DNA of 64,000 nucleotides from Salinirubellus salinus (lineage in GTDB: Archaea; Halobacteriota; Halobacteria; Halobacteriales; Haloarculaceae). The stretch is taken from the NCBI RefSeq assembly GCF_025231485.1, contig NZ_CP104003.1, positions 1-64,000 on the forward strand. Reading direction: 5' to 3'. Both the position numbers and the translations under genes were made by a program. Below are positions 1-64,000 of this stretch, one piece after another; the first letter of the stretch is position 1, and each line of letters begins with the position of its first letter. Under the pieces are notes generated by a model. The model did not search any database. It was not told the origin of the DNA and was given only the letters and a program-made list of their open reading frames with translations.

Positions 1-207
1 CTGGCGGGCGTCGTCGGCATCGTCTTCGTCGGCGTGATGGTCGTCGGTGACGCCGGCAACCCCGCGGTGTTCGGCCCGATCGGGCACGGCGGGGCCGAGC
101 GGATGATCGTCTATCCCGTGATGCTCTGGCTGGTCGCGCTCGGCGGCTACCTCCTCGGTGACGGCGAGATACGCCCTCCGACCAGGGTGTCCGAGACGGC
201 CGACTGA
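1..207 (+). CDS. C-terminal end of a DUF998-like membrane protein (partial)
   Basis: The reading frame is open from the first base and stops at 207, so only the last 68 residues are present. They form two hydrophobic segments separated by a short loop containing a GDAGNPAVFGPIGHGG stretch. That loop and the final LGGYLLGD segment resemble the end of haloarchaeal DUF998 multi-pass membrane proteins; this is from memory of the family. The function of DUF998 is unknown. The start and most of the protein lie outside the window. Confidence 0.5.
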   Translation: MAGVVGIVFVGVMVVGDAGNPAVFGPIGHGGAERMIVYPVMLWLVALGGYLLGDGEIRPPTRVSETAD

Positions 208-299
208 ACCGCCGGTCGGCGGTCTCTCTCCGGGGTGTGTGACCCTCCTCGAACCCCGTCTACCGACGAGCCTAAGACTCGGTGTGTGGTACGTTCGCT

Positions 300-727
300 A
301 TGGACACTGTACTGCTCGCGACGGACGGGAGTGAGTACGCGACGCGGGCGGCTCGGCGGGCCATCCGGCTCGCCCGAGCGCGTGACGCCGCGCTCCACGT
401 CCTCTGTGTGGTCGACCGGCGGAGACTGGAGGAGCCGGCGCTCGGCTCCGGTGAACTGGCGACCATCGCGGCCGAGGACCACGGCCACGAGTGTATCGCG
501 ATGGTCCGGGAGTTGGCCGACGAGGCCGACGTCACCGTGGAGGGCGGACCTGTCACGGGGTCCCGCCGGACGAGATTCTGGCGTACGCAGACAGGATCGA
601 CGCCTCGGTCATCGTCGTCGGCGAACACGGCGAACACGCCGAGCACTTCGGCGGCGTGGGCCGCGCTGTGGCCGACCGGGCGGACCGGGAGGTCGTCGTG
701 GTCTCGGCCGCCGAGAACGAGGCGTGA
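300..727 (+). pseudogene. Universal stress protein (UspA family), frameshifted
   Basis: The single-domain UspA fold is complete but split over two frames. The first part starts MDTVLLATDGSEYA at 300 and runs to about 555. The second part resumes with VPPDEILAYADRIDASVIVV and ends at 727. The span is 428 bases, one short of 143 codons, so one base is missing near 555-565, where the sequence reads acggggtcccg. The ATP-binding glycine motif of the second half is degenerate (VVGEHGEHAEHFGGVG). A TATA-like CCTAAGA at 271-277 sits about 25 bases before the ATG, as expected for a leaderless transcript. These proteins bind nucleotides and act in stress survival; the specific role here is unknown. Confidence 0.75.
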
Positions 728-770
728 GGAGGGCTGGCCCCGCCCCGCTGGTCCCACCCAGGCCCGACGA

Positions 771-1164
771 CTACGTCCGGAGTTCGGCCGGCGTGGCGTC
801 CTCGTACTTGTCCTCGAACTCGCCGATGAGTTGGCCCATCTTCGCGTACCAGTCGTTGAGCATCCGCTGCATCTCGCTCGACACCTTCTGGGCCTCGGCC
901 GGGTGATAGACGTAGGTACCCCCCTGGTCGTAGTTGACCTGCTCCTTCTCGATGAACCCCGCCTCCAGCAGGCGCTGGACGGCGCGGTACGCGGTCGAAC
1001 GCTCGCGGTCGACGCCTTCCGCCACCTCGTCGACGGTCAGCGCCGACTCCGCCTCGACGAGCGCCTCGAAGCACTCCTGTCAGCTGTTTGAGTCCGTGGA
1101 AACACTCCAGCAGTCCCTCGCACTCCATGTCCCGCTGGAGTTGCTCGGACATCGAATCGGGCAT
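771..1164 (-). pseudogene. TrmB-like HTH transcriptional regulator, frameshifted; candidate sulfur-regulon regulator
   Basis: The protein starts MPDSMSEQLQRDMECEGLLE at 1164. Its second half contains a winged helix (LTVDEVAEGVDRERSTAYRAVQRLLEAGFI) and a helical C-terminus (MQRMLNDWYAKMGQLIGEFE). The frame breaks near 1087 between KQLT and ECFEALVEAE; the span is one base over a multiple of three. Haloarchaeal homologues of this short TrmB-domain family are often found beside TauE, YeeE and TusA genes (recalled, not searched). Here the gene is divergent from the DUF7512-TauE operon, which suggests it controls the sulfur genes downstream. Start alternatives are 1164 and 1152. The break may be a sequencing error. 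Confidence 0.75.
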
Positions 1165-1577
1165 CTGTATCACCTGTAGGTACCGTTCGGACGGGTAAAA
1201 CGTTTGTGCAGTATCCGTACAATCCACACGGACGTCCCTCGTGGGGCCCGACGGCGCCGAGCCAACGGACGGCGACACCGGTGCTGGGGCCGCGAGCGGT
1301 GGTCTCTCGACCGCTCGACCGGTCGCCACCGCGGTCACCCGTCCCCTGCACACCCGCGCCGGCACCACGGCACTGACGGCGACTCGGCGGGCGGCGAACC
1401 TGACGGCGACGCGACACCCTCCCGGTCCGTAGTTACCCATAACTTACGAGCAACCACCGGTAACCTACGGGGATATAGTATTGCACCCCGGACCCACAAC
1501 CGTTATTAGCGGGCACTGTTTACCCCTGACTGCGCAGAAATCCATGAATTGCACAAGACTCTACGAGGTGTCGACCG
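1165..1577. promoter_or_regulatory. Divergent promoter region between the HTH regulator and the DUF7512-TauE operon
   Basis: No convincing gene lies in these 413 bases. The left end should hold the regulator's promoter on the minus strand, with a T-rich TTTTACCC on that strand at 1193-1200 and an AGTATCC box at 1210-1216. The right part holds AGTATTGC at 1477-1484 beside a TATA-like GATATAG. A 15-codon reading frame starts at 1544 and overlaps the DUF7512 start out of frame. GAGGTG at 1565-1570 is placed as a ribosome binding site for the ATG at 1578. Confidence 0.5.
1477..1483 (+). promoter_or_regulatory. AGTATTG half-site upstream of DUF7512-TauE
   Basis: AGTATTG lies about 95 bases before the DUF7512 start, directly after a TATA-like GATATAG. 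The same heptamer or its complement recurs before five other sulfur-cluster genes at 3.8, 4.8, 6.7, 10.3 and 10.5 kb. No clear second half-site is visible here. The operator role is inferred from recurrence only. Confidence 0.4.
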
Positions 1578-1727
1578 ATGTTCGGGATTGAGAGTGCCTC
1601 CGGCCCGGAGGGTGCGGCCCTGATAATCGGGCTGGTACTCGTCGAGGCCCTCATCCTCTACGTCGGCTACGGCGCCCTGGAACGACTGCTCGGTCCGACC
1701 CTCACCCGCATCCTGCGGGGTGAGTAG
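1578..1727 (+). CDS. DUF7512 membrane microprotein
   Basis: A 49-residue protein with a short polar N-terminus, one hydrophobic helix (IIGLVLVEALILYVGYGALE) and a basic tail ending RILRGE. Size, sequence style and position match the haloarchaeal DUF7512 family, which sits directly before TauE/SafE-type transporters. Two bases separate its stop from the GTG start of the transporter, so they are almost certainly co-translated. A GAGGTG Shine-Dalgarno eight bases before the ATG supports this start. A plausible role, inferred from position, is as a small subunit or assembly factor of the exporter; no function is established. Confidence 0.8.
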   Translation: MFGIESASGPEGAALIIGLVLVEALILYVGYGALERLLGPTLTRILRGE

Positions 1728-1729
1728 TC

Positions 1730-2761
1730 GTGGAACTGTTCGGCGTCGCCGTCACACTCCTGCTCACGTTCGCCGGGTTCGGCGTCCTCATCGGGCTCCT
1801 CTTCGGCTTCTTCGGGATGGGCGGCTCGTTCCTCGTCACCCCCGCACTGCTGGTGATGGGCTACCAGACGGACGTGGCCGTCGCGTCCGGCCTCGCGTTC
1901 GTGTTCGGTACCAGCGTCATCGCCACCCTGAAACACCGTGACCTCGGGCAGGTCGACTACAAGCTCGGGGTGTTGATGATCGCCGGGACCACCGCCGGCA
2001 TCGAGGTGGGGAAGATGGGCCTCCACTGGCTCCAGGACATCGGGCTCGCCGACACCGTCGTCAGCGTCGCGTACGTGGCGCTGCTGGGCGGCATCGGCGT
2101 GTTCATCACCTACACCGCGCTCAAGGGCGACGGCGGCGGTGGGGTGAGCCACGACGCCGACGGCGAGATCGACGCGGACGACATCCCCGACATCGCCAAG
2201 AAGATACAGAGCTACCGCGTCCCCCCGATGATGAAACTCCGCGGCGGCGTGCGCGTCTCGCTCTGGATGATCCTCGTCGTCGCGTTCCTGACGGGGCTGC
2301 TCTCGGGGTTCCTCGGCGTCGGTGGCGGGTTCATCCGCATGCCCGCGCTGTTCTACCTCATCGGCGTCCCCGTCCCCGTGGCGGTCGGGACCGACCTGTT
2401 CGAGATCGTCTTCTCGGGCGGTATCGGGTCGTTCCTCTACGCCATCGACGGTGCGGTCGACCTCGCCATCGTGGCACCCCTGCTGGCCGGTAGTGCCGGC
2501 GGTGCCCGCCTCGGCGCGGCCGCCACCAGCCTCGTCGACGAGGACGACATCAAGGTCTACTTCGGCGTGATGCTGCTGCTGGGCGCCATCGCCGTCGCCG
2601 TCCGGAAGATCGGCGGCGTCATCGAGATGCCCGTCCTCGACACGGTCGCACTGGCCATCATCATCGGCGCGGCGCTGCTCGTCAGTGGCGCCGTCGTCGT
2701 CAGCTCCATCCGCGAACTCCGGACCGAGCGTGCAGACACCACGGTCCAGACCGCGGACTGA
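1730..2761 (+). CDS. TauE/SafE family sulfite (or sulfur anion) exporter
   Basis: A 343-residue multi-pass membrane protein with two hydrophobic halves joined by a long acidic cytoplasmic loop at about residues 135-175 (DGDGGGGVSHDADGEIDADD). Each half carries the family's glycine-rich repeat, GLLFGFFGMGGSFLVTPALL near the N-terminus and GFLGVGGGFIRMPALFYLIG in the middle. TauE/SafE proteins move sulfite, sulfoacetate or related anions across the membrane. The GTG start at 1730 follows the DUF7512 stop by two bases. Neighbouring TusA, YeeE and sulfide:quinone-reductase-like genes point to a sulfur oxyanion as substrate; this is inferred from context. Confidence 0.88.
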   Translation: MELFGVAVTLLLTFAGFGVLIGLLFGFFGMGGSFLVTPALLVMGYQTDVAVASGLAFVFGTSVIATLKHRDLGQVDYKLGVLMIAGTTAGIEVGKMGLHWLQDIGLADTVVSVAYVALLGGIGVFITYTALKGDGGGGVSHDADGEIDADDIPDIAKKIQSYRVPPMMKLRGGVRVSLWMILVVAFLTGLLSGFLGVGGGFIRMPALFYLIGVPVPVAVGTDLFEIVFSGGIGSFLYAIDGAVDLAIVAPLLAGSAGGARLGAAATSLVDEDDIKVYFGVMLLLGAIAVAVRKIGGVIEMPVLDTVALAIIIGAALLVSGAVVVSSIRELRTERADTTVQTAD

Positions 2762-3061
2762 ACTGGACCTCGCCCTCCGGCGCCGTCGAGATTCTCGGCA
2801 GGTGATCGAGACGGCGTGCTGACGGCAGCGGACCTCTCTGCCGAACGGACGACATTCAGCGACACCGACGACGGCGGTCCACGATTCGAGGTCGTTCCAC
2901 GCCGACAGCTCCACGAACACGGGCGGCGCTCCAGCGACGACGTTCTGGTCCCGTAGCGTCGGGAGCTTCGGCGCCAGGCACGGGAGGTCTCCAGCGTCTC
3001 GTCGTCGAACCGAGCTCGAAAGCGAGACGCTCCATCCGGTCGCGACCGACCCGGGTCGGAC
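2762..3061. other. Intergenic stretch with no supported gene
   Basis: These 300 bases lie between two converging genes. I see no reading frame with family resemblance, no strong hairpin and no T-tract. Codon-like periodicity on the minus strand is weak and interrupted by stops. Confidence 0.4.
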
Positions 3062-3783
3062 TCAGATGAGCGTGACGACGAACGTGTACGCGACTGCTCC
3101 GGCGAAGAAGGAGCGGAACCGTCCACGTTCGGCCTCGGGGAGTTCCTCCTTGATGACGTTGAGGACGATGCCGCCGGAGACGAACGCGAACAGCCCGGTG
3201 ACGACGAGGGTCGAGCGAGCGTGGCCAAGCCGACGGCTGCGCCGAGGAGGGTGGCACCCGCGAGCACCCACCGCCCCACCCGGTCGTACTGTGCCCCGAG
3301 GTGGCGGCGTATCCCGTGGTCGGTGATGCTGAAGTGCAGTCCCATCGCGACGGTGTACAGCAGGAGGTTGACGACGCCTGGTACCTCCTGGTGGAACAGG
3401 AGGTAGCCGATGAGCCCGCTGTAGAGGGCGAACACGGAGATGTACCCCCAGAACACGACCGGCGGTAACTCGGACTGTTCGCCCGTGTTCTGCGCGACGA
3501 GGGCCTCCAGCCCGTAGAACACGACGAACCCGGTGAGCGCGACACCGTAGATCGCCTCTTCGGTGAGCGAGCCCTCCGAGACCCGCGGGTCCTCGACCAC
3601 GAAGTGGGCTATCTCCGGGAGGAGCAGGACGAACACGTACGCGACGGCCGCTCCACCGGCGGCCGACAGCGCCGACCGCCCCGCCCCCGTCTCGCTGTCG
3701 ACTCCCTCGCCGACGAGGAGGTGGACCGCCGCCAGGCCGACGGCTGACAGGGAGGCCACGAGCGGGAGTGACTCGAACGGCAT
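3062..3783 (-). pseudogene. ZIP-like integral membrane protein, frameshifted
   Basis: The frame starting MPFESLPLVASLSAVGLAAV at 3783 encodes about six transmembrane helices, with FVLLLPEIAHFVVED, FVVFYGLEALVAQNTGEQ and VVFWGYISVFALYSGLIGYL. It breaks near 3217 and resumes as STLVVTGLFAFVSGGIVLNV up to KEELPEAERGRF and a last helix. The span of 722 bases is one short of a multiple of three. The final helices, with SGG and an IKEELPEAE loop, resemble ZIP-family metal transporters, but the classical histidine-rich loop and HXXXE metal motif are not evident. An alternative start is 3810. An operator-like element lies just upstream at 3843-3860. Confidence 0.6.
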
Positions 3784-3842
3784 CGTCGGAGCCGATGTCG
3801 CGAGCAGCATCTCTGCGGGGGGGAATCGTCGGTCTAGGAGAT

Positions 3843-3860
3843 AGTAGTTGACACTATACT
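3843..3860 (-). promoter_or_regulatory. Operator-like element AGTAGTTG..CTATACT
   Basis: An imperfect inverted pair, AGTAGTTG and ACTATACT, overlaps an ACTATACT/TATA-like region just upstream of the ZIP-like gene at 3783. It matches the element found before other genes of the first 10.6 kb. The role is inferred from recurrence and location. Confidence 0.4.
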
Positions 3861-3890
3861 CAGCCGAGCCCCACGCTGAGTGCCCGCTCG

Positions 3891-4738
3891 CTACCCGAAC
3901 TGACGCGGCGGGACGAGCAGGACGTTACAGCTCGCCCGGGCGGTCACCTTCTCCGAGGTGCTCCCCAGCAGGAGCCGTCTGATGCGGCTCCGCCCGCGCG
4001 ACCCCATGAGGATGGACGTCGGGTCGAACTCGGCCTCGGCGGCCAGGATCTCCTCGACGGCCTCGCCCTCGCGGACGACCGTCCGCGTCTCGATGCCCAT
4101 CCCCTCGAGGCGGTCGGCCAGTTCGGCCAGCCGCGCCTCGGCGTCCTCGACCACGTCCGGTTCGCTCCGTCGTTCCGGCGGGGTGACGTGCAGGAGGGTC
4201 GCCTCCTGCGTCGCCTCCTGCAGGTACCGGAACTGCTCGAACGCCCGCTCGGCGTTCTCCGAGAAGTCCGTGGCGTAGAGCACGCGCTGGAACAGGTGTT
4301 CGTTGGCGATCTCGTGCTCGTCCTCCGTCTCGACGATGCGCTGGACGAGCAGCGGCCGGACGGCGGTCCGCGCCACGTCGCGGGCCGTCCCCCCGATGAA
4401 CCGCTCACGGAGCGGGCTCTTCCCGCGCGACCCGACGATGATGAGGTCCGCGCCGACCTGTTCGGCCAGGCCGTTGATGCGCCGGTGGGGCGTCCCCCGG
4501 ACGACGTGTGTCTCGACGTCGAACCCCTCCTCCCGAGGAGGTCCGCCTGCCGCTCGAGTCCGCGGCGGGTCTGCCTCCCGACGTCGCTCCCCGGCATCCC
4601 GGTGGTGACGTTGGGACTGGTGACGTTGAGCAGGTGCACTTCGGTGATGCCGTACCGGCCCAGACACTCGAGACAGATGCGGGACTCGAGGGCCGTCTCG
4701 ATGGCGTCGGACAGGTCGGTCGCGAATACGGCTCGCAT
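3891..4738 (-). pseudogene. Tandem-domain universal stress protein, frameshifted
   Basis: Two UspA domains in one polypeptide of about 282 residues. Domain 1 starts MRAVFATDLSDAIETALE at 4738 and ends with the glycine motif VGSRGKSPLRERFIGGTARD. Domain 2 begins RVLYATDFSENAERAFEQF and ends with MGSRGRSRIRRLLLGSTSEK. The frame changes near 4535 inside domain 1, between LERQADLL and EEGFDVETHVV. The 848-base span is one short of a multiple of three. Both nucleotide-binding GX2GX9G(S/T) signatures are intact, so the gene is probably functional with a sequencing indel. An operator-like element at 4766-4790 places it in the sulfur regulon. Confidence 0.8.
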
Positions 4739-4765
4739 GCTCGAGTGGTCGTGACCGACGGCTAT

Positions 4766-4790
4766 AGTAGTGTTGGTTGTTCCCAATACT
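4766..4790 (-). promoter_or_regulatory. Operator-like inverted repeat AGTAGTG..CAATACT
   Basis: AGTAGTG (4766-4772) and CAATACT (4784-4790) form an imperfect inverted repeat beside a TATA-like CTATAG, 28 bases upstream of the tandem UspA start. The same arrangement recurs upstream of TusA at 6.7 kb. The regulatory role is inferred. Confidence 0.45.
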
Positions 4791-4813
4791 CTGGGGGTAG
4801 CCGTGGGCAGCTC

Positions 4814-4834
4814 GCGGCGCCGATTCGGCGCCGC
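4814..4834 (-). terminator. Hairpin downstream of the SQR operon
   Basis: GCGGCGCCG and CGGCGCCGC form a perfect nine-base-pair stem with an ATT loop. It lies seven bases past the DUF1641 stop, so it probably marks the 3' end of the TusA-SQR-DUF1641 transcript. No T-tract follows, so termination itself is unproven. Confidence 0.5.
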
Positions 4835-4841
4835 GGGCCGC

Positions 4842-5303
4842 TCACTCCGCGTCCGGGTCTGCCGCGCCGATGCCGCGTGCCAGCGCGACGAGGTAGCTCA
4901 GCCCGCGCCGGACCTCCGGGTCGTCGCGCGACTTCAGCAACGCCATCGCCGACGCCGACTCGGGGTCGGCTCGCTGGGCGTTCCCGACGCCTTCGAGCAA
5001 CCGCGCGAGGCCGTCGCGGGTGTCCGGGTCGCCGGCGGTGTCGGCCAGTTCACCGACGTTCGACCCCATCCGGGCGAGCGAGACGACCATCTCGTCGGTC
5101 ATCGCGTCCTGCCCGAGCGCGACCACGTCCAGCAGTTCGTTGACCGAGTCCAGTCGCTCGACGAACGCCGCGACGGCCTCGGGGTTCTCCTCGATGGCCG
5201 CGACGAGACGTTCGTCCGCGAGCGCCTCGGTCGGCTCCGGCGTCTCGGTGGTCTCCTCCGGTCGTTCGGTCTCCATCGCCTCGTTGGTGCTTCCGTCTGT
5301 CAT
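4842..5303 (-). CDS. DUF1641 family protein
   Basis: A 153-residue acidic, helical, soluble protein with a disordered Glu/Thr-rich N-terminus (about residues 1-28). It carries the DUF1641 core with VERLDSVNELLDVVALG and LARLLEGVGNAQRA. DUF1641 proteins are commonly encoded beside sulfide:quinone reductases and formate dehydrogenases. Here the start lies one base after the SQR-like stop, so the two are co-transcribed. A role as partner or stability factor of the flavoprotein is a reasonable inference, but no biochemical function is established. Confidence 0.85.
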   Translation of the reverse strand: MTDGSTNEAMETERPEETTETPEPTEALADERLVAAIEENPEAVAAFVERLDSVNELLDVVALGQDAMTDEMVVSLARMGSNVGELADTAGDPDTRDGLARLLEGVGNAQRADPESASAMALLKSRDDPEVRRGLSYLVALARGIGAADPDAE

Positions 5304-5304
5304 C

Positions 5305-6450
5305 TCAGATCAACCCCCGTGCCGTCAGCCAGTACGACTCGTTGTACGCCAGTTTCGCCCAGTGAAGCGACTTCGACGGCGGCTTCGGCGCCGGCGGGTT
5401 GGTGTAGTCGAACTCCACGTAGGAGGCCGAGTCCATCCCCGTCTCGACGAAGCAGACCGTCTTGCCGTCGTAGGTGGCCGTCGCCGGCCGGTCGTGGACG
5501 GCGCTCGCGACGCGCTGGGCCACGACGCCGGCCTCGTAGTGCGCGACGCTCCCCGCCTTCGGGACGCCCGTGTTCGCCGTGTCGCCGAGCGCGTAGACGT
5601 CCTCGGCGTTCGTCGCCGCCAGCGTCTCCTTGTCGACGTCGACCCAGCCACGGTTGCCGAGTCCCGCCGCCTCGATCACCTCGCTCCCCCGGTGGGGCGG
5701 GATGGCGACGAGCAGGTCGTAGTCGAGTTCCGTCCCCTCCATCGTCTCGAGCACCTTCGCATCCGGGTCGACCGTCTCCGGGTTGCAGAACGTCTCGACG
5801 TTGATGCCACGCTCCTCCATCAGCGAGTGTGCCCACTCGGCGATGTGGGGGTTCCCGTGGACCCGCTGGATGGGGTAGGTGTAGGTTATCTCCACGTCCT
5901 CGCGCAGGCCGCGCTTCCGGAACCAGTCGTCGGCCATGAAGACGAACTCGAGCGGCGCCGCGGGACACATGTGCGGCGACCCGATGACCGAGAGCACGAG
6001 GTGCCCCTCGGTGAACGAGAGCAGCTCCTCCTGCAGCGCGAGGGCGCCCTCCTCGCTGTAGAAGTCGTGGCCCCCCTCGACGAGGCCGGGGACCTCCTCG
6101 CGGTCGAGTCGCGACCCGGTCGCCAGCACGAGGTGGTCGTACCGGCGCGGGCCGTTCCCGTCGCGGTAGACGAGGCGCTTCTCGTCGGTGTCGATCTCGG
6201 TCACCCGGTCCTCGACGAGGTGGACCCGTCGGTCGAGCAGTTCGCGGAGCGGCCGCCGGCCGTCCGACGGCTCGCGGAGCCCGAACGGGACGTAGAGCCA
6301 CACGGGTTTGTAGACGTGGTCGGGGCCGTCGTTGACGACGGTCACCCGTACCTCGCCCGCGTCGATCTCGGGGCCCAGTCGCTCGGCCAGGTCGTTGGCC
6401 AGGACGGCCCCGCCGGTGCCACCGCCCACGACGACGATCTCCTCGGTCAT
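5305..6450 (-). CDS. Sulfide:quinone oxidoreductase-like flavoprotein
   Basis: A 381-residue NAD(P)/FAD-dependent oxidoreductase. The FAD-binding motif VVVGGGTGGAVLANDLAERL is at residues 6-25, and a second binding motif with EDVYALGDTANTG lies near 283-295. Two cysteines expected for sulfide:quinone reductases are present, Cys162 (in GSPHMCPAAP) and Cys333 (in KTVCFVETG). The third cysteine found in some classes is absent. These enzymes oxidise sulfide or persulfide at the membrane and pass electrons to quinone; the YTNPPAPKPP region near the C-terminus precedes the membrane-binding end. The start overlaps the TusA stop by four bases (ATGA), showing translational coupling. Flavocytochrome-type relatives cannot be excluded. 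Confidence 0.85.
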   Translation of the reverse strand: MTEEIVVVGGGTGGAVLANDLAERLGPEIDAGEVRVTVVNDGPDHVYKPVWLYVPFGLREPSDGRRPLRELLDRRVHLVEDRVTEIDTDEKRLVYRDGNGPRRYDHLVLATGSRLDREEVPGLVEGGHDFYSEEGALALQEELLSFTEGHLVLSVIGSPHMCPAAPLEFVFMADDWFRKRGLREDVEITYTYPIQRVHGNPHIAEWAHSLMEERGINVETFCNPETVDPDAKVLETMEGTELDYDLLVAIPPHRGSEVIEAAGLGNRGWVDVDKETLAATNAEDVYALGDTANTGVPKAGSVAHYEAGVVAQRVASAVHDRPATATYDGKTVCFVETGMDSASYVEFDYTNPPAPKPPSKSLHWAKLAYNESYWLTARGLI

Positions 6451-6683
6451 GACTTTCGCACCAGTATCCGGTAGTGGGTCCCCTCGTCGTCGGTGGCCAC
6501 TACCTCGTTGCCCGACTCGGCGGCCCACTCGGGCACGTCGGTCAGCGACTGTTCCTCGTCGGTCAGGAGCGCGACGACCGCCCCGGTCTCCGCCTCACGG
6601 AACGCACCGATGAGTTCCATGAGCGGCCCGGGGCAGGCCGCACCCCGCGCGTCGACTGTCGTATCCGCTTCTGTCGTGGCCAT
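6447..6683 (-). CDS. tusA: TusA-type sulfur carrier protein (first copy)
   Basis: A 78-residue protein with the TusA/SirA signature ACPGPLMELI; the persulfide-carrying cysteine is Cys17. The fold is a small alpha/beta sandwich, and the length matches the family. TusA proteins relay sulfane sulfur between sulfurtransferases. The gene heads an operon with the SQR-like and DUF1641 genes, overlapping the former by four bases, so it may accept sulfur produced by sulfide oxidation. I chose ATG 6683, since it begins the conserved domain and lies 33 bases downstream of the operator-like element at 6716-6742. Confidence 0.88.
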   Translation of the reverse strand: MATTEADTTVDARGAACPGPLMELIGAFREAETGAVVALLTDEEQSLTDVPEWAAESGNEVVATDDEGTHYRILVRKS

Positions 6684-6715
6684 CTTCACATCCGAACATC
6701 CGCTCCACGGAGGAT

Positions 6716-6742
6716 AGTATTGCGCGCTAATTCCAAGATACT
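6716..6742 (-). promoter_or_regulatory. Operator-like element AGTATTG..ATACT upstream of tusA
   Basis: AGTATTG (6716-6722) and ATACT (6738-6742) form an inverted pair about 33 bases before the TusA start, overlapping a TATA-like GGATAGTAT. It is one of the clearest copies of the shared element of this region. Function is inferred. Confidence 0.45.
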
Positions 6743-6800
6743 GGGAACTGAGTCGACCCGTCGGTTCCGGGACGTAAGCGCGGCGACTCACCGTGACGGC

Positions 6801-8034
6801 TCAGGCCGTCGCCGTCGCCCAGACCGCCGGGAGCCGCGTGTAGACCTCGGCGTTCCCGACGAGTGCGCGGAGCGTGGTGTACTCGTCGACGGCGTGGACG
6901 GTGTCGGTGCCCAGCGCGAACTCGACGGTCGGGACGCCGGCCTCGCGGAACTTCTTGGCGTCGCCGCCGCCGGTGGCGCTGCGACGGTAGACGCGACCCT
7001 CGGTGACGGCCTCGGCCGTCGAGGCGACGCTCTCGACCAGCGGGCTGTCGAGCGGTTCGTAGGTACCGACGGACCAGCTCGCGTCCTCGATGGCGACGTG
7101 CGGGTACTCACGCAGACACTCGCGGATGTCGGCGAGCACCGTCGGCGTCTCGACGCCCGCGTTCAGGCGGACGTCGAGCCGTGCGGTGGCCGCCGCCGGC
7201 ACCGTGTTGACGCTCTCGCCGCCCTCGATGGTCCCGAGGTTGACCGTCGGGGACGAGAACAGCTCGCGCGCGGCGTCGGCCCCCATCGTCGGCCCGTAGT
7301 ACGCGACGCTCTCCTCGACGATGGGTGCCATCGCCTCGGGACCAGGGAGGGGACGTGCCGGCAGGCGCTCGCGGATGGCCGAGACGGCCGCCCAGAGCCG
7401 GTCGATGGCGTTCGCACCCAGCATCGGCCGCGACCCGTGGGCCGCCTCGCCCTCGGCACGGAGCGTGAGCCAGATGCCCCCGGTCGGCGACGGTGACGGA
7501 GTGGTTCCCGCCGCTACAGGTCGTCTCCCCGACGACGCAGGCGTCGGCGTCGACGGCGCCCTGGTCGAGTATCGCCCGGACGCCCGCCGACCCGCCCGTC
7601 TCCTCGTCGCTCACGAACGCGAACGTGAGGTCGACGGGCGGGTCGGCGTCGGCCGCGACGAACGTCTCGGCGGTGTGGAGCATCGCGGCCAGCGGCCCCT
7701 TCATGTCCGTCGCGCCCCGGCCGTAGACGCGGTCACCGTCGCGTTCGCCGAGCGGGTCGTGTGTCCACTCGGCGGCGTCGAACGGCACCGTATCGAGGTG
7801 CCCGTTGTAGAGCAGGGTCCGGTCGGCCTCGCCCGGGACGGTGGCGAGGACGTTCGGCTTGGCCGGGTCGACCGCGACACGGTCGGTGTCGAGGCCGAGG
7901 TCGGCGAGGAACGACTCCACGTGGTCGGCGAGCGCGCGCACGTCTCCCGGCGGGTTCTGCGTGTCGACGGCGAGCAGGTCGAGCGCGAGGTCGGCGACCC
8001 GTTCGGCCGAGAGTCGGTCGGTGGGTGGCTCCAT
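6801..8034 (-). pseudogene. M20 family metallopeptidase (ArgE/DapE/ACY1-like), frameshifted
   Basis: The frame from 8034 encodes the catalytic domain: NGHLDTVPFDAAEWTHDP with the first metal ligand, GRGATDMKGPLAAML and SDEETGGSAGVRAIL with the catalytic Glu pair. It breaks near 7475 at a run of five G in the plus complement. The second frame carries the dimerisation domain with GSRPMLGANAIDRL and NTVPAAATARLDVRLN, then the last metal His region ALGTDTVHAVDEYT. The span is one base over a multiple of three. The family removes acyl groups from amino acids or succinyl-diaminopimelate. It lies between the sulfur operons, but nothing shows a sulfur role. Confidence 0.8.
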
Positions 8035-8100
8035 CGTCGTGGTGTCAGGTGGACCGCGAGAGACGTAGGTCTACGTGTCGGTACCGGCGTGGGCCGGCGA

Positions 8101-8556
8101 TCAGTCGTCGCTCGGGACCGCGTCCGCGTCGGTGCTCCGCTGGCTGCGCCAGATGCCCTGGGCGTACGCGCCGATGAACATCCCGGCGATGGCGTACAGG
8201 ATGGGCCAGTTGCCCACCCCCAGACTGGCGTAGGCCGCGCCGGGACAGATGCCGGCGAGTCCCCAGCCGACGCCGAAGACGACGCCGCCGACGAGGACGT
8301 TCCGGTCGAACGACTTCAGGCGCCGTTCGTAGGGTCGGCCCGTCAGGGGGGCGCCGTCCCGGAGCCGCGGGAGCACCCAGAACCCCAGGCCGGCGACGAT
8401 AGAGCCGCCGAACATCACGAACAGCAGCCCCAGGTCCTCGAACAGGAGGAAGTCGATGACGACCTCCGGGCGCGCCATGTGGCTGTACCCCAGCCCGAAG
8501 CCGAAGATCAGCCCGCCGACGACCACGAGCGGGGCGAACAGGGGGTGGCGCTTCAC
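8101..8556 (-). CDS. YeeE/YedE family transporter, second half-size subunit
   Basis: A 151-residue membrane protein with about four helices and the YeeE motif GWGLAGICPGAAYASLG containing one conserved cysteine. Full-length YeeE (TsuA) proteins import thiosulfate and pass it between conserved cysteines. Haloarchaea typically carry two half-length genes, which together would make a full transporter. The GTG start at 8556 overlaps the stop of the other half by four bases (GTGA). The C-terminus is a short acidic tail. Pairing with the neighbouring half-protein is inferred from overlap and family architecture. Confidence 0.85.
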   Translation of the reverse strand: MKRHPLFAPLVVVGGLIFGFGLGYSHMARPEVVIDFLLFEDLGLLFVMFGGSIVAGLGFWVLPRLRDGAPLTGRPYERRLKSFDRNVLVGGVVFGVGWGLAGICPGAAYASLGVGNWPILYAIAGMFIGAYAQGIWRSQRSTDADAVPSDD

Positions 8557-15879: not shown

Positions 15880-16548
15880 TCAGTCGTCGAGTTCCGCGCG
15901 GTTGAACCGCGAGAGCGGCAGGCGCAGGTCGTCGAGGCCGGGTAGGTGCTTGACGTTGAAGACGATCTTCGCCTCCTGCGAGGTGGGCGCGGTGAGACAG
16001 GAGAGGCGGATGCCGCGGTCGGTCATCGACGAGGGGAGGATGTGGTTCGAGGACATCGGCATCTCGCCCTCGATGATGGCGACCGCACAGTTCGTGCAGG
16101 CGCCCCCGCGGCAGGCGTACGGCCAGACGAGGCCGTTCTCCTCGGCCGCCTCCAGCAGGGTCTGTTTCGGCTCGATGACGAACGTGCCGAACTCCTCGCT
16201 CCCCAGTCCGGCCTCGGCGGCCTTCTCGAACAGGTCCTCGTCGGTGAGTTGCCAGCCCTCCTCCTGCAGGACCTCGTAGTCGAGGTAGTGGATGCGGGTC
16301 TGGTCGGGTTCGAGCGTCCCGGCCTCCTCCTCCTCTTCGGGGACCTCCGGGTCGGCCGTCTCCTCGGCGTGGTCGGCCGCGTCGTAGCCCGCCTGGATAC
16401 GCTCGTAGGCGTTCCTGACGGTCTGGAACTCGCGGACCGACCCCCCGTGGTCCGGGTGTGCCTCCTTCACCCGAGCGCGGTAGGCGTCCTCGACAGTCTC
16501 GTCGTCGGCGTCGGGGTCGATGCCGAGGACGTCGAACGGGGATGCCAC
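15880..16548 (-). CDS. fer: J-domain/2Fe-2S ferredoxin fusion protein
   Basis: A 222-residue protein with an N-terminal DnaJ-like domain (residues 4-55, HPD at 31-33), an acidic linker, and a C-terminal plant-type 2Fe-2S ferredoxin domain. Cluster ligands are Cys146, Cys151, Cys154 and Cys184 (CRGGACTNC plus LSCLTAP). The ferredoxin carries one electron in central metabolism. Ferredoxins with a J-domain extension occur across haloarchaea, and the J domain may recruit DnaK during cluster assembly; that role is inferred. The GTG start at 16548 directly begins the J domain. Confidence 0.85.
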   Translation of the reverse strand: MASPFDVLGIDPDADDETVEDAYRARVKEAHPDHGGSVREFQTVRNAYERIQAGYDAADHAEETADPEVPEEEEEAGTLEPDQTRIHYLDYEVLQEEGWQLTDEDLFEKAAEAGLGSEEFGTFVIEPKQTLLEAAEENGLVWPYACRGGACTNCAVAIIEGEMPMSSNHILPSSMTDRGIRLSCLTAPTSQEAKIVFNVKHLPGLDDLRLPLSRFNRAELDD

Positions 16549-16752
16549 ACCGACCGGTAGGCGTCTCGGGGAGTAAAGTCCACCCTTCCGTGCCGGGACT
16601 GCCGGGTTCGCCGGCCAGCGCGCTGCCGGCGAACCACGCCCGCCCGCCGACCCCCGTTCACGCCGTGAACGGCCGTTCACGCCCGCTGTGGGGTTCAGAA
16701 CACCGGTCGACCCCGTTGATTTATGCCAACGACTCGCAAACTCCGGGTCGTG

Positions 16753-17259
16753 ATGTCGGACGAGAACGACGAATGGGGGGTGGACCGGCGGACGCTCCTG
16801 CTCGGGGCGACGGCCGGGACGACGGCGCTCGCGGGGTGCAGTTACCTCGCGGGCGTCTGGCCGTTGGGGGACGACGATGACGACGGTGGGGACGGGACGC
16901 CGACACCGACCGTGGGGTACGGGGGGCAACCGACCTCGACGCCGCCCGCGACGCGAACGCTCACGGCGACGGCAACGGCGACCGCCACCGCGACGCGGAG
17001 CGGAGGCGGTGGTGACGGGGGGACCGCCACGCCGAACGAAGACGGCGAGGGGTCGACGGCGACCACCACGGCGACGGACACGCCTGGCGGGACCGATTCG
17101 CCGACTGCGACCGACACGCCGACCGATTCGCCCACGCCGGGGGGGACGGACTCCCCGACGGCGACGGACACCCCGACCCCGATCCCGGCATCGGTACCCG
17201 AGGACGACTACGGGGACCAGCACTACGGCGACGACAGCTACGGGAGCGTCGACAACTGA
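16753..17259 (+). CDS. Thr/Pro/Asp-rich Tat lipoprotein
   Basis: A 168-residue secreted protein. DRRTLLLGATAGTTALAGC gives a twin-arginine signal and a lipobox, so it is probably lipid-anchored outside the cell. The mature part is low-complexity: a poly-Asp run, TATATATATA and repeated PGGTDSPTATDTPT blocks, ending in EDDYGDQHYGDDSYGSVDN. This type of sequence is usually O-glycosylated and acts as a stalk. The TATA-like TTTATG at 16720-16725 makes ATG 16753 the better start than ATG 16723, which lies inside it. The next gene starts 15 bases after the stop, so the two may work together at the surface. Confidence 0.75.
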   Translation: MSDENDEWGVDRRTLLLGATAGTTALAGCSYLAGVWPLGDDDDDGGDGTPTPTVGYGGQPTSTPPATRTLTATATATATATRSGGGGDGGTATPNEDGEGSTATTTATDTPGGTDSPTATDTPTDSPTPGGTDSPTATDTPTPIPASVPEDDYGDQHYGDDSYGSVDN

Positions 17260-17274
17260 CGATTCACGACTACT

Positions 17275-19086
17275 ATGCCCGAGACACCAAACCACGACTA
17301 CAACGTCCCGAACGCGGGCGCCGAGGACTGGCACGTCCCGCTGAACGAGAACTTCGAGCAGTACGATACGGACATCGAGATACGCGACGAGGCGTCCAGA
17401 CGAGGGGACTACGACCCGAAACAGGGGGCGAAGTTCCTGGAGACGGATACCGGACTCGTCTATCAGGGGGACGGCTCGGCGTGGGTTCCCGCGCTGGCGT
17501 ACGGGCGGTACGTGCCAGCGGATTCGGCCGACCAGACGGGAAACATCGTCTTCGGACACCCGGCGAACAGTGTCGGCTCCGACGCTGTCGGGGCCACCAT
17601 CGGCGGGGGTGGTACTGCTGCCAATCCGAACACTGTGACAGGCACTTTTGCGACCATCGGTGGCGGGCGGGTCAACACGTCGGGCGGAGCGAATTCGACA
17701 GTCGGTGGCGGGGTGATAAATAGGGCCAGTGGATCGAATTCGACGGTCGGTGGTGGGAGAGGAAATACGGGTAACGGAGAGAACTCGACAGTTGGGGGAG
17801 GAATCTCGAACGACGTGGTGGGCCGAGGAGCGACTGTCGGGGGTGGGAGTGGAAATCTTGCCCAAGAGGAGCACGCCACCATTGGAGGCGGGCTGGATAA
17901 CCGTGCGCTCAAAGCTGATGCTACCGTCGGGGGCGGGAATGCAAATGTTGCAAGGGGTTTCGGTACCGTAGTGTCTGGTGGTGACACTAACCAGGCCGAC
18001 GAAGCGTATTCGACGGTCGCGGGGGGTGAGGCCAACAGTACGTCTGCTCCGTATTCGACCGTCGGCGGCGGGCACATCAACGTCGCGAGTGCGGAGAAAT
18101 CGACCATCTCGGGCGGGGTCCGAAACGAGGCGACCGGCGGGTACGCGACGGTCGGCGGGGGCGAGGAGAACACGGCGGAGGATTTCGGCGCGACCACCGC
18201 CGGCGGGTACCAGAACCGTGCGTCAAGCCAGGGGTCGTCCGTCGCCGGTGGCACAAAGAACGTCGCGAACGGCTCCGATGCGGCCGTCGGCGGCGGGCAC
18301 CTCAACGGTGCGAGCGGCTACCGGTCGACCGTCGGCGGGGGGACCAACAGCAGCGCGTCGGGTCGTGAGTCGACCGTCGCGGGCGGGTCGAGAAACGAGG
18401 CCGACGCGGACCGTTCGGCGGTCGGGGGTGGCTACTCGAACTTCGCTAGAGGGGAGGCCTCGACCGTGCCTGGCGGCTCCGTGAACGCCGCGAACGGCGA
18501 CTACGCGTTCGCCGCCGGCCGGAAGGCGAACGCCGAGGGGAACGGCACCTTCGTCTGGGGTGATTCATCCGACAACGGGGTCACCGCCACCCAGGACGAC
18601 GAGTTCAAAGTACAGGCCGGCGGTGGCGCAGTCATCTTCTCGTCGAGCGACCACTCGTCCGGGGTCAATCTCCGGTCGGGATCGGGGTCGTGGTCGGCGT
18701 GGTCCACGCGGGCCAGCAAGGCGAACGTCGAGGCCGTCGACCCCGAGACGGTGCTGGACGGGGTCGAATCGCTCGACATCTCCACCTGGAACTACCGGGC
18801 ACAGGGCGCCGAGACCCGACACATGGGGCCGATGGCCGAGGAGTTCGCCGAGGCGTTCGGACTCGGCGCGGACGACGAGCGCATCAGCAACGTGGACGCC
18901 GATGGAGTGGCGTTCGCCGCGATACAGGGGCTGGCCGAGCGACTGGACGAGCGAGAGGCGCGCGTCGAGGAACTGGAATCGGAGAACGAGGAACTGCGCG
19001 ACCGGCTCTCGGCGCTGGAAGCGCGTGTCGAATCGATGGCGACGACCGACGGAGCGGCGAGCGACCCCGCCCTTGCGGACGACTGA
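17275..19086 (+). CDS. 15-residue-repeat fibre protein with C-terminal S74 intramolecular chaperone
   Basis: A 603-residue protein in three parts. Residues 1-105 form an N-terminal domain (HVPLNENFEQYDTDIEI). Residues 126-425 hold 20 exactly 15-residue repeats of the form STVGGGxxNxASGxx, expected to fold as a trimeric YadA-head-like beta structure. Residues 470-560 match the S74 chaperone-of-endosialidase domain (DISTWNYRAQ, RHMGPMAEEFAEAFGLG, NVDADGVAFAAIQGL), followed by a coiled coil at 552-588. The Ser-Lys pair five residues apart (Ser477, Lys482) is retained, but the usual Asp after Ser is Thr. S74 domains trimerise phage tail spikes and surface fibres, then cut themselves off. There is no signal peptide. 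It follows the lipoprotein by 15 bases. Confidence 0.82.
   Translation: MPETPNHDYNVPNAGAEDWHVPLNENFEQYDTDIEIRDEASRRGDYDPKQGAKFLETDTGLVYQGDGSAWVPALAYGRYVPADSADQTGNIVFGHPANSVGSDAVGATIGGGGTAANPNTVTGTFATIGGGRVNTSGGANSTVGGGVINRASGSNSTVGGGRGNTGNGENSTVGGGISNDVVGRGATVGGGSGNLAQEEHATIGGGLDNRALKADATVGGGNANVARGFGTVVSGGDTNQADEAYSTVAGGEANSTSAPYSTVGGGHINVASAEKSTISGGVRNEATGGYATVGGGEENTAEDFGATTAGGYQNRASSQGSSVAGGTKNVANGSDAAVGGGHLNGASGYRSTVGGGTNSSASGRESTVAGGSRNEADADRSAVGGGYSNFARGEASTVPGGSVNAANGDYAFAAGRKANAEGNGTFVWGDSSDNGVTATQDDEFKVQAGGGAVIFSSSDHSSGVNLRSGSGSWSAWSTRASKANVEAVDPETVLDGVESLDISTWNYRAQGAETRHMGPMAEEFAEAFGLGADDERISNVDADGVAFAAIQGLAERLDEREARVEELESENEELRDRLSALEARVESMATTDGAASDPALADD
17650..18549 (+). repeat. 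Twenty imperfect 45-base tandem repeats within the fibre gene
   Basis: The repeats start at codons 126, 141, 156 and so on to 411 without a single change of register. Each codes for a (S/A)TVGGG turn plus a variable NxA(S/G)G segment. Units 1-8 (about 17650-18010) use clearly more A/T-rich codons than units 9-20, suggesting the array is mosaic. The variation is at protein level too, so these are diverged repeats rather than recent copies. Confidence 0.85.
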
Positions 19087-19149
19087 CGCGGAGACGGACC
19101 CACGCCCGAGACACGCACGCTGAGCACCGACCTGACCGAACCCCTGCTG

Positions 19150-19332
19150 GTGCAGGTGACGCCGCACGCCCGCGAGCGGGCCCTCCCGCAGGTGATCGAG
19201 CGCTCGACCCACCGTATCGTCGTCGAGGAGTTCGAGGGCGAGACCGGGAGCTACGAGGTGTCCTACACGGTGAAGGGGACCCGCGAGGGGTTCGCCGGCG
19301 AGGAGGTCGTCCGAGACCCCGCCGCGCGCTGA
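19150..19332 (+). CDS. Small hypothetical protein
   Basis: Sixty residues from a GTG at 19150, with MQVTPHARERALPQVIERST at the N-terminus and a SYEVSYTVKGTREGF segment suggesting a small alpha/beta fold. Sixty-three bases after the fibre gene, it may be in the same transcript. It ends one base before the convergent binding-protein gene. I do not recognise a family; the start is uncertain because the frame is open further upstream without a better start codon. Confidence 0.5.
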   Translation: MQVTPHARERALPQVIERSTHRIVVEEFEGETGSYEVSYTVKGTREGFAGEEVVRDPAAR

Positions 19333-19333
19333 C

Positions 19334-20278
19334 TCAGCCGAGCAGGTCGTTCGTGTAGAGCGTGCCGGCGTCGAGTTCGCTCGCGGGCAGGTGGTCGCCG
19401 TCCAGCGTCCGCAGTATCTCGTTCTTCGCCAGCCAGTCGACGAACGTGGCCCACCGCTCGTGGGCCATCCGGCCCCACTCGCCGTCCTCGGTCAGGAACG
19501 CGCCGGAGAGCCGACGGGCACTCTCGACGAGGAACTCGTGGTCGTCGAGGTTCGGCCCGTCCTCGCCGGAGAGCGCGTCGGCCGCTCGCTCGGGGTCGGC
19601 GGCGGCCTCGCGGTAGCCACGGGCGGTGGCGTCGAGGAACGACGCGAGCGTCCCGTCCGGGTCCGCCAGCGCGTCCGGGTGGGCCAGCAACACCGGCGTG
19701 TACCCGTAGGGCACGTCGTACTCGTCGAGGCCGAAGGTACGGAGCGCGTGGCCCGCGCGCTCGGCGAGGAGGCCCTCCCACGGCTCGAACACCCACGTCG
19801 CGTCGGCGCTCCCGTCGACGATGGTGTTCGGGATGCCGAGTTTCGGCGGAGTGACGATGTCCACGTCCCCTTCGCCCCCGTCGTTCTGGACGAGGTGTCG
19901 CACGATGTCGTCCTCGAACCGGGCGTCGTAGGAGGCGTAGGTTCGCCCGTCGAGAGCACGGGGTCGCTCGACGTCGCTCGATTCGAGCACGGCGATGGCG
20001 CTCGTGTCGCGCTGGCAGAGCGCAGCGACGGCCGTCAGCGACGGGTACGCCGGGTGCGTGTGGTAGCTGATGGCGCTCTCCGAGGGCGCCACCGCGAGGT
20101 CCGCGTCACCGGCCGCGACTCGCTTGGCGGGCGTCGTCTCGTAGTCGTCCACGGCGGGCGACAGGAACGAGGCGTCGACGCCGGCCGCCTCGTAGTGGCC
20201 GGCCTCGCGGGCGAGGTAGAACCCCACGTGGTTCGTGTTCGGCGTCCAGTCCAGGGCGACGGTCACGCTGCCGGTCAT
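19334..20278 (-). CDS. THI5/NMT1-like substrate-binding protein
   Basis: A 314-residue periplasmic-binding-protein fold of the THI5/ThiY (NMT1) group. The N-terminus VALDWTPNTNHVGFYLA is the family hallmark, with GDADLAVAPSESAISYHTHP lining the pocket and WVFEPWEGLLAERAG in the second lobe. ThiY proteins bind a hydroxymethylpyrimidine precursor for thiamine synthesis. The protein begins directly at the mature domain: there is no signal peptide, lipobox or upstream start, so it may be cytoplasmic. No ABC permease or ATPase gene is adjacent. Confidence 0.78.
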   Translation of the reverse strand: MTGSVTVALDWTPNTNHVGFYLAREAGHYEAAGVDASFLSPAVDDYETTPAKRVAAGDADLAVAPSESAISYHTHPAYPSLTAVAALCQRDTSAIAVLESSDVERPRALDGRTYASYDARFEDDIVRHLVQNDGGEGDVDIVTPPKLGIPNTIVDGSADATWVFEPWEGLLAERAGHALRTFGLDEYDVPYGYTPVLLAHPDALADPDGTLASFLDATARGYREAAADPERAADALSGEDGPNLDDHEFLVESARRLSGAFLTEDGEWGRMAHERWATFVDWLAKNEILRTLDGDHLPASELDAGTLYTNDLLG

Positions 20279-20331
20279 ACGTTGGTGGTACTCTTCGGTG
20301 GTAGAAAACTCCTCGGGCGGAGGCCGCCGGG

Positions 20332-21162
20332 TCAGTCCGAGGGCTGGCGCGGGAGCGGTCGCGAGACGCCGGGGTCGAGCGCCGGCGAGACCCTCGGGTG
20401 GTCCCGCGATATCTCGATGGGGCACTCGTCGGGCGCCTCCGCGTCGTCCGCCGAGAGCATGTATTGGGGCCACTCGAGATCCGACCCGTAGTCGCCGATG
20501 TCGGCGTGAGGGCAGACGCCGTCGTAGTCGACGAGTCGGTCCTGGATTACCCCGCGGGCCTGCTGGCCGGCCTCGCTCTCGGCGGTGACCTCGAGGCGCT
20601 CGAACAGTTCGCGGGGCTGGAACGTGATCTCGAGCCCCACCGGGCAGTACCGGCTCCGGCGCTCGTCGTAGAACGGCGCGCGGCAGGTGGGGAACATCGG
20701 GTGACCGGCGAAGGAGAACTCCCAGTATGGGTCCTCGGGGTCGGTCGGGATGGCCTCGGGCCACGGCGCCGGGTCGTGGACGTGGAGGAACTGGAGGACG
20801 TGCCAGAGCGCCTCGTGGTACTCCCGCTCGCCCCACTCACCCTCGGGCGGGGCGAAGAACGTCACCAGCGACGCCCGCTCGGAGTGGGCCGGCCACACGT
20901 CGAGGTACTCGACCAGCACGTCACGGAGCGAGAGGAGGGCGTCCTTGTCGGTCATGGAGGGGACGACGGTGTAGAGCGGGTCCCCCGCCCGCACCGACTC
21001 GGCGCCGAAGAAACACGGGAACGGCGACCCCTCGTGCTCGCCGGTGAGCCCCTCGTGGAACGTCTCCCAGTGCGCACGCACCCAGTCGGGTCCCGTTCCG
21101 GATTCGACGCGCTCGGCGAACGTCGACTGGTCCATCAGGCTCTGGAGGCCGGGTTCGTTCAT
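20332..21162 (-). CDS. YqcI/YcgG family protein
   Basis: A 276-residue soluble protein matching YqcI/YcgG, with the conserved FPCFFGAESVRAGDPLYTVV block near residue 48 and FSFAGHPMFPTCRAPFYDER near residue 150. A third block, SRYCPVGLEITFQPRELFER, follows. Conserved cysteines and histidines in these blocks may bind a metal or haem; the biochemical role of the family is not firmly known. The last 20 residues are basic and proline-rich. It lies 53 bases from the binding-protein gene on the same strand. Confidence 0.8.
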   Translation of the reverse strand: MNEPGLQSLMDQSTFAERVESGTGPDWVRAHWETFHEGLTGEHEGSPFPCFFGAESVRAGDPLYTVVPSMTDKDALLSLRDVLVEYLDVWPAHSERASLVTFFAPPEGEWGEREYHEALWHVLQFLHVHDPAPWPEAIPTDPEDPYWEFSFAGHPMFPTCRAPFYDERRSRYCPVGLEITFQPRELFERLEVTAESEAGQQARGVIQDRLVDYDGVCPHADIGDYGSDLEWPQYMLSADDAEAPDECPIEISRDHPRVSPALDPGVSRPLPRQPSD

Positions 21163-21360
21163 CGTCGATTGGTTCCCGTACGGGCCGGGCGAACCTCAGT
21201 ACTGCGGTTCCGGAGCGGGCGTGCCGGGCCTCGGGGGACTCGTCCCGCGTCTCGCGTCCGGAAGACTCGATGCGAGCGGCGCCCCCGGTCGCCGGCCGGG
21301 GCTGCCCGCAGACACGCGTCTCCGGCTCGGCTTCGAGGCGTCCCGCCACCGTCTGCTCTC

Positions 21361-21856
21361 TCAGCAAGTGAGGATGGGGACGCACCCGTCCGGTTCCTCC
21401 GTCGGTTCTGGCGTGGGTTCTGGGGTCGGCTCCTCGGTTGGCGTCGGAGCCGGCGTCGGCGTCGGTGACGCGGTCGGTGTGCGCGTCGCCGTCGGGGACG
21501 GCGTGGGCACGGGCGTCGCCGGCGAGACGCCCCGCGGCTGCCGCGACGGGCCGCGCGGCCCGAGCCAGCAGCCGACGGGGGGCACCGGCCCCCTCCCTGA
21601 ACCCGACGGCGAGGAGGGCGCCGAGGCGACCGAACACCGCGAGACACGCGACGAGACGGGCGACGACGGCGCGGGCTCCGGCCGTCGCAGCTCGCGCGAG
21701 GTAGCCCGGTCGGTCGTCGCTCGACTCCCAGTCGAACTGGTCGTCGAACGCCGCCGGCGCCGCCGCCCAGCGCACGTCCGAGGCGGGCGAGAGGCGTCGG
21801 TCGTCGGGGCCGCCCTCGTCGCCGTCGTCGCCAGTCCCGTTCGGTCTCGGGTCCAT
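21361..21856 (-). pseudogene. Hypothetical protein with PT-rich stalk, frameshifted
   Basis: The first frame starts MDPRPNGTGDDGDEGGPDDR at 21856 and contains an amphipathic or membrane-near Ala/Arg-rich stretch (VARLVACLAVFGRLGALLAV). The second frame ends in PTPTEEPTPEPTPEPTEEP followed by DGCVPILTC and the stop. The join is near 21535, and the span is one base over a multiple of three. The Pro/Thr/Glu repeat supports real coding sequence. I do not recognise a family. It may be a surface protein, but no signal peptide is seen. Confidence 0.5.
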
Positions 21857-21981
21857 GCTCCAGGTCACCCGAACCGGGCGGACACACACCGTTCAGTCCG
21901 TCGCCGGTGATAGCCGGAGGTACATACGCTGGTGGCGGCGGGAGGTCGCCCCCGGCGTCCCGCGAGCGGTGCGTCGGTCGC

Positions 21982-23256
21982 TCAGGCTCCAGCGAGGGCC
22001 GCCAGCGCTCCCGCCAGCACGCGAGTCGCGTCGGCGCAGTCGTCCCAGTCGGTCCACTCCGCGGGGTTGTGCGAGACGCCGTCGCGCGACGGGGCGAACA
22101 GCATCCCGGCGTCGGTGACGCGGGCGACGTACATCGAGTCGTGGGCGGCGCCGGAGTGCATCTCGTGGGTGGCGATGCCGGTCCGCTCGCCCGCCTCGAC
22201 GAGGGCGGCCCGACAGCGCTCGGCCATCGGCGTCGGTTCGACGTCGAACGCCCGGTCGAACGTCGTCTCGACGCCTCGGTGTGTCTCCACGTCCGTCAGG
22301 GCCGCCCGCGTCTCCTCGACGAGGTGCTCCATCGAGTCGCGCTCGACGCTCCGGACGTCGACGCCCATCTCGACCCGGCCGGGGACGACGTTGGTCGCGT
22401 TGGGCGAGACGCTCAGGTGCCCCACGGTGGCGACGGCCGCCGGGTCGGTGCCGGTGCGACGCTCGGCCGCGTCCTCGACGGCGAGGACCACCTCGCTCGC
22501 GGCGGCCAGCGAGTCCGTCCGCTCGTTCCGACCCATCGGCGTCGACCCAGCGTGGTTCGCCTCGCCGACGACGGTGGCGTCGCAGTGCGTGATCCCCGTC
22601 ACGTCCGTGACGACGCCGACGGGGACGCCGAGGTCCTCGAGGAGCGTATGCTGTTCGACGTGGAGTTCGAGCCACGCGTCCCACCCGCCCGCGTCGAGAC
22701 GGCTCTCGCCGGCGAACCCGATGTCGTCGAGGGCCTCGCCGAGCGTCCGCCCGTCGGCGTCGGTCAGCGCGAGCGCCTCGTCGACCGACCGCTCGCCGAC
22801 GGCCACCGAGGAGCCGAGCAGTCCCGGCCCGAACGTGGCGCCCTCCTCCTCCGTGAACGAGACCACCTCCACGGGTCGGGCTGGCTCGACGCCGGCGTTC
22901 TGCATCGCCCGCACGGCTTCGAGTGCGGCGTAGATGCCCAGCGGGCCGTCGAAGATGCCGCCCTCGGGGACGCTGTCGAGGTGGCTCCCCGAGGCGACGG
23001 GGGCGGCGACCGGGTCGGCGCTCGCGGGTGTCCACCGGCCGACGACGTTGCCGACGCCGTCGACGCGCACGTCGAGGCCGGCGGCTTCCAGCCGGTCGAC
23101 GAGGTACGCACGCGCTTCTCGGTTCGCCTCGCTCCCGGTCCGGTTCGTCCGGCCGTGGCCCGGCGCGGACGGGGCCGCGCCGCTGGCCCCGAACTCGCCG
23201 TTACGCTCGATGTCTGCCCGGAGTCTGTCGGCGTCGACCGCGTCGGCGAGGTCCAT
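21982..23256 (-). CDS. M20-family Zn-dependent amidohydrolase (N-carbamoyl-amino-acid/allantoate type)
   Basis: A 424-residue enzyme of the AllC/HyuC group. Metal and catalytic motifs are GSHLDSVPEGGIFDGPLG, FTEEEGATFGPGLLGS and ELHVEQHTLLE; a final His-containing HEMHSGAAHDSM completes the site. These enzymes cleave N-carbamoyl-beta-alanine, N-carbamoyl amino acids or allantoate, releasing ammonia and CO2 in pyrimidine or purine breakdown. The exact substrate cannot be told from sequence alone. It is monocistronic here, although a carbamate kinase is encoded 22 kb away. Confidence 0.82.
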   Translation of the reverse strand: MDLADAVDADRLRADIERNGEFGASGAAPSAPGHGRTNRTGSEANREARAYLVDRLEAAGLDVRVDGVGNVVGRWTPASADPVAAPVASGSHLDSVPEGGIFDGPLGIYAALEAVRAMQNAGVEPARPVEVVSFTEEEGATFGPGLLGSSVAVGERSVDEALALTDADGRTLGEALDDIGFAGESRLDAGGWDAWLELHVEQHTLLEDLGVPVGVVTDVTGITHCDATVVGEANHAGSTPMGRNERTDSLAAASEVVLAVEDAAERRTGTDPAAVATVGHLSVSPNATNVVPGRVEMGVDVRSVERDSMEHLVEETRAALTDVETHRGVETTFDRAFDVEPTPMAERCRAALVEAGERTGIATHEMHSGAAHDSMYVARVTDAGMLFAPSRDGVSHNPAEWTDWDDCADATRVLAGALAALAGA

Positions 23257-23314
23257 ACCGGGGGGTCCGTGGTCCGTCGGCAAAAGCAGGTGGGTGCGAG
23301 GGAGCGAGCAGGCC

Positions 23315-24016
23315 CTACTCCAGCAGGACGGTGAACCCCCAGTCGGCCTGCGCCATCGACTCCATCGAGTCGCCGGCGCCGATGTGGGTCTCGAACCGGA
23401 ACTCGCCGACAGGGAGACAGCCGTCGTAGTCGGGGAGCGCGTAGAGTTCCACGGCCGCCGCGATGGTCTCGCCGGCGGCGAGTTCCTCCGTGCGGTACTC
23501 CATAGTCGTCGCGACGGCCTCCGACAGCCGCCAGCAGTTCCCCTCGGCGACGGGGTACTCGCCCTCGGCGGGGAGCAACTGGAGGACGCGCGCGTCGTCC
23601 ACGACGTACTGGAATCGCACCGCACGGCCCTCACCGACCGTGATGGGCGCGTCGCTCGTGTTCGTGAGCGTCACGCGGAGCGCGGGCGGGTGGTCAGCCG
23701 TGGCGACCGGTTCGAGGACGCTCACGCCGGGTTCGACCGGCAGGTCGGGTGCGGGGTCGGTCCCGACGAGGGTGACACCGGGACCGCCGGTGCCACGGGG
23801 GCGGGTGCCGCCGGCGTCGCCGTCACCACCGTCGCTCCCCGGCAGGGGTTCGTCGCCGGAGCCGGGGGTGGCGGTGGGCGTCGGCGTCGGGGAGTCGGTC
23901 GGGTTGGGCGACGGCGTCCCGTCCGAGCCCCCGGTGCCAGCGGCCACACAGCCGGCGAGGAGACCCATCCCGAGGAGGCCGGCGCCGGCGAGCAGGGTGC
24001 GTCGTGTCGGTTGCAT
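23315..24016 (-). CDS. Tat lipoprotein, hypothetical
   Basis: A 233-residue protein. TRRTLLAGAGLLGMGLLAGC is a twin-arginine lipoprotein signal. A Pro/Thr/Gly/Asp-rich linker of about 60 residues follows, then a compact domain with LRVTLTNTSDAPITVGEGRA, resembling an intracellular-protease-inhibitor-like (BsuPI) beta fold, and three cysteine-containing turns. The likely location is the outer face of the membrane. Start chosen at ATG 24016, two residues before the Arg pair. Function unknown. Confidence 0.7.
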   Translation of the reverse strand: MQPTRRTLLAGAGLLGMGLLAGCVAAGTGGSDGTPSPNPTDSPTPTPTATPGSGDEPLPGSDGGDGDAGGTRPRGTGGPGVTLVGTDPAPDLPVEPGVSVLEPVATADHPPALRVTLTNTSDAPITVGEGRAVRFQYVVDDARVLQLLPAEGEYPVAEGNCWRLSEAVATTMEYRTEELAAGETIAAAVELYALPDYDGCLPVGEFRFETHIGAGDSMESMAQADWGFTVLLE

Positions 24017-24147
24017 GGAGACTCCCACGTCGGGTGAGAGGATAACGACGCCGTAGCCTCAAAGGCCCGCTTGAACGGTGGCGAACGAGGCGAGACCGGT
24101 GCGCCATCGTGAGGTAAGTTCATTGTGTGCGAATCACACGTGACGTC

Positions 24148-25773
24148 ATGGCACGACGGAACTACGACTACATCGTGGTCGGCGCCGGGTCGGCGGGGTG
24201 TGTCCTCGCGGACCGCCTGACTCGCGACTCGGAGACCACCGTCCTCCTGCTGGAGGCCGGCGAACCGGACGAGAAACGCGAGATCCACATCCCGGCCGGC
24301 TTCCCCGAACTGTTCAAGAGCGAGGTGGACTGGGAGTACTACACCGAACCGCAGGAGCACGCCGCAGACCGGCGGCTCTACTGGCCCCGAGGGAAGACGC
24401 TCGGCGGGTGTTCGTCGACGAACGCGATGATCTACATCCGGGGCCACCAGTGGGACTACGACCACTGGGCCGAACTCGGCAACGAGGGCTGGGACTACGC
24501 CTCGATGCTGGAGTACTTCGAGCGGGCCGAGAACTTCGAGCCGGCCGGTTCGCCGTACCACGGCCTCGGTGGCCCGCTCAACGTGACCGAACCCACCTCG
24601 CCGCGGCCCGTCTCCCGGGCGTTCGTCCGCGCCGCCACGCAGGCCGGCTACGACCGGAACGACGACTTCAACGGTGCCGACCAGGAGGGGTTCGGGCTCT
24701 ACCACCTCACCCAGAAGGACGGCAAGCGCCACTCCGCCGCCGTCGCCTACCTGCACCCCGCACTCGACCGGAAGAACCTCACCGCCGAGACGGGCGCGCA
24801 GGTCACCGAGGTGACCATCGAGGACGGCGTCGCCGCGGGCGTCGAGTACGAACAGGACGGCCGGAGGCGGTCCGCCAGCGCGAGCGAGGAGGTGATAGTC
24901 AGCGCGGGTGCGGTGAACTCCCCGCAACTGCTGATGCTCTCGGGCATCGGCGACCCCGAGCACCTCGCGGAGCACGGCATCGAGACCCAGGTCGAGTCCC
25001 CCGGCGTCGGCCGGAACCTGCAGGACCACCTGTTCGCGTTCAACGTCTACGAGACGGATGACGACGTGAGCACGATCGACGACGCGGACAAACTGCAGAA
25101 CGTCGCCAAGTGGTTCGTCCTGAAGCGCGGCAAACTCACCTCCAACGTCGGCGAGAGCGGCGGGTTCGTCCGCACCAGCGACGACGAACCCGCGCCGGAC
25201 CTGCAGTACCACTTCGCCCCTTCCTACTTCATGGAACACGGCCTCGCGAACCCCGAGGAGGGCCGTGGGCTCTCCATCGGCGCGACGCAGCTCCGACCGG
25301 AGAGCCGTGGCCGTATCGCACTCGCCTCGGAAGACCCGTTCGATGCCCCCCGTATCGACCCGAACTACCTGAGCGAGGAGAAGGACCTCGAAGTGCTGGT
25401 GGAGGGGCTGAAGCGGGCCCGCGAGATCGCCTCCCAGTCCGCGCTCTCGGAGTACGTCGGCCGCGAAGTGTGGCCCGGCGAGGACGCCCAGAGCGACGAG
25501 GAACTCGCCCAGCACGTCCGCGAGACGTGCCACACGGTCTACCACCCGGTCGGGACGTGCAAGATGGGCGACGACGACATGGCCGTCGTCGACGACGAAC
25601 TCCGGGTCCACGGGGTCGAGGGTCTCCGGGTCGTCGACGCGAGCGTGATGCCCACCCTCGTCGGCGGGAACACGAACGCGCCGACCATCGCCATCGCCGA
25701 GAAGGCCGCGGACCTCATCCGTGAGGAGCGGACACGGGCGGAGCGAGAGCCGATCCCGGCCGACGACGACTGA
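24148..25773 (+). CDS. GMC family oxidoreductase (choline dehydrogenase-like)
   Basis: A 541-residue FAD enzyme. YIVVGAGSAGCVLADRL near residue 9 binds FAD. GGCSSTNAMIYIRGHQWDYD near 87 is GMC signature 1, GAVNSPQLLMLSGIG near 255 is signature 2, and HTVYHPVGTCKMG near 459 carries the catalytic His. A second catalytic residue, Asn in GGNTNAPTIAIAEKA, lies near the C-terminus. GMC enzymes oxidise alcohols such as choline; the substrate here is unknown. ATG 24148 is preferred to the upstream GTG at 24127. Confidence 0.87.
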   Translation: MARRNYDYIVVGAGSAGCVLADRLTRDSETTVLLLEAGEPDEKREIHIPAGFPELFKSEVDWEYYTEPQEHAADRRLYWPRGKTLGGCSSTNAMIYIRGHQWDYDHWAELGNEGWDYASMLEYFERAENFEPAGSPYHGLGGPLNVTEPTSPRPVSRAFVRAATQAGYDRNDDFNGADQEGFGLYHLTQKDGKRHSAAVAYLHPALDRKNLTAETGAQVTEVTIEDGVAAGVEYEQDGRRRSASASEEVIVSAGAVNSPQLLMLSGIGDPEHLAEHGIETQVESPGVGRNLQDHLFAFNVYETDDDVSTIDDADKLQNVAKWFVLKRGKLTSNVGESGGFVRTSDDEPAPDLQYHFAPSYFMEHGLANPEEGRGLSIGATQLRPESRGRIALASEDPFDAPRIDPNYLSEEKDLEVLVEGLKRAREIASQSALSEYVGREVWPGEDAQSDEELAQHVRETCHTVYHPVGTCKMGDDDMAVVDDELRVHGVEGLRVVDASVMPTLVGGNTNAPTIAIAEKAADLIREERTRAEREPIPADDD

Positions 25774-25777
25774 GTCC

Positions 25778-25793
25778 GAGTCGGCCCCGACTC
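25778..25793. terminator. Hairpin between convergent GMC and lipoprotein genes
   Basis: GAGTCGG and CCGACTC pair around CC in the 18-base gap between the two stop codons, overlapping the lipoprotein stop. A candidate bidirectional terminator. Confidence 0.4.
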
Positions 25794-26754
25794 AGTCCAC
25801 CTTGTTCACGTAGAGACCGTAGTTGTAGAGCGTCTCGCCGTCCCAGAGGAGGTTGTCGTTGTCGACGCCCGGCTCCTCGACGGAGAGGTCGAGGCGGTCG
25901 AGGAGTTCCTCGTAGGTCGCCGAGAGCGGCGTCGTCTCGCGGTACTCCTCGAGTCCTCGCGCCCGCTCGAACAGCTCGCGGACATCGCTCGAGAGGTCGT
26001 CCGGGGCGAGCTCCACGTCCACCCGGTCGGCCAGCACGATCTCGTGGAACGCCTCGCGGGAGTCGGCGACCTCGACGGCGTGGGCCGTGTAGGCCGTCTC
26101 CAGCAGCGACTCGGTCTCGGTCGTCAGGCGGTAGTTCCACGGCCCGTCCTCGGTCATCGAGACGACACGGCCGTCGAGGTCGCCGCTGGCGAACTGGCCC
26201 TCGAGTTCGGCGGGTCGACGGAGGACGTAGCCCCCACCGTCGGTCAGGAGGTCCACACCGCCGCCCTGTCCGCCGCTCTGGATGCCCGAGTGGTGTATCT
26301 TGACGACGCGAGCGTCCACCCGCGAGAGCTCGTCGACGAGCAGAGCGTCGTCGGGGACCTCCTCCTCGGGAACCTCCTCGGCGTAGACGACCTGCCGCTC
26401 CATCCGCTTCCGGCCGGTGACGAGCACGTCGGTCTGGAAGTAGCGCCCCTCGTGTTCGACGTAGTGGTCGCTCGCGAGGGGCTCGTAGCCGTAGGTGGTG
26501 TAGCGGCCGTCGGGGAGGATGGCGTCGAGCGCCTCGCTCGCGGTCCGGTCCAGCGGGTGTGTCCGCTCGTCGTCGCGGAACAGCACGTACTCGACGGGCG
26601 ACTGGTCGACGTGGATGAAGCTCAGTGTGTACTCGAACCGCGGGCCGGACTGACCGAGGTCGTCGAGGGCGGCACAGCCGGCGAGACCGACCGCGAGACC
26701 GGCCGCGCCGGCGCCGAGGAACTGCCGTCTGGAGGGAGGGCTGTCGGAGACCAT
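25792..26754 (-). CDS. Tat lipoprotein, hypothetical
   Basis: A 320-residue protein with a twin-arginine signal and lipobox (SRRQFLGAGAAGLAVGLAGC). The mature part is globular and acidic, with repeated strand-turn elements such as FEYTLSFIHVDQSPVEYVLF and GRYTTYGYEPLASDHYVEHE. It ends ETLYNYGLYVNKVD. I do not recognise the family, although similar haloarchaeal lipoproteins exist. It is 55 bases downstream of the large G8 protein gene on the same strand and might be co-expressed. Confidence 0.7.
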   Translation of the reverse strand: MVSDSPPSRRQFLGAGAAGLAVGLAGCAALDDLGQSGPRFEYTLSFIHVDQSPVEYVLFRDDERTHPLDRTASEALDAILPDGRYTTYGYEPLASDHYVEHEGRYFQTDVLVTGRKRMERQVVYAEEVPEEEVPDDALLVDELSRVDARVVKIHHSGIQSGGQGGGVDLLTDGGGYVLRRPAELEGQFASGDLDGRVVSMTEDGPWNYRLTTETESLLETAYTAHAVEVADSREAFHEIVLADRVDVELAPDDLSSDVRELFERARGLEEYRETTPLSATYEELLDRLDLSVEEPGVDNDNLLWDGETLYNYGLYVNKVD

Positions 26755-26809
26755 ACGTGGCGGTCGTGTCGCCCCCTGAATAAGTCTTCAGACTCCGGGG
26801 GACCGCCAC

Positions 26810-29773
26810 TCAGGCCCGTGTCTCGCTCGGCTCCCCGTACAGCACCGGCGGCGTCCGGCTCGGCGTCACCGCCAGTCGGTCCAGCCGCGTGTCGTCCTCG
26901 CGGAAGGCGACGGTCAGTGTGTGGTCCCCCCCGAGCGAGAAGGCGCGTGGCTCGCCGCCGTCGTCCTCCACCGCCTCCCACGCCCAGCCACGGCGGGTCC
27001 GCAACCCGTCCCAGCGAATCCACTCGCCGTCGTCCACCCGGAACCAGAAGGAGTCGGCGTCACCGGCGGGTGCCCGGACCCGGCCGAAGACGTGGTACTC
27101 GCCCTCGGGGACCGAGAACTCGTGGACGAGGTGGCCCTCGCGCGGGGGTTCGTCTGTGGACTCCACGCCGTCGGTGGTGAGGTAGGCGCCGCCCGACGCG
27201 CTCTCGCTCTCCTCTCGGACCCACGGCGACCCGTACTCACCCGCCTCGGCTTCGAGCCAGACGGTCCGCTCGGCCGACGCCTCGCTCCCCAGCCACCCCG
27301 CCGTCACCCGGTCGTCCGCGACGGCCGAGTCGGGAACGGGACGACCCTTCACCGCGAAGCCGAAGCGGTCGTAGAGCTCGCGGTTCGACAGACCGACCAC
27401 GTCACTCGCGTCGGCCCCCTCGCCGACCAGTTCGTCGATGCGGCCGTGGTCGCCGAGTTCGTCGAACGCCGAGCGGTCGGGGACCGGGACGTGGTCGGGC
27501 GCCTGTTCCGCGTAGAACACCTCGCGGCCGTCGAGCACGAGGGTCTCGTCGGGGTCGAACAGTTCGCGCGGGCCGATGTCGTCGAACTCGTTCAGGCTGG
27601 CGACGAGGTGCCCGCGCGGTTCGGGCCGGCGCTCGTCCGAGTCCTCGACCGGCTCGCCCGCGGGGTCGTCCACCTCGCCGCGCTCGAAGGTCACGTCCCG
27701 GAGCCGTACCCGCCGGGTCGGGTGGTGATGGCCGTCCTCGACGACGAGGTTCCGGCGGTTGGCGAGGCGGGTCCGCTCGACGTTCGTCACGCCGCGGACC
27801 ATCGCGTTGACGCCGCGTTCGAACCCCTCGACGTCGCCCCCCTCGATGGAGACGTGGAACGGGTACGGGACGTTGCGGTTGAACCCGACGCCGTCGCGGC
27901 CCCGGCCGGAGACGAGACGGGCGTCCACGACGCGGACGTTGTGGCTGTAGCGCATCGTGATGCCGGCGTTGCCGCCCCGGCGGTTGCCCCGGTCGGGGTC
28001 GACCTCCTTGCCCCAGTGGGTGACGAACGGGCCGATGTCGTGGGCGGTGAACCCCTGGATTCGAGACCACTCGCCGAGGCGGGTGTGACCCCAGCCGAAC
28101 TGGTGCCGAGAGACGTCGAGGCCGCCACCCGAGGCGAACGCGGTGTTGTTCTGGAACGACTTCAGGTTCAGGTAGGCCGAGGAGACGTGGCCGTTCGTGA
28201 CGTGGTCGGACTCCTTCAGCGGCTCGCGGCCCTCGACGAGCGAGACGGGGAAGTTCGGCACCGTCCCGCGCCGGTCGTCGATCTCCTCGCCGGGGCGGAG
28301 TTCCCAGTCGACGAGCGGCCGGTTCCAGTAGACGAACCCGTAGTAGCGGTGGCCGGCGGCGACGTTCCCCTCCACGGCGACGCGGGGCCCCTGGAACCAG
28401 AAACCGTGGCCGCCGTGGCCGAAGTCGTCGACCTTCCCCGGTCGCTCCTCGCCGGTCCGGAACCGCCGACTGTCGAGGAACTCGCCCGAGCCCTCGGACC
28501 GGAGCGCGAAGTTCCGGCGGAACGAGCCACGCTCGTCGCCCGCTTCGGCGACGAAGCCGCTGCCGACGACCCGGTAGCTCACGCAGTCGACGACGTCGGC
28601 GTGGCTGTGGTGGTTGACGTAGCCCCACCCGGGCGAGCCCCAGACGCAACACCCCTCCACGCGGTGCGCGGCGGCCTCGATGCCGGTGATGTGGAAGTGG
28701 AGCGCGTACCGGGCCTTGACGTTCGGGTGCTCCTCGGCGTCCTCCGGGGGGACGCCGTGGATGGGGTCGGTGAACGGGCGGGTCTTGTCGGTCCGTCCGA
28801 GGTCGTAGACGCCGGTGTAGCGGAGGGTGTTGCCCGGCGCCATGAACATCAGGTGTCCGCGGCGTTTCGTCTCGGCGGATTCGGACTCGAAGCGGACGTT
28901 CCGGTCGAGCGCCAGCGCGTAGGCGTCGAGGTCGTCGGCCGCCGGGACGTGGTCGTGTTCGAGTCGTCGGTCGAGGTGGACCGTGGTCCCGTCGACGCGC
29001 CGGACGAGTACCTCCTCGTCCTCGTTCGCCTCCGGGTTCGTCCCCGGGACGACGAGTCGGTCGCCCGGGCCCCAGTCGGTCGGGGCCTCCGGGAGCGAGA
29101 GGGTCGAGTCGCCGCGCTCGGGGTGGCTCGCCAGCCGGGTCCACGAGGTGGTCTCGGCGCCGTAGGACTCGACCACGCCCATCGCCAGCAGCCCTCGGCT
29201 CAGCCGGTTCGGGTCAGAGCCGGTGTCGAGCGGCCCGTTGTCGAGGAAGGTGACGCCCGCGGCGCGGTCCGAGCGGACGGGCCGGTTCTCCCGGCCGATA
29301 CGCAGGAGACTGCCGGGCGTCGTCACCACCGTCTCGGCCCCGAGGTGGGTGTCGGCGTCCGGCGCGAACTGGAGGACCCCGTCGACCCGGACCCAGTCGA
29401 GCCGGGCCGTCTCGCGGTGGTCGAGGGTCACCGTCACGCCGTCCTCGACGACGACGCGGGCGCCGTCCTCCGGCACGTCGCCGTCCCACGTCCCGCCCGC
29501 GGCCCACCGGCCCGAACTGGTCGCGCGGTGGGTCGCCTCGGCGTCGGGGACGAGCGCCAGCACGTCCTCGTTCGGGGTGACCGGGACCGGCCGCTCCGTC
29601 GAGTCGGCCCCGCCGCCGGCCAGCGAGGTGAGCGCCCCGGCCACCTCCTCCCCCCGTGCGACACCCGCCCCCACGGCGGCCGCACCGAGCAACCCCAGCA
29701 CGCGCCGCCGGTTCGTGCGCTGGCCGTCGTCGTCCGGGCGGTCACCGTCGTCTGGGGGGTGCGCGTCGGTCAT
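26810..29773 (-). CDS. Large secreted G8-domain/parallel beta-helix protein
   Basis: A 987-residue protein. NRRRVLGLLGAAAVGAG at residues 21-37 is a twin-arginine signal. Residues about 85-170 resemble a G8 domain (GTWDGDVPEDGARVVVEDGV). The centre contains right-handed beta-helix-like repeats and ARYALHFHITG, similar to G8 proteins of the CEMIP/TMEM2 type, where this region degrades hyaluronan. Residues 850-970 look like a carbohydrate-binding beta-sandwich (VWLEAEAGEYGSPWVREESE). A polysaccharide-binding or degrading function is inferred. I chose ATG 29773, close to the signal. Confidence 0.7.
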   Translation of the reverse strand: MTDAHPPDDGDRPDDDGQRTNRRRVLGLLGAAAVGAGVARGEEVAGALTSLAGGGADSTERPVPVTPNEDVLALVPDAEATHRATSSGRWAAGGTWDGDVPEDGARVVVEDGVTVTLDHRETARLDWVRVDGVLQFAPDADTHLGAETVVTTPGSLLRIGRENRPVRSDRAAGVTFLDNGPLDTGSDPNRLSRGLLAMGVVESYGAETTSWTRLASHPERGDSTLSLPEAPTDWGPGDRLVVPGTNPEANEDEEVLVRRVDGTTVHLDRRLEHDHVPAADDLDAYALALDRNVRFESESAETKRRGHLMFMAPGNTLRYTGVYDLGRTDKTRPFTDPIHGVPPEDAEEHPNVKARYALHFHITGIEAAAHRVEGCCVWGSPGWGYVNHHSHADVVDCVSYRVVGSGFVAEAGDERGSFRRNFALRSEGSGEFLDSRRFRTGEERPGKVDDFGHGGHGFWFQGPRVAVEGNVAAGHRYYGFVYWNRPLVDWELRPGEEIDDRRGTVPNFPVSLVEGREPLKESDHVTNGHVSSAYLNLKSFQNNTAFASGGGLDVSRHQFGWGHTRLGEWSRIQGFTAHDIGPFVTHWGKEVDPDRGNRRGGNAGITMRYSHNVRVVDARLVSGRGRDGVGFNRNVPYPFHVSIEGGDVEGFERGVNAMVRGVTNVERTRLANRRNLVVEDGHHHPTRRVRLRDVTFERGEVDDPAGEPVEDSDERRPEPRGHLVASLNEFDDIGPRELFDPDETLVLDGREVFYAEQAPDHVPVPDRSAFDELGDHGRIDELVGEGADASDVVGLSNRELYDRFGFAVKGRPVPDSAVADDRVTAGWLGSEASAERTVWLEAEAGEYGSPWVREESESASGGAYLTTDGVESTDEPPREGHLVHEFSVPEGEYHVFGRVRAPAGDADSFWFRVDDGEWIRWDGLRTRRGWAWEAVEDDGGEPRAFSLGGDHTLTVAFREDDTRLDRLAVTPSRTPPVLYGEPSETRA

Positions 29774-29951
29774 GGTGGTCTGACGCGGGGGTCGCACACC
29801 CCCACGCGGTCACCCTGTTCTCACGCCGAATTCGACTTAAAAAACTGGGCGAACTCGGCTCTCGATTCTCGTGTCACGGCGCCGCTCGCCGCGGCTCGGG
29901 TGGGTGAGCGGGGCGCAGGCTTATACGAGTGTGTCACGTACTCACACGTCG

Positions 29952-30323
29952 ATGTCGCGCTCGTCGGAGGGAGAGACACGTGGCGTCCGCTACGGCACCG
30001 TCGTCGAGGACGGCGAGGTGTACGTCCAGACGGACGACGGTCTGCTCTGGGTGGCCGGGATGGACGACGTCGTCGCCGCGGTGGGCGGCCCGGCGTGGAC
30101 CATCTCGTACTCCGACTGGGAGCGCGAGCGCTACGACCTCGACACCTCCGACGAGGGACTGACGGTCTCCGTCGTCGACATGGCGGCGGCGATGGAACAC
30201 GGCGGGCGGTTCGTGGAGACGCTGGCGGCGATGCCGGCGACGACGCGCGACGGCGACCTCTCGCCGCGGGCGGGGCTGTTCGTCGGGAAACTGCTGGAGA
30301 ACCTCCAGTCCGGCGTGGCCTGA
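29952..30323 (+). CDS. Conserved hypothetical protein
   Basis: A 123-residue soluble acidic protein beginning MSRSSEGETRGVRYGTVVED, with a two-strand element (GEVYVQTDDGLLWVAGMDDV) and a helical C-terminus (SPRAGLFVGKLLENLQSGVA). TTATACG at 29921-29927 lies about 25 bases before the ATG, indicating a leaderless transcript and fixing the start. I do not know a function. It converges with a tiny zinc-ribbon gene. Confidence 0.7.
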   Translation: MSRSSEGETRGVRYGTVVEDGEVYVQTDDGLLWVAGMDDVVAAVGGPAWTISYSDWERERYDLDTSDEGLTVSVVDMAAAMEHGGRFVETLAAMPATTRDGDLSPRAGLFVGKLLENLQSGVA

Positions 30324-30324
30324 C

Positions 30325-30453
30325 TCAGGCCCGGAACTCCATCCTCGCGCCACAGCCCGGACACGTCGACGCGGGCGTGTTCGTCCGTCTCAGCGGCGGC
30401 ACGCTGAGTGGGAGCCGCCGTACCGCGCCACAGTTCGGACACTCGAATCGCAT
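30325..30453 (-). CDS. Small zinc-ribbon protein
   Basis: Forty-two residues with two knuckles, FECPNCGAVRR and STCPGCGARME, spaced to bind one zinc ion. It starts MRF at 30453 and stops one base after the convergent gene ends. Small two-knuckle zinc proteins are common in haloarchaea and generally of unknown role. There are no other recognisable features. Confidence 0.7.
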   Translation of the reverse strand: MRFECPNCGAVRRLPLSVPPLRRTNTPASTCPGCGARMEFRA

Positions 30454-30499
30454 GGGCACCGTACACTCCCGAGGGACGGAACCACTCGCTTGGCGGAGG

Positions 30500-31828
30500 C
30501 TAATCCGTCGGTTCCGGCTCGGAGTCGGCCGGCGCGGTGTCGTACGCTCCCTCGCGTTCCAGTCGCATCCGCTCCCGCACGACCGACGGGGTCCGACACG
30601 TCCCCGGCAGGCCGGCGGCCTGCGGCACCACGCAGTTGTTGCAGGACTCGCAGACGGCCCGCGCGTCGCCCGTGAGGAGGCGGGCCGGCAGTCGCGGCTC
30701 GGCGTAGAACGGCCGGCCCACGCCGACGGCGTCACAGGCGTCGCCGAGCAGCGCGTCCATCTCCGCGCGTTCACGCAGGCCCCCGACGCAGAACACCGGC
30801 ACGTCCACGCGGTCGCGGACCACCCGACACAGGTCGGCGTTCCACGCCGGCTCGAAGCCGTGGCGCCGGGCGCTCAACTTGGCGAGCGCACGGACCGCGC
30901 GGAACCGGACCGGCCCGCCGAACGCCCGTTCGTACCGCGACGTGAGCGAGGCGTCGGCCCACGCGCGCTCTGGCACGGCCCCCTTGATTATCGAGGCGTC
31001 CCAGAACGGCGTCGTCCGTACGGGGACGAGGGCGTCGTAGCCTGCCGCCGCGAGTCGCTCGCAGGCCGCCACGCCCTCGTCCCAGTCGACGTGCGGGAGG
31101 AACCGGGGGGCCTCGGTCTCGACCGGCACCTTCGTCACCACCGGGAGGTCGGTGTTCGCGCTGATCTCGTCGTGGACCACCTCGAAGAACCGCGCCCGGC
31201 CCGCGAGGTCGCCGCCGAACTCGTCGTCCCGGCGGTTGTACAGCGGCGACAGGAACTGGTGGAACAGGCTCGTGTTCGCGCCCGTGAGGTGGATTCCGTC
31301 GTAGCCCGCCGCCTCGGCCCACGCCGCTCGCTCGCCGAACTCGGCCGCGAGGGCGTACACCGCGTCGGTCGAGAGCACCTCGACGTCGAACGAGACGACG
31401 CCGACGGCGTCCAGCACCCGGAGGGGCCACGGCGGGCGCGAGACGGCCCGCTGGGTCAGGTCGGGGTGTGCGGCACGGTGTTCGTGGTGCCACACCTCGA
31501 ACGACCGGAGGCCGCCGTGCGCCAGCTGGCAGAAGATTCGCGCGCCCCGTTCGTGGACGGCGTCGGTGAGTCGCCGCATCGAGGCCACCCGGTCCGGGTC
31601 GTCGAAGCCGGTCATCCCCGGCGCGGCACAGCCCTCGTACCCCCGGACGGGCGTCGCACCCTGCATCACGAGGCCGGCGCCACTGGCCGCCGCCGGCTCG
31701 AGTTCCGCGACGAGCCGGTCGGCCGCCTCGGGTCCGTTGCCGGCGTGTTCGAGCAACGGCGCGCGGTAGAGGCGGTTGCGGAGGCGGAGCCCACCCACCT
31801 GCAGCGGGGCGTCGAGCGTGGGGGACAC
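30500..31828 (-). CDS. NADH:flavin oxidoreductase (old yellow enzyme family)
   Basis: A 442-residue TIM-barrel FMN enzyme. LRNRLYRAPLLEHAGN is the FMN-binding start, QLAHGGLRS near residue 115 and YDGIHLTGANTSLFHQFLSP near 190 carry the substrate-binding His/His-Asn type region, and YNRRDDEFGGDLAGRARF is the family signature. The C-terminal CESCNNCVVPQAAGLPGTC holds four cysteines that could bind a metal cluster, as in 2,4-dienoyl-CoA-reductase relatives, but the NAD(P)-binding domain is missing. The GTG start is at 31828. Substrates are unsaturated carbonyls in general. Confidence 0.82.
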   Translation of the reverse strand: MSPTLDAPLQVGGLRLRNRLYRAPLLEHAGNGPEAADRLVAELEPAAASGAGLVMQGATPVRGYEGCAAPGMTGFDDPDRVASMRRLTDAVHERGARIFCQLAHGGLRSFEVWHHEHRAAHPDLTQRAVSRPPWPLRVLDAVGVVSFDVEVLSTDAVYALAAEFGERAAWAEAAGYDGIHLTGANTSLFHQFLSPLYNRRDDEFGGDLAGRARFFEVVHDEISANTDLPVVTKVPVETEAPRFLPHVDWDEGVAACERLAAAGYDALVPVRTTPFWDASIIKGAVPERAWADASLTSRYERAFGGPVRFRAVRALAKLSARRHGFEPAWNADLCRVVRDRVDVPVFCVGGLRERAEMDALLGDACDAVGVGRPFYAEPRLPARLLTGDARAVCESCNNCVVPQAAGLPGTCRTPSVVRERMRLEREGAYDTAPADSEPEPTD

Positions 31829-31957
31829 GACACCCCCCGTAGCCCGCCCGCGATAATGAGTACCACGGGCGTGGTGAGAGCGACGCACGGCCGACGCCGG
31901 CGGGCCCGCGCCTACCGGAGGCCGAACGGCTTTGGCCCTGCCACCCGCCGTGTCGGT

Positions 31958-32758
31958 ATGTCCGAGACACACGCGCTCGACCTGTTCAGGCTCGATGGCG
32001 ACGTGGGCCTCGTCACCGGCGCGGCCAGCGGTATCGGCCGCGCGTTCGCCGAGGCGCTCGCGGAGGCCGGGGCCGACGTGACGCTGGCCGACGTGGACAC
32101 CGAGGGCCTCGAGACGGTCGCTGGCGACCTGCGCGCCCGGACCGACGCCACCGTCCTCACCGCCGAGGCGGACGTGACCGACCCGGACGCCGTGGCCGCC
32201 GCGGTGGACGCCACCGTCGAGGAACTCGGCGGCCTGGACGTCGCGTTCGCCAACGCCGGCATCGGCCTGATGCACGGGTCGGTCGACTCCACCTCGCTCG
32301 AGGCGTGGGAGAAGGTCGTCGACGTGAACCAGAAGGGCGTCTTCCTCACGAACCGGGAGGCCGCGAAGGCGATGCGCGAGGACGGCGGCGGGAGCATCGT
32401 CAACACCGCCTCGGTCCTCGGTCTCGTGGGGAGCGAGACGCCCGGACTGGGCGCCTACGTCGCCTCGAAGGGGGCGGTCGTCCAGATGACCAAGCAGTTC
32501 GCCGCCGAACTGGGGCCCGACATCCGGGTGAACGCGGTGGCGCCGGGCTGGGTCCACACCGACATCGGCGGCGGGATGCTCCGCGAGGACGCGCCGGGGA
32601 TGGAGCCGGTGCAGGAGCAGATGCGCCAGAAGACGCTGCTCGACCGCCTCGGGAAGCCGCAGGACCTCAAGGGCATCGCGGTGTTCCTCGCGAGCGAAGC
32701 GTCCTCGTACTGTACGGGGTGTGTCTACCCGGTCGACGGCGGGTGGACGGCTCTCTGA
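31958..32758 (+). CDS. Short-chain dehydrogenase/reductase (SDR family)
   Basis: A 266-residue classical SDR. The cofactor motif is TGAASGIGRAFAE at residues 21-33, with FANAGIG near 97 and the catalytic Tyr and Lys in GAYVASKGAVVQMTK near 168. An Asp-rich VTLADVDTEGL after strand 2 favours NAD(H). The C-terminus is CTGCVYPVDGGWTAL, a typical SDR end. It is divergent from the old-yellow-enzyme gene. The substrate is not predictable. Confidence 0.87.
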   Translation: MSETHALDLFRLDGDVGLVTGAASGIGRAFAEALAEAGADVTLADVDTEGLETVAGDLRARTDATVLTAEADVTDPDAVAAAVDATVEELGGLDVAFANAGIGLMHGSVDSTSLEAWEKVVDVNQKGVFLTNREAAKAMREDGGGSIVNTASVLGLVGSETPGLGAYVASKGAVVQMTKQFAAELGPDIRVNAVAPGWVHTDIGGGMLREDAPGMEPVQEQMRQKTLLDRLGKPQDLKGIAVFLASEASSYCTGCVYPVDGGWTAL

Positions 32759-32767
32759 GCTGGCCCG

Positions 32768-33646
32768 TTACAGCAGGTGCCGCTCCAGGAAGTCCGCCTC
32801 CCTCCCTGCCACCCGCTCGAACTGCTCGCCGGTGTAGACGTCGAAGTGGTCGCCGTCGAACCACAGCCGTTCCACGTCGGCCAGTCGCTCGACCGTCTGC
32901 TCCACCGCGCTCCCCGGCACGAGCTGGTCCTCGCGCGCCGCCGCGACGAACGCCGGGCACTCCACGTCCGCGGCCGAGGAGACGGGCCGGTACAGCAGGA
33001 GCGGCAGGAGGAACCGCGCGGTCACCTTGTTCCACTCGGCCTCGTCCAGTTCGTCGGGGACCATCGAGCGGTAGCCCTCGTCGGAGCCGGGTGTGTTCAT
33101 CGCCGCGAGCTCGCCCGGCTGTGCCACGGCCGGGACGTACCGCGGCTCACGGCCCAGCAGGCCCCTGACGGTGTCGTCGAGGCCGGCCTTCGTCGCCTCC
33201 AGCGCGAACCCGAGGCCACTCTGCTTCGTGATGTGGAGAAGGGTCCGCACGCCGTCGTAGAACGGCGTCTGGCCGACGTAGGCGTCCACGTCCTCGCGGG
33301 CGGCGGTGACGAGCGCGTGCCCGCCGGAGAACGAGGTGCCCCAGACGCCGAGTCGGTCGTAGCCGAGCGACCGGGCGTGGTCCACCGCCGCCTCCCAGTC
33401 GACGACGTGGCGGAACGGGTCGACGTGGTTCCGCGGTTCGCCATCGCTGTCGCCGAAGGTACGGTAGTCGAACAGCAGGACGCCCAGTCCGCGCTCGGCG
33501 AACGTCTCGGCGTAGGCGGGCAGTCGCATCCGGCGGGTCCCCGCGAACCCGTGGGCCATCACGACCACCGCGTCGTCGCCGGGGTAGTGCCACGCGGCGC
33601 ACTCGGTTCCGGCGCTCTCGAACGTCGTGGGCGCTCGTTCGCTCAT
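32768..33646 (-). CDS. Alpha/beta hydrolase
   Basis: A 292-residue alpha/beta hydrolase of the prolyl-oligopeptidase/DLH-like group. VVVMAHGFAGTRRMRLPAYA carries the oxyanion loop, WGTSFSGGHALV the nucleophile elbow (Ser in GTSFSGG), and the last His is in WFDGDHFDVYTG. An Asp in AAREDQLVPGS completes the triad. There is no signal peptide, so the enzyme is cytoplasmic. It ends ten bases after the convergent SDR. Substrate unknown; probable esterase. Confidence 0.83.
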   Translation of the reverse strand: MSERAPTTFESAGTECAAWHYPGDDAVVVMAHGFAGTRRMRLPAYAETFAERGLGVLLFDYRTFGDSDGEPRNHVDPFRHVVDWEAAVDHARSLGYDRLGVWGTSFSGGHALVTAAREDVDAYVGQTPFYDGVRTLLHITKQSGLGFALEATKAGLDDTVRGLLGREPRYVPAVAQPGELAAMNTPGSDEGYRSMVPDELDEAEWNKVTARFLLPLLLYRPVSSAADVECPAFVAAAREDQLVPGSAVEQTVERLADVERLWFDGDHFDVYTGEQFERVAGREADFLERHLL

Positions 33647-33746
33647 ACCCGGCGTGTCGCTCGGGCGACGCTTAGTTCCACGGGCGGTCGACGACTCACC
33701 GGGGAGTGAGCAAAGCCTAAACAGCACGGCGTGCCTACCCACGGCA

Positions 33747-34697
33747 GTGAACCGCACCGTCGCGGCCGCCCTCGCCCTCCTCGCGGTGCTGTCGCTCGGG
33801 GCGGCCGCCGCCACCCTCGATACGGCCACGGCCGGCGGGAGCGGCGGGGCTGGCGGCGGCGACGCCGAGAGCGTCGGCTCCGGCGGCAGTTTCAGTTTCG
33901 GCGGCTACAACGTCTCTGACACGGACAGCGCCACCCCACCCCGCCTGCCACCCATCGTCGGCCAGTTGCTCGGGCTCGTCCTCCTGCTGTTCTTCGGCCT
34001 CGGCCTCGTCCAGTTCCTCCGCGAACACGGGGTCCGTGGCCCGCTCACCGTCGCGCTCGTCGGCGCCGTCCTGGTGGGTGGGCTGTGGCTCCTCCTGAAC
34101 GGTCTCGGCGCCACCGACGGTCTGTTCCAGCAGGGACAGGGTGGGTTCGGGAGCGGTGGCTCGCCGGAACTCCCGGGTGGCGCCTCGCAGGGGCCCGAGG
34201 ACGCCTCCAGCCCGGTCACGGACCCACCGACGGTCCTGTTCGCGCTGTTCGGCGTCGTGCTGGTGGGTGCCGTCGCTCTCATCGCGCGCTCGACGGGCGA
34301 CGACCTCTCACAGCCCGACCCGGACGAGGAGTCGAGCGGCCCGACCGACGTGGCCGCCGTCGGCCGCGCGGCGGGCCGGGCGGCCGACCGTATCGAGGAG
34401 CGCGACGGCTTCGACAACGAGGTGTACCGCGCGTGGGACGAGATGACCCGGCACCTCGACGTGGCGAACCCCGACGCCTCGACGCCGACCGAGTTCGCCG
34501 CCGCGGCCGTCGACGCCGGGATGGCCCGCGAGGACGTCGACGCCCTGACGGACGTGTTCGAGGCGGTCAGGTACGGCGCGGCCGACGCCACCGACGCCCG
34601 CGAGCGCGAGGCCGTCGAGGCCCTGCGCCGCATCGAGCGGGCCTACGCCGAGGCCGACGCTCCGGCCGCCGACCACGGGTCGGGTGAGGCGGCGTGA
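33747..34697 (+). CDS. DUF4129 domain membrane protein
   Basis: A 316-residue protein starting VNRTVAAALALLAVLSLGAA, a signal-like helix, then two further helices near residues 70 and 110 and one near 170. The cytoplasmic C-terminus (residues 205-316) contains the DUF4129 domain (EVYRAWDEMTRHLDVANPDA, STPTEFAAAAVDAG). It is the first gene of a tightly overlapping four-gene unit: its stop overlaps the GTG of the next by four bases. DUF4129 proteins accompany DUF58 and MoxR ATPases and are thought to take part in assembly of secreted or membrane complexes. Confidence 0.83.
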   Translation: MNRTVAAALALLAVLSLGAAAATLDTATAGGSGGAGGGDAESVGSGGSFSFGGYNVSDTDSATPPRLPPIVGQLLGLVLLLFFGLGLVQFLREHGVRGPLTVALVGAVLVGGLWLLLNGLGATDGLFQQGQGGFGSGGSPELPGGASQGPEDASSPVTDPPTVLFALFGVVLVGAVALIARSTGDDLSQPDPDEESSGPTDVAAVGRAAGRAADRIEERDGFDNEVYRAWDEMTRHLDVANPDASTPTEFAAAAVDAGMAREDVDALTDVFEAVRYGAADATDAREREAVEALRRIERAYAEADAPAADHGSGEAA

Positions 34698-35332
34698 ACC
34701 TCGGCCGCCTGTTCCTCGCCATGGGGGCGGCGGCGGCCACCGCCGGGTTGCTGATCGCGCTCCGGCCCTCGCTGGCCGGCGGGCTCGCCCCGACGTACGT
34801 GGTGGTGACCGCGGTGGGGGTGCTGGGACTGGTCCAGGGTGTCGGCGTGGCCTACGGCCGCCTGCGTGGCGAGCGCCGGGCGGCCGACCTCCCGGCCGTC
34901 GAGCGCCCACGGGCGTTCCCGACGCCGGGCGAGGGGTTCGACGCGGGACTGCGGGACCTGCCGCGGGTCTCGAGTGTGAAGGCCGACCGCGAGCGTGCGG
35001 TCGTCCGCGAACGCCTCCGGACCGCCGCGGTGGCCGTCCTCACGCGCTACGAGGGGTACGACCGCGACGACGCCGAGCGGGCGCTGGACCGCGGAACGTG
35101 GACCGACGACCCGCGGGCGGCGGCGTTCTTCGCGCCCGAGACGGCCGACACCGCGCTGACAGCTCGCATCCGTGACGCGGTGGCGGCCGAGCGCGCGTTC
35201 GTCCGCCGAGCGGGCGCCGTCGCGGCCGTCCTCGACGCGCGGGTGACCGAGGGGCGCCCGACGCGAGGTGACCGGGCGGGAGGGAGCGAGCGACCCGTAC
35301 CGACGAACGGACCGGCCGGGGTCGAGCGATGA
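34694..35332 (+). CDS. DUF7269-type membrane protein
   Basis: A 212-residue protein with two N-terminal helices (LFLAMGAAAATAGLLIALRP and a second ending in LGLVQGVGVAYGRL). A mostly helical soluble domain follows with ERAVVRERLRTAAVAVLTRY. The GTG start overlaps the DUF4129 gene, and its stop overlaps the DUF58 ATG by four bases. Location between DUF4129 and DUF58 is characteristic of the haloarchaeal DUF7269 family. No molecular function is known. Confidence 0.78.
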   Translation: MNLGRLFLAMGAAAATAGLLIALRPSLAGGLAPTYVVVTAVGVLGLVQGVGVAYGRLRGERRAADLPAVERPRAFPTPGEGFDAGLRDLPRVSSVKADRERAVVRERLRTAAVAVLTRYEGYDRDDAERALDRGTWTDDPRAAAFFAPETADTALTARIRDAVAAERAFVRRAGAVAAVLDARVTEGRPTRGDRAGGSERPVPTNGPAGVER

Positions 35333-36687
35333 GTGGGCCGGAGCCGACCCGGCGCGCGACGCCCGGCGAGCCCCTGGACCGCGAGACGAACCGCTGGCTG
35401 GGAGTGAACGCGCTGGCGGCCGGCAGCGTCGGCGTCCTGCTCTCGCGGCCGGCGCTCGTCCTCGCGGCGGTGCTGGGCGTGGCGTTCGGCGCCTACGCCC
35501 GCGCCGGTGGCCCTCCAGACGCGCGCGTCTCCCTCTCTCGCGAGATATCAGAGACAGTGTCTCGGCCGGGCGAGTCGGTCCGCGTGACCGTCACCGTCCG
35601 GAACGAGGGTGACTCGCTCCTCCCGGACCTCCGGGTGGTCGACGGCGTCCCCGAGGGCCTCACGGTCGTGGAGGGGTCACCGCGCCACGCCACCGCGCTC
35701 CGACCGGGGAAGGCCGCCGCGTTCACCTACGAGGTCCGGGCCGTCCGTGGCCACCACACCTTCGCGCCGGCGACGGTGCTCGTACACGGGTTCAGCGGGA
35801 GCGTCGAGCGCGAACTCGCGGTCCGTGCCGAGACACCGACGACGCTGGATTGCACCCCCGAACTCGTGGTGGGTGATTCGCTCCCGTTGCGGACCCAGAC
35901 CACGCCGTTCACCGGGCGGGTCGTCACCGACACCGGCGGCCCGGGCACGGAGTTCCACTCGGTGCGGGAGTACCGTCCCGGCGACCCGCTCTCGCGCATC
36001 GACTGGCGCCGGGCCGCCCGCACCGGCGAGTACGCTACGCTCCAGTTCCGGCCCGAGCGGGCGGCCACCGTCGCGCTCGTCGTCGACACGCGCGAGGAGG
36101 CCTACCGGGCGCCGGACCCGGACTCGCCCTCTGCCGTCGAGCGGTCGGTGACCGCGGCCGGCGAGGCGTTCACCTCGCTGCTGGCGACGGGTGACCGGGT
36201 CGCCCTCGCCGCGTACGGGCCGGCGGAGTTCTGGCTCCCGCCCGGTGCGGGCGACGAACACCGCGCCAGTGCTCGCGAGGCGCTCGGCACTCACCGGGCG
36301 TTCGCACCCACCCCCGGCGACGACCCGTTCTTCCCCGGTATCCGCCTGCGGCGCCTCCGCCGGCGACTCCCCGGCGACGCGCAGGTGGTGCTGTTCACCC
36401 CACTGGCCGACGACTACGTGGTGAACGTCGCGCGTCGTCTCGACGCCTACGGCCACCTCGTCACCGTCGTCTCGCCGGACCCCACCGCGGGCCGTAGCGA
36501 CGGCCAGCGCCTCGCGCGTGTCGAGCGGTCGCTCCGGGCCTCGACGCTCCGCGCGGCCGGTATCCGGGTGGTCGACTGGCCCCCGACCGGCCGCTCGCGG
36601 CCGCCGTCGCCCGTGCCCGCCGGAGGTGGTCGACGTGAGCCGAGCGGCGGGGACCGAGCGCCCCCGGTCCGAGACGGCCGACCGTGA
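35329..36687 (+). CDS. DUF58 domain protein
   Basis: A 452-residue protein. Two N-terminal helices are followed by a CARDB-like beta domain (VRVTVTVRNEGDSLLPDLRV). The DUF58 core contains EFHSVREYRPGDPLSRIDWR, the strict family signature, and a VWA-like segment with TVALVVDTREEAYRAPDP. DUF58 proteins act with MoxR-type ATPases. Its C-terminus runs on in a low-complexity Arg/Pro/Gly tail that overlaps the next gene by 53 bases in another frame. No MoxR gene is adjacent in this window. Confidence 0.87.
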   Translation: MSGPEPTRRATPGEPLDRETNRWLGVNALAAGSVGVLLSRPALVLAAVLGVAFGAYARAGGPPDARVSLSREISETVSRPGESVRVTVTVRNEGDSLLPDLRVVDGVPEGLTVVEGSPRHATALRPGKAAAFTYEVRAVRGHHTFAPATVLVHGFSGSVERELAVRAETPTTLDCTPELVVGDSLPLRTQTTPFTGRVVTDTGGPGTEFHSVREYRPGDPLSRIDWRRAARTGEYATLQFRPERAATVALVVDTREEAYRAPDPDSPSAVERSVTAAGEAFTSLLATGDRVALAAYGPAEFWLPPGAGDEHRASAREALGTHRAFAPTPGDDPFFPGIRLRRLRRRLPGDAQVVLFTPLADDYVVNVARRLDAYGHLVTVVSPDPTAGRSDGQRLARVERSLRASTLRAAGIRVVDWPPTGRSRPPSPVPAGGGRREPSGGDRAPPVRDGRP

Positions 36688-37240
36688 CGAGACGGCCGAG
36701 GGCGGCGCCGACGGCGGGGCGCCGCCCGCCGACGCGATGGACGCGCCGATACGGGAACTCGACGACCGGCCGACGGTGGTCGGGAGCGCGCTCGCGTTGC
36801 TCGTCGGCACCGTCGCGGTGGGCGCGACGCTCGCGGGCGGGAGCGTCGCGCTGGTGAGTCTCGCGGGGCTGGTGACGCTCGCGGCCGGCCTGCGCCGCGG
36901 GGAGCGGCGGGTGGTGACGCTCGGCGCGGCCGTGCTCTTCGGCGGCGTCCTGCTGGCGGGCGTGTTCGGGGCGCCGCCGGAGCCGACGCTGGTGGCCGCC
37001 GCCGCGACCGTCGTCGCGTGGGACGCCGGCGAGCACGCGGTCGGTCTCGGTCGGCAGGTGGGGCGACACGCCGAGACGGGCCGCGCGGAACTCGTCCACG
37101 CCGCCGGGTCGGCGCTCGTCGCCAGCACCGCCGCGGCCGCTGCGTACCTCGCGTTCCGGACGCTCGCCAGCCAGTCGGTGGTGGCGCTCGCCCTGCTCGC
37201 GCTCGGTGGGCTCCTCATCGCCGCGCTGTTGCGCGCGTAG
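36635..37240 (+). CDS. DUF7519-type membrane protein
   Basis: A 201-residue protein from GTG 36635 with an acidic, disordered 45-residue N-terminus and five hydrophobic helices, among them SALALLVGTVAVGATLAGGS, FGGVLLAGVFGAP and ALALLALGGLLIAALL. It overlaps the DUF58 gene by 53 bases and is the last gene of the unit. The order DUF4129-DUF7269-DUF58-DUF7519 is recurrent in haloarchaea in my recollection. Function unknown. The start could be further downstream at ATG 36736. Confidence 0.78.
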   Translation: MSRAAGTERPRSETADRDETAEGGADGGAPPADAMDAPIRELDDRPTVVGSALALLVGTVAVGATLAGGSVALVSLAGLVTLAAGLRRGERRVVTLGAAVLFGGVLLAGVFGAPPEPTLVAAAATVVAWDAGEHAVGLGRQVGRHAETGRAELVHAAGSALVASTAAAAAYLAFRTLASQSVVALALLALGGLLIAALLRA

Positions 37241-37374
37241 CCGTGTTCGACCCTGGCCACTCGGGGGTCGTAGACGTCCTCGGGCCGTCGGGCCGGTGGC
37301 GACGGCCCGCCCGAACAGTTTTACTCGCCCCACCCCCTCGACGACCAGATGCATCCCGTCGTTCGACCGACACC

Positions 37375-38043
37375 GTGGCCGACGTCCAGGCCGGCCAGCG
37401 GACGAAACTCGTCGGGACCGTCGCGGCGGCCGAGGCAGGCACCCCCTTCGACGCCGGGTTCGCGGGCGTTCCGACGCTCGCGGCCCAGTACGTCGTCGTC
37501 GAGGTCCGGCCGGACGGCGACGGCGGCACCGAGGAACGCCAGGTTTACGACGGCACCCGCGCGGTCCCGTGTGAACTCACGGACGGTACCGGGAGCGTCC
37601 TCGTCGACCCGGACCCGGAGACGGTGGACGCGAGCGGCGATCACCACGACTCCATCCGGGTGGAGAAGGGCGAGGAACCGCCCGAACGGGTGAAGCAGTT
37701 CCTCCGGACGACGGCGGACGTCGACGGCGTGTTCGAGGGGGTCGACGTCGGTCCGTTCAACGTCGGCGGCCGGACCCGGTACTACCGTGAGTGGCGGGTC
37801 GAACCGGGCGACGAGGTGCTGGTCTACGGCACCGGTGACCGCGACCCGGACGCCGACTGGGGCGAGAGCCTCGTCGTCCGCACGGACGAGGCGGACGACG
37901 GCCTGTTCACCAACTACTCGCCCGCCGAGTACGCGAACAAGAGCCTGCTCTCCACCGCGGGGTACCTCGGGGTGGGGTCGCTGTTGCTGGTGTGGCCGTT
38001 CGCGGTGCTCGCGTACATGTTGCTGGAGATGGGCGTGTTCTGA
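37375..38043 (+). CDS. GIDE-domain membrane protein, possibly N-terminally altered
   Basis: A 222-residue protein. VADVQAGQRTKLVGTVAAAE begins the GIDE domain, which in eukaryotic MUL1 forms the intermembrane part of an E3 ligase; archaeal versions have no RING. A C-terminal helix (YLGVGSLLLVWPFAVLAYML) anchors it. Relatives normally have an N-terminal helix too, which is absent here. A TTTTAC box at 37319 lies about 25 bases before ATG 37349, which would be in frame if one base were missing, so the true start may be 37349 with an indel. Confidence 0.68.
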   Translation: MADVQAGQRTKLVGTVAAAEAGTPFDAGFAGVPTLAAQYVVVEVRPDGDGGTEERQVYDGTRAVPCELTDGTGSVLVDPDPETVDASGDHHDSIRVEKGEEPPERVKQFLRTTADVDGVFEGVDVGPFNVGGRTRYYREWRVEPGDEVLVYGTGDRDPDADWGESLVVRTDEADDGLFTNYSPAEYANKSLLSTAGYLGVGSLLLVWPFAVLAYMLLEMGVF

Positions 38044-38104
38044 GGGGTGAAGGAGAGAACGCTGTCGCGGTTCGGTGGCGGTGCAGTAGCGGCTAGCTCA
38101 CCCA

Positions 38105-38202
38105 CCCGCGCCGAGCGCAGCGAGGCGCGCCTTTTTGACCCATATTTCTGGAGGAGCGGTGCGCGAGTGAAGCGAGCGCACCCGACGAGAAAAATATGGT
38201 TG
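38105..38202 (-). repeat. Extragenic structured element 3' of proS (copy A)
   Basis: Read on the minus strand, this element begins directly after the proS stop. It has an outer stem CCATATTT/AAATATGG (38192-38199 with 38140-38147), an inner stem GGTGCGC/GCGCACC (38176-38182 with 38158-38164), and a third stem CGCGCC/GGCGCG (38107-38112 with 38124-38129). The core motif CTCGTCGGGT...ACCGCTCCT is shared with a second element at 51655-51760. A T-run just past the stop might serve as a terminator. Confidence 0.6.
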
Positions 38203-39663
38203 CTAGTAGTTCTTCGCGAAGTACGCCGTCTCCGTCGCCTCCTCCCCGCACACTCCGCACGTCTCGTGGACCGGCTCCTCGTCCTCGTCGAGCGGGAGCA
38301 TCACGATCTCGGCGGCGATCTGGTCCTTGATCTCGGTCTCACACGCCTCGTCGCCACACCAGCCGGTCTTGACGTAGCCGCCGTGTCGGCCGAGCGTCCC
38401 GAGGATCTCGTTGCGGCCGTGGGCCTCGTGGATCCGTTCCTCGACGGTCTCCTCGGCCGCGGCGTACAGTTTGGCGTAGACGTCGTCGAGCGCGTCCTGC
38501 ACGGCCTCGCCGATGGCGTCGCGGTCCGCGACCGTGCGCTCGCCGTCCGGGCGCTGGACGAGCGTGGCCTCGCCGTCCTCGACCTCGTTCGGGCCGATCT
38601 CGATGCGGAGCGGGACGCCCTTCAGCTCCCACTCGTTGTACTTGAAGCCGGGGTTGCGCTCGTCCCGGTCGTCGAGGTGGACGCGGAACTCGGCGTCGAG
38701 CTCCGCGGCGAGCTCGGCCGCGTAGTCGAGTACCTCGTCCTTGGTCTCGGACTGCCAGATGGGGACGACGACGACCTGTTCGGGCGCGAGCGTGGGCGGC
38801 AGCACCAGCCCCTGGTCGTCCGAGTGGGTCATGATGAGCGCGCCGAGCGCGCGCCACGAGAGCCCCCACGAGGTGGTGTGTGCGACCTGCTCGTCCTCGT
38901 CCTCGTCGGTGTAGTAGAGGTCGTAGGCCTCCGCGAACCGGGTCCCGAGGTAGTGAGAGGTGCCGGCCTGCACGGACTTGCCGTCGGGCATCAGCGCCTC
39001 GATGGTCGTCGTCACCTCGGCGCCAGGGAACTTGTCGTGGTCCGGCTTGCGGCCCGTCATCCCCGGGATCGCCAGCACCTCCTCGTAGAGCTTCTCGTAC
39101 TGGCCCAGCCGGGTGGTCGTCTCCTCCCACGCGCCCGCCTCGTCGCGGTGGGCGGTGTGCCCCTCCTGCCAGAGGAACTCCTTCGTGCGGAAGAACGGCT
39201 TGGTGTCCGTGGCCTCCCACCGGATGACCGAGCACCACTGGTTCACGCGCATCGGGAGGTCCCGGTGGCTCCGGACCCACTGGCTGATGTACGGCGTGAT
39301 GATGGACTCGCTCGTCGGGCGGAAGGCGAGTCGCTCCTCGAGCTCCTCGGTACCGGCGTGGGTGACCCACGCCACCTCGGGGTCGAACCCCTCGACGATC
39401 TCGGCCTCCTGCTCGAGGTACGACTCGGGGATGAGCGCCGGGAAGTAGGCGTTCTGGACGCCGTCGTCCTTGAACATCTGGTCGAGGTTCTCCTGCAGTC
39501 GCTCCCAGATGGCGTAGCCGCGCGGCCGGGTCACGATGAACCCGCCCATCGGGGCGTAGTCCGCGAGGCCGGCCTTCTGGACCACCTCGGCGTACCACTT
39601 GCCTGTCTGTCCCGCCTTGGACTCGGTGATCCCGAGTTCCTGGTCGTCGTCGGTGTCGCTCAT
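38203..39663 (-). CDS. proS: Proline-tRNA ligase, archaeal/eukaryotic type
   Basis: A 486-residue class II aminoacyl-tRNA synthetase. Motif 2 (FFRTKEFLWQEGHTAHRDE) and motif 3 region (LGALIMTHSDDQGLVLPP), together with RPTSESIITPYISQWVRSHR, are those of prolyl-tRNA synthetase. The C-terminal zinc-binding part has CGDEAC and CGVC pairs, and the protein ends in Tyr (AKNY), as in the archaeal-type enzyme. It lacks the bacterial INS editing domain. It charges tRNA-Pro in the cytoplasm. Start ATG 39663. Confidence 0.95.
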   Translation of the reverse strand: MSDTDDDQELGITESKAGQTGKWYAEVVQKAGLADYAPMGGFIVTRPRGYAIWERLQENLDQMFKDDGVQNAYFPALIPESYLEQEAEIVEGFDPEVAWVTHAGTEELEERLAFRPTSESIITPYISQWVRSHRDLPMRVNQWCSVIRWEATDTKPFFRTKEFLWQEGHTAHRDEAGAWEETTTRLGQYEKLYEEVLAIPGMTGRKPDHDKFPGAEVTTTIEALMPDGKSVQAGTSHYLGTRFAEAYDLYYTDEDEDEQVAHTTSWGLSWRALGALIMTHSDDQGLVLPPTLAPEQVVVVPIWQSETKDEVLDYAAELAAELDAEFRVHLDDRDERNPGFKYNEWELKGVPLRIEIGPNEVEDGEATLVQRPDGERTVADRDAIGEAVQDALDDVYAKLYAAAEETVEERIHEAHGRNEILGTLGRHGGYVKTGWCGDEACETEIKDQIAAEIVMLPLDEDEEPVHETCGVCGEEATETAYFAKNY

Positions 39664-39901
39664 AGTCGTTGGTGTCGGAGTGGCGTCCTAAATACGGTGC
39701 GTTCCGCTCGCGGCCGGCGTCGGTCGGGGAGGAGTGAGAAGTGGTGGCCTACCGGCCACGCGGCACGCGCGGGCGAACGAGGCGGCGACGGGAGGTGCCC
39801 ATACCGGGGCGACGGGGCGACCGGACTCGTACGCTCCGGAGGTACGCCACCGACTCGGACGCCGGCGACACGCCCTTCCGTCCGGTCCGCGCACGGCGCG
39901 T

Positions 39902-40333
39902 ATGCAGACGGTCGAACTCGGTCCCACGGACGCGGTCGAACTCGCACGGCTCTACGAGGCGTACGACTGGTGGGCCGAGCGGACGGTCCCAGAGGTGCGG
40001 GCGGCGCTCGCCGACTCCATCGCACTCGGCGTCCGTGACGACGGCGACCTGGTCGCGTCGGCCCGTGTCGTCACCGACGGCGTCTACTACGCGACGTGTT
40101 ACGACGTGGTGGTCCGCGAGGACCGGCGCAGCGAGGGCGTCGGCGAGGAACTGCTGGACGCCGTCGTCTCCCATCCCGCCCTCGCGGACGTCTTCCTCTC
40201 GCTCACCTGCCGCGAGGGTCTGGTCCCGTTCTACGAACGGGCCGGGTTCGAGCCATACCCGAGTCCGGTCGAGCGACCCGACGGCCCCGCCGAGGAGATG
40301 GTCCACCTCTACCGGCCCCGCGCGGACGACTGA
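39902..40333 (+). CDS. GNAT family N-acetyltransferase
   Basis: A 143-residue GNAT protein. YDVVVREDRRSEGVGEELLD is the acetyl-CoA-binding motif A (R-x-x-G-x-G/A form RSEGVGE), and LVPFYERAGFEPYPSP is motif B. The N-terminal half (VELARLYEAYDWWAERTVPE) is typical of small single-domain enzymes. The substrate amine is unknown. It ends in a short acidic tail. Confidence 0.85.
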   Translation: MQTVELGPTDAVELARLYEAYDWWAERTVPEVRAALADSIALGVRDDGDLVASARVVTDGVYYATCYDVVVREDRRSEGVGEELLDAVVSHPALADVFLSLTCREGLVPFYERAGFEPYPSPVERPDGPAEEMVHLYRPRADD

Positions 40334-40384
40334 GAACGGGGAAGACCGAGAGGAGAGAGACTGGAGCGGGGAGACTGGACGCGG

Positions 40385-40630
40385 TCAGTCGGCGGAGGCG
40401 ACGCCCCACGCGACGCGGTCCCAGAGTCGCTCGTAGCCGTAGTACGTCCCGGTCTTGACGAGGTTCGTGACGAGGCCGATGCTCAGCGACTGGCCGACGC
40501 TCCCGGTCACCGCGAACGCCACTCCCACCGAGACGAGGACCATGACCACCCGGTAGAGGAGCGTCTTCACCACCGCCCGCGACCGCAGCTGGTTCGGCGT
40601 CCGGGTGACGAGGCGACGTGTGAACTCCAT
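40385..40630 (-). CDS. DUF2061 membrane protein
   Basis: An 81-residue protein with the DUF2061 signature RSRAVVKTLLYRVVMVLVSV and a second segment LSIGLVTNLVKTGTYYGYERLWDRV. It has two membrane helices. The family is often encoded near sulfate-assimilation genes in bacteria, but no such neighbour is seen here. Function unknown. ATG 40630 is the only plausible start. Confidence 0.85.
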   Translation of the reverse strand: MEFTRRLVTRTPNQLRSRAVVKTLLYRVVMVLVSVGVAFAVTGSVGQSLSIGLVTNLVKTGTYYGYERLWDRVAWGVASAD

Positions 40631-40703
40631 ACCGACTGCTCGTGACGGCGCTACTTGATAACCACTGATAGTTTACAACAGACAAAAGTGTAGCTAGAAA
40701 CGG

Positions 40704-41036
40704 TTACAGCAGGAGGCCGAGGCCGACCAGCGCCACGAGTCCGACCACGATGGTTGCGAGGATGCTCTCGGTGTACCACGCGACGAGGGCGGCGACGACG
40801 GCGGCGACCAGTCGGTCGTTCCCCAGCAGCACCACCGTCTCCTCGGGGGCGAGGACGGCGGGGACGACGAGCGCCGAGAGCACCGCTGCGGGCACCATCC
40901 CGAGCGCCGTCTGCGCGCGTGAGGGGACGCCGCCGAGTCGCTCGAACAGGAAGAGGAACGACGCGCGGATGGCGTAGGTGCCGACGCCCGCGAGGACGAC
41001 GGCGGCCCACACCACCGTATCGGGGGCGGTCGTCAA
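40704..41036 (-). CDS. azlD: AzlD-type branched-chain amino acid export subunit
   Basis: A 110-residue protein with four hydrophobic helices and the AzlD signature AGVGTYAIRASFLFLFERLG. AzlD pairs with AzlC to export branched-chain amino acids. I place the start at a TTG (41034-41036), which overlaps the AzlC stop as TTGA; no ATG or GTG gives the conserved N-terminus, since the next GTG codons lie within the first helix (DTVVWAAVVL). This is an unusual but coherent start. Downstream is a 74-base gap to the DUF2061 gene. Confidence 0.8.
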   Translation of the reverse strand: MTTAPDTVVWAAVVLAGVGTYAIRASFLFLFERLGGVPSRAQTALGMVPAAVLSALVVPAVLAPEETVVLLGNDRLVAAVVAALVAWYTESILATIVVGLVALVGLGLLL

Positions 41037-41740
41037 TGGCCCACCTCCACGTCGCCCCAGCCGCGTTCGGCCAGCACGGTGCCGGCGACGACGCCCGCGA
41101 CGGCCCCGACCAGCAGGCCGAGGTTGAACGGGAGTGAGACGCCCGCGGTGGCGACACCGCCACCGACGAGCGCCGCGACCAGCGTCGGTCGACTCTCGAC
41201 GGCCGGCACCAGCAGGGCGAGGAAGGTGAGCGGCACCGCGAACCCGAGCGGGAGCCACGCGGGCACCTGCGTCCCGGCGAGCGCCCCCGCGACGGTGCAG
41301 ATCTGCCAGACGACCCAGAGCGGCAGCGCGGTCCCGAGGTAGTACCAGCGCTTGCGCTCTACCCCCTCCAGCCCCTCGGCGTACCGCGTCACCGAGAGCG
41401 CGAAGGCCTGGTCGGTCAGCACGTACGCCAGCAGCGCCCGCCAGCGCGAGTCCTCCTCGAGGAAGTGCGGGGCCAGCGACGCCGAGTACATGAACATCCG
41501 CGCGTTGATGACCAGCGCCGTCCCGACGACGACGACGAGTGCGGCGTCCCGGCCGAGGAGTTCGATGATGGCGAGCTGGGAGGCGCCGGCGAACACGACC
41601 ACGGAGAGCGCGGCGGCTTGCAGTATCGAGAGCCCGGCCCCGATGGCGGCGGCTCCCGCGACGAGTCCGAACGGCACGACACCCAGCACCACGGGCGTGG
41701 TGGCACGCACGCCCGCACGGAGGGCCTCTCGGCGACTCAT
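41033..41740 (-). CDS. azlC: AzlC-type branched-chain amino acid export permease
   Basis: A 235-residue protein with about six helices and the family blocks VLGVVPFGLVAGAAAIGAG, FAGASQLAIIELLGRDAAL and NARMFMYSASLAPHF. AzlC forms the membrane part of the branched-chain amino-acid exporter with AzlD, which overlaps it by four bases. Export may relieve excess leucine, isoleucine or valine, or their toxic analogues. ATG 41740 is preferred; a GTG at 41755 would add five residues. Confidence 0.87.
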   Translation of the reverse strand: MSRREALRAGVRATTPVVLGVVPFGLVAGAAAIGAGLSILQAAALSVVVFAGASQLAIIELLGRDAALVVVVGTALVINARMFMYSASLAPHFLEEDSRWRALLAYVLTDQAFALSVTRYAEGLEGVERKRWYYLGTALPLWVVWQICTVAGALAGTQVPAWLPLGFAVPLTFLALLVPAVESRPTLVAALVGGGVATAGVSLPFNLGLLVGAVAGVVAGTVLAERGWGDVEVGH

Positions 41741-41863
41741 TGCGCTCGGCTTCACCGCCCCGGGTGACGGGGTTTCCGGTTCGTCGCTCGGCTCCGACGC
41801 CCGCGTCGACTGCCGGCTCGGGCCTCCAGCGCAGTGAATCGGAGGGAGAACGCCGAGTAGTTC

Positions 41864-41869
41864 TTTAAG
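41864..41869 (+). promoter_or_regulatory. TATA box for the histidine kinase gene
   Basis: TTTAAG lies 23-28 bases before the GTG start at 41892, the spacing expected for a leaderless archaeal transcript, and supports that GTG. Confidence 0.5.
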
Positions 41870-41891
41870 TCGTGAGTGTGTTGCCCGAATC

Positions 41892-43937
41892 GTGCTCTCA
41901 CTCGACCGCCCCGCGCGGGTTCTCTACGTCGACTCCTACGACGGGGTCGACCGGGCGGCGGCGGCGTTCGACCCTGCTGACGTCGACGTGACCTACGAGA
42001 CGGACCCGGACCGGGCGCTCGACCTCGTCGAGACCAACCGGTTCGAGTGTGCCGTCCTCGGCCCGGAACCGGCTGGCGGGTCGGGTATCGCGATGCTCGT
42101 CGCCACCCGCGAGGTGAGCGACGTCCCGGTCGTCCTCCTCGGGGGGGAGACGCCCGGCCCGACGACGGCGTTCGACGCCGGCGCCGACGAGTACGCTCGC
42201 CCGCCGACCGACGAGGACACGGCCGCCGCGCTGGCCGCCCGCATCGTGAACCTCGTGGGTCGGCGCCGCGCCGAGCGGACGGCAACCACCGAACGGGCGC
42301 GCTCCGCCGCCCTCGTCGCCGACGAGGGTGAGTTCCGCGACCTCGCCGAGCGCCTCGACCAGGTGGTCTGGATCCGCGACCCTGACGGCGCGTTCCGGTA
42401 CGCGAACGCCGCGTTCGAGTCCACGTGGGGCGTCTCCGACGAGACGCTCCGAGACGACCCGTCACTGTTCGAGCGTCGCATCCACCCGGCCGACCGGCCG
42501 GACGCGGCGGGGTTCGAGGCCGGCGTCCACGAGTACCGCGTCCAGCAGGCCGACGGCCCGGTGCGCTGGCTCCGCGACCACGTCCGCGAGGTGGAGACGG
42601 ACGAGGGATGCCGCGTCGTCGGCGTCGCCGAGGACGTCACCGCCCGCCAGCGACTCTCCCGTGACCTCGAGGCCAACGTGGAGGCGCTCGGGCGACTCTA
42701 CGAGATCTCCTCGAACCCCGACCTCGAGTTCGAGGAGAAGGCACCCAGACTGCTGGCGGTCGGCTGTGACCTGCTCGACCTCTCGTTCGGCGCGCTGATG
42801 CGCATCGAGGACGGCTCCCAGCGGGTGGTGGCTGCCCACGGTACGGGTGTCGAGGCCGGGCTCGAGACGCCGCTCTCGAGGGCCTACTGCCGACGGACCA
42901 TCGACTCCGACAGCCTGCTGGGCATCCGCGACGCGCCCGCGGAGGGGATGGCGGGTGACCCGGCCTACGACGAGTGGGGGTTCGCCTGCTACCTCGGCGG
43001 GAAGGTGCTCGTCGACGACGAACTCTACGGGACGGTCTGTTTCGGCTCCGAGGAACCACGGGACGAGCCGTTCACCGCGGCCGAGCGGTCCGTGGTCGAG
43101 TTGCTCGTCCAGTGGGTCTCCCACGAGCTGACCCAGCGGACGGTCCAGGAACGACTCCGGCGACGCAACGAGCGTCTCGACGACTTCGCGAGCGTCGTCA
43201 GCCACGACCTCCGCAACCCGCTGAACGTGGTCTCCGGCAGGGTCGAGATGGCACTCGACGCCAGTGAGGACCCGGCCGTGGTCGACCACCTCGAGATGGC
43301 CACCGGCGGTATCGAGCGGATGGAGGACCTCATCGCGGACCTGCTGGCGCTCGCCCGTCACGACACCTCGATCGAGCCCACCTCCGTCGCCATCGCCGAC
43401 GTGGCCCGCGGGGCGTGGCAGACCGTCCCCACCGGCGACGCGACGCTCACGCTCCGCGACGGCCTCGGGCAGGTGCAGGCGGACCCGCCGCGCCTGCGCC
43501 AACTGTTCGAGAACCTCTTTCGAAACGCCGTGGAGCACGGCTCCACCGGCCCCGACCCGCAAGCTCGCCGGGACGCCGTCGAACGCAGCTCCACGAGCCC
43601 TGCCTCGCAGGCTCGGCAGGACGCGATAAACCACGCCTCGCCGCCCGACCCGGAGCCGACCGACGGCGGGAACGACCCCGGCCCGACCACGCTGACGGAC
43701 GGCGGGAGTGGGCCGAGGGTGGTCGTCGGCCCGCTCGACGGCGGCGGGTTCTACGTCGAGGACGACGGGCCGGGACTCCCACGCGAGGAGTCGGTGTTCG
43801 CCTCCGGCGTCACCACGGCCGCGGACGGCACCGGCCTCGGCCTCGCCATCGTGAAGCAGGTGGCCGAGGCCCACGGCTGGTCGGTCCGGGCCGGCGAGGC
43901 CCCGACGGGCGGCGCGCGCTTCGAGTTCGCGTTCTAG
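41892..43937 (+). CDS. Sensor histidine kinase with receiver-like, PAS and GAF domains
   Basis: A 681-residue soluble kinase. Residues 1-125 form a degenerate receiver-like domain; the usual phosphoacceptor Asp is not obvious (RFECAVLGPEP). A PAS domain follows (145-265), then GAF (285-425, VLVDDELYGTVCFGSEEPR), a HisKA box with SVVSHDLRNPLNVVSG (phospho-His near 439), and a HATPase_c domain. The N-box is FRNAVEH and the G boxes EDDGPGLP and GTGLGLAIVKQVAE. Between N and G1 boxes lies a 16-residue tandem duplication. No response regulator gene is adjacent. The start is GTG 41892. Confidence 0.87.
   Translation: MLSLDRPARVLYVDSYDGVDRAAAAFDPADVDVTYETDPDRALDLVETNRFECAVLGPEPAGGSGIAMLVATREVSDVPVVLLGGETPGPTTAFDAGADEYARPPTDEDTAAALAARIVNLVGRRRAERTATTERARSAALVADEGEFRDLAERLDQVVWIRDPDGAFRYANAAFESTWGVSDETLRDDPSLFERRIHPADRPDAAGFEAGVHEYRVQQADGPVRWLRDHVREVETDEGCRVVGVAEDVTARQRLSRDLEANVEALGRLYEISSNPDLEFEEKAPRLLAVGCDLLDLSFGALMRIEDGSQRVVAAHGTGVEAGLETPLSRAYCRRTIDSDSLLGIRDAPAEGMAGDPAYDEWGFACYLGGKVLVDDELYGTVCFGSEEPRDEPFTAAERSVVELLVQWVSHELTQRTVQERLRRRNERLDDFASVVSHDLRNPLNVVSGRVEMALDASEDPAVVDHLEMATGGIERMEDLIADLLALARHDTSIEPTSVAIADVARGAWQTVPTGDATLTLRDGLGQVQADPPRLRQLFENLFRNAVEHGSTGPDPQARRDAVERSSTSPASQARQDAINHASPPDPEPTDGGNDPGPTTLTDGGSGPRVVVGPLDGGGFYVEDDGPGLPREESVFASGVTTAADGTGLGLAIVKQVAEAHGWSVRAGEAPTGGARFEFAF
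43527..43640 (+). repeat. 48-base tandem repeat inside the kinase ATPase domain
   Basis: Two full units (43527-43574 and 43575-43622) and a partial third code for AVEHGSTGPDPQARRD, AVERSSTSPASQARQD and AINHAS. The unit begins with a copy of the N-box sequence itself, so the array looks like repeated duplication of the N-box plus a linker. Unit 2 contains an inverted repeat, CCTGCC and GGCAGG. The insertion enlarges a loop that normally leads directly to the next strand. Confidence 0.7.
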
Positions 43938-43952
43938 CGGTGCCCATCGCGG

Positions 43953-45293
43953 TCAGCACTCCAGTACGTCGGCGTGGCGATCCAGTATCGTCTCGAGCGT
44001 GAGGTTCTTCTCCTCGAGTTCGTAGCGAACCCGGACGACGGGGACGTCGACGTCGAGTATCCGAGCGAGGTCGTGGGGCGTCCCCGAGACCACGACGTCC
44101 GGCGCCGCGTTCCGGATGGTCGCGGCCAGGTCCCGACGCTGTGCCTCGCTGTAGCCCATCGCCGGGAGGACCGTGTCGAGGTGGGGGTACTCCTCGAAGA
44201 CGCGCTGGAGCGAACCGACGGCCGCTGGCTCGGGGTCGACGACCTCGGCGGCCCCGTACCGTCGGGCCGCGATGAGGCCAGCACCGTAGGGCGCGTCGCC
44301 GTGGGTGAGGGTAGGCCCGTCCTCGACGACGAGCACCCGCTTGCCGGCGATCTGCTCCCCGTCGGCCGTGATCTTCGAGTTCGCGTGGACGATCTCCGCG
44401 TCCGGGTTCGTCTTCCGGACGTTCGTCTCGACCTCTCGAATCGCCCCCGCGTCCGCCGTGTCCTCCTTGTTGACGACGACGTAGTCCGCGAGTCGGAGGT
44501 TGGTCTCGCCGGGGTGGTACCGGAGTTCGGCCCCGGCGCGGTGCGGGTCGGTCACGACGACGTGGACGTCGGGTACGTAGAACGGGAGTTCGTTGTTGCC
44601 GCCGTCCCAGACGACGACGTCGGCCTCCGCCTCCACGCGCTCCAGGATGGCGCCGTAGTCGACACCCGCGTAGACGACGTGCCCACGTTCGATGTGCCCC
44701 TCGTACTCCTCGCGTTCCTCGATGGTCACGTCGCTCTCGTCGAGGCGCTCGATGGAGTCGAACCGCTGTACCCGCTGGGCCACGAGGTCGCCGTACGGCA
44801 TCGGCTCCCTGACGACGGCCACCTCCTTCCCCCGGTCGCGGAGCAGGTCGGCGAACTTCCGTGCGGTCTGTGACTTGCCACACCCCGTCCGGACCGCGTC
44901 GACGGCGACGACCGGAATCGACGCCCGGAGCATCATCCGGTCCGGCCCGACGAGGCGGAAGTCGGCCCCGGCGGCGAGCGCACGCGAGGCCTGGTGCATC
45001 ACGTGTTCGTGCGAGACGTCGGAGTACGAGAACACGACCGTGTCGACGTCGGCCTCCTCGACGACGGTCTCCAGTTCCGATTCGGGGTAGATCGGGATGC
45101 CGTCGGGGTACCGCTCTCCCGCCAGCGCCGGCGGGTAGCGGCGGGTGGGGAGGGCGTCGAGTTCGCCGATGTTCTGCGAGGCGGTGTGGGTGAACGCGAC
45201 GACCTCGACCCGTTCGTCGTCCCTGAAGACCGTGTTGAAGTCGTGGAAGTCGCGGCCCGCTGCACCCATGATCAGGATCCGCGTCTGACTCAT
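43953..45293 (-). CDS. Cyclic 2,3-diphosphoglycerate synthetase-like GTPase (COG2403)
   Basis: A 446-residue protein. The N-terminus RILIMGAAGRDFHDFNTVF is a Rossmann-like domain, and a second domain has the P-loop RTGCGKSQTARKFADLL at residues 135-151 and VVVNKEDTADAG as a G4-like motif. The family is called cyclic 2,3-diphosphoglycerate synthetase after the Methanothermus enzyme, but most members are uncharacterised predicted GTPases. The gene is divergent from carbamate kinase with 26 bases between starts, an arrangement that suggests a shared pathway rather than thermoprotection. Confidence 0.78.
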   Translation of the reverse strand: MSQTRILIMGAAGRDFHDFNTVFRDDERVEVVAFTHTASQNIGELDALPTRRYPPALAGERYPDGIPIYPESELETVVEEADVDTVVFSYSDVSHEHVMHQASRALAAGADFRLVGPDRMMLRASIPVVAVDAVRTGCGKSQTARKFADLLRDRGKEVAVVREPMPYGDLVAQRVQRFDSIERLDESDVTIEEREEYEGHIERGHVVYAGVDYGAILERVEAEADVVVWDGGNNELPFYVPDVHVVVTDPHRAGAELRYHPGETNLRLADYVVVNKEDTADAGAIREVETNVRKTNPDAEIVHANSKITADGEQIAGKRVLVVEDGPTLTHGDAPYGAGLIAARRYGAAEVVDPEPAAVGSLQRVFEEYPHLDTVLPAMGYSEAQRRDLAATIRNAAPDVVVSGTPHDLARILDVDVPVVRVRYELEEKNLTLETILDRHADVLEC

Positions 45294-45319
45294 GCTACTA
45301 ACTGTCAGCGCGAACAGGG

Positions 45320-46267
45320 ATGAGTATGGACGACGACTCTCAGCGGGCGGGAACCGAGCCGATTGTCGTGGCCCTGGGCGGGAACACGTTGCTCGGGTCG
45401 CAGGGGCACTGGACGTTCGATGAACAGCGGGAGGCCGTCGCCCGGACCGCCCGACAGCTCGCGGACGCGATTCACGCCGGCTACGACGTCGTCCTCACCC
45501 ACGGGAACGGCCCGCAGGTCGGTACCCTCCTCCTGCAACAGGACAACGTCGAGGAGCCCGCACGACGCCCGCTCGACGTGCTGGTCGCCGAGACGCAGGC
45601 ACAGATCGGCTACCTGGTGCAACAGGCGCTCGACAACGAACTCCCCGACTCGACGGACTCCGTCACCGTCGTGACGCAGGTGGTCGTGGACCCGGACGAC
45701 CCCGCGTTCGAGACCCCCACGAAACCCGTGGGGCCGTTCTACACCGAGGCGCAAGCGGCCGAGCGAGCCTTCGAGACCCGACGGGTGCGCAGTGGTGACC
45801 GTCCCTACCGCCGTGTCGTCCCGTCCCCCGAGCCCATCGAGGTCGTCGAGGACGAGGAGATAACGAGCCTCGTGGAGCGAGGGACCCTCGTCGTCGCCGC
45901 TGGCGGCGGTGGCGTTCCCGTGGTCCGTGACGGCACGCTCCGTGGTGTCGAGGCCGTGGTCGACAAGGACAAGACCTCGCAGGTGCTCGCCGCCGAACTC
46001 GGGGCCGAGACCCTCGTCGTCCTGACGGACGTCGAGTTCGCGTACGTGGGCTACGAGACGGCCGACGAGCGACCACTCCGTCGCGTCTCACCAGCGGCGG
46101 TGCGCGGGCACCTCGAGGCGGGGGAGTTCGGTGAGGGGAGTATGCGCCCGAAGATGGAGGCCTGCTGTCGATTCGTCGAACGGGGCGGCGAGCGGGCCGT
46201 GGTGACCACGCCCGACCGGTTGCTGGAGGCGCTGGCCGGTGAGACCGGAACCCAGGTCCGAGCCTGA
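45320..46267 (+). CDS. arcC: Carbamate kinase
   Basis: A 315-residue amino-acid-kinase-fold enzyme. VVALGGNTLLG near residue 16 is the glycine loop, THGNGPQVGTLLLQQ binds carbamate, AAGGGGVPVV near 195 and EAVVDKDKTSQVLAAELGAE bind ATP. It makes ATP from ADP and carbamoyl phosphate, the last step of arginine, agmatine or purine/pyrimidine-derived carbamoyl catabolism. No ornithine carbamoyltransferase or arginine deiminase lies nearby; the divergent neighbour is the COG2403 GTPase. Two starts, ATG 45320 and ATG 45326, are equally possible. Confidence 0.92.
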   Translation: MSMDDDSQRAGTEPIVVALGGNTLLGSQGHWTFDEQREAVARTARQLADAIHAGYDVVLTHGNGPQVGTLLLQQDNVEEPARRPLDVLVAETQAQIGYLVQQALDNELPDSTDSVTVVTQVVVDPDDPAFETPTKPVGPFYTEAQAAERAFETRRVRSGDRPYRRVVPSPEPIEVVEDEEITSLVERGTLVVAAGGGGVPVVRDGTLRGVEAVVDKDKTSQVLAAELGAETLVVLTDVEFAYVGYETADERPLRRVSPAAVRGHLEAGEFGEGSMRPKMEACCRFVERGGERAVVTTPDRLLEALAGETGTQVRA

Positions 46268-46447
46268 TCCGGCGGTGAGACGGTGACGTCGGGAGGCGTG
46301 CCCCCCGGTCGGCCGAGGCTCCCGCCCGAGTGGTGGCGTTCCGGCGCCGGGTCCCGTACCCGCAGGTGAGGTCGCACTGTCTCACGCCCGAGACAGTCCC
46401 GAATCCGCCGAACGTTAACTATGCTCCGGAACGGCCTACAGTCTCGG

Positions 46448-47575
46448 ATGCGACCCACGGTGACACGGCGTGAAGCGGTACTGCTCGGGGGCCTCGGCGT
46501 CCTGACGTCGCTGGCAGGGTGTGTGGGGGGCGGCGACGCGCCGTCGGACGGTGACGCGCCGGCCGACGGGCCGAGCGGGAGCGGGGACATCGGCGGGGAC
46601 TCGAACGGTGCCGACGGGGGCGACGGCGGTGGCGAGGGCGAGACGGCTGGTGACGAGGCGGACGCGCCGGCCGTCTCCGTCCAGCAGGCCGTCGTCGGGG
46701 ACCTGACGGACCTCGGGCCCGTCGCGGTCGGCGTCGTGGGCGCCGAACGGACGCCGACGGCACCGCTGCTCGGCCCCGGATCGGCCATCGGTGCCGCCGA
46801 GGGCAACGAGTACGTCGCGCTCGACGTGGGCATCCGGGGCGACGCGTACGTCGCGCTCGCGGCGGACCTGTTCGCCGTCGCCGTCGACGACACGGAGTAC
46901 GCCTCGGCCGAGAACTTCGCCCAGATCGCCTCGGCCGAACTCGGGGGGTTCCCGTTCGCGCCGGGGGAACTCCGTCGGTTCCGGCTCCACTACGAGGTGC
47001 CCGAGGGGACGAGCGGCGAGTCACTCCGGGTGCTGTTGCGGGTCCGGACGCTCCCGGGTGACTCGTTCGAGGCCCTGCAGCCGCTCCAGGTCGACCTCGG
47101 CTCGACGGCCGCCTCGGCCGCCACGTTCGAGCAGGCGTTCGACGTGCCGCTCCAACCGTTCGGCGAGACGGTCTCGCACGAGGGCATCGAGGTGACCATC
47201 GGCGAGGTGCAACCGGTGGCCGAGGTCTCGGCCCGCCGGCCGCCCGCCGAGGGGACGGAGTACCTCGGGTTCACCATCGCGGCCACGAACGGGGGCGACC
47301 GGCCGAACCCCATCCTCCTCTCGCTGAGCGGGCTCGGCGGCCTCTCGCTGGTCGACGGCACGGGTGCGGACGTGGGCCGGAACGTCCAGTTCACGGGCGA
47401 GGTGCTGGGCGGGCGGCAGTTCGACCCGTCGAACGGCCTCGCGCCGGGCGAGAGCGAGTCCGGCGTCGTCGTGGGGGAGGTGCCCGCCGGCGTCTCGCCG
47501 CTCTACCTCGTCTGGTCGCCCCCGGCGCTCTACTGGCGTGGTGACGTCCACCGCTACGTCTGGCAGGTCCGCTGA
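46448..47575 (+). CDS. Tat lipoprotein with DUF4352-like domains
   Basis: About 375 residues. TRREAVLLGGLGVLTSLAGC is the twin-arginine lipoprotein signal. A disordered Asp/Gly-rich linker follows, then two related beta domains resembling DUF4352 (YVALDVGIRGDAYVALAADL and EYLGFTIAATNGGDRPNPIL). The first contains a two-strand hairpin with PEGTSGESLRVLLRV. Probably anchored outside the cell; binding partner unknown. ATG 46448 keeps a normal signal length; ATG 46421 would add nine residues. Confidence 0.72.
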   Translation: MRPTVTRREAVLLGGLGVLTSLAGCVGGGDAPSDGDAPADGPSGSGDIGGDSNGADGGDGGGEGETAGDEADAPAVSVQQAVVGDLTDLGPVAVGVVGAERTPTAPLLGPGSAIGAAEGNEYVALDVGIRGDAYVALAADLFAVAVDDTEYASAENFAQIASAELGGFPFAPGELRRFRLHYEVPEGTSGESLRVLLRVRTLPGDSFEALQPLQVDLGSTAASAATFEQAFDVPLQPFGETVSHEGIEVTIGEVQPVAEVSARRPPAEGTEYLGFTIAATNGGDRPNPILLSLSGLGGLSLVDGTGADVGRNVQFTGEVLGGRQFDPSNGLAPGESESGVVVGEVPAGVSPLYLVWSPPALYWRGDVHRYVWQVR

Positions 47576-47605
47576 GTCGCGGCCGGGCACTCGACCGGTC
47601 ACTCC

Positions 47606-48130
47606 TCACTCCTCCGGGTCGAACCGCTCCGCCGCCGTCGAGAAGGCGGTCTCCGCCTGTTCGCGCGAGCGGCGCTCCTCGGCCGCGGCGATGGCCTCGG
47701 CGTCGGGGCCGACGTCGTCGTCCACCCGCGCCCACGAACTGTGGACCTTCGCGTGACACCAGCGACAGAGGTAGACCGTCACCTCGTGTTCCATGTCGGC
47801 CTCCGGTTCGCCGGCGTAAGAGAGGTGGTGTTCCTCCAGCAGGGGCCGGACCTCGCCCGGCACGCGGCGCTCCTCGAGGCCACAGCGTAGGCACTCCCGG
47901 TTGCGCTGGCGTGACCGGAAGTGCGGGCAGTCCGACCACGCCCACTCGCCGTGCGGGTCGGCCGCTGGGCACCGCAGGTCGTCGGCGTGTCGCTCGCGGG
48001 CGAACTCGGGGTCGTGGTCGCCCCGCTCGACCGCGAAGCGACACCGCCCGTCGTCGGTGAGGTGGTCGCACCGCTCGACGAACGCGTAGGGGTCGTCCAC
48101 GCCCACGGTGGTCCCCTTCGGTGTCTTCAC
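47606..48130 (-). CDS. HNH-like/zinc-finger protein (DUF7097-type)
   Basis: A 174-residue protein with clustered cysteines and histidines: FVERCDHLTDDGRCRFAVER, DLRCPAADPHGEWAWSDCPH, RECLRCGLEERRV, and LLEEHHLSY...LCRWCHAKVHSSW. The last two blocks give an HNH-type pattern with a zinc-binding CxxC pair and EHH/CHxxxH residues. The start is uncertain; the GTG at 48130 (VKTPKGTTVGVDDPYAFVER) is preferred because conservation begins there, while an upstream TTG at 48169 would add 13 residues. Nuclease activity is possible but not proven. Confidence 0.68.
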   Translation of the reverse strand: MKTPKGTTVGVDDPYAFVERCDHLTDDGRCRFAVERGDHDPEFARERHADDLRCPAADPHGEWAWSDCPHFRSRQRNRECLRCGLEERRVPGEVRPLLEEHHLSYAGEPEADMEHEVTVYLCRWCHAKVHSSWARVDDDVGPDAEAIAAAEERRSREQAETAFSTAAERFDPEE

Positions 48131-48200
48131 GCTCGGCGGTGGGCGTTCCTCGTACGTGAATCCTCGCAACGCTCTTGGCGACCGGCGGCGAGCGGCGGGT

Positions 48201-48547
48201 GTGCGCGTGCTCCACCGCCCGACGGACGGTCCCGAACGCCCCTCGCCACGGACGTCGAGTTCGCCGACGGCATCGTCTCGCAGGGGCTCGGCCTGATGTT
48301 CCGCCGAGCCATCGCGGACGACTACGCGCTCGTCTTCCGGTTCGGCGGGACACGAACGCGGGGACTCCACATGGTCTGTGTCCCGTTCGACATCGACGCC
48401 GTGTGGCTGGTCGACGGGGAGGTGACGGGCGTCGAGCGCCTGCGTGCGTGGTGGGGACGGGGCGGGTACCGGGCGGACACCGTCATCGAGATGCCCGCCG
48501 GTGCCGCCGACGGGGTGGCGGTTGGCGACCGGGTCGTCGTGGAGTGA
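48201..48547 (+). pseudogene. DUF192 family protein, frameshifted
   Basis: The first frame begins VRVLHRPTDGPER at GTG 48201. The second, beginning PLATDVEFADGIVSQGLGLMF, carries the DUF192 core: RRAIADDYALVFRFGGTRTR, then HMVCVPFDIDAVWLVDGEVT and a PAGAADGVAVGDRV ending. The join is at cgcccctcg near 48240, where one more C would restore the frame. The 347-base span is one short. DUF192 proteins are small and often secreted, with unknown role. The frameshift is probably an indel in the C run. Confidence 0.75.
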
Positions 48548-48633
48548 GACGGGAGGTGGAAGCGGGAGGGAGTGTCGGAGCCGGCGGCGAACAGGCCGAG
48601 GACACGGTCGCGAACCAAGGACAGAGACAGCGC

Positions 48634-49182
48634 GGACGCTTCCAGGTCACCTGCCCCGGCCTGTTCGTCTACCACTGTGCCGTGCCGGATCTCGACTACC
48701 ACATCTCCTCCGGGATGTTCGGCTGCATCCTCGTCGAACCCGAGGGAGGCCTCCCGGCGGTCGACCACGAGTTCGACTTCGACTCGATGGCGATGGAGGC
48801 GCCCACGTACGTCCTCGTCAACGGCGAGAAGTACGGCATCGGCCCGCAGGGGTACAACGACATGGTGATGGAGACGGACGAGACGGCCCGCGTCTACTAC
48901 GGCGTCGGTGGCCCGAACCTGTTCAGTAGCTTCCACCCCATCGGCAGCGTCTGGGACGAAGTGTACCCACAGGGCGCCATCATGTCCGACCCCCACCGCT
49001 ACGTGCAGACGACGCCCGTGCTGCCCGGCAGCGCGATGGTCGGCACGCTCACCTCGCCGGTGCCCCTGCCCATCAAGCTCGTCGACCACGCGCTCTCGCG
49101 GGTCGCCCGGAAGGGCTGTCTCGCGGTCATCGACGTACAGGGCGAGGCGGACCCGACCATCTACGACCCGAACCCGGCCTGA
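48634..49182 (+). pseudogene. nirK: Truncated copper nitrite reductase (NirK) remnant
   Basis: About 182 codons match the C-terminal part of NirK. GRFQVTCPGLFVYHCAVPDL gives the type 1 copper Cys, YHISSGMFG the His and Met ligands, SSFHPIGSVWDEVYPQG the third type 2 copper His, and KLVDHALSRVARKGCLAVID the C-terminal end. The first cupredoxin half with the other copper ligands is missing, and about 20-25 residues between VDHE and FDFDSM are deleted in frame. Upstream codons (VANQGQRQR) show no NirK similarity. It cannot reduce nitrite. The intact frame suggests either recent decay or a retained fragment. Confidence 0.8.
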
Positions 49183-49456
49183 GGCGGTACGGTCGTGCTC
49201 GGGTCGGTCGGCCCCTCCCGAACGACGTGCGGTGGGGACCGGCCACCGGTGAAAGGACTGGACCGACTCCGGTCCGCGACGGTCGAGTGCCGACTCGTAT
49301 TCGTCAGAGTATTACTTGGAATGAACTATCATGGAATTGAAAACAATTGCCTGAGGGCTAGAACGAGGCGTAGAGCGGTCGTTGAGCCCCTGAGAGGGGT
49401 CCGAGGGGCGTTCGGCAACAAAGGTTTTACCGACGTGAGTGTTAGGTTGACTGACA

Positions 49457-49972
49457 ATGGGGGAGGGAAACACGGAGCGCCACTGGCTGCTCGGGGAGGA
49501 GTACCGCTTCGGTATCCTGCTCGGCCTCGCGGGGGTCGGCCTCGTCGTCGCCGGGTTCGCCGCGATGGTCGTCGCCGAGCGTGTCGCACCGGCAGCCCCC
49601 TACTGGCTGCTCCGGGAGGCTGCCGGCGTCAGCGGGGCGCTGGGGGCACCGGTCGCGCTACTGGGGGTGACACTCACGCTGGCGCCGCGTCGCCCGTCGG
49701 TGGTCGGTGGGGCCGGCGTCCTGATAACCACGCTCGCCACGGGGATGTTCGTCGCGGCCTACCCGTCGCGGTGGAACGTCCACCGGAGCGCCGACCTGAC
49801 GGCCGAGGTGGGGGCGTTCTACCTCGCCGGACTCGGTGTGCTCGCGCTGGGGCTGGCGATGGCGGTCCGTCGAGCCCGCTACCGGATGGGCGAACAGGTC
49901 GCCGACACGGGGACCGGGGCGCGGTACGCCCCCGAGGAGTCCGGGTTCGTCTGGAGCGACGACGGCGACTGA
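49457..49972 (+). CDS. Membrane protein of the DUF7139-type
   Basis: A 171-residue protein with four hydrophobic helices, for example FGILLGLAGVGLVVAGFAAM and GVLITTLATGMFVAAYP, and an acidic cytoplasmic tail ending VWSDDGD. The second loop is Arg-rich and may bind lipids. It resembles haloarchaeal DUF7139-type proteins in my recollection, with limited confidence. Function unknown. ATG 49457 is the only good start. Its 274-base upstream region is unusually AT-rich. Confidence 0.65.
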   Translation: MGEGNTERHWLLGEEYRFGILLGLAGVGLVVAGFAAMVVAERVAPAAPYWLLREAAGVSGALGAPVALLGVTLTLAPRRPSVVGGAGVLITTLATGMFVAAYPSRWNVHRSADLTAEVGAFYLAGLGVLALGLAMAVRRARYRMGEQVADTGTGARYAPEESGFVWSDDGD

Positions 49973-50039
49973 GTGTCGGCCGTCAATCTCGCCCCGACCG
50001 CCCCGTTTATGAGCACCGGGCTGAAAGCGGGAGACGACT

Positions 50040-50111
50040 ATGTCGCCACACGACATGGAGGATAGAGGAAGTCGCCGCGAGGCGGCTGGCCGTGAAATTC
50101 TACGGCGATGA
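50040..50111 (+). other. Possible 23-codon upstream frame in the synthase leader
   Basis: An ATG at 50040 opens a 23-residue frame (MSPHDMEDRG...REILRR) that ends at 50111, overlapping the GTG at 50092 and finishing eight bases before the GTG at 50119. A TATA-like GTTTATG at 50005 places the RNA start close to 50035, so this ATG is the first codon of the transcript. It may couple translation. It is not rich in leucine, so classical attenuation is unlikely. Confidence 0.3.
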
Positions 50112-51654
50112 GACACCCGTGAGTGCGCTTTTCGGTGACCATCCCCAGACCAGACCCCTCAGCGACGCGTCCGTCGAGTTCCTCGACACGACGCTGCGCG
50201 ACGGTGAACAGGCACCCGGCGTCTCGCTCTCTCCCGCGGAGAAGGCCGACATCGCCCGTGGCCTCGACGCCGCTGGCGTCGACTACGTCGAGGCCGGGAG
50301 CGCGTGTACCGGACCGGGCGAGCGAGAGACCATCAAGCGCGTCGCCTCGCAGAACCTCGACGCGACGGTGACCTCGTTCGCCCGCGGCGTGCAGAACGAC
50401 ATCGACCTCGCACTGGAGTGCGACGTGGACGGCGTCAACCTCGTCGTGCCCGCGAGCGACCGGCACATCGAGACGAAGGTCGGCACCACCCGCGAGAGCG
50501 TCGTATCGAAGACGGCCGACCTGGTCGGGTACGCCGCGGACCACGGCCTGTGGGTCGAGGTGTTGGGCGAGGACGGCTCCCGCGCGGACCTCGACTTCCT
50601 GGTCGAACTCATGTCCGCCGCGATGGACGCGGGCGCCGACCGCGTCTGCGTGCCCGACACGGTGGGTCACGCCACGCCCGACCGGATGCTGGAGATATAC
50701 GCCGCGCTGAACGACGTCGGCCCGACCAGCACCCACACCCACGACGACCTCGGACTGGCCGTGACGAACGCGCTCGTCGGCATCGCCGCGGGCGCGGACC
50801 TCGTCCACGGCACCATCAACGGCGTGGGCGAGCGGGCCGGCAACGTCGCCATCGAGGAGGTCGCCATCGCGCTCTACCACGGCTACGGCGTGGAGACGCT
50901 CGACCTCGAGTACGTCTACGACGTGGCCCAGACCATCGCGAACGCGACGGGGATCCCGCTCGCGCCGAACAAGGCCGTCGTCGGCGAGAACGCGTTCACC
51001 CACGAGTCCGGCATCCACACCGACGGCACGCTCAAGGACGACGCGATGTACGAGCCGTACCCGCCGGAGACGGTGGGCCGTGAGCGCCGTCTCGTCCTCG
51101 GGAAGCACGCCGGCCGTGCGGGGGTGAAGGCCGCGCTCGCCGAACACGACGTGGACGTGAACGACGACGAACTCTCGGCCGTCGTCACCCGCGTCAAGGA
51201 ACTCGGCGACCGGGGCAAGCGCGTCACCGACGCGGACCTCCTGACCATCGCCGAGGAGGTGCAGGGCCGCGAACGCGACCGCCGCGTCGAACTGCTCGGA
51301 CTCACCGCCGCCAGCGGTTCGGGCCAGCCGACCGCCTCGGTCCGTCTCCGGGTGGACGACGAGGAACGGACCGCCGCCGGCACCGGGTCGGGACCGGTCG
51401 ATGCCGCCGTCGAGGCGGTGGAGGCCGCCCTCGGCAGCGCCGGACAGGCCCAGCTCGACAGCTACCACGTCGACGCCATCACGGGTGGCACGGACGCACT
51501 GGTGACCGTCGAGGTGCAGATGTCTCGGGGCGACCGGACCGTCACCACCACCGCGAGCGACGCGGACATCACCGTCGCCTCGGTGCAGGCGATGGTCGAC
51601 GCGCTGGACCGGCTGCTGGCGTACGAGCCGGACCGGGTGCTGGCCGACGACTAA
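50092..51654 (+). CDS. 2-isopropylmalate synthase/(R)-citramalate synthase family protein
   Basis: A 520-residue enzyme (from GTG 50092). The DRE-TIM barrel has FLDTTLRDGEQAPGVSLSP, EVLGEDGSRADLDFL, HTHDDLGLAVTNALVGIAAG and GTINGVGERAGN, which give the active-site and metal-binding residues. A C-terminal LeuA dimer/regulatory domain starts near residue 400. The family condenses acetyl-CoA with a 2-keto acid for leucine or isoleucine synthesis; citramalate synthase and isopropylmalate synthase are not separable by eye. Upstream in-frame codons (TWRIEEVAARRL) look coding but have no start codon, so the N-terminus is uncertain. Confidence 0.82.
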   Translation: MKFYGDETPVSALFGDHPQTRPLSDASVEFLDTTLRDGEQAPGVSLSPAEKADIARGLDAAGVDYVEAGSACTGPGERETIKRVASQNLDATVTSFARGVQNDIDLALECDVDGVNLVVPASDRHIETKVGTTRESVVSKTADLVGYAADHGLWVEVLGEDGSRADLDFLVELMSAAMDAGADRVCVPDTVGHATPDRMLEIYAALNDVGPTSTHTHDDLGLAVTNALVGIAAGADLVHGTINGVGERAGNVAIEEVAIALYHGYGVETLDLEYVYDVAQTIANATGIPLAPNKAVVGENAFTHESGIHTDGTLKDDAMYEPYPPETVGRERRLVLGKHAGRAGVKAALAEHDVDVNDDELSAVVTRVKELGDRGKRVTDADLLTIAEEVQGRERDRRVELLGLTAASGSGQPTASVRLRVDDEERTAAGTGSGPVDAAVEAVEAALGSAGQAQLDSYHVDAITGGTDALVTVEVQMSRGDRTVTTTASDADITVASVQAMVDALDRLLAYEPDRVLADD

Positions 51655-51760
51655 CCACGAAACTTTTCTCGTCGGGTTCGCTCGCTGCGCTCGCGAACCG
51701 CTCCTCGAAAACTTTCGATTCAAAGGCGCAGCTCGCTTCGCTCGCGGCGGGTGGGTGTAC
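51655..51760 (+). repeat. Extragenic structured element 3' of the synthase (copy B)
   Basis: The element begins directly after the stop. Outer stem CGAAACTTTT (51658-51667) pairs with AAAACTTTCG (51708-51717) with one mismatch; inner stem GGTTCGC (51675-51681) pairs with GCGAACC (51693-51699). Order, spacing and core (CTCGTCGGGT...ACCGCTCCT) match copy A at 38105-38202, although the stem sequences differ in a compensating way. Haloarchaeal genomes contain many GCTCGC-type palindromes, but the paired stems here go beyond that. Confidence 0.6.
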
Positions 51761-51833
51761 CTGTGGAACCGCACCGCGACAGGCCAGCCACCGCGCCGCC
51801 TCCACCAGTCGTCGAGAGGTCGAGAACGCCGAA

Positions 51834-53002
51834 TCAGTCGTCAGCGGGGACCGGTTCGCCCGTCTCTGCCTCACACTCGACGACCACCGGGTGCCGCCGA
51901 GTGGCGACCTCGCGCCGGAGCGCCTGCGCGAACGGCGGGACGGCGTTGCCCATCAGGACCACCGGCCAACCGTCCGCGAGGGCGGCGTCGAGCACCTCGG
52001 CGGCGGACTCGATCCGCTCGTCGTGGGCGACGACTGGGACCCGGAGCCGGCGGGTCAGCACGTCCCGGTGCGCGCCGACGACGCGCACCTGCTCGACCAG
52101 TCCCGCCTCCGCGAGCCAGTTCAGGTACTGGACGTACGTCGCGGTACGGCCGGGGCGGTCCGCCCGGAGGTAGACGACGGGCTGGAACACCTCCGGGGTG
52201 TCACCCTGGAGCGCCCGACGGACGAGTTCCGTGCTCTCCACGTCGTTGACGTTCGCGGCGTCGAAGACGCGTCCACCGGGGACCCGTGCCCACGCCATCT
52301 CGAACCGACCGGCGAACGCCTCGCGCTCTGCGGTCGTGAGCGGTGTGACGCCCGCGAGCACCAGCGCGGCCTCGAGGAGCGCCACCTGCTCGGCCGCCGG
52401 GTCGAGCGGCACCTCGGGGCCGACGGCCCGGACCAGCGTGGCGTCACGGCGCGCGAGTTCGCGCTCGAGGTAGGCCAGCACCTCCGGGTTCCGCTCGCCC
52501 GTGACGACCTGCACCCCGGGTGGCACCGAGCGTGCCAGCGAGCGGGCGATGCCGAGGTAGCCCTCCCCGAGCGTGTCGAGGTGGTCGCGACGGACGTTCG
52601 TCAGCACGACCAGCGTCGGTTCGACGTAGTCCTCGTTCACCAGTCGGGTGGTGTACTCCCGGATGCCCTGGTTCTCGACGACGAGGACGTCCACCGGCAC
52701 GAACCGGCGGAGTTCCGCAGCCGTCTCGTAGAGTTTGACGGGTCCGGACCGCTCGATGGGGTGGAGCGTCCCGTTGTACAGCGAGTGTGGCTCCTCGCCG
52801 GTGACCTTCGCGTACGTGTCGTACCCGCGGGCCACGAACGCCTCGTGGAGCCACGTCACCATCGAGGACTTCCCACGGGTGCCCGTGACGGCGATGCGAA
52901 CGTCGATATCCGCCAGCCGCCGGCGGTGGTCACGGCCACGGGTCAGCGCGCGCCGACGCGGCCGACGGTCGTCTCGACCTGGTCGTGGAATCTTCGGGTC
53001 AT
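51834..53002 (-). pseudogene. pgsB: PgsB-like Mur-ligase-fold poly-gamma-glutamate synthase, frameshifted
   Basis: The first frame starts MTRRFHDQVETTVGRVGAR at 53002, overlapping the PgsC stop by four bases. Near 52945 the frame moves to RDHRRRLADIDVRIAVTG, with the P-loop GTRGKSSMVTWL, then EEPHSLYNGTLHPIER and LVVENQGIREYTTRLV. FDAANVNDVESTELV is the PgsB-type central motif. PgsB (CapB) ligates glutamate into poly-gamma-glutamate using ATP. The span is one base short. Without the correction the P-loop frame has no start codon. Confidence 0.8.
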
Positions 53003-54216
53003 CGTCCAGTCACCTCCGTCGTGAACGGCGACGCGTCCAGCAGTCGCCGCTGGCTCGGTCTGAACCGTTCGAGATCGTACGCCTGCCACGCGGCGGCGGC
53101 GAGGACGACGACGCCGGCGGCGACGTGCCAGCCGGTGAGCGGCGTCCCGAGGCCGTCCGGCAGCGGCGTGACCAGCAGTCGGGCCACGGCGAACGAGACG
53201 ACGAAGATGCCCGCGCTCAGGACGAGCATCGCCGCCCGTTCGCGCCGCGCGGTGGCGTGGACCGCGTAGCCGCCGACCCCACCGAGCAGGCCGACGAACA
53301 CCGTCGTGAGCCCGCTGGCACCGCCGGTGAGGTCGAGGGCTACCGCCGCCGGGAGCGCCACCAGCACGCCCAGGACCGACCCCAGCGAGAGGAGCGCTCG
53401 GCCGTACAGCAGGGTCCGGCGGTGGACGACCTGCACGCCGGCGTAGACGACGGCGACGGTGCCGACGTACAGCGGGAGCACCCACCAGGTCCGGAACGCG
53501 AACAGGACCACGAGCGGGATGGCGACGACGCCGACCGACCGGAGCCCCCAGCGGAACCGGACGAACTCCGTCAGCGCCAGCCCGAGACCCACGACGACGG
53601 TGACCAGCCCGAGCGTCCCGACCGGCGGCTCGGCCAGCGTCGTCCGGAACCCGAGGATGTTCGCGACGTCCGACCCCGCGTCGAGCAGGACCGGCGTCAC
53701 GTACGTCGCGGGCGGGCGCGGCAGGAGCCCACAGGTCGTGCACGGCGGCGTCGCCCAGAGGACGAGCGCCACGACGCCGACCACGACGAGGCCGAGGTAG
53801 AGCGCCGCGGTCGCGGCGGCGTCCACCAGCCGTCGGTCGGCGTCCTGTCGGTGGAAGTTGTAGGCGGCGATCCCCGGCAGGATGCTCCCGTAGAACAGGA
53901 ACCCGCTGTCCGGGATGCCGCGGCCGACCGTGGCCGTCACGGCGAGCACGGCGACGACAGGGACGACGGCACCGAGCAGGACGGCCGTGAGCAGGAGACG
54001 CCGGCCGTAGAACAGCCAGCGCCGCTGGACGACCTCCAGGCCGACGTACGCGAGGGCGGTGCTCAGGAGGAACACGGGGAGTGCCCACACGCTCAGGAGG
54101 GTGTAGACCGCCAGCAGCGAGACGACGACCACTCCGCTGAGCCGGTAGCTACGCGCCGTCGCGGCCCACGCGCCGACGAGGAGCCCCAGGACGACCAGCA
54201 GCGTGACGAGTATCAT
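52999..54216 (-). CDS. pgsC: PgsC-like poly-gamma-glutamate biosynthesis membrane protein, duplicated
   Basis: A 405-residue membrane protein made of two similar halves: LPVFLLSTALAYVGLEVVQR with RRWLFYGRRLLLTAVLLGAV, and LPLYVGTVAVVYAGVQVVHR with RRTLLYGRALLSLGSVLG. Each resembles bacterial PgsC (CapC), the membrane partner of PgsB. A GGAGGTGACC ribosome binding site precedes ATG 54216. Its stop overlaps PgsB. No PgsA/CapA or PgsE is encoded here, so the exported polymer's anchoring is open. Confidence 0.75.
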   Translation of the reverse strand: MILVTLLVVLGLLVGAWAATARSYRLSGVVVVSLLAVYTLLSVWALPVFLLSTALAYVGLEVVQRRWLFYGRRLLLTAVLLGAVVPVVAVLAVTATVGRGIPDSGFLFYGSILPGIAAYNFHRQDADRRLVDAAATAALYLGLVVVGVVALVLWATPPCTTCGLLPRPPATYVTPVLLDAGSDVANILGFRTTLAEPPVGTLGLVTVVVGLGLALTEFVRFRWGLRSVGVVAIPLVVLFAFRTWWVLPLYVGTVAVVYAGVQVVHRRTLLYGRALLSLGSVLGVLVALPAAVALDLTGGASGLTTVFVGLLGGVGGYAVHATARRERAAMLVLSAGIFVVSFAVARLLVTPLPDGLGTPLTGWHVAAGVVVLAAAAWQAYDLERFRPSQRRLLDASPFTTEVTGR

Positions 54217-54418
54217 CGCTGGTCACCTCCGTCCCCTCCCGCCACCACCGGAGCGGACTCCAGCGTGGCTCGTGCCCGCGGCGATACCCCGCACGCCGTC
54301 CGGTCGCTGGATTCGCTCTTTCATGAGTGACTGTACGAATCCCGTGAGCTTTCGTCCTCGCTTGGCGGAGGCTAACCTCGGGGCGGGGCGCCGAACCCGA
54401 CCGAGCGGAAGAGTTTGG

Positions 54419-54853
54419 TCAGGTCACGTCGAACTCCTCCGGCGAGCGCCCGGCCTCCGCCAGCACGTCGTCGCTGACCTGGATGGGACAGTCCAGTCGC
54501 AGCGCGACGGCGATGGCGTCGGAGGGGCGAGCGTCGAAGGTGACGGCGCGGCGTTCGCCGTCGCGGTACTGCTCGGCGTCGATCTTCGCGAGGAACGTCC
54601 CGCCGGTCAGCGCGTCGATGCGGACGCGGTCGATGGCGGCGCCGAACTCGCCGACCATCTCCACGAGGAGGTCGTGGGTCAGGGGGCGGTCGAACGGGTC
54701 CCGGTCGAGCGCGTGCTGGATGGACTGGGCCTGGTCGGTGCTGATGAAGATGGGGACCACCCGGCCGTCGGCCTCGAGCATCACGACCGGGGCGTCGGGT
54801 CCACTCTCGGTGACGCTCATGCCCAACCCCCGAACCCTGGCCTCGTGCGTCAT
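54419..54853 (-). CDS. Bifunctional nuclease family protein (DUF151)
   Basis: A 144-residue protein with the DUF151 signatures VVMLEADGRVVPIFISTDQA, SIQHALDRDPFDRPLTHDLL and TFDARPSDAIAVALRLDCPI. Plant and bacterial members show DNase and RNase activity; archaeal members are uncharacterised. ATG 54853 begins the conserved domain. It is monocistronic and divergent from the next gene, sharing a short promoter region with a TATGAAAACTTTT stretch. Confidence 0.87.
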   Translation of the reverse strand: MTHEARVRGLGMSVTESGPDAPVVMLEADGRVVPIFISTDQAQSIQHALDRDPFDRPLTHDLLVEMVGEFGAAIDRVRIDALTGGTFLAKIDAEQYRDGERRAVTFDARPSDAIAVALRLDCPIQVSDDVLAEAGRSPEEFDVT

Positions 54854-54914
54854 CGAACCGAACTCGGACGAGCGGGTATGAAAACTTTTGCCACACCTGC
54901 GCCAACCGAACGGC

Positions 54915-55280
54915 GTGAACGGCGAGTTGTCGGCGTTCGAGGCGGGAACCTCGGACGCCGCGGACGAACAGGACGACGGCACGGCCGACGCGGGGTCGCC
55001 CGGCTACCTCGTCGACGTGAAACGCTCGGCCCGGAAGGCCAGCGTCGAGGCCGGCGAGTGGGTCCGTGACAACGGCACCAGACAGCGGTTCGACTCGAAG
55101 CCGCAGGCCCGTTCGTGGGCGCGCGACCTGAGCGGCGACCGGACGGTGTGGGTCCAGGACGCCCACCCGAAGGACGACAGCGTCGACGGCTACGTGGTCG
55201 CGCGTCGCTGGGACCCGGAGCGGAGTCGGGCGCGCGAGCAGACGGCCGCCACCGCACAGACCTCGCTCGACGCCCACTGA
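54915..55280 (+). CDS. Conserved haloarchaeal hypothetical protein
   Basis: A 121-residue protein from GTG 54915. Residues 1-40 are acidic and disordered. The core (GYLVDVKRSARKASVEAGEW, RQRFDSKPQARSWARDLSGD) is a compact basic/aromatic domain that may bind nucleic acid or nucleotide, ending in ARRWDPERSRAREQTAA. A TATGAAAACTTTT stretch 30 bases upstream fits a leaderless GTG. Homologues are common in haloarchaea in my memory. No function is known. Confidence 0.65.
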   Translation: MNGELSAFEAGTSDAADEQDDGTADAGSPGYLVDVKRSARKASVEAGEWVRDNGTRQRFDSKPQARSWARDLSGDRTVWVQDAHPKDDSVDGYVVARRWDPERSRAREQTAATAQTSLDAH

Positions 55281-55427
55281 GCCACGGGAGGTCACGGGGC
55301 CGCGACGTTCATTCCGTTCAACTCCGTTCAGACGCCCGAATCCGGCGTCGAACGGTCGTCGTCTGCTGAACCGACTGAACGCTCTGGCCCCCTCAAGTGG
55401 CCCCGGTCCCTCGTTCCGGGTGCAGCC

Positions 55428-55712
55428 ATGAAGCCGACACGCATCGTGGTCGCGGCGCTCGCGGTCCTCGCGCTCACACTGGGCGTGGGGGCCGCGGCCG
55501 CGGCCCCCGACGACGCACCGTCCGAGAACGCGCCCGCCGAGGCCGGCCCCCCGAGTGACCTGCCCGGGCCGGTCCCCGAATTCGTGGGCGACATCCACGA
55601 GACGGTACGCGGGTTCCTCGACGGGACCGTCGAGAACCTCGGGCAGGCCGTCAGCGACCTGACACCGGGTGACGGCGAGACGCCCGCGTCCGAGAACGCG
55701 GGCGGTGACTGA
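55428..55712 (+). CDS. Small secreted protein, hypothetical
   Basis: A 94-residue protein with a Sec-type signal (VVAALAVLALTLGVGAAAAA) and a small acidic mature part rich in Pro, Glu and Gly. It contains VGDIHETVRGFLDGTVENLG, likely one amphipathic helix. No lipobox is present. Function unknown. It lies alone between convergent and divergent neighbours. Confidence 0.65.
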   Translation: MKPTRIVVAALAVLALTLGVGAAAAAPDDAPSENAPAEAGPPSDLPGPVPEFVGDIHETVRGFLDGTVENLGQAVSDLTPGDGETPASENAGGD

Positions 55713-55800
55713 CGCCCCGAGTCCCACGACACGGTGGTCCCAACTGACGCACGCACCCTGCACGCAGTCCTCCGCCGCGGTCCGACCCGAGTCTCCCGTT

Positions 55801-57060
55801 CTATCCACGCCCGCCAGCGAGCCGTGCGGCCTCCGGCCGCCTTCGGAGTCGCTGCATCGCCAGCGTCCCCAGCACCGGTCCGACGACGAGCGGCGCGAAC
55901 GCCCACTGCCAGCCGACGGCCCCTTGCAGCACCGGCACCAGCTGTATCGACACCGTCGTCAGCAGGAACCCGACGGCCGTCTGGAGGGTGAGCGCCGTCC
56001 CGACGTAGGCCGGGTCGGCGAGCTCGGTGACGGCCGCGGAGAACTGCGCGGAGTCGGCCACGATGGTCACGCCCCAGACGAGCAGGAAGGGGAGCAGCGC
56101 GACGAGCGGGAGGCCGAAGAACGCGCCCGCCAGCACCGACGCGGACCCGGAGACGACCATCGCGGCGCTCGTGACCCGCGTCCGGCCGAGGCGGTCGGCG
56201 TAGCGTCCCGCGGCCACGGCCCCGACGCCACCGACGGCGATGGTCCCGAACGTCAGCAGTGAGGCGAGGCCGCTCGCGCCGTCGACGGCCCGCGTCGCCA
56301 CCAGGTAGGCCGGGAGCCACGTCCAGACCGCGTACAGCTCCCACATGTGCCCGAAGTAGCCGAGGTTCGCCAGCGTGGTGGCGCGGTCCGAGACGACCCG
56401 CCGGACGGCCGCGGGGTCGAACGGAGCCGCCGGGGCCTGATGCGGGCCGGGGCGGACGAGCAGTATCAGCCCCGCCGCGAGCACGGCGAGGCCGCTCGCC
56501 CCGAACAGGACGAGGCGCGGGCGTCCCACGCCGCCGAGCGCCCGCAGGAGGTGCGGGAGCGCGGACCCCACCGTCAGGGCGCCGACGACGGTGCCGATGG
56601 CGAGGCCACGCGCCTCGGTGAACCACCCCGCGGCGATCTTCATCCCGGGCGGATAGACGCCCGCCAGCGCCACGCCGGTCAGGAACCGGAGCGCGACGGC
56701 GGGGACGAGCGTGTCGACACTGGCGGCGAGGGCGGCCGTCGCGCCCGCGCCGGCGACAGCGCTCGCGGCGAACAGGTAGCGCGGCGGCACCGCGTCCGAG
56801 AGCGTGAGCGCGGCCGAGAGGAGCGCCCCCACGACGAACCCGACCTGCACGGCGCTCGTGAGGAGGCCGACCTCACCCGGGGTGAGTCCCCACGCGGCGG
56901 CGAGCTCCGGCGCGACGGCCGACGCCGAGAACCAGAGACTCATCGACAGGAGTTCGGCCGTCGCCACCAGCGCCAGCGCCCGCCACTTCGTCGGTCGCAC
57001 GTCCGGTCCCGAGGTGGGGCGCCGACTTGAACGCCGGTCGTTCTCGCGCGGCGGGTGCAT
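55801..57060 (-). CDS. Major facilitator superfamily transporter
   Basis: A 419-residue MFS protein with about twelve helices. ALALVATAELLSMSLWFSA is helix 1, with the motif SGRYADRLGRTRVTSAA-like sequence (AAGRYADRLGRTRVTS) after helix 8 and LTGVALAGVYPPGMKIAAG near helix 5. It resembles the nitrate/cyanate-type MFS group (YnfM/CynX) only loosely. Substrate unknown. ATG 57060 is used; an in-frame ATG at 57102 would add 14 residues with no membrane segment. Confidence 0.83.
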   Translation of the reverse strand: MHPPRENDRRSSRRPTSGPDVRPTKWRALALVATAELLSMSLWFSASAVAPELAAAWGLTPGEVGLLTSAVQVGFVVGALLSAALTLSDAVPPRYLFAASAVAGAGATAALAASVDTLVPAVALRFLTGVALAGVYPPGMKIAAGWFTEARGLAIGTVVGALTVGSALPHLLRALGGVGRPRLVLFGASGLAVLAAGLILLVRPGPHQAPAAPFDPAAVRRVVSDRATTLANLGYFGHMWELYAVWTWLPAYLVATRAVDGASGLASLLTFGTIAVGGVGAVAAGRYADRLGRTRVTSAAMVVSGSASVLAGAFFGLPLVALLPFLLVWGVTIVADSAQFSAAVTELADPAYVGTALTLQTAVGFLLTTVSIQLVPVLQGAVGWQWAFAPLVVGPVLGTLAMQRLRRRPEAARLAGGRG

Positions 57061-57133
57061 CGCGGCGATGGGACCGTCACCGGCCCGACCGGTCCGGCCC
57101 AACGCTTAGGCTCCCTGCCACGAACCCTCGGGT

Positions 57134-57928
57134 ATGAGTGACAGTCGACTCGTGGAGGAGTGGGAGTACGCCCGTCTGGAGGTCGAGGGACACCGCGCGG
57201 ACGTGACCATGACCCGGTCGGACAAGCGCAACGCGATGAACGAACCGCTGCTGGAGCAGTTGCGCGAGGCCATCGAGGCCGCGGACGCCCACGACGAGGT
57301 GCGCGCGCTGGTCCTGCAGGGCGACGGGCCGGTGTTCTGCGCGGGGATGGACCTCGAGATGATGCGTGACCGGAAGGAGTCGGGTGCGACGGCCGAGCGG
57401 TTCCCTCGCCTGCTCGAGACCATCGAGTCGGTGTCGGTGCCGACCGTCGCGGCCGTCAAGCGCGCGGCCCCGGCCGGCGCGTTCGAGTTGACCCTCCCGT
57501 TCGACTTCCGGGTCCTCGGCAGCGACGCTCGCTACGGGGTGCTGGAGGTCCAACTCGGGACGTTCCCGCACGGCGGGGCGACCCAGCGGCTCCCGCGGCT
57601 CGTGGGGCTCTCGAACGCGAAGCGAATCGTCCTCACCGGCGACTGGGTCGACCCCGAGGAAGCGAGGACGATGGGACTGGTCCACGACGTGGTCCCGGAC
57701 AACGAGGTGGACGCCCGTGCCCGCGACCTCGCGGACGACCTCTGCGAGAACGCGCCGCTCGGGATGGCGAACGCGAAGGTGGCGCTGAACGCGGCGCTGG
57801 AGACGCCGCTCGACGAGGGGCTGGAACTGGAGCGCACGCTCGGCGCCCAGCTGGACGACACGTACGACTACCACGAGGGGTTCAGCGCACGCATCGAGGA
57901 CCGCGAGCCGGAGTTCGAGGGACGCTAG
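57134..57928 (+). CDS. Enoyl-CoA hydratase/isomerase family protein
   Basis: A 264-residue crotonase-fold protein. The N-terminal half has TRSDKRNAMNEPLLEQL and the oxyanion-hole segment FCAGMDLEMM. The second oxyanion residue is in AAPAGAFELTLPFDFRVLGS, where family members usually have a Gly-rich GGG; here it is PAGAF. One of the two catalytic Glu positions sits in GVLEVQLGTFPHGGATQRLP. It acts on acyl-CoA thioesters, in fatty acid or aromatic degradation. The stop overlaps the convergent HTH gene. Confidence 0.85.
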   Translation: MSDSRLVEEWEYARLEVEGHRADVTMTRSDKRNAMNEPLLEQLREAIEAADAHDEVRALVLQGDGPVFCAGMDLEMMRDRKESGATAERFPRLLETIESVSVPTVAAVKRAAPAGAFELTLPFDFRVLGSDARYGVLEVQLGTFPHGGATQRLPRLVGLSNAKRIVLTGDWVDPEEARTMGLVHDVVPDNEVDARARDLADDLCENAPLGMANAKVALNAALETPLDEGLELERTLGAQLDDTYDYHEGFSARIEDREPEFEGR

Positions 57929-58725
57929 TCGAGCGAGTCGAAGTCGGCCGCGGTCACGCGCGTGGCGGCCTCACGGTACTCGTCCAGCGTCCGGTCGACC
58001 CACTCGTGGACGACTGGGTCGCTCGTCTCGAGCAAGGCACAGGGGGTGTCCTCCTCGTCGTACGGGAGGACGAGTGCGGTGTCGTCGACGGTCACCAGCG
58101 AGAACGGGACCGACCCCTCGTACCGGTAGAGCCTGACAGCATCGGAATCCAGCAGTTCACGGACGGTCGCGGCCGTCTCGGGGTGCGTCCGAGTCACGTC
58201 GACGGCGGCCGCTGCGAGGGTTATCTCGTAGGTCTGTCCCCGACTCACGAGGTCACGCTGCCTCGCGACCGTCTCGGGGTAGACGTTCGCACCGAGGAAC
58301 CGGACCCTCTCGGCCGTCTGGACGAGGTCGCCGACCCGCCGGAGGTGGGCCGACGGGTCCGGCGAGTGCGGCACCGTGACAGTCGCGTCCCGGAGGTGTG
58401 AGAGGTCGAACGGCAGCGCCGCCAGCGGGAGGTGCGGGGCCACCGCCCGGAGTCGCTGCGTGGTCTCGACCGTCTCCAGGAGGTCGCCGAACGCGTCGAA
58501 GAGGAGCCGACCGAGCGGGGTCAGCCGGTACTCGCGCCCCGCACGGTCGACCCACCCACGGGCCTCGGCGTCGGTGAGGACGCGCCCGAGCGTCGGCCGA
58601 CTGATACCGGTCACGTCGTGGAGTTCCGGGCGGGTGGCGGACCGTTCGGCCAGCGTCTCCAGCACCCGCACCCGGTTCGCGGAGCTAGCGAGGAACTCGA
58701 CGTCGTCGAGCGGCGTGACGGGCAT
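57925..58725 (-). CDS. HTH transcriptional regulator with FilR1-like sensor domain (paralogue 1)
   Basis: A 266-residue regulator. Residues 1-80 form a winged helix (RVRVLETLAERSATRPELHD, GISRPTLGRVLTDAEARGWV). The C-terminal 170 residues resemble the methanogenesis regulatory FilR1 middle domain (ALPFDLSHLRDATVTVPHSP, SDAVRLYRYEGSVPFSLVTV), a probable ligand sensor. It shares about the same architecture with the gene at 59795-60583. Ligand unknown; it probably controls the neighbouring halocyanin or itself. Confidence 0.82.
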   Translation of the reverse strand: MPVTPLDDVEFLASSANRVRVLETLAERSATRPELHDVTGISRPTLGRVLTDAEARGWVDRAGREYRLTPLGRLLFDAFGDLLETVETTQRLRAVAPHLPLAALPFDLSHLRDATVTVPHSPDPSAHLRRVGDLVQTAERVRFLGANVYPETVARQRDLVSRGQTYEITLAAAAVDVTRTHPETAATVRELLDSDAVRLYRYEGSVPFSLVTVDDTALVLPYDEEDTPCALLETSDPVVHEWVDRTLDEYREAATRVTAADFDSLD

Positions 58726-58796
58726 ATCGCTCTCTCAGCACGCCGACGAGCAAGAACACGCGCTCGCCGCACGCCCGGACCCGGTCCCCGAGCGGG

Positions 58797-59297
58797 CTAC
58801 GCGAGCACCGTGACGGCCCCGCGCATCCCCATCCCGCGGTGCGGGGTGCAGTAGTACCGGTGGACGCCGGGCGTCTCGAACCGGTGTTCGAAGACGTGGC
58901 CCGGTCGGTCGGTCAGCGGGCCGCTCGTGAACGACCCGTCCAGTGCGACCACGTCGTGACTGCCACCGTGCCCGGACCACGCGAAGCGGACGGTGGTGCC
59001 GGGTGAGACCGCGACCGCCGGGGGCGCGAACTTGAAGTAGCCGAGCGACCCCTTCGACCCGACGATGACCGTGACCGTCTCACGGCCGCGCCAGTCTTCG
59101 GTGCCGGTGTAGGTGCTCACGCCGTCGAACCAGGTGCCGTAGTCCGGTTCCGAGCCGAGCGTCGGCTCGGTCGGGGACCGCGTCGGCGTGGGAGTGGGTG
59201 TCCGGCCACGCGCGCCACAGCCGGCGAGCGTCGTCGCCAGCACCAGTGCGCCCGTCCCGAGCAGGTAGTCCCGTCGGCTGATGCCGATCCTGTCCAT
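58797..59297 (-). CDS. Halocyanin (blue copper lipoprotein)
   Basis: A 166-residue lipoprotein. SRRDYLLGTGALVLATTLAG followed by Cys27 is a Tat lipoprotein signal. Residues 28-60 are a Thr/Pro linker. The cupredoxin domain has the type 1 copper ligands His114 (GGSHDVVAL), Cys150 and His153 (YYCTPHRGM) and Met156 or Met158. Halocyanins shuttle electrons on the outer membrane face, to oxidases or, in denitrifiers, to nitrite reductase; the NirK remnant 10 kb away makes a link thinkable but unproven. It is followed at ten bases by another membrane gene on the same strand. Confidence 0.9.
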   Translation of the reverse strand: MDRIGISRRDYLLGTGALVLATTLAGCGARGRTPTPTPTRSPTEPTLGSEPDYGTWFDGVSTYTGTEDWRGRETVTVIVGSKGSLGYFKFAPPAVAVSPGTTVRFAWSGHGGSHDVVALDGSFTSGPLTDRPGHVFEHRFETPGVHRYYCTPHRGMGMRGAVTVLA

Positions 59298-59307
59298 CTC
59301 GCACCTC

Positions 59308-59715
59308 CTACCGCGAGCGAGCGACGAGGCGTCGCTCGTTCAGGAGCAGGTAGACCAGCATCGCGACGAGCGCGAGCTGGACCGCCTTGTCGACGACGCC
59401 GAGTGTGAAGTCGGGCATCCCCTGGAGGTACCACATCGCGACCTGACCGAGCGTGAACGGGATACCGAGCGCGTAGAGCGCGCGTCGGTAGACGTTCAGC
59501 AGGAGGCCGAGGACGGCCGCGAAGAACACGACCGCCGCGAACCCGAAGGGGAGGAACCCCTGCGTGAGGTAGAGATACGCGTGGATCCCGCCCGTCACGG
59601 CCGCGAGCCCCGCGACGACCCAGTGGGCCGTCGTCATCGTCTCGGCCCGGTAGCCGAAGCCACCGAGCGTGCGTCCACCGGTCGTCTCAGTCGCCGTCCG
59701 TACAGTCGCTGCCAT
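59308..59715 (-). CDS. DUF7475-type small membrane protein
   Basis: A 135-residue protein with four hydrophobic helices, among them WVVAGLAAVTGGIHAYLYLT, FGFAAVVFFAAVLGLLLNVY and ALVAMLVYLLLNERR. The arrangement resembles haloarchaeal DUF7475 proteins (from memory). It lies ten bases upstream of halocyanin on the same strand, so they likely share a transcript. The start may be ATG 59715 or ATG 59637 closer to the first helix. Function unknown; a haem or copper link is suggested only by the neighbour. Confidence 0.65.
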   Translation of the reverse strand: MAATVRTATETTGGRTLGGFGYRAETMTTAHWVVAGLAAVTGGIHAYLYLTQGFLPFGFAAVVFFAAVLGLLLNVYRRALYALGIPFTLGQVAMWYLQGMPDFTLGVVDKAVQLALVAMLVYLLLNERRLVARSR

Positions 59716-59794
59716 ACCCCCAGAGACGACCGCTCGGAGCATCACGATTCCCGGTGAAAACGTTCCACGACGTGAGCACCTGCCACGCCGCGAC

Positions 59795-60583
59795 TCACCC
59801 GGTGAACGCCGTGGCCGTCACCGGTTCGGCCCCCTCGACGTACTCGCGGAGGGTCGTCGCCACCCACTCCCGGACGGTCGGGTCTGTGCTCTCGACGAGA
59901 CCACGGGGGACGCCGCTCTCGTCGAGCGGGGCGACGAGCGCCACCTCGTCGACGAGACCGAGCATCACTGGCACCGTCCCGTCGTACCGGTAGACGTCGA
60001 CGCAGCCCGACGCCAGCAGGTCCGCGGCGAGCTGGCGTAGCTCCGGGTCCGACCGGGCCCGCTCCAGCGCGGCGGCAGAGAGGACCGCCACCTGTCGCTG
60101 GCCACGCCCGGTCGAGCGCCGGTGCTGGCGTTCGAGCGACTCGTGGAACACGGACCCGGCGAGGACCCACGAGGAGTCCGCGCCGTCCAGCAGTCGCTCG
60201 ACGCGCCCGACGTGGGCGAGCACGTCCGTGTCCGTCGGGAGCGTCACCGTCGCGTCGGCGAGCAGCCGCAGGTCGAACGGGAACGCGGGGAGCCACTCGG
60301 CCAGCGACTGCAGTCGCTGCATCGTCTCGACCGTCTCCAGCAGGTCGGCGAACTCGACGGCGAGGACGACCCCGAGCGGCGTCAGCTCGTAGACTCGACC
60401 ACGCTTCCTGGCCCAGCGTCGCTCGACCAGGTCGTCGAGCGTCCGCGTGAGCGTCGCCTGCGCGATGCCGGTCCGGTCCCGCAGATCGCCCCGGGTCGTG
60501 GCACCCCGGTGGAGTGTCTCCAGTACGTGTACCCTGTGTGCCGAGCGAGCGAGGAACTCGACGTCGTCGAGTGGGGTGGTCAT
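59795..60583 (-). CDS. HTH transcriptional regulator with FilR1-like sensor domain (paralogue 2)
   Basis: A 262-residue regulator, clearly paralogous to the gene at 57925-58725: both start PLDDVEFLA, have a winged helix at residues 10-75 (HRVHVLETLHRGATTRGDLR, GIAQATLTRTLDDLVERRWA) and a similar sensor domain (AFPFDLRLLADATVTLPTDT, SGCVDVYRYDGTVPVMLGLV). The two flank the halocyanin/DUF7475 pair on the same strand. It probably controls them, perhaps sensing a different ligand. Confidence 0.82.
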   Translation of the reverse strand: MTTPLDDVEFLARSAHRVHVLETLHRGATTRGDLRDRTGIAQATLTRTLDDLVERRWARKRGRVYELTPLGVVLAVEFADLLETVETMQRLQSLAEWLPAFPFDLRLLADATVTLPTDTDVLAHVGRVERLLDGADSSWVLAGSVFHESLERQHRRSTGRGQRQVAVLSAAALERARSDPELRQLAADLLASGCVDVYRYDGTVPVMLGLVDEVALVAPLDESGVPRGLVESTDPTVREWVATTLREYVEGAEPVTATAFTG

Positions 60584-60648
60584 GCCGACTCGACAGGCCA
60601 CCGGCGGGCAAAAGCGCGCGTTCGCCGGGTGCTCGGTGGCCCTCCGTC

Positions 60649-62448
60649 TCAGTCGACGTACCGGTCGAACACCGTGGCCGCCCGCTCGTAGGTCGACGGC
60701 TCGCGCGGGTCGGCCCCCAACCGCGAGAGCATCGTCACCGAGTCCTCCGTGGCGCCGGTCCGGAGGAAGGTCCGGTAGTCGGCCGGTGTGAGGTCGCCCG
60801 CGCGCAGTCCGTCGAAGACGGCGGTCGAACCGGCGGCGCCGAGGACGTACTGGTAGTGGTGGTAGGGCTCGCGGCGGTAGCTCCCGGCCAGCCAGCGGCG
60901 GTCCGTTTCCGGCGGCTCGACGGCCGGCTGGAACTCCGCGACGAGGTCGGTGTGCCACCCGGCGAGGCGCTCGCGGCCGAGGTCGCCACCGTCCTCGACG
61001 TGGCGGTGGGCCCGGTGGCCGAGGGTGGCGTTCCGGGCCGTGCGGAAGAGGTTGCCGCCGAGGAACTCCAGCAGGCGGTCGCGGGCGAACGGGGCGAGGT
61101 CGGGCCGCTCGTCGAACAGGTGGTCGGCCAGCAGGAGTTCGTGGAGGAGGCTCGGCACCTCCTCGACGGGCCGGGGCATCGTCGCGTCCAGCGGGTCGCG
61201 GGCCTCCCGGAGGTGTTCGGCGGCCACGGCGTGGCCGAGTTCGTGCGCGAGGATGGAGGCGGCCTTCACCGTCCCGTCGTAGGTGACGAACAGGTACGGG
61301 CCGGGGTCGTACCCCCACGGGCCGAACCCCAGCAGGTCCTCGCGGTCGGCGTGGGGCAGCGCGTCGACGCGGCGCTCCGCCAGCAGTCCCGCGAGCGTCT
61401 CGCGGTACGCCTCGCCGAGCGGTGCCACGGCGTCGAGGAGGAGGTTGGTGGCCTCGTCGACGGACACCTCGGGGTCCGCGTCCGCCACGTCGTCCCGATG
61501 TGTGGCCAGCGGTACCCGGAGGTCCCACGGCCGTAACTGGTCGACGCCGAGCGTCTCGCGTCGGCGCTCGTGGGCGCGGTGCCACGGGTCGAGGGCCTCG
61601 TGGACGGTCCCGGTCAGCGTGTCGTGGACCGACTCGGGAAGGGCGAGTCGCCGACCGGTCGAGGGGTAGGTCTCCTTCCGCAGCGCCATCTCCCGCACGG
61701 AGTCGTAGTCCCGGGCGTCGGCGCGGGCGACGTGCGAGGCGACCACGTCGGCGATGGCCCGCGTGGCAGTGCCCTCGACACGCCCGAGGCGCTCGTAGTA
61801 GGCCTCGAACGCACGACGACGGAACTCGCGGTCGGGGTGTCGGAGTGCGGTCTGGAGACGGAGCCACGTCACCTCGACGGCGTCGCCGCCGCCCGGTCCC
61901 GCGACGGTTGGCGCGTCGAAGTCCTCGTTCGTGACGGTCCAGTAGGTCCGCTTCGGCGAGTCGAGTGCGTCCGAGACGGCCGCGAGGACCCGTTCGCCCT
62001 CCGGGCCGAGGGTGTGCTCGCGCTCGCGGAGGACGTCTTCGAGCAACCCGGCGAAGCGGTCGCCGACGCCGTCGCGGTGGCGCTCGACGGCGTCGGGGTG
62101 GGCCGCGAGGTGGCGGAACAGCGCCCGTCTGGCCTCCTCGAGTGCGGCGCTCGTCTTGCGGGCGCGGGTCGCCCGCTCGGTCCGGGTTTCGTCGCTGGTG
62201 TCGGTCTTCTCGCGGAGGCTGGCGTAGAGCGAGACCCGCTGGTCGAGACAGACGGCCCGCTCGTAGGTGTCGAGGGCGTCTTGCAGCGCCGTCGCGGAGT
62301 CGGTCGCGCTCTCGGCGCGGGTGTGGAGGTCGTTGATGCGGTCGGTCAGGTCGGCGTGGGCGGCCTCCCAGGCGTCGGCGTCGGCGAAGACGCGAGAGAG
62401 GTCCCAGCGGTGCCGTTCTGGGACGGCGGAGCGTGGTCGTGATGACAT
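60649..62448 (-). CDS. pepF: Oligoendopeptidase F (peptidase M3)
   Basis: A 599-residue zinc metallopeptidase. HELGH at residues 402-406 provides two zinc ligands and the catalytic Glu; a third ligand Glu lies near 429-430 in RPVEEVPSLLHE. The N-terminal half is all-helical, as expected for M3 (HRWDLSRVFADADAWEAAHA). These cytoplasmic enzymes degrade peptides of 7-17 residues. The length is standard. Transcription is separate from the regulator gene, with a 65-base gap. Confidence 0.92.
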   Translation of the reverse strand: MSSRPRSAVPERHRWDLSRVFADADAWEAAHADLTDRINDLHTRAESATDSATALQDALDTYERAVCLDQRVSLYASLREKTDTSDETRTERATRARKTSAALEEARRALFRHLAAHPDAVERHRDGVGDRFAGLLEDVLREREHTLGPEGERVLAAVSDALDSPKRTYWTVTNEDFDAPTVAGPGGGDAVEVTWLRLQTALRHPDREFRRRAFEAYYERLGRVEGTATRAIADVVASHVARADARDYDSVREMALRKETYPSTGRRLALPESVHDTLTGTVHEALDPWHRAHERRRETLGVDQLRPWDLRVPLATHRDDVADADPEVSVDEATNLLLDAVAPLGEAYRETLAGLLAERRVDALPHADREDLLGFGPWGYDPGPYLFVTYDGTVKAASILAHELGHAVAAEHLREARDPLDATMPRPVEEVPSLLHELLLADHLFDERPDLAPFARDRLLEFLGGNLFRTARNATLGHRAHRHVEDGGDLGRERLAGWHTDLVAEFQPAVEPPETDRRWLAGSYRREPYHHYQYVLGAAGSTAVFDGLRAGDLTPADYRTFLRTGATEDSVTMLSRLGADPREPSTYERAATVFDRYVD

Positions 62449-62688
62449 CTGTCGAAGGGTGTGGCGCGTGTGTCGGACACGCGAGCCGTGGCCACAGAGC
62501 GATACCGGCGTCAGAGACGAGTCGTGCTGGGCATCCTTCGACCTCTACCGACCAGAGCCGGCCACCCCACAAGAGCGTTTGGCCGGTGCGAGAGGGAGTC
62601 ACGTCGTCGCGCAACGACGCGCTCGGTGCCGTCGGCGGTGGGTGACCCGAGACGCGATGTTTTTGTCGGCCGCGCCCCGAGGGTGGGT

Positions 62689-62925
62689 ATGGAGGAGTTC
62701 CGGCTGAGCCGCAAACAGGCGTTCCTGGCGATGCTCCCGTTCCTCGGGCTCGGCATCGCCGACGTCGTACTGCTGTTGCTCTGGGGGCTGGACCCGCTCT
62801 GGGGGTTCATGATACTCCCGCCCATCCTCGCGGTGAGCGTGCTGGCGTGGGTGGCGTTCCGGGGTGGGCTCGCCCGCGACCGGACCGGCGAACCGGACCA
62901 GACCGGGTTCGACCGCGGCTACTGA
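62689..62925 (+). CDS. Small two-helix membrane protein, hypothetical
   Basis: A 78-residue protein with two hydrophobic helices (FLAMLPFLGLGIADVVLLLL and MILPPILAVSVLAWVAFRGG) and a charged C-terminus ending DQTGFDRGY. ATG 62689 is preceded by TTTTTG at about 25-30 bases, consistent with a leaderless transcript. No family is recognised. Confidence 0.65.
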   Translation: MEEFRLSRKQAFLAMLPFLGLGIADVVLLLLWGLDPLWGFMILPPILAVSVLAWVAFRGGLARDRTGEPDQTGFDRGY

Positions 62926-62998
62926 GCGTCTGACGCTCGTCTGCTGGGTGCTGAAGTGGCCGGCGCGACGAGCCTCGTCCGTGCCCGTCGAACCAGTG

Positions 62999-63091
62999 AT
63001 GTGTCCGACCTGTGGGTGGACCGGCACCGAGAGTGACCTCGACGACGACGCCTGTCCGGCCTGTCGCACCGTGGTCGGTGCGACGGTCTGA
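62999..63091 (+). CDS. Tiny zinc-ribbon protein
   Basis: About 30 residues: CPTCGWTGTESDLDDDACPA followed by CRTVVGATV, containing two CxxC knuckles for one zinc. An upstream GTG at 62981 would add VPVEPV. Such tiny zinc proteins are common in haloarchaea and many regulate stress or swarming. It lies 74 bases after the preceding gene, on the same strand. Confidence 0.55.
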   Translation: MCPTCGWTGTESDLDDDACPACRTVVGATV

Positions 63092-63195
63092 ACTCCACTT
63101 CTTCGCCCCGCAGCGCGGTCCCGACGCACGACCAGTTTCACTTCCACCACGGTCGGCCGGCGGACGTTGATACGCCGTCCGCCGGCCCTCCAGTC

Positions 63196-64000
63196 GTGGA
63201 CGAACGCGTCAGCAGACACGCCGAGGTACTGGTCGAGCACTGCACCGGGGTCGAGCGCGGCGACGAGGTGCTGATCCGCGCGCCCTCGGTCGCCGAGGAC
63301 CTCGTGGTCGCGCTCTACGAACGCGTCGGCGAGCGGGGTGCGAACGCGACGACGTGGCTCCGGAGCCCTCGCGCCGGCCGAGCGAGAGCGCGGGCGATGG
63401 ACGCCGACGACTTCTCGACGAGCGAGCACCGCCTCGCCGCGATGGAGGCCACGGACGTCGTGATACTCGTGCAGGGCGCCCGGAACCGCGCCGCTCAGTG
63501 CGACGTCGACCCGGCCAAGGGGTCACCGGCGAGCCGCGCACGCCAGCCCGTCCTCGAAGCCCGACTGGACACCCGGTGGGTCATCACCCAGCATCCGACG
63601 GCGGCGGACGCGCAGGCGGCCGAGCGGAGCACCGAGGCGTGGCGCGACACCGTCTACGACGCGGTCGACCGCGACTGGGCAGCGCTGCGCGAGCGCCAGC
63701 AGCGCATCGCCGACCGACTCGACGCGACCGACGAGGTCCGGGTCAGCGCGGACGGGGTCGACCTCACCCTCGACGTCTCGGGGATGGACGCGGCCGACGA
63801 CCACGCCACCCACAACCTCCCCGGCGGCGAGGTGTTCACCGTCCCACGACTCGACGGCGTGGACGGCGAGGCCACCTTCGACGTGCCGGTGCGCCGTCAC
63901 GGCCGTGAGGTCCGGAACGCTCGCCTCGTCTTCGAGGACGGCCGCGTGGTAGCGCACGACGCCGAGACCGGTCGTGCGGTGCTGGACGAACTGCTGGCGA
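63196..64000 (+). CDS. M29-family aminopeptidase, N-terminal part (runs off the window)
   Basis: The GTG at 63196 opens a frame to the window end. VDERVSRHAEVLVEHCTGVE and EVLIRAPSVAEDLVVALYER match the N-terminal domain of thermophilic metalloprotease M29 (leucyl aminopeptidase type). LTLDVSGMDAADDHATHNLP and GGEVFTVPRLDGVDGEATFD carry the Asn-Leu-Pro-Gly-Gly-Glu-(V/I)-(F/Y) metal-ligand motif. The C-terminal metal-binding half lies beyond 64000. The enzyme removes N-terminal residues from peptides. Confidence 0.82.
   Translation, partial: MDERVSRHAEVLVEHCTGVERGDEVLIRAPSVAEDLVVALYERVGERGANATTWLRSPRAGRARARAMDADDFSTSEHRLAAMEATDVVILVQGARNRAAQCDVDPAKGSPASRARQPVLEARLDTRWVITQHPTAADAQAAERSTEAWRDTVYDAVDRDWAALRERQQRIADRLDATDEVRVSADGVDLTLDVSGMDAADDHATHNLPGGEVFTVPRLDGVDGEATFDVPVRRHGREVRNARLVFEDGRVVAHDAETGRAVLDELLA

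Follow-up and report, generated by a model that had tools for sequence, protein, structure and literature searches.

Proteins that have already folded are exported by the Tat translocase, and in S74 chaperone domains an Asp typically follows directly on the Ser; lying outside the catalytic pair, this Asp is not counted as defining. That Tat exports hitchhiker proteins is established (PMC4273604), and Tat is the rule for haloarchaeal lipoproteins, 78-87% of which use it (PMC2945643). The gene studied here lies in a 64,000-nt stretch of Salinirubellus salinus contig NZ_CP104003.1 (hereafter the window) and encodes a fibre protein. Like the S74/endosialidase chaperone fibres (PF13884), this protein has an S74 domain at its C-terminus, with a five-residue step from Ser to Lys, and also a coiled coil; in contrast to them, its haloarchaeal family replaces the Asp after Ser, and its N-terminal module (NTD) is significant in no phage record. 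With the heads of the trimeric autotransporter adhesins YadA and UspA1 the fibre shares 15-residue GGG..N.A.G left-handed beta-roll repeats, but it carries neither autotransporter anchor nor signal peptide and has an S74 chaperone instead.

Our results agree with the preliminary description of a fibre-like protein that combines YadA-head-type repeats with an S74 chaperone and has no signal peptide (Table 1). The 20 repeats are in phase as described: the unit starts run from residue 126 to residue 411 in steps of exactly 15; lag-15 identity reaches 0.41, against a ceiling of 0.20 over all lags of 500 shuffled sequences, and phmmer aligns the repeats to the UspA1 head (3pr7) with an E value of 2.2e-23. 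In the monomer model of the fibre, short strands recur at 15-residue intervals, and pLDDT is mostly 80-90 within residues 190-230 and 260-360. Comparison of the full-length model with the PDB gave no match with E < 0.001, and comparison with viral models, which adds little, returned YadA-head and S74 proteins. The S74 core was recovered by PF13884 (Peptidase_S74) at 30.8 bits over residues 479-528, for a Pfam cut-off of 22, and the reported Ser477-Lys482 spacing holds, both residues being invariant in a ten-protein alignment of the haloarchaeal S74 family (A3). As had been pointed out, Thr and not Asp follows Ser477; since this position is occupied by Thr, Ala, Ser or Val across the haloarchaeal family, the missing Asp is a family trait. 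The C-terminus consists of the S74 domain and the coiled coil, and no Pfam match to a C-terminal outer-membrane anchor barrel was found in the fibre. S74 fibres are not rare in the haloarchaeal family of the window organism, and a transfer of the fibre from bacteria or phage is plausible.

Table 1. Features of the partner and fibre genes in the window.
Feature	Position	Strand	Basis or remark
Partner Tat lipoprotein, 168 aa, with Pro/Thr-rich spacer and YG tail	16753..17259	+	RRTLLLGATAGTTALAGC signal and lipobox
Twin-arginine signal peptide, followed by lipobox Cys29	16753..16836	+	Sequence
GYGG motif downstream of the lipobox, residues 55-58	16915..16926	+	Recurs in most tail lipoproteins
YG tail EDDYGDQHYGDDSYGSVDN, proposed docking peptide	17200..17256	+	Pattern matches mostly directly upstream of NTD genes
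Fibre protein, 603 aa	17275..19086	+	NTD, beta-roll repeats, S74 chaperone, coiled coil; signal peptide absent
NTD (putative N-terminal docking module), residues 1-75	17275..17499	+	Alignment A1
20 YadA/UspA1-head-type repeats of 15 residues, residues 126-425	17650..18549	+	Periodicity, phmmer, model
S74 intramolecular chaperone domain	18703..18939	+	PF13884; Ser477 codon 18703-18705, Lys482 codon 18718-18720
C-terminal coiled-coil helix, residues ~548-591	18916..19047	+	Pfam scan, monomer model
Probable in-frame leftover of a different C-terminal module, includes the 60-aa ORF	19087..19332	+	Similarity to the NTD protein of locus L066

Both ends of the fibre gene are correctly placed. Dozens of homologues share its beginning (M..TPNH.YN.P..G..DWH), so the start is correct; the earlier concern that homologues with a signal might reveal a wrong start did not materialize, because the S74 relatives with a Tat signal that we found all lack the NTD. 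The stop is genuine since the ADD-stop end is common to relatives. The 60-residue protein encoded behind it, once suggested as a partner, belongs instead to an in-frame remnant similar to the C-terminal domain that other NTD proteins have (for the C-terminus of the L066 protein, 54% identity in 74 aligned aa, E 1e-21); the best reading is that a swapped C-terminal module left its old end behind the fibre stop. A second gene copy, 99% identical, at C1:4079441 was rejected as the untrimmed overlap of the circular contig C1, whose end (G000:C1:4062157-4126148) repeats the whole window (1-64000) and differs from it almost only by single-base gaps. Within 16601-19500 the five differences between the copies are all single-base deletions, with zero mismatches, and the fibre gene in the C1-end copy has four such deletions. 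Because the C1-end copy differs there by deletions only, we take the window copy as the intact read. Apparent gene duplications near contig ends of this assembly are thus artefacts.

The lipoprotein encoded upstream of the fibre had also been put forward as a partner, and this it very probably is. It has a Tat motif (RRTLLL, with RR at residues 12-13) and an LAGC lipobox. The 15 residues that separate the second Arg from the lipobox Cys compare with a range of 12-21 in haloarchaeal Tat lipoproteins (PMC2945643). The two genes are co-oriented and 15 nt apart. The same partner architecture adjoins NTD genes in many haloarchaea, and in most of the tail lipoproteins GYGG, usually followed by x-P, stands at the corresponding place. 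We described the tail by the pattern [DE][YF]G-x3-[YF]G-x3-[YF]G; no family in Pfam or NCBIfam covers it at its cut-off.

The NTD consists of a DWHxPLNENF element and a tail-fibre-like GAKFLxTDTGxVYxGDGSxW beta element, and no Pfam or NCBIfam entry matches it at its cut-off. The beta element weakly resembles Mtd_N (PF18454) and the N-terminus of phage hyaluronidase, with sub-threshold scores, but differs from these in being joined to the haloarchaea-specific DWHxPLNENF element. With a profile built from 12 examples (alignment A1) we detected the NTD at 57 loci of genome contigs, every one haloarchaeal. A single example used as query retrieved 19 haloarchaeal plasmids, and many such loci are on megaplasmids. 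The NTD gave just one marginal viral contig in IMG/VR and nothing significant in 50,697 phage records; a viral origin of the fibre locus was rejected, as these scans are near-empty and the neighbours of the fibre gene are ordinary chromosomal genes. The cargoes of the NTD comprise S74 fibres, an autoproteolytic Peptidase_G2-like fibre and a PL14 polysaccharide-lyase-like protein. It is also found as a short stand-alone protein with a gene for a right-handed beta-helix next in line, and its DWH element occurs alone, in tandem or C-terminally as well (L148, L159). One protein (L141:4643-6793) begins with three tandem 40-residue DWHxPLNENF elements, a scaffold-like arrangement. Rows of a gene for a Tat protein with YG motif (Tat-YG), one or more NTD genes and a signal-less right-handed beta-helix gene were seen at L012:7240-10965, L146:2175-5158 and L131:6176-9287, and such rows often lie near glycosyltransferases.

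In the genomes compared, the order of the two genes, the conservation of their motifs, their co-occurrence and adjacency, and the presence of a signal on the partner and of none on the fibre are directly observed. Searched at the DNA level, the tail pattern occurs 21 times in the 59 genomes of the family, and its reversed control not once. Of the 17 matches that remain without one low-complexity array (G123) and an assembly duplicate, 15 immediately precede, at <~170 bp and on the same strand, NTD genes that were found independently. All three tail genes of the window genome adjoin NTD genes, and its two other NTD loci also have a Tat protein with a YG tail upstream. A class-wide survey of 146 near-complete genomes counted 30 with the NTD and 24 with a tail match; the match is present in 16 of the 30 NTD-positive and 8 of the 116 NTD-negative genomes (Fisher p=5e-8, an uncurated and therefore safe figure, although related genomes are non-independent samples). 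The 8 matches in NTD-negative genomes look repeat-like or due to chance on inspection. By this curation, done by eye, all 16 genomes with genuine-looking tails are NTD-positive, and 13 of the 18 genuine-looking tails in this survey sit <150 bp upstream of an NTD. A regular expression scored 34 of 42 distinct tail ORFs as Tat, and those from Haloarcula that it missed contain RRTCMK...LAGC where inspected.

When the 57 NTD-selected loci are taken as the starting point, a gene with a C-terminal YG tail lies just upstream in 21, and 27 have a Tat ORF with the YG motif anywhere in it on the same strand within 3.5 kb. The arrangement varies: the Tat-YG gene is downstream of the NTD gene at L067, L071, L076, L082 and L101, it is upstream with the YG motif immediately after the signal at L104 and L114, and at six Haloarcula loci a tail gene (seen, or expected by homology) has a convergent NTD gene as neighbour. 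No YG-Tat gene was found near about half (about two dozen) of the 57 NTD loci, a few of which are cut by contig ends, and orphan tail genes exist at L053, L055 and L147; action in trans must therefore be assumed. Minimal partners, approximately a Tat signal plus a YG peptide, stand beside NTD genes at L112 (79 aa), L101 (73 aa) and L159, and another of 59 aa (L143) is located elsewhere in an NTD-containing genome. Two frames for MinD-like ATPases (L144:1491-3194, L143:15426-17276) run on in frame into an RR stretch, a GYGG motif and a YG tail; they may represent a fusion or an internal start, the signal-like RR stretch being clear in L144. The middle of a 674-aa Tat-YG partner (L056:1471-3495) matches NCBIfam TafC at 8.7e-35, below cut-off. 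Searches of the open-access literature found no description of the tail-NTD pair. Related pairs are present in Haloarcula hispanica, as pHH400 genes HAH_RS18945 and HAH_RS18950, and in Haloferax larsenii, as KU306_RS17810 and KU306_RS17815, so culturable strains are accessible for tests.

Recurrence of the pairing across many haloarchaea makes it probable that the partner carries the folded fibre out and holds it at the surface. Our preferred interpretation, in which we place moderate confidence, is that the two genes form a haloarchaeal surface-display module whose partner would export the folded fibre by Tat and then tether it. Folding of the fibre, presumably into a trimer, would take place in the cytoplasm, with S74 acting as a self-cleaving chaperone that would cut before Ser477. 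The NTD would dock onto the YG-rich peptide of the Tat lipoprotein expressed alongside. The twin-arginine signal of that lipoprotein would lead the complex, already folded, through Tat as in hitchhiker export, and the lipidated Cys and long Pro/Thr linker would tether the fibre to the cell surface. The variable part (beta-roll repeats here, G2-type fibres and lyase-like domains elsewhere) would then work outside the cell, probably in adhesion or in glycan binding or processing. We infer docking, Tat co-export, trimerization, cleavage and the surface role from the sequences and their arrangement. As a route for folded proteins, Tat is well suited to S74 fibres, which fold before they are cleaved. 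The genes have what is expected of a hitchhiker pair: one encodes a Tat signal and the other none, and they are adjacent, co-oriented and conserved. The phage-spike-like and lyase-like cargoes, together with the glycosyltransferases frequently found next to NTD loci (L012, L129, L131), suggest glycan binding or processing.

Because most haloarchaeal lipoproteins use Tat by default, the signal of the partner is weak evidence when taken alone, and the strongest points are the minimal partners and a swap of signals. S74 fibres that have the same repeats but no NTD usually bear their own Tat signal (~11 cases: L019, L022-L024, L028, L031, L132, L135, L136 and two in L137), whereas NTD fibres begin at the conserved M..TPNH and no signal precedes the module. 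A third, signal-less N-terminus in three NTD-less S74 fibres (L018, L025, L030) counts against Tat co-export, as do the NTD loci that have no YG-Tat gene nearby and the orphan tail genes. An AlphaFold2 model in which tail and NTD were joined in one read-through chain came out poorly (mean pLDDT of 50), with no docking visible, and was left out of the evidence. It is also conceivable, if rather unlikely, that the pair serves for docking at the surface only, the YG tail being an anchor or receptor on the outside and the fibre leaving the cell by an unknown secretion route, in vesicles or upon lysis. This would explain the tail-NTD pairing equally well, and the prevalence of Tat among haloarchaeal lipoproteins (PMC2945643) would account for the partner's signal anyway; it is difficult to reconcile with the Tat signals usual on NTD-less S74 fibres and with the minimal partners at L112, L101 and L159, which without a lipobox have nothing to anchor with.

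We consider it improbable that these are unrelated adjacent surface genes which travel together as accessory loci, with the YG protein binding S-layer or glycan and the fibre being cytoplasmic or non-functional. The megaplasmid location of many NTD loci fits such an explanation, as does the fact that the direct interaction between partner and fibre is one that we infer, but across many genera, and with cargoes unrelated to one another, tail and NTD stay associated despite the varied lengths and middle domains of the partners, and L159 and L115 retain the pairing though the DWH element is at the C-terminus of the cargo.

We rate about as low the proposal, made in the preliminary description, of a virus-like or contractile particle; in such a particle the NTD would attach to a tail tube or baseplate. 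No sheath, tube or baseplate genes lie near the fibre gene, and the NTD is nearly absent from the viral and phage sequences scanned. A look for tail-like genes in the wider genome, as the preliminary description advised, finds two tandem gp19-like tube genes (G000:C1:3092182-3093043) that probably belong to a contractile injection system, but they are 3.09 Mb along the contig and unlinked to NTD loci. Beyond this pair and the weak resemblance of the NTD beta element to tail fibres, the particle interpretation draws on T4 gp19-like tube genes directly upstream of NTD/S74 fibres at L067, L076 and L130 (Natronosalvus amylolyticus) and of an NTD gene at L107. However, a Tat-YG gene also follows the fibre at L067, L076 and L130, and two genomes with a gp19-NTD pair have no further gp19; the gp19 gene of L067 is the only one found in its Natronosalvus hydrolyticus genome. 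These three-gene sets of gp19-like, NTD-S74 fibre and Tat-YG genes (L067:5553-7207, L076:2745-5322, L130:6532-8207) make a tube-like assembly a candidate variant there, though not at the window locus. Likeness to the haloarchaeal contractile injection system (archaeal T6SS, PMC11566945) lies in the few genomes where NTD genes have gp19-like tube genes as neighbours. Genes for sheath, baseplate and tube are all missing from the window locus, and the text of that paper mentions neither S74 nor lipoproteins.

The surface-display interpretation also invites a broader one, which we advance tentatively and rate at somewhat less than an even chance. Small proteins composed of a signal and a YG peptide, with the lipid anchor optional, may be detachable Tat signals that serve in trans as a general adaptor, for export as well as display, of any folded, oligomeric cargo with the DWHxPLNENF module, so that tailspike-like proteins acquired from phages or bacteria would be displayed without a signal of their own. 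If the module works as proposed, archaea would possess a modular adaptor for the export of folded cargoes devoid of a signal, namely lyase-like proteins and fibres that are probably trimeric. This would explain how signal-less tailspike-like proteins can function in haloarchaea. It would also provide a tag/receptor pair for the display of folded proteins at high salt and a new test of the capacity of Tat for large complexes.

Close counterparts are the known Tat hitchhiker pairs (HybO-HybC; PaoABC, PMC4273604), in which a signal-bearing and a signal-less partner are likewise co-encoded and folded co-export is proposed. Those pairs are single enzyme complexes, whereas the short YG motif and the NTD recur over many unrelated cargoes, in the manner of a general adaptor, and the haloarchaeal carrier is often a lipoprotein.
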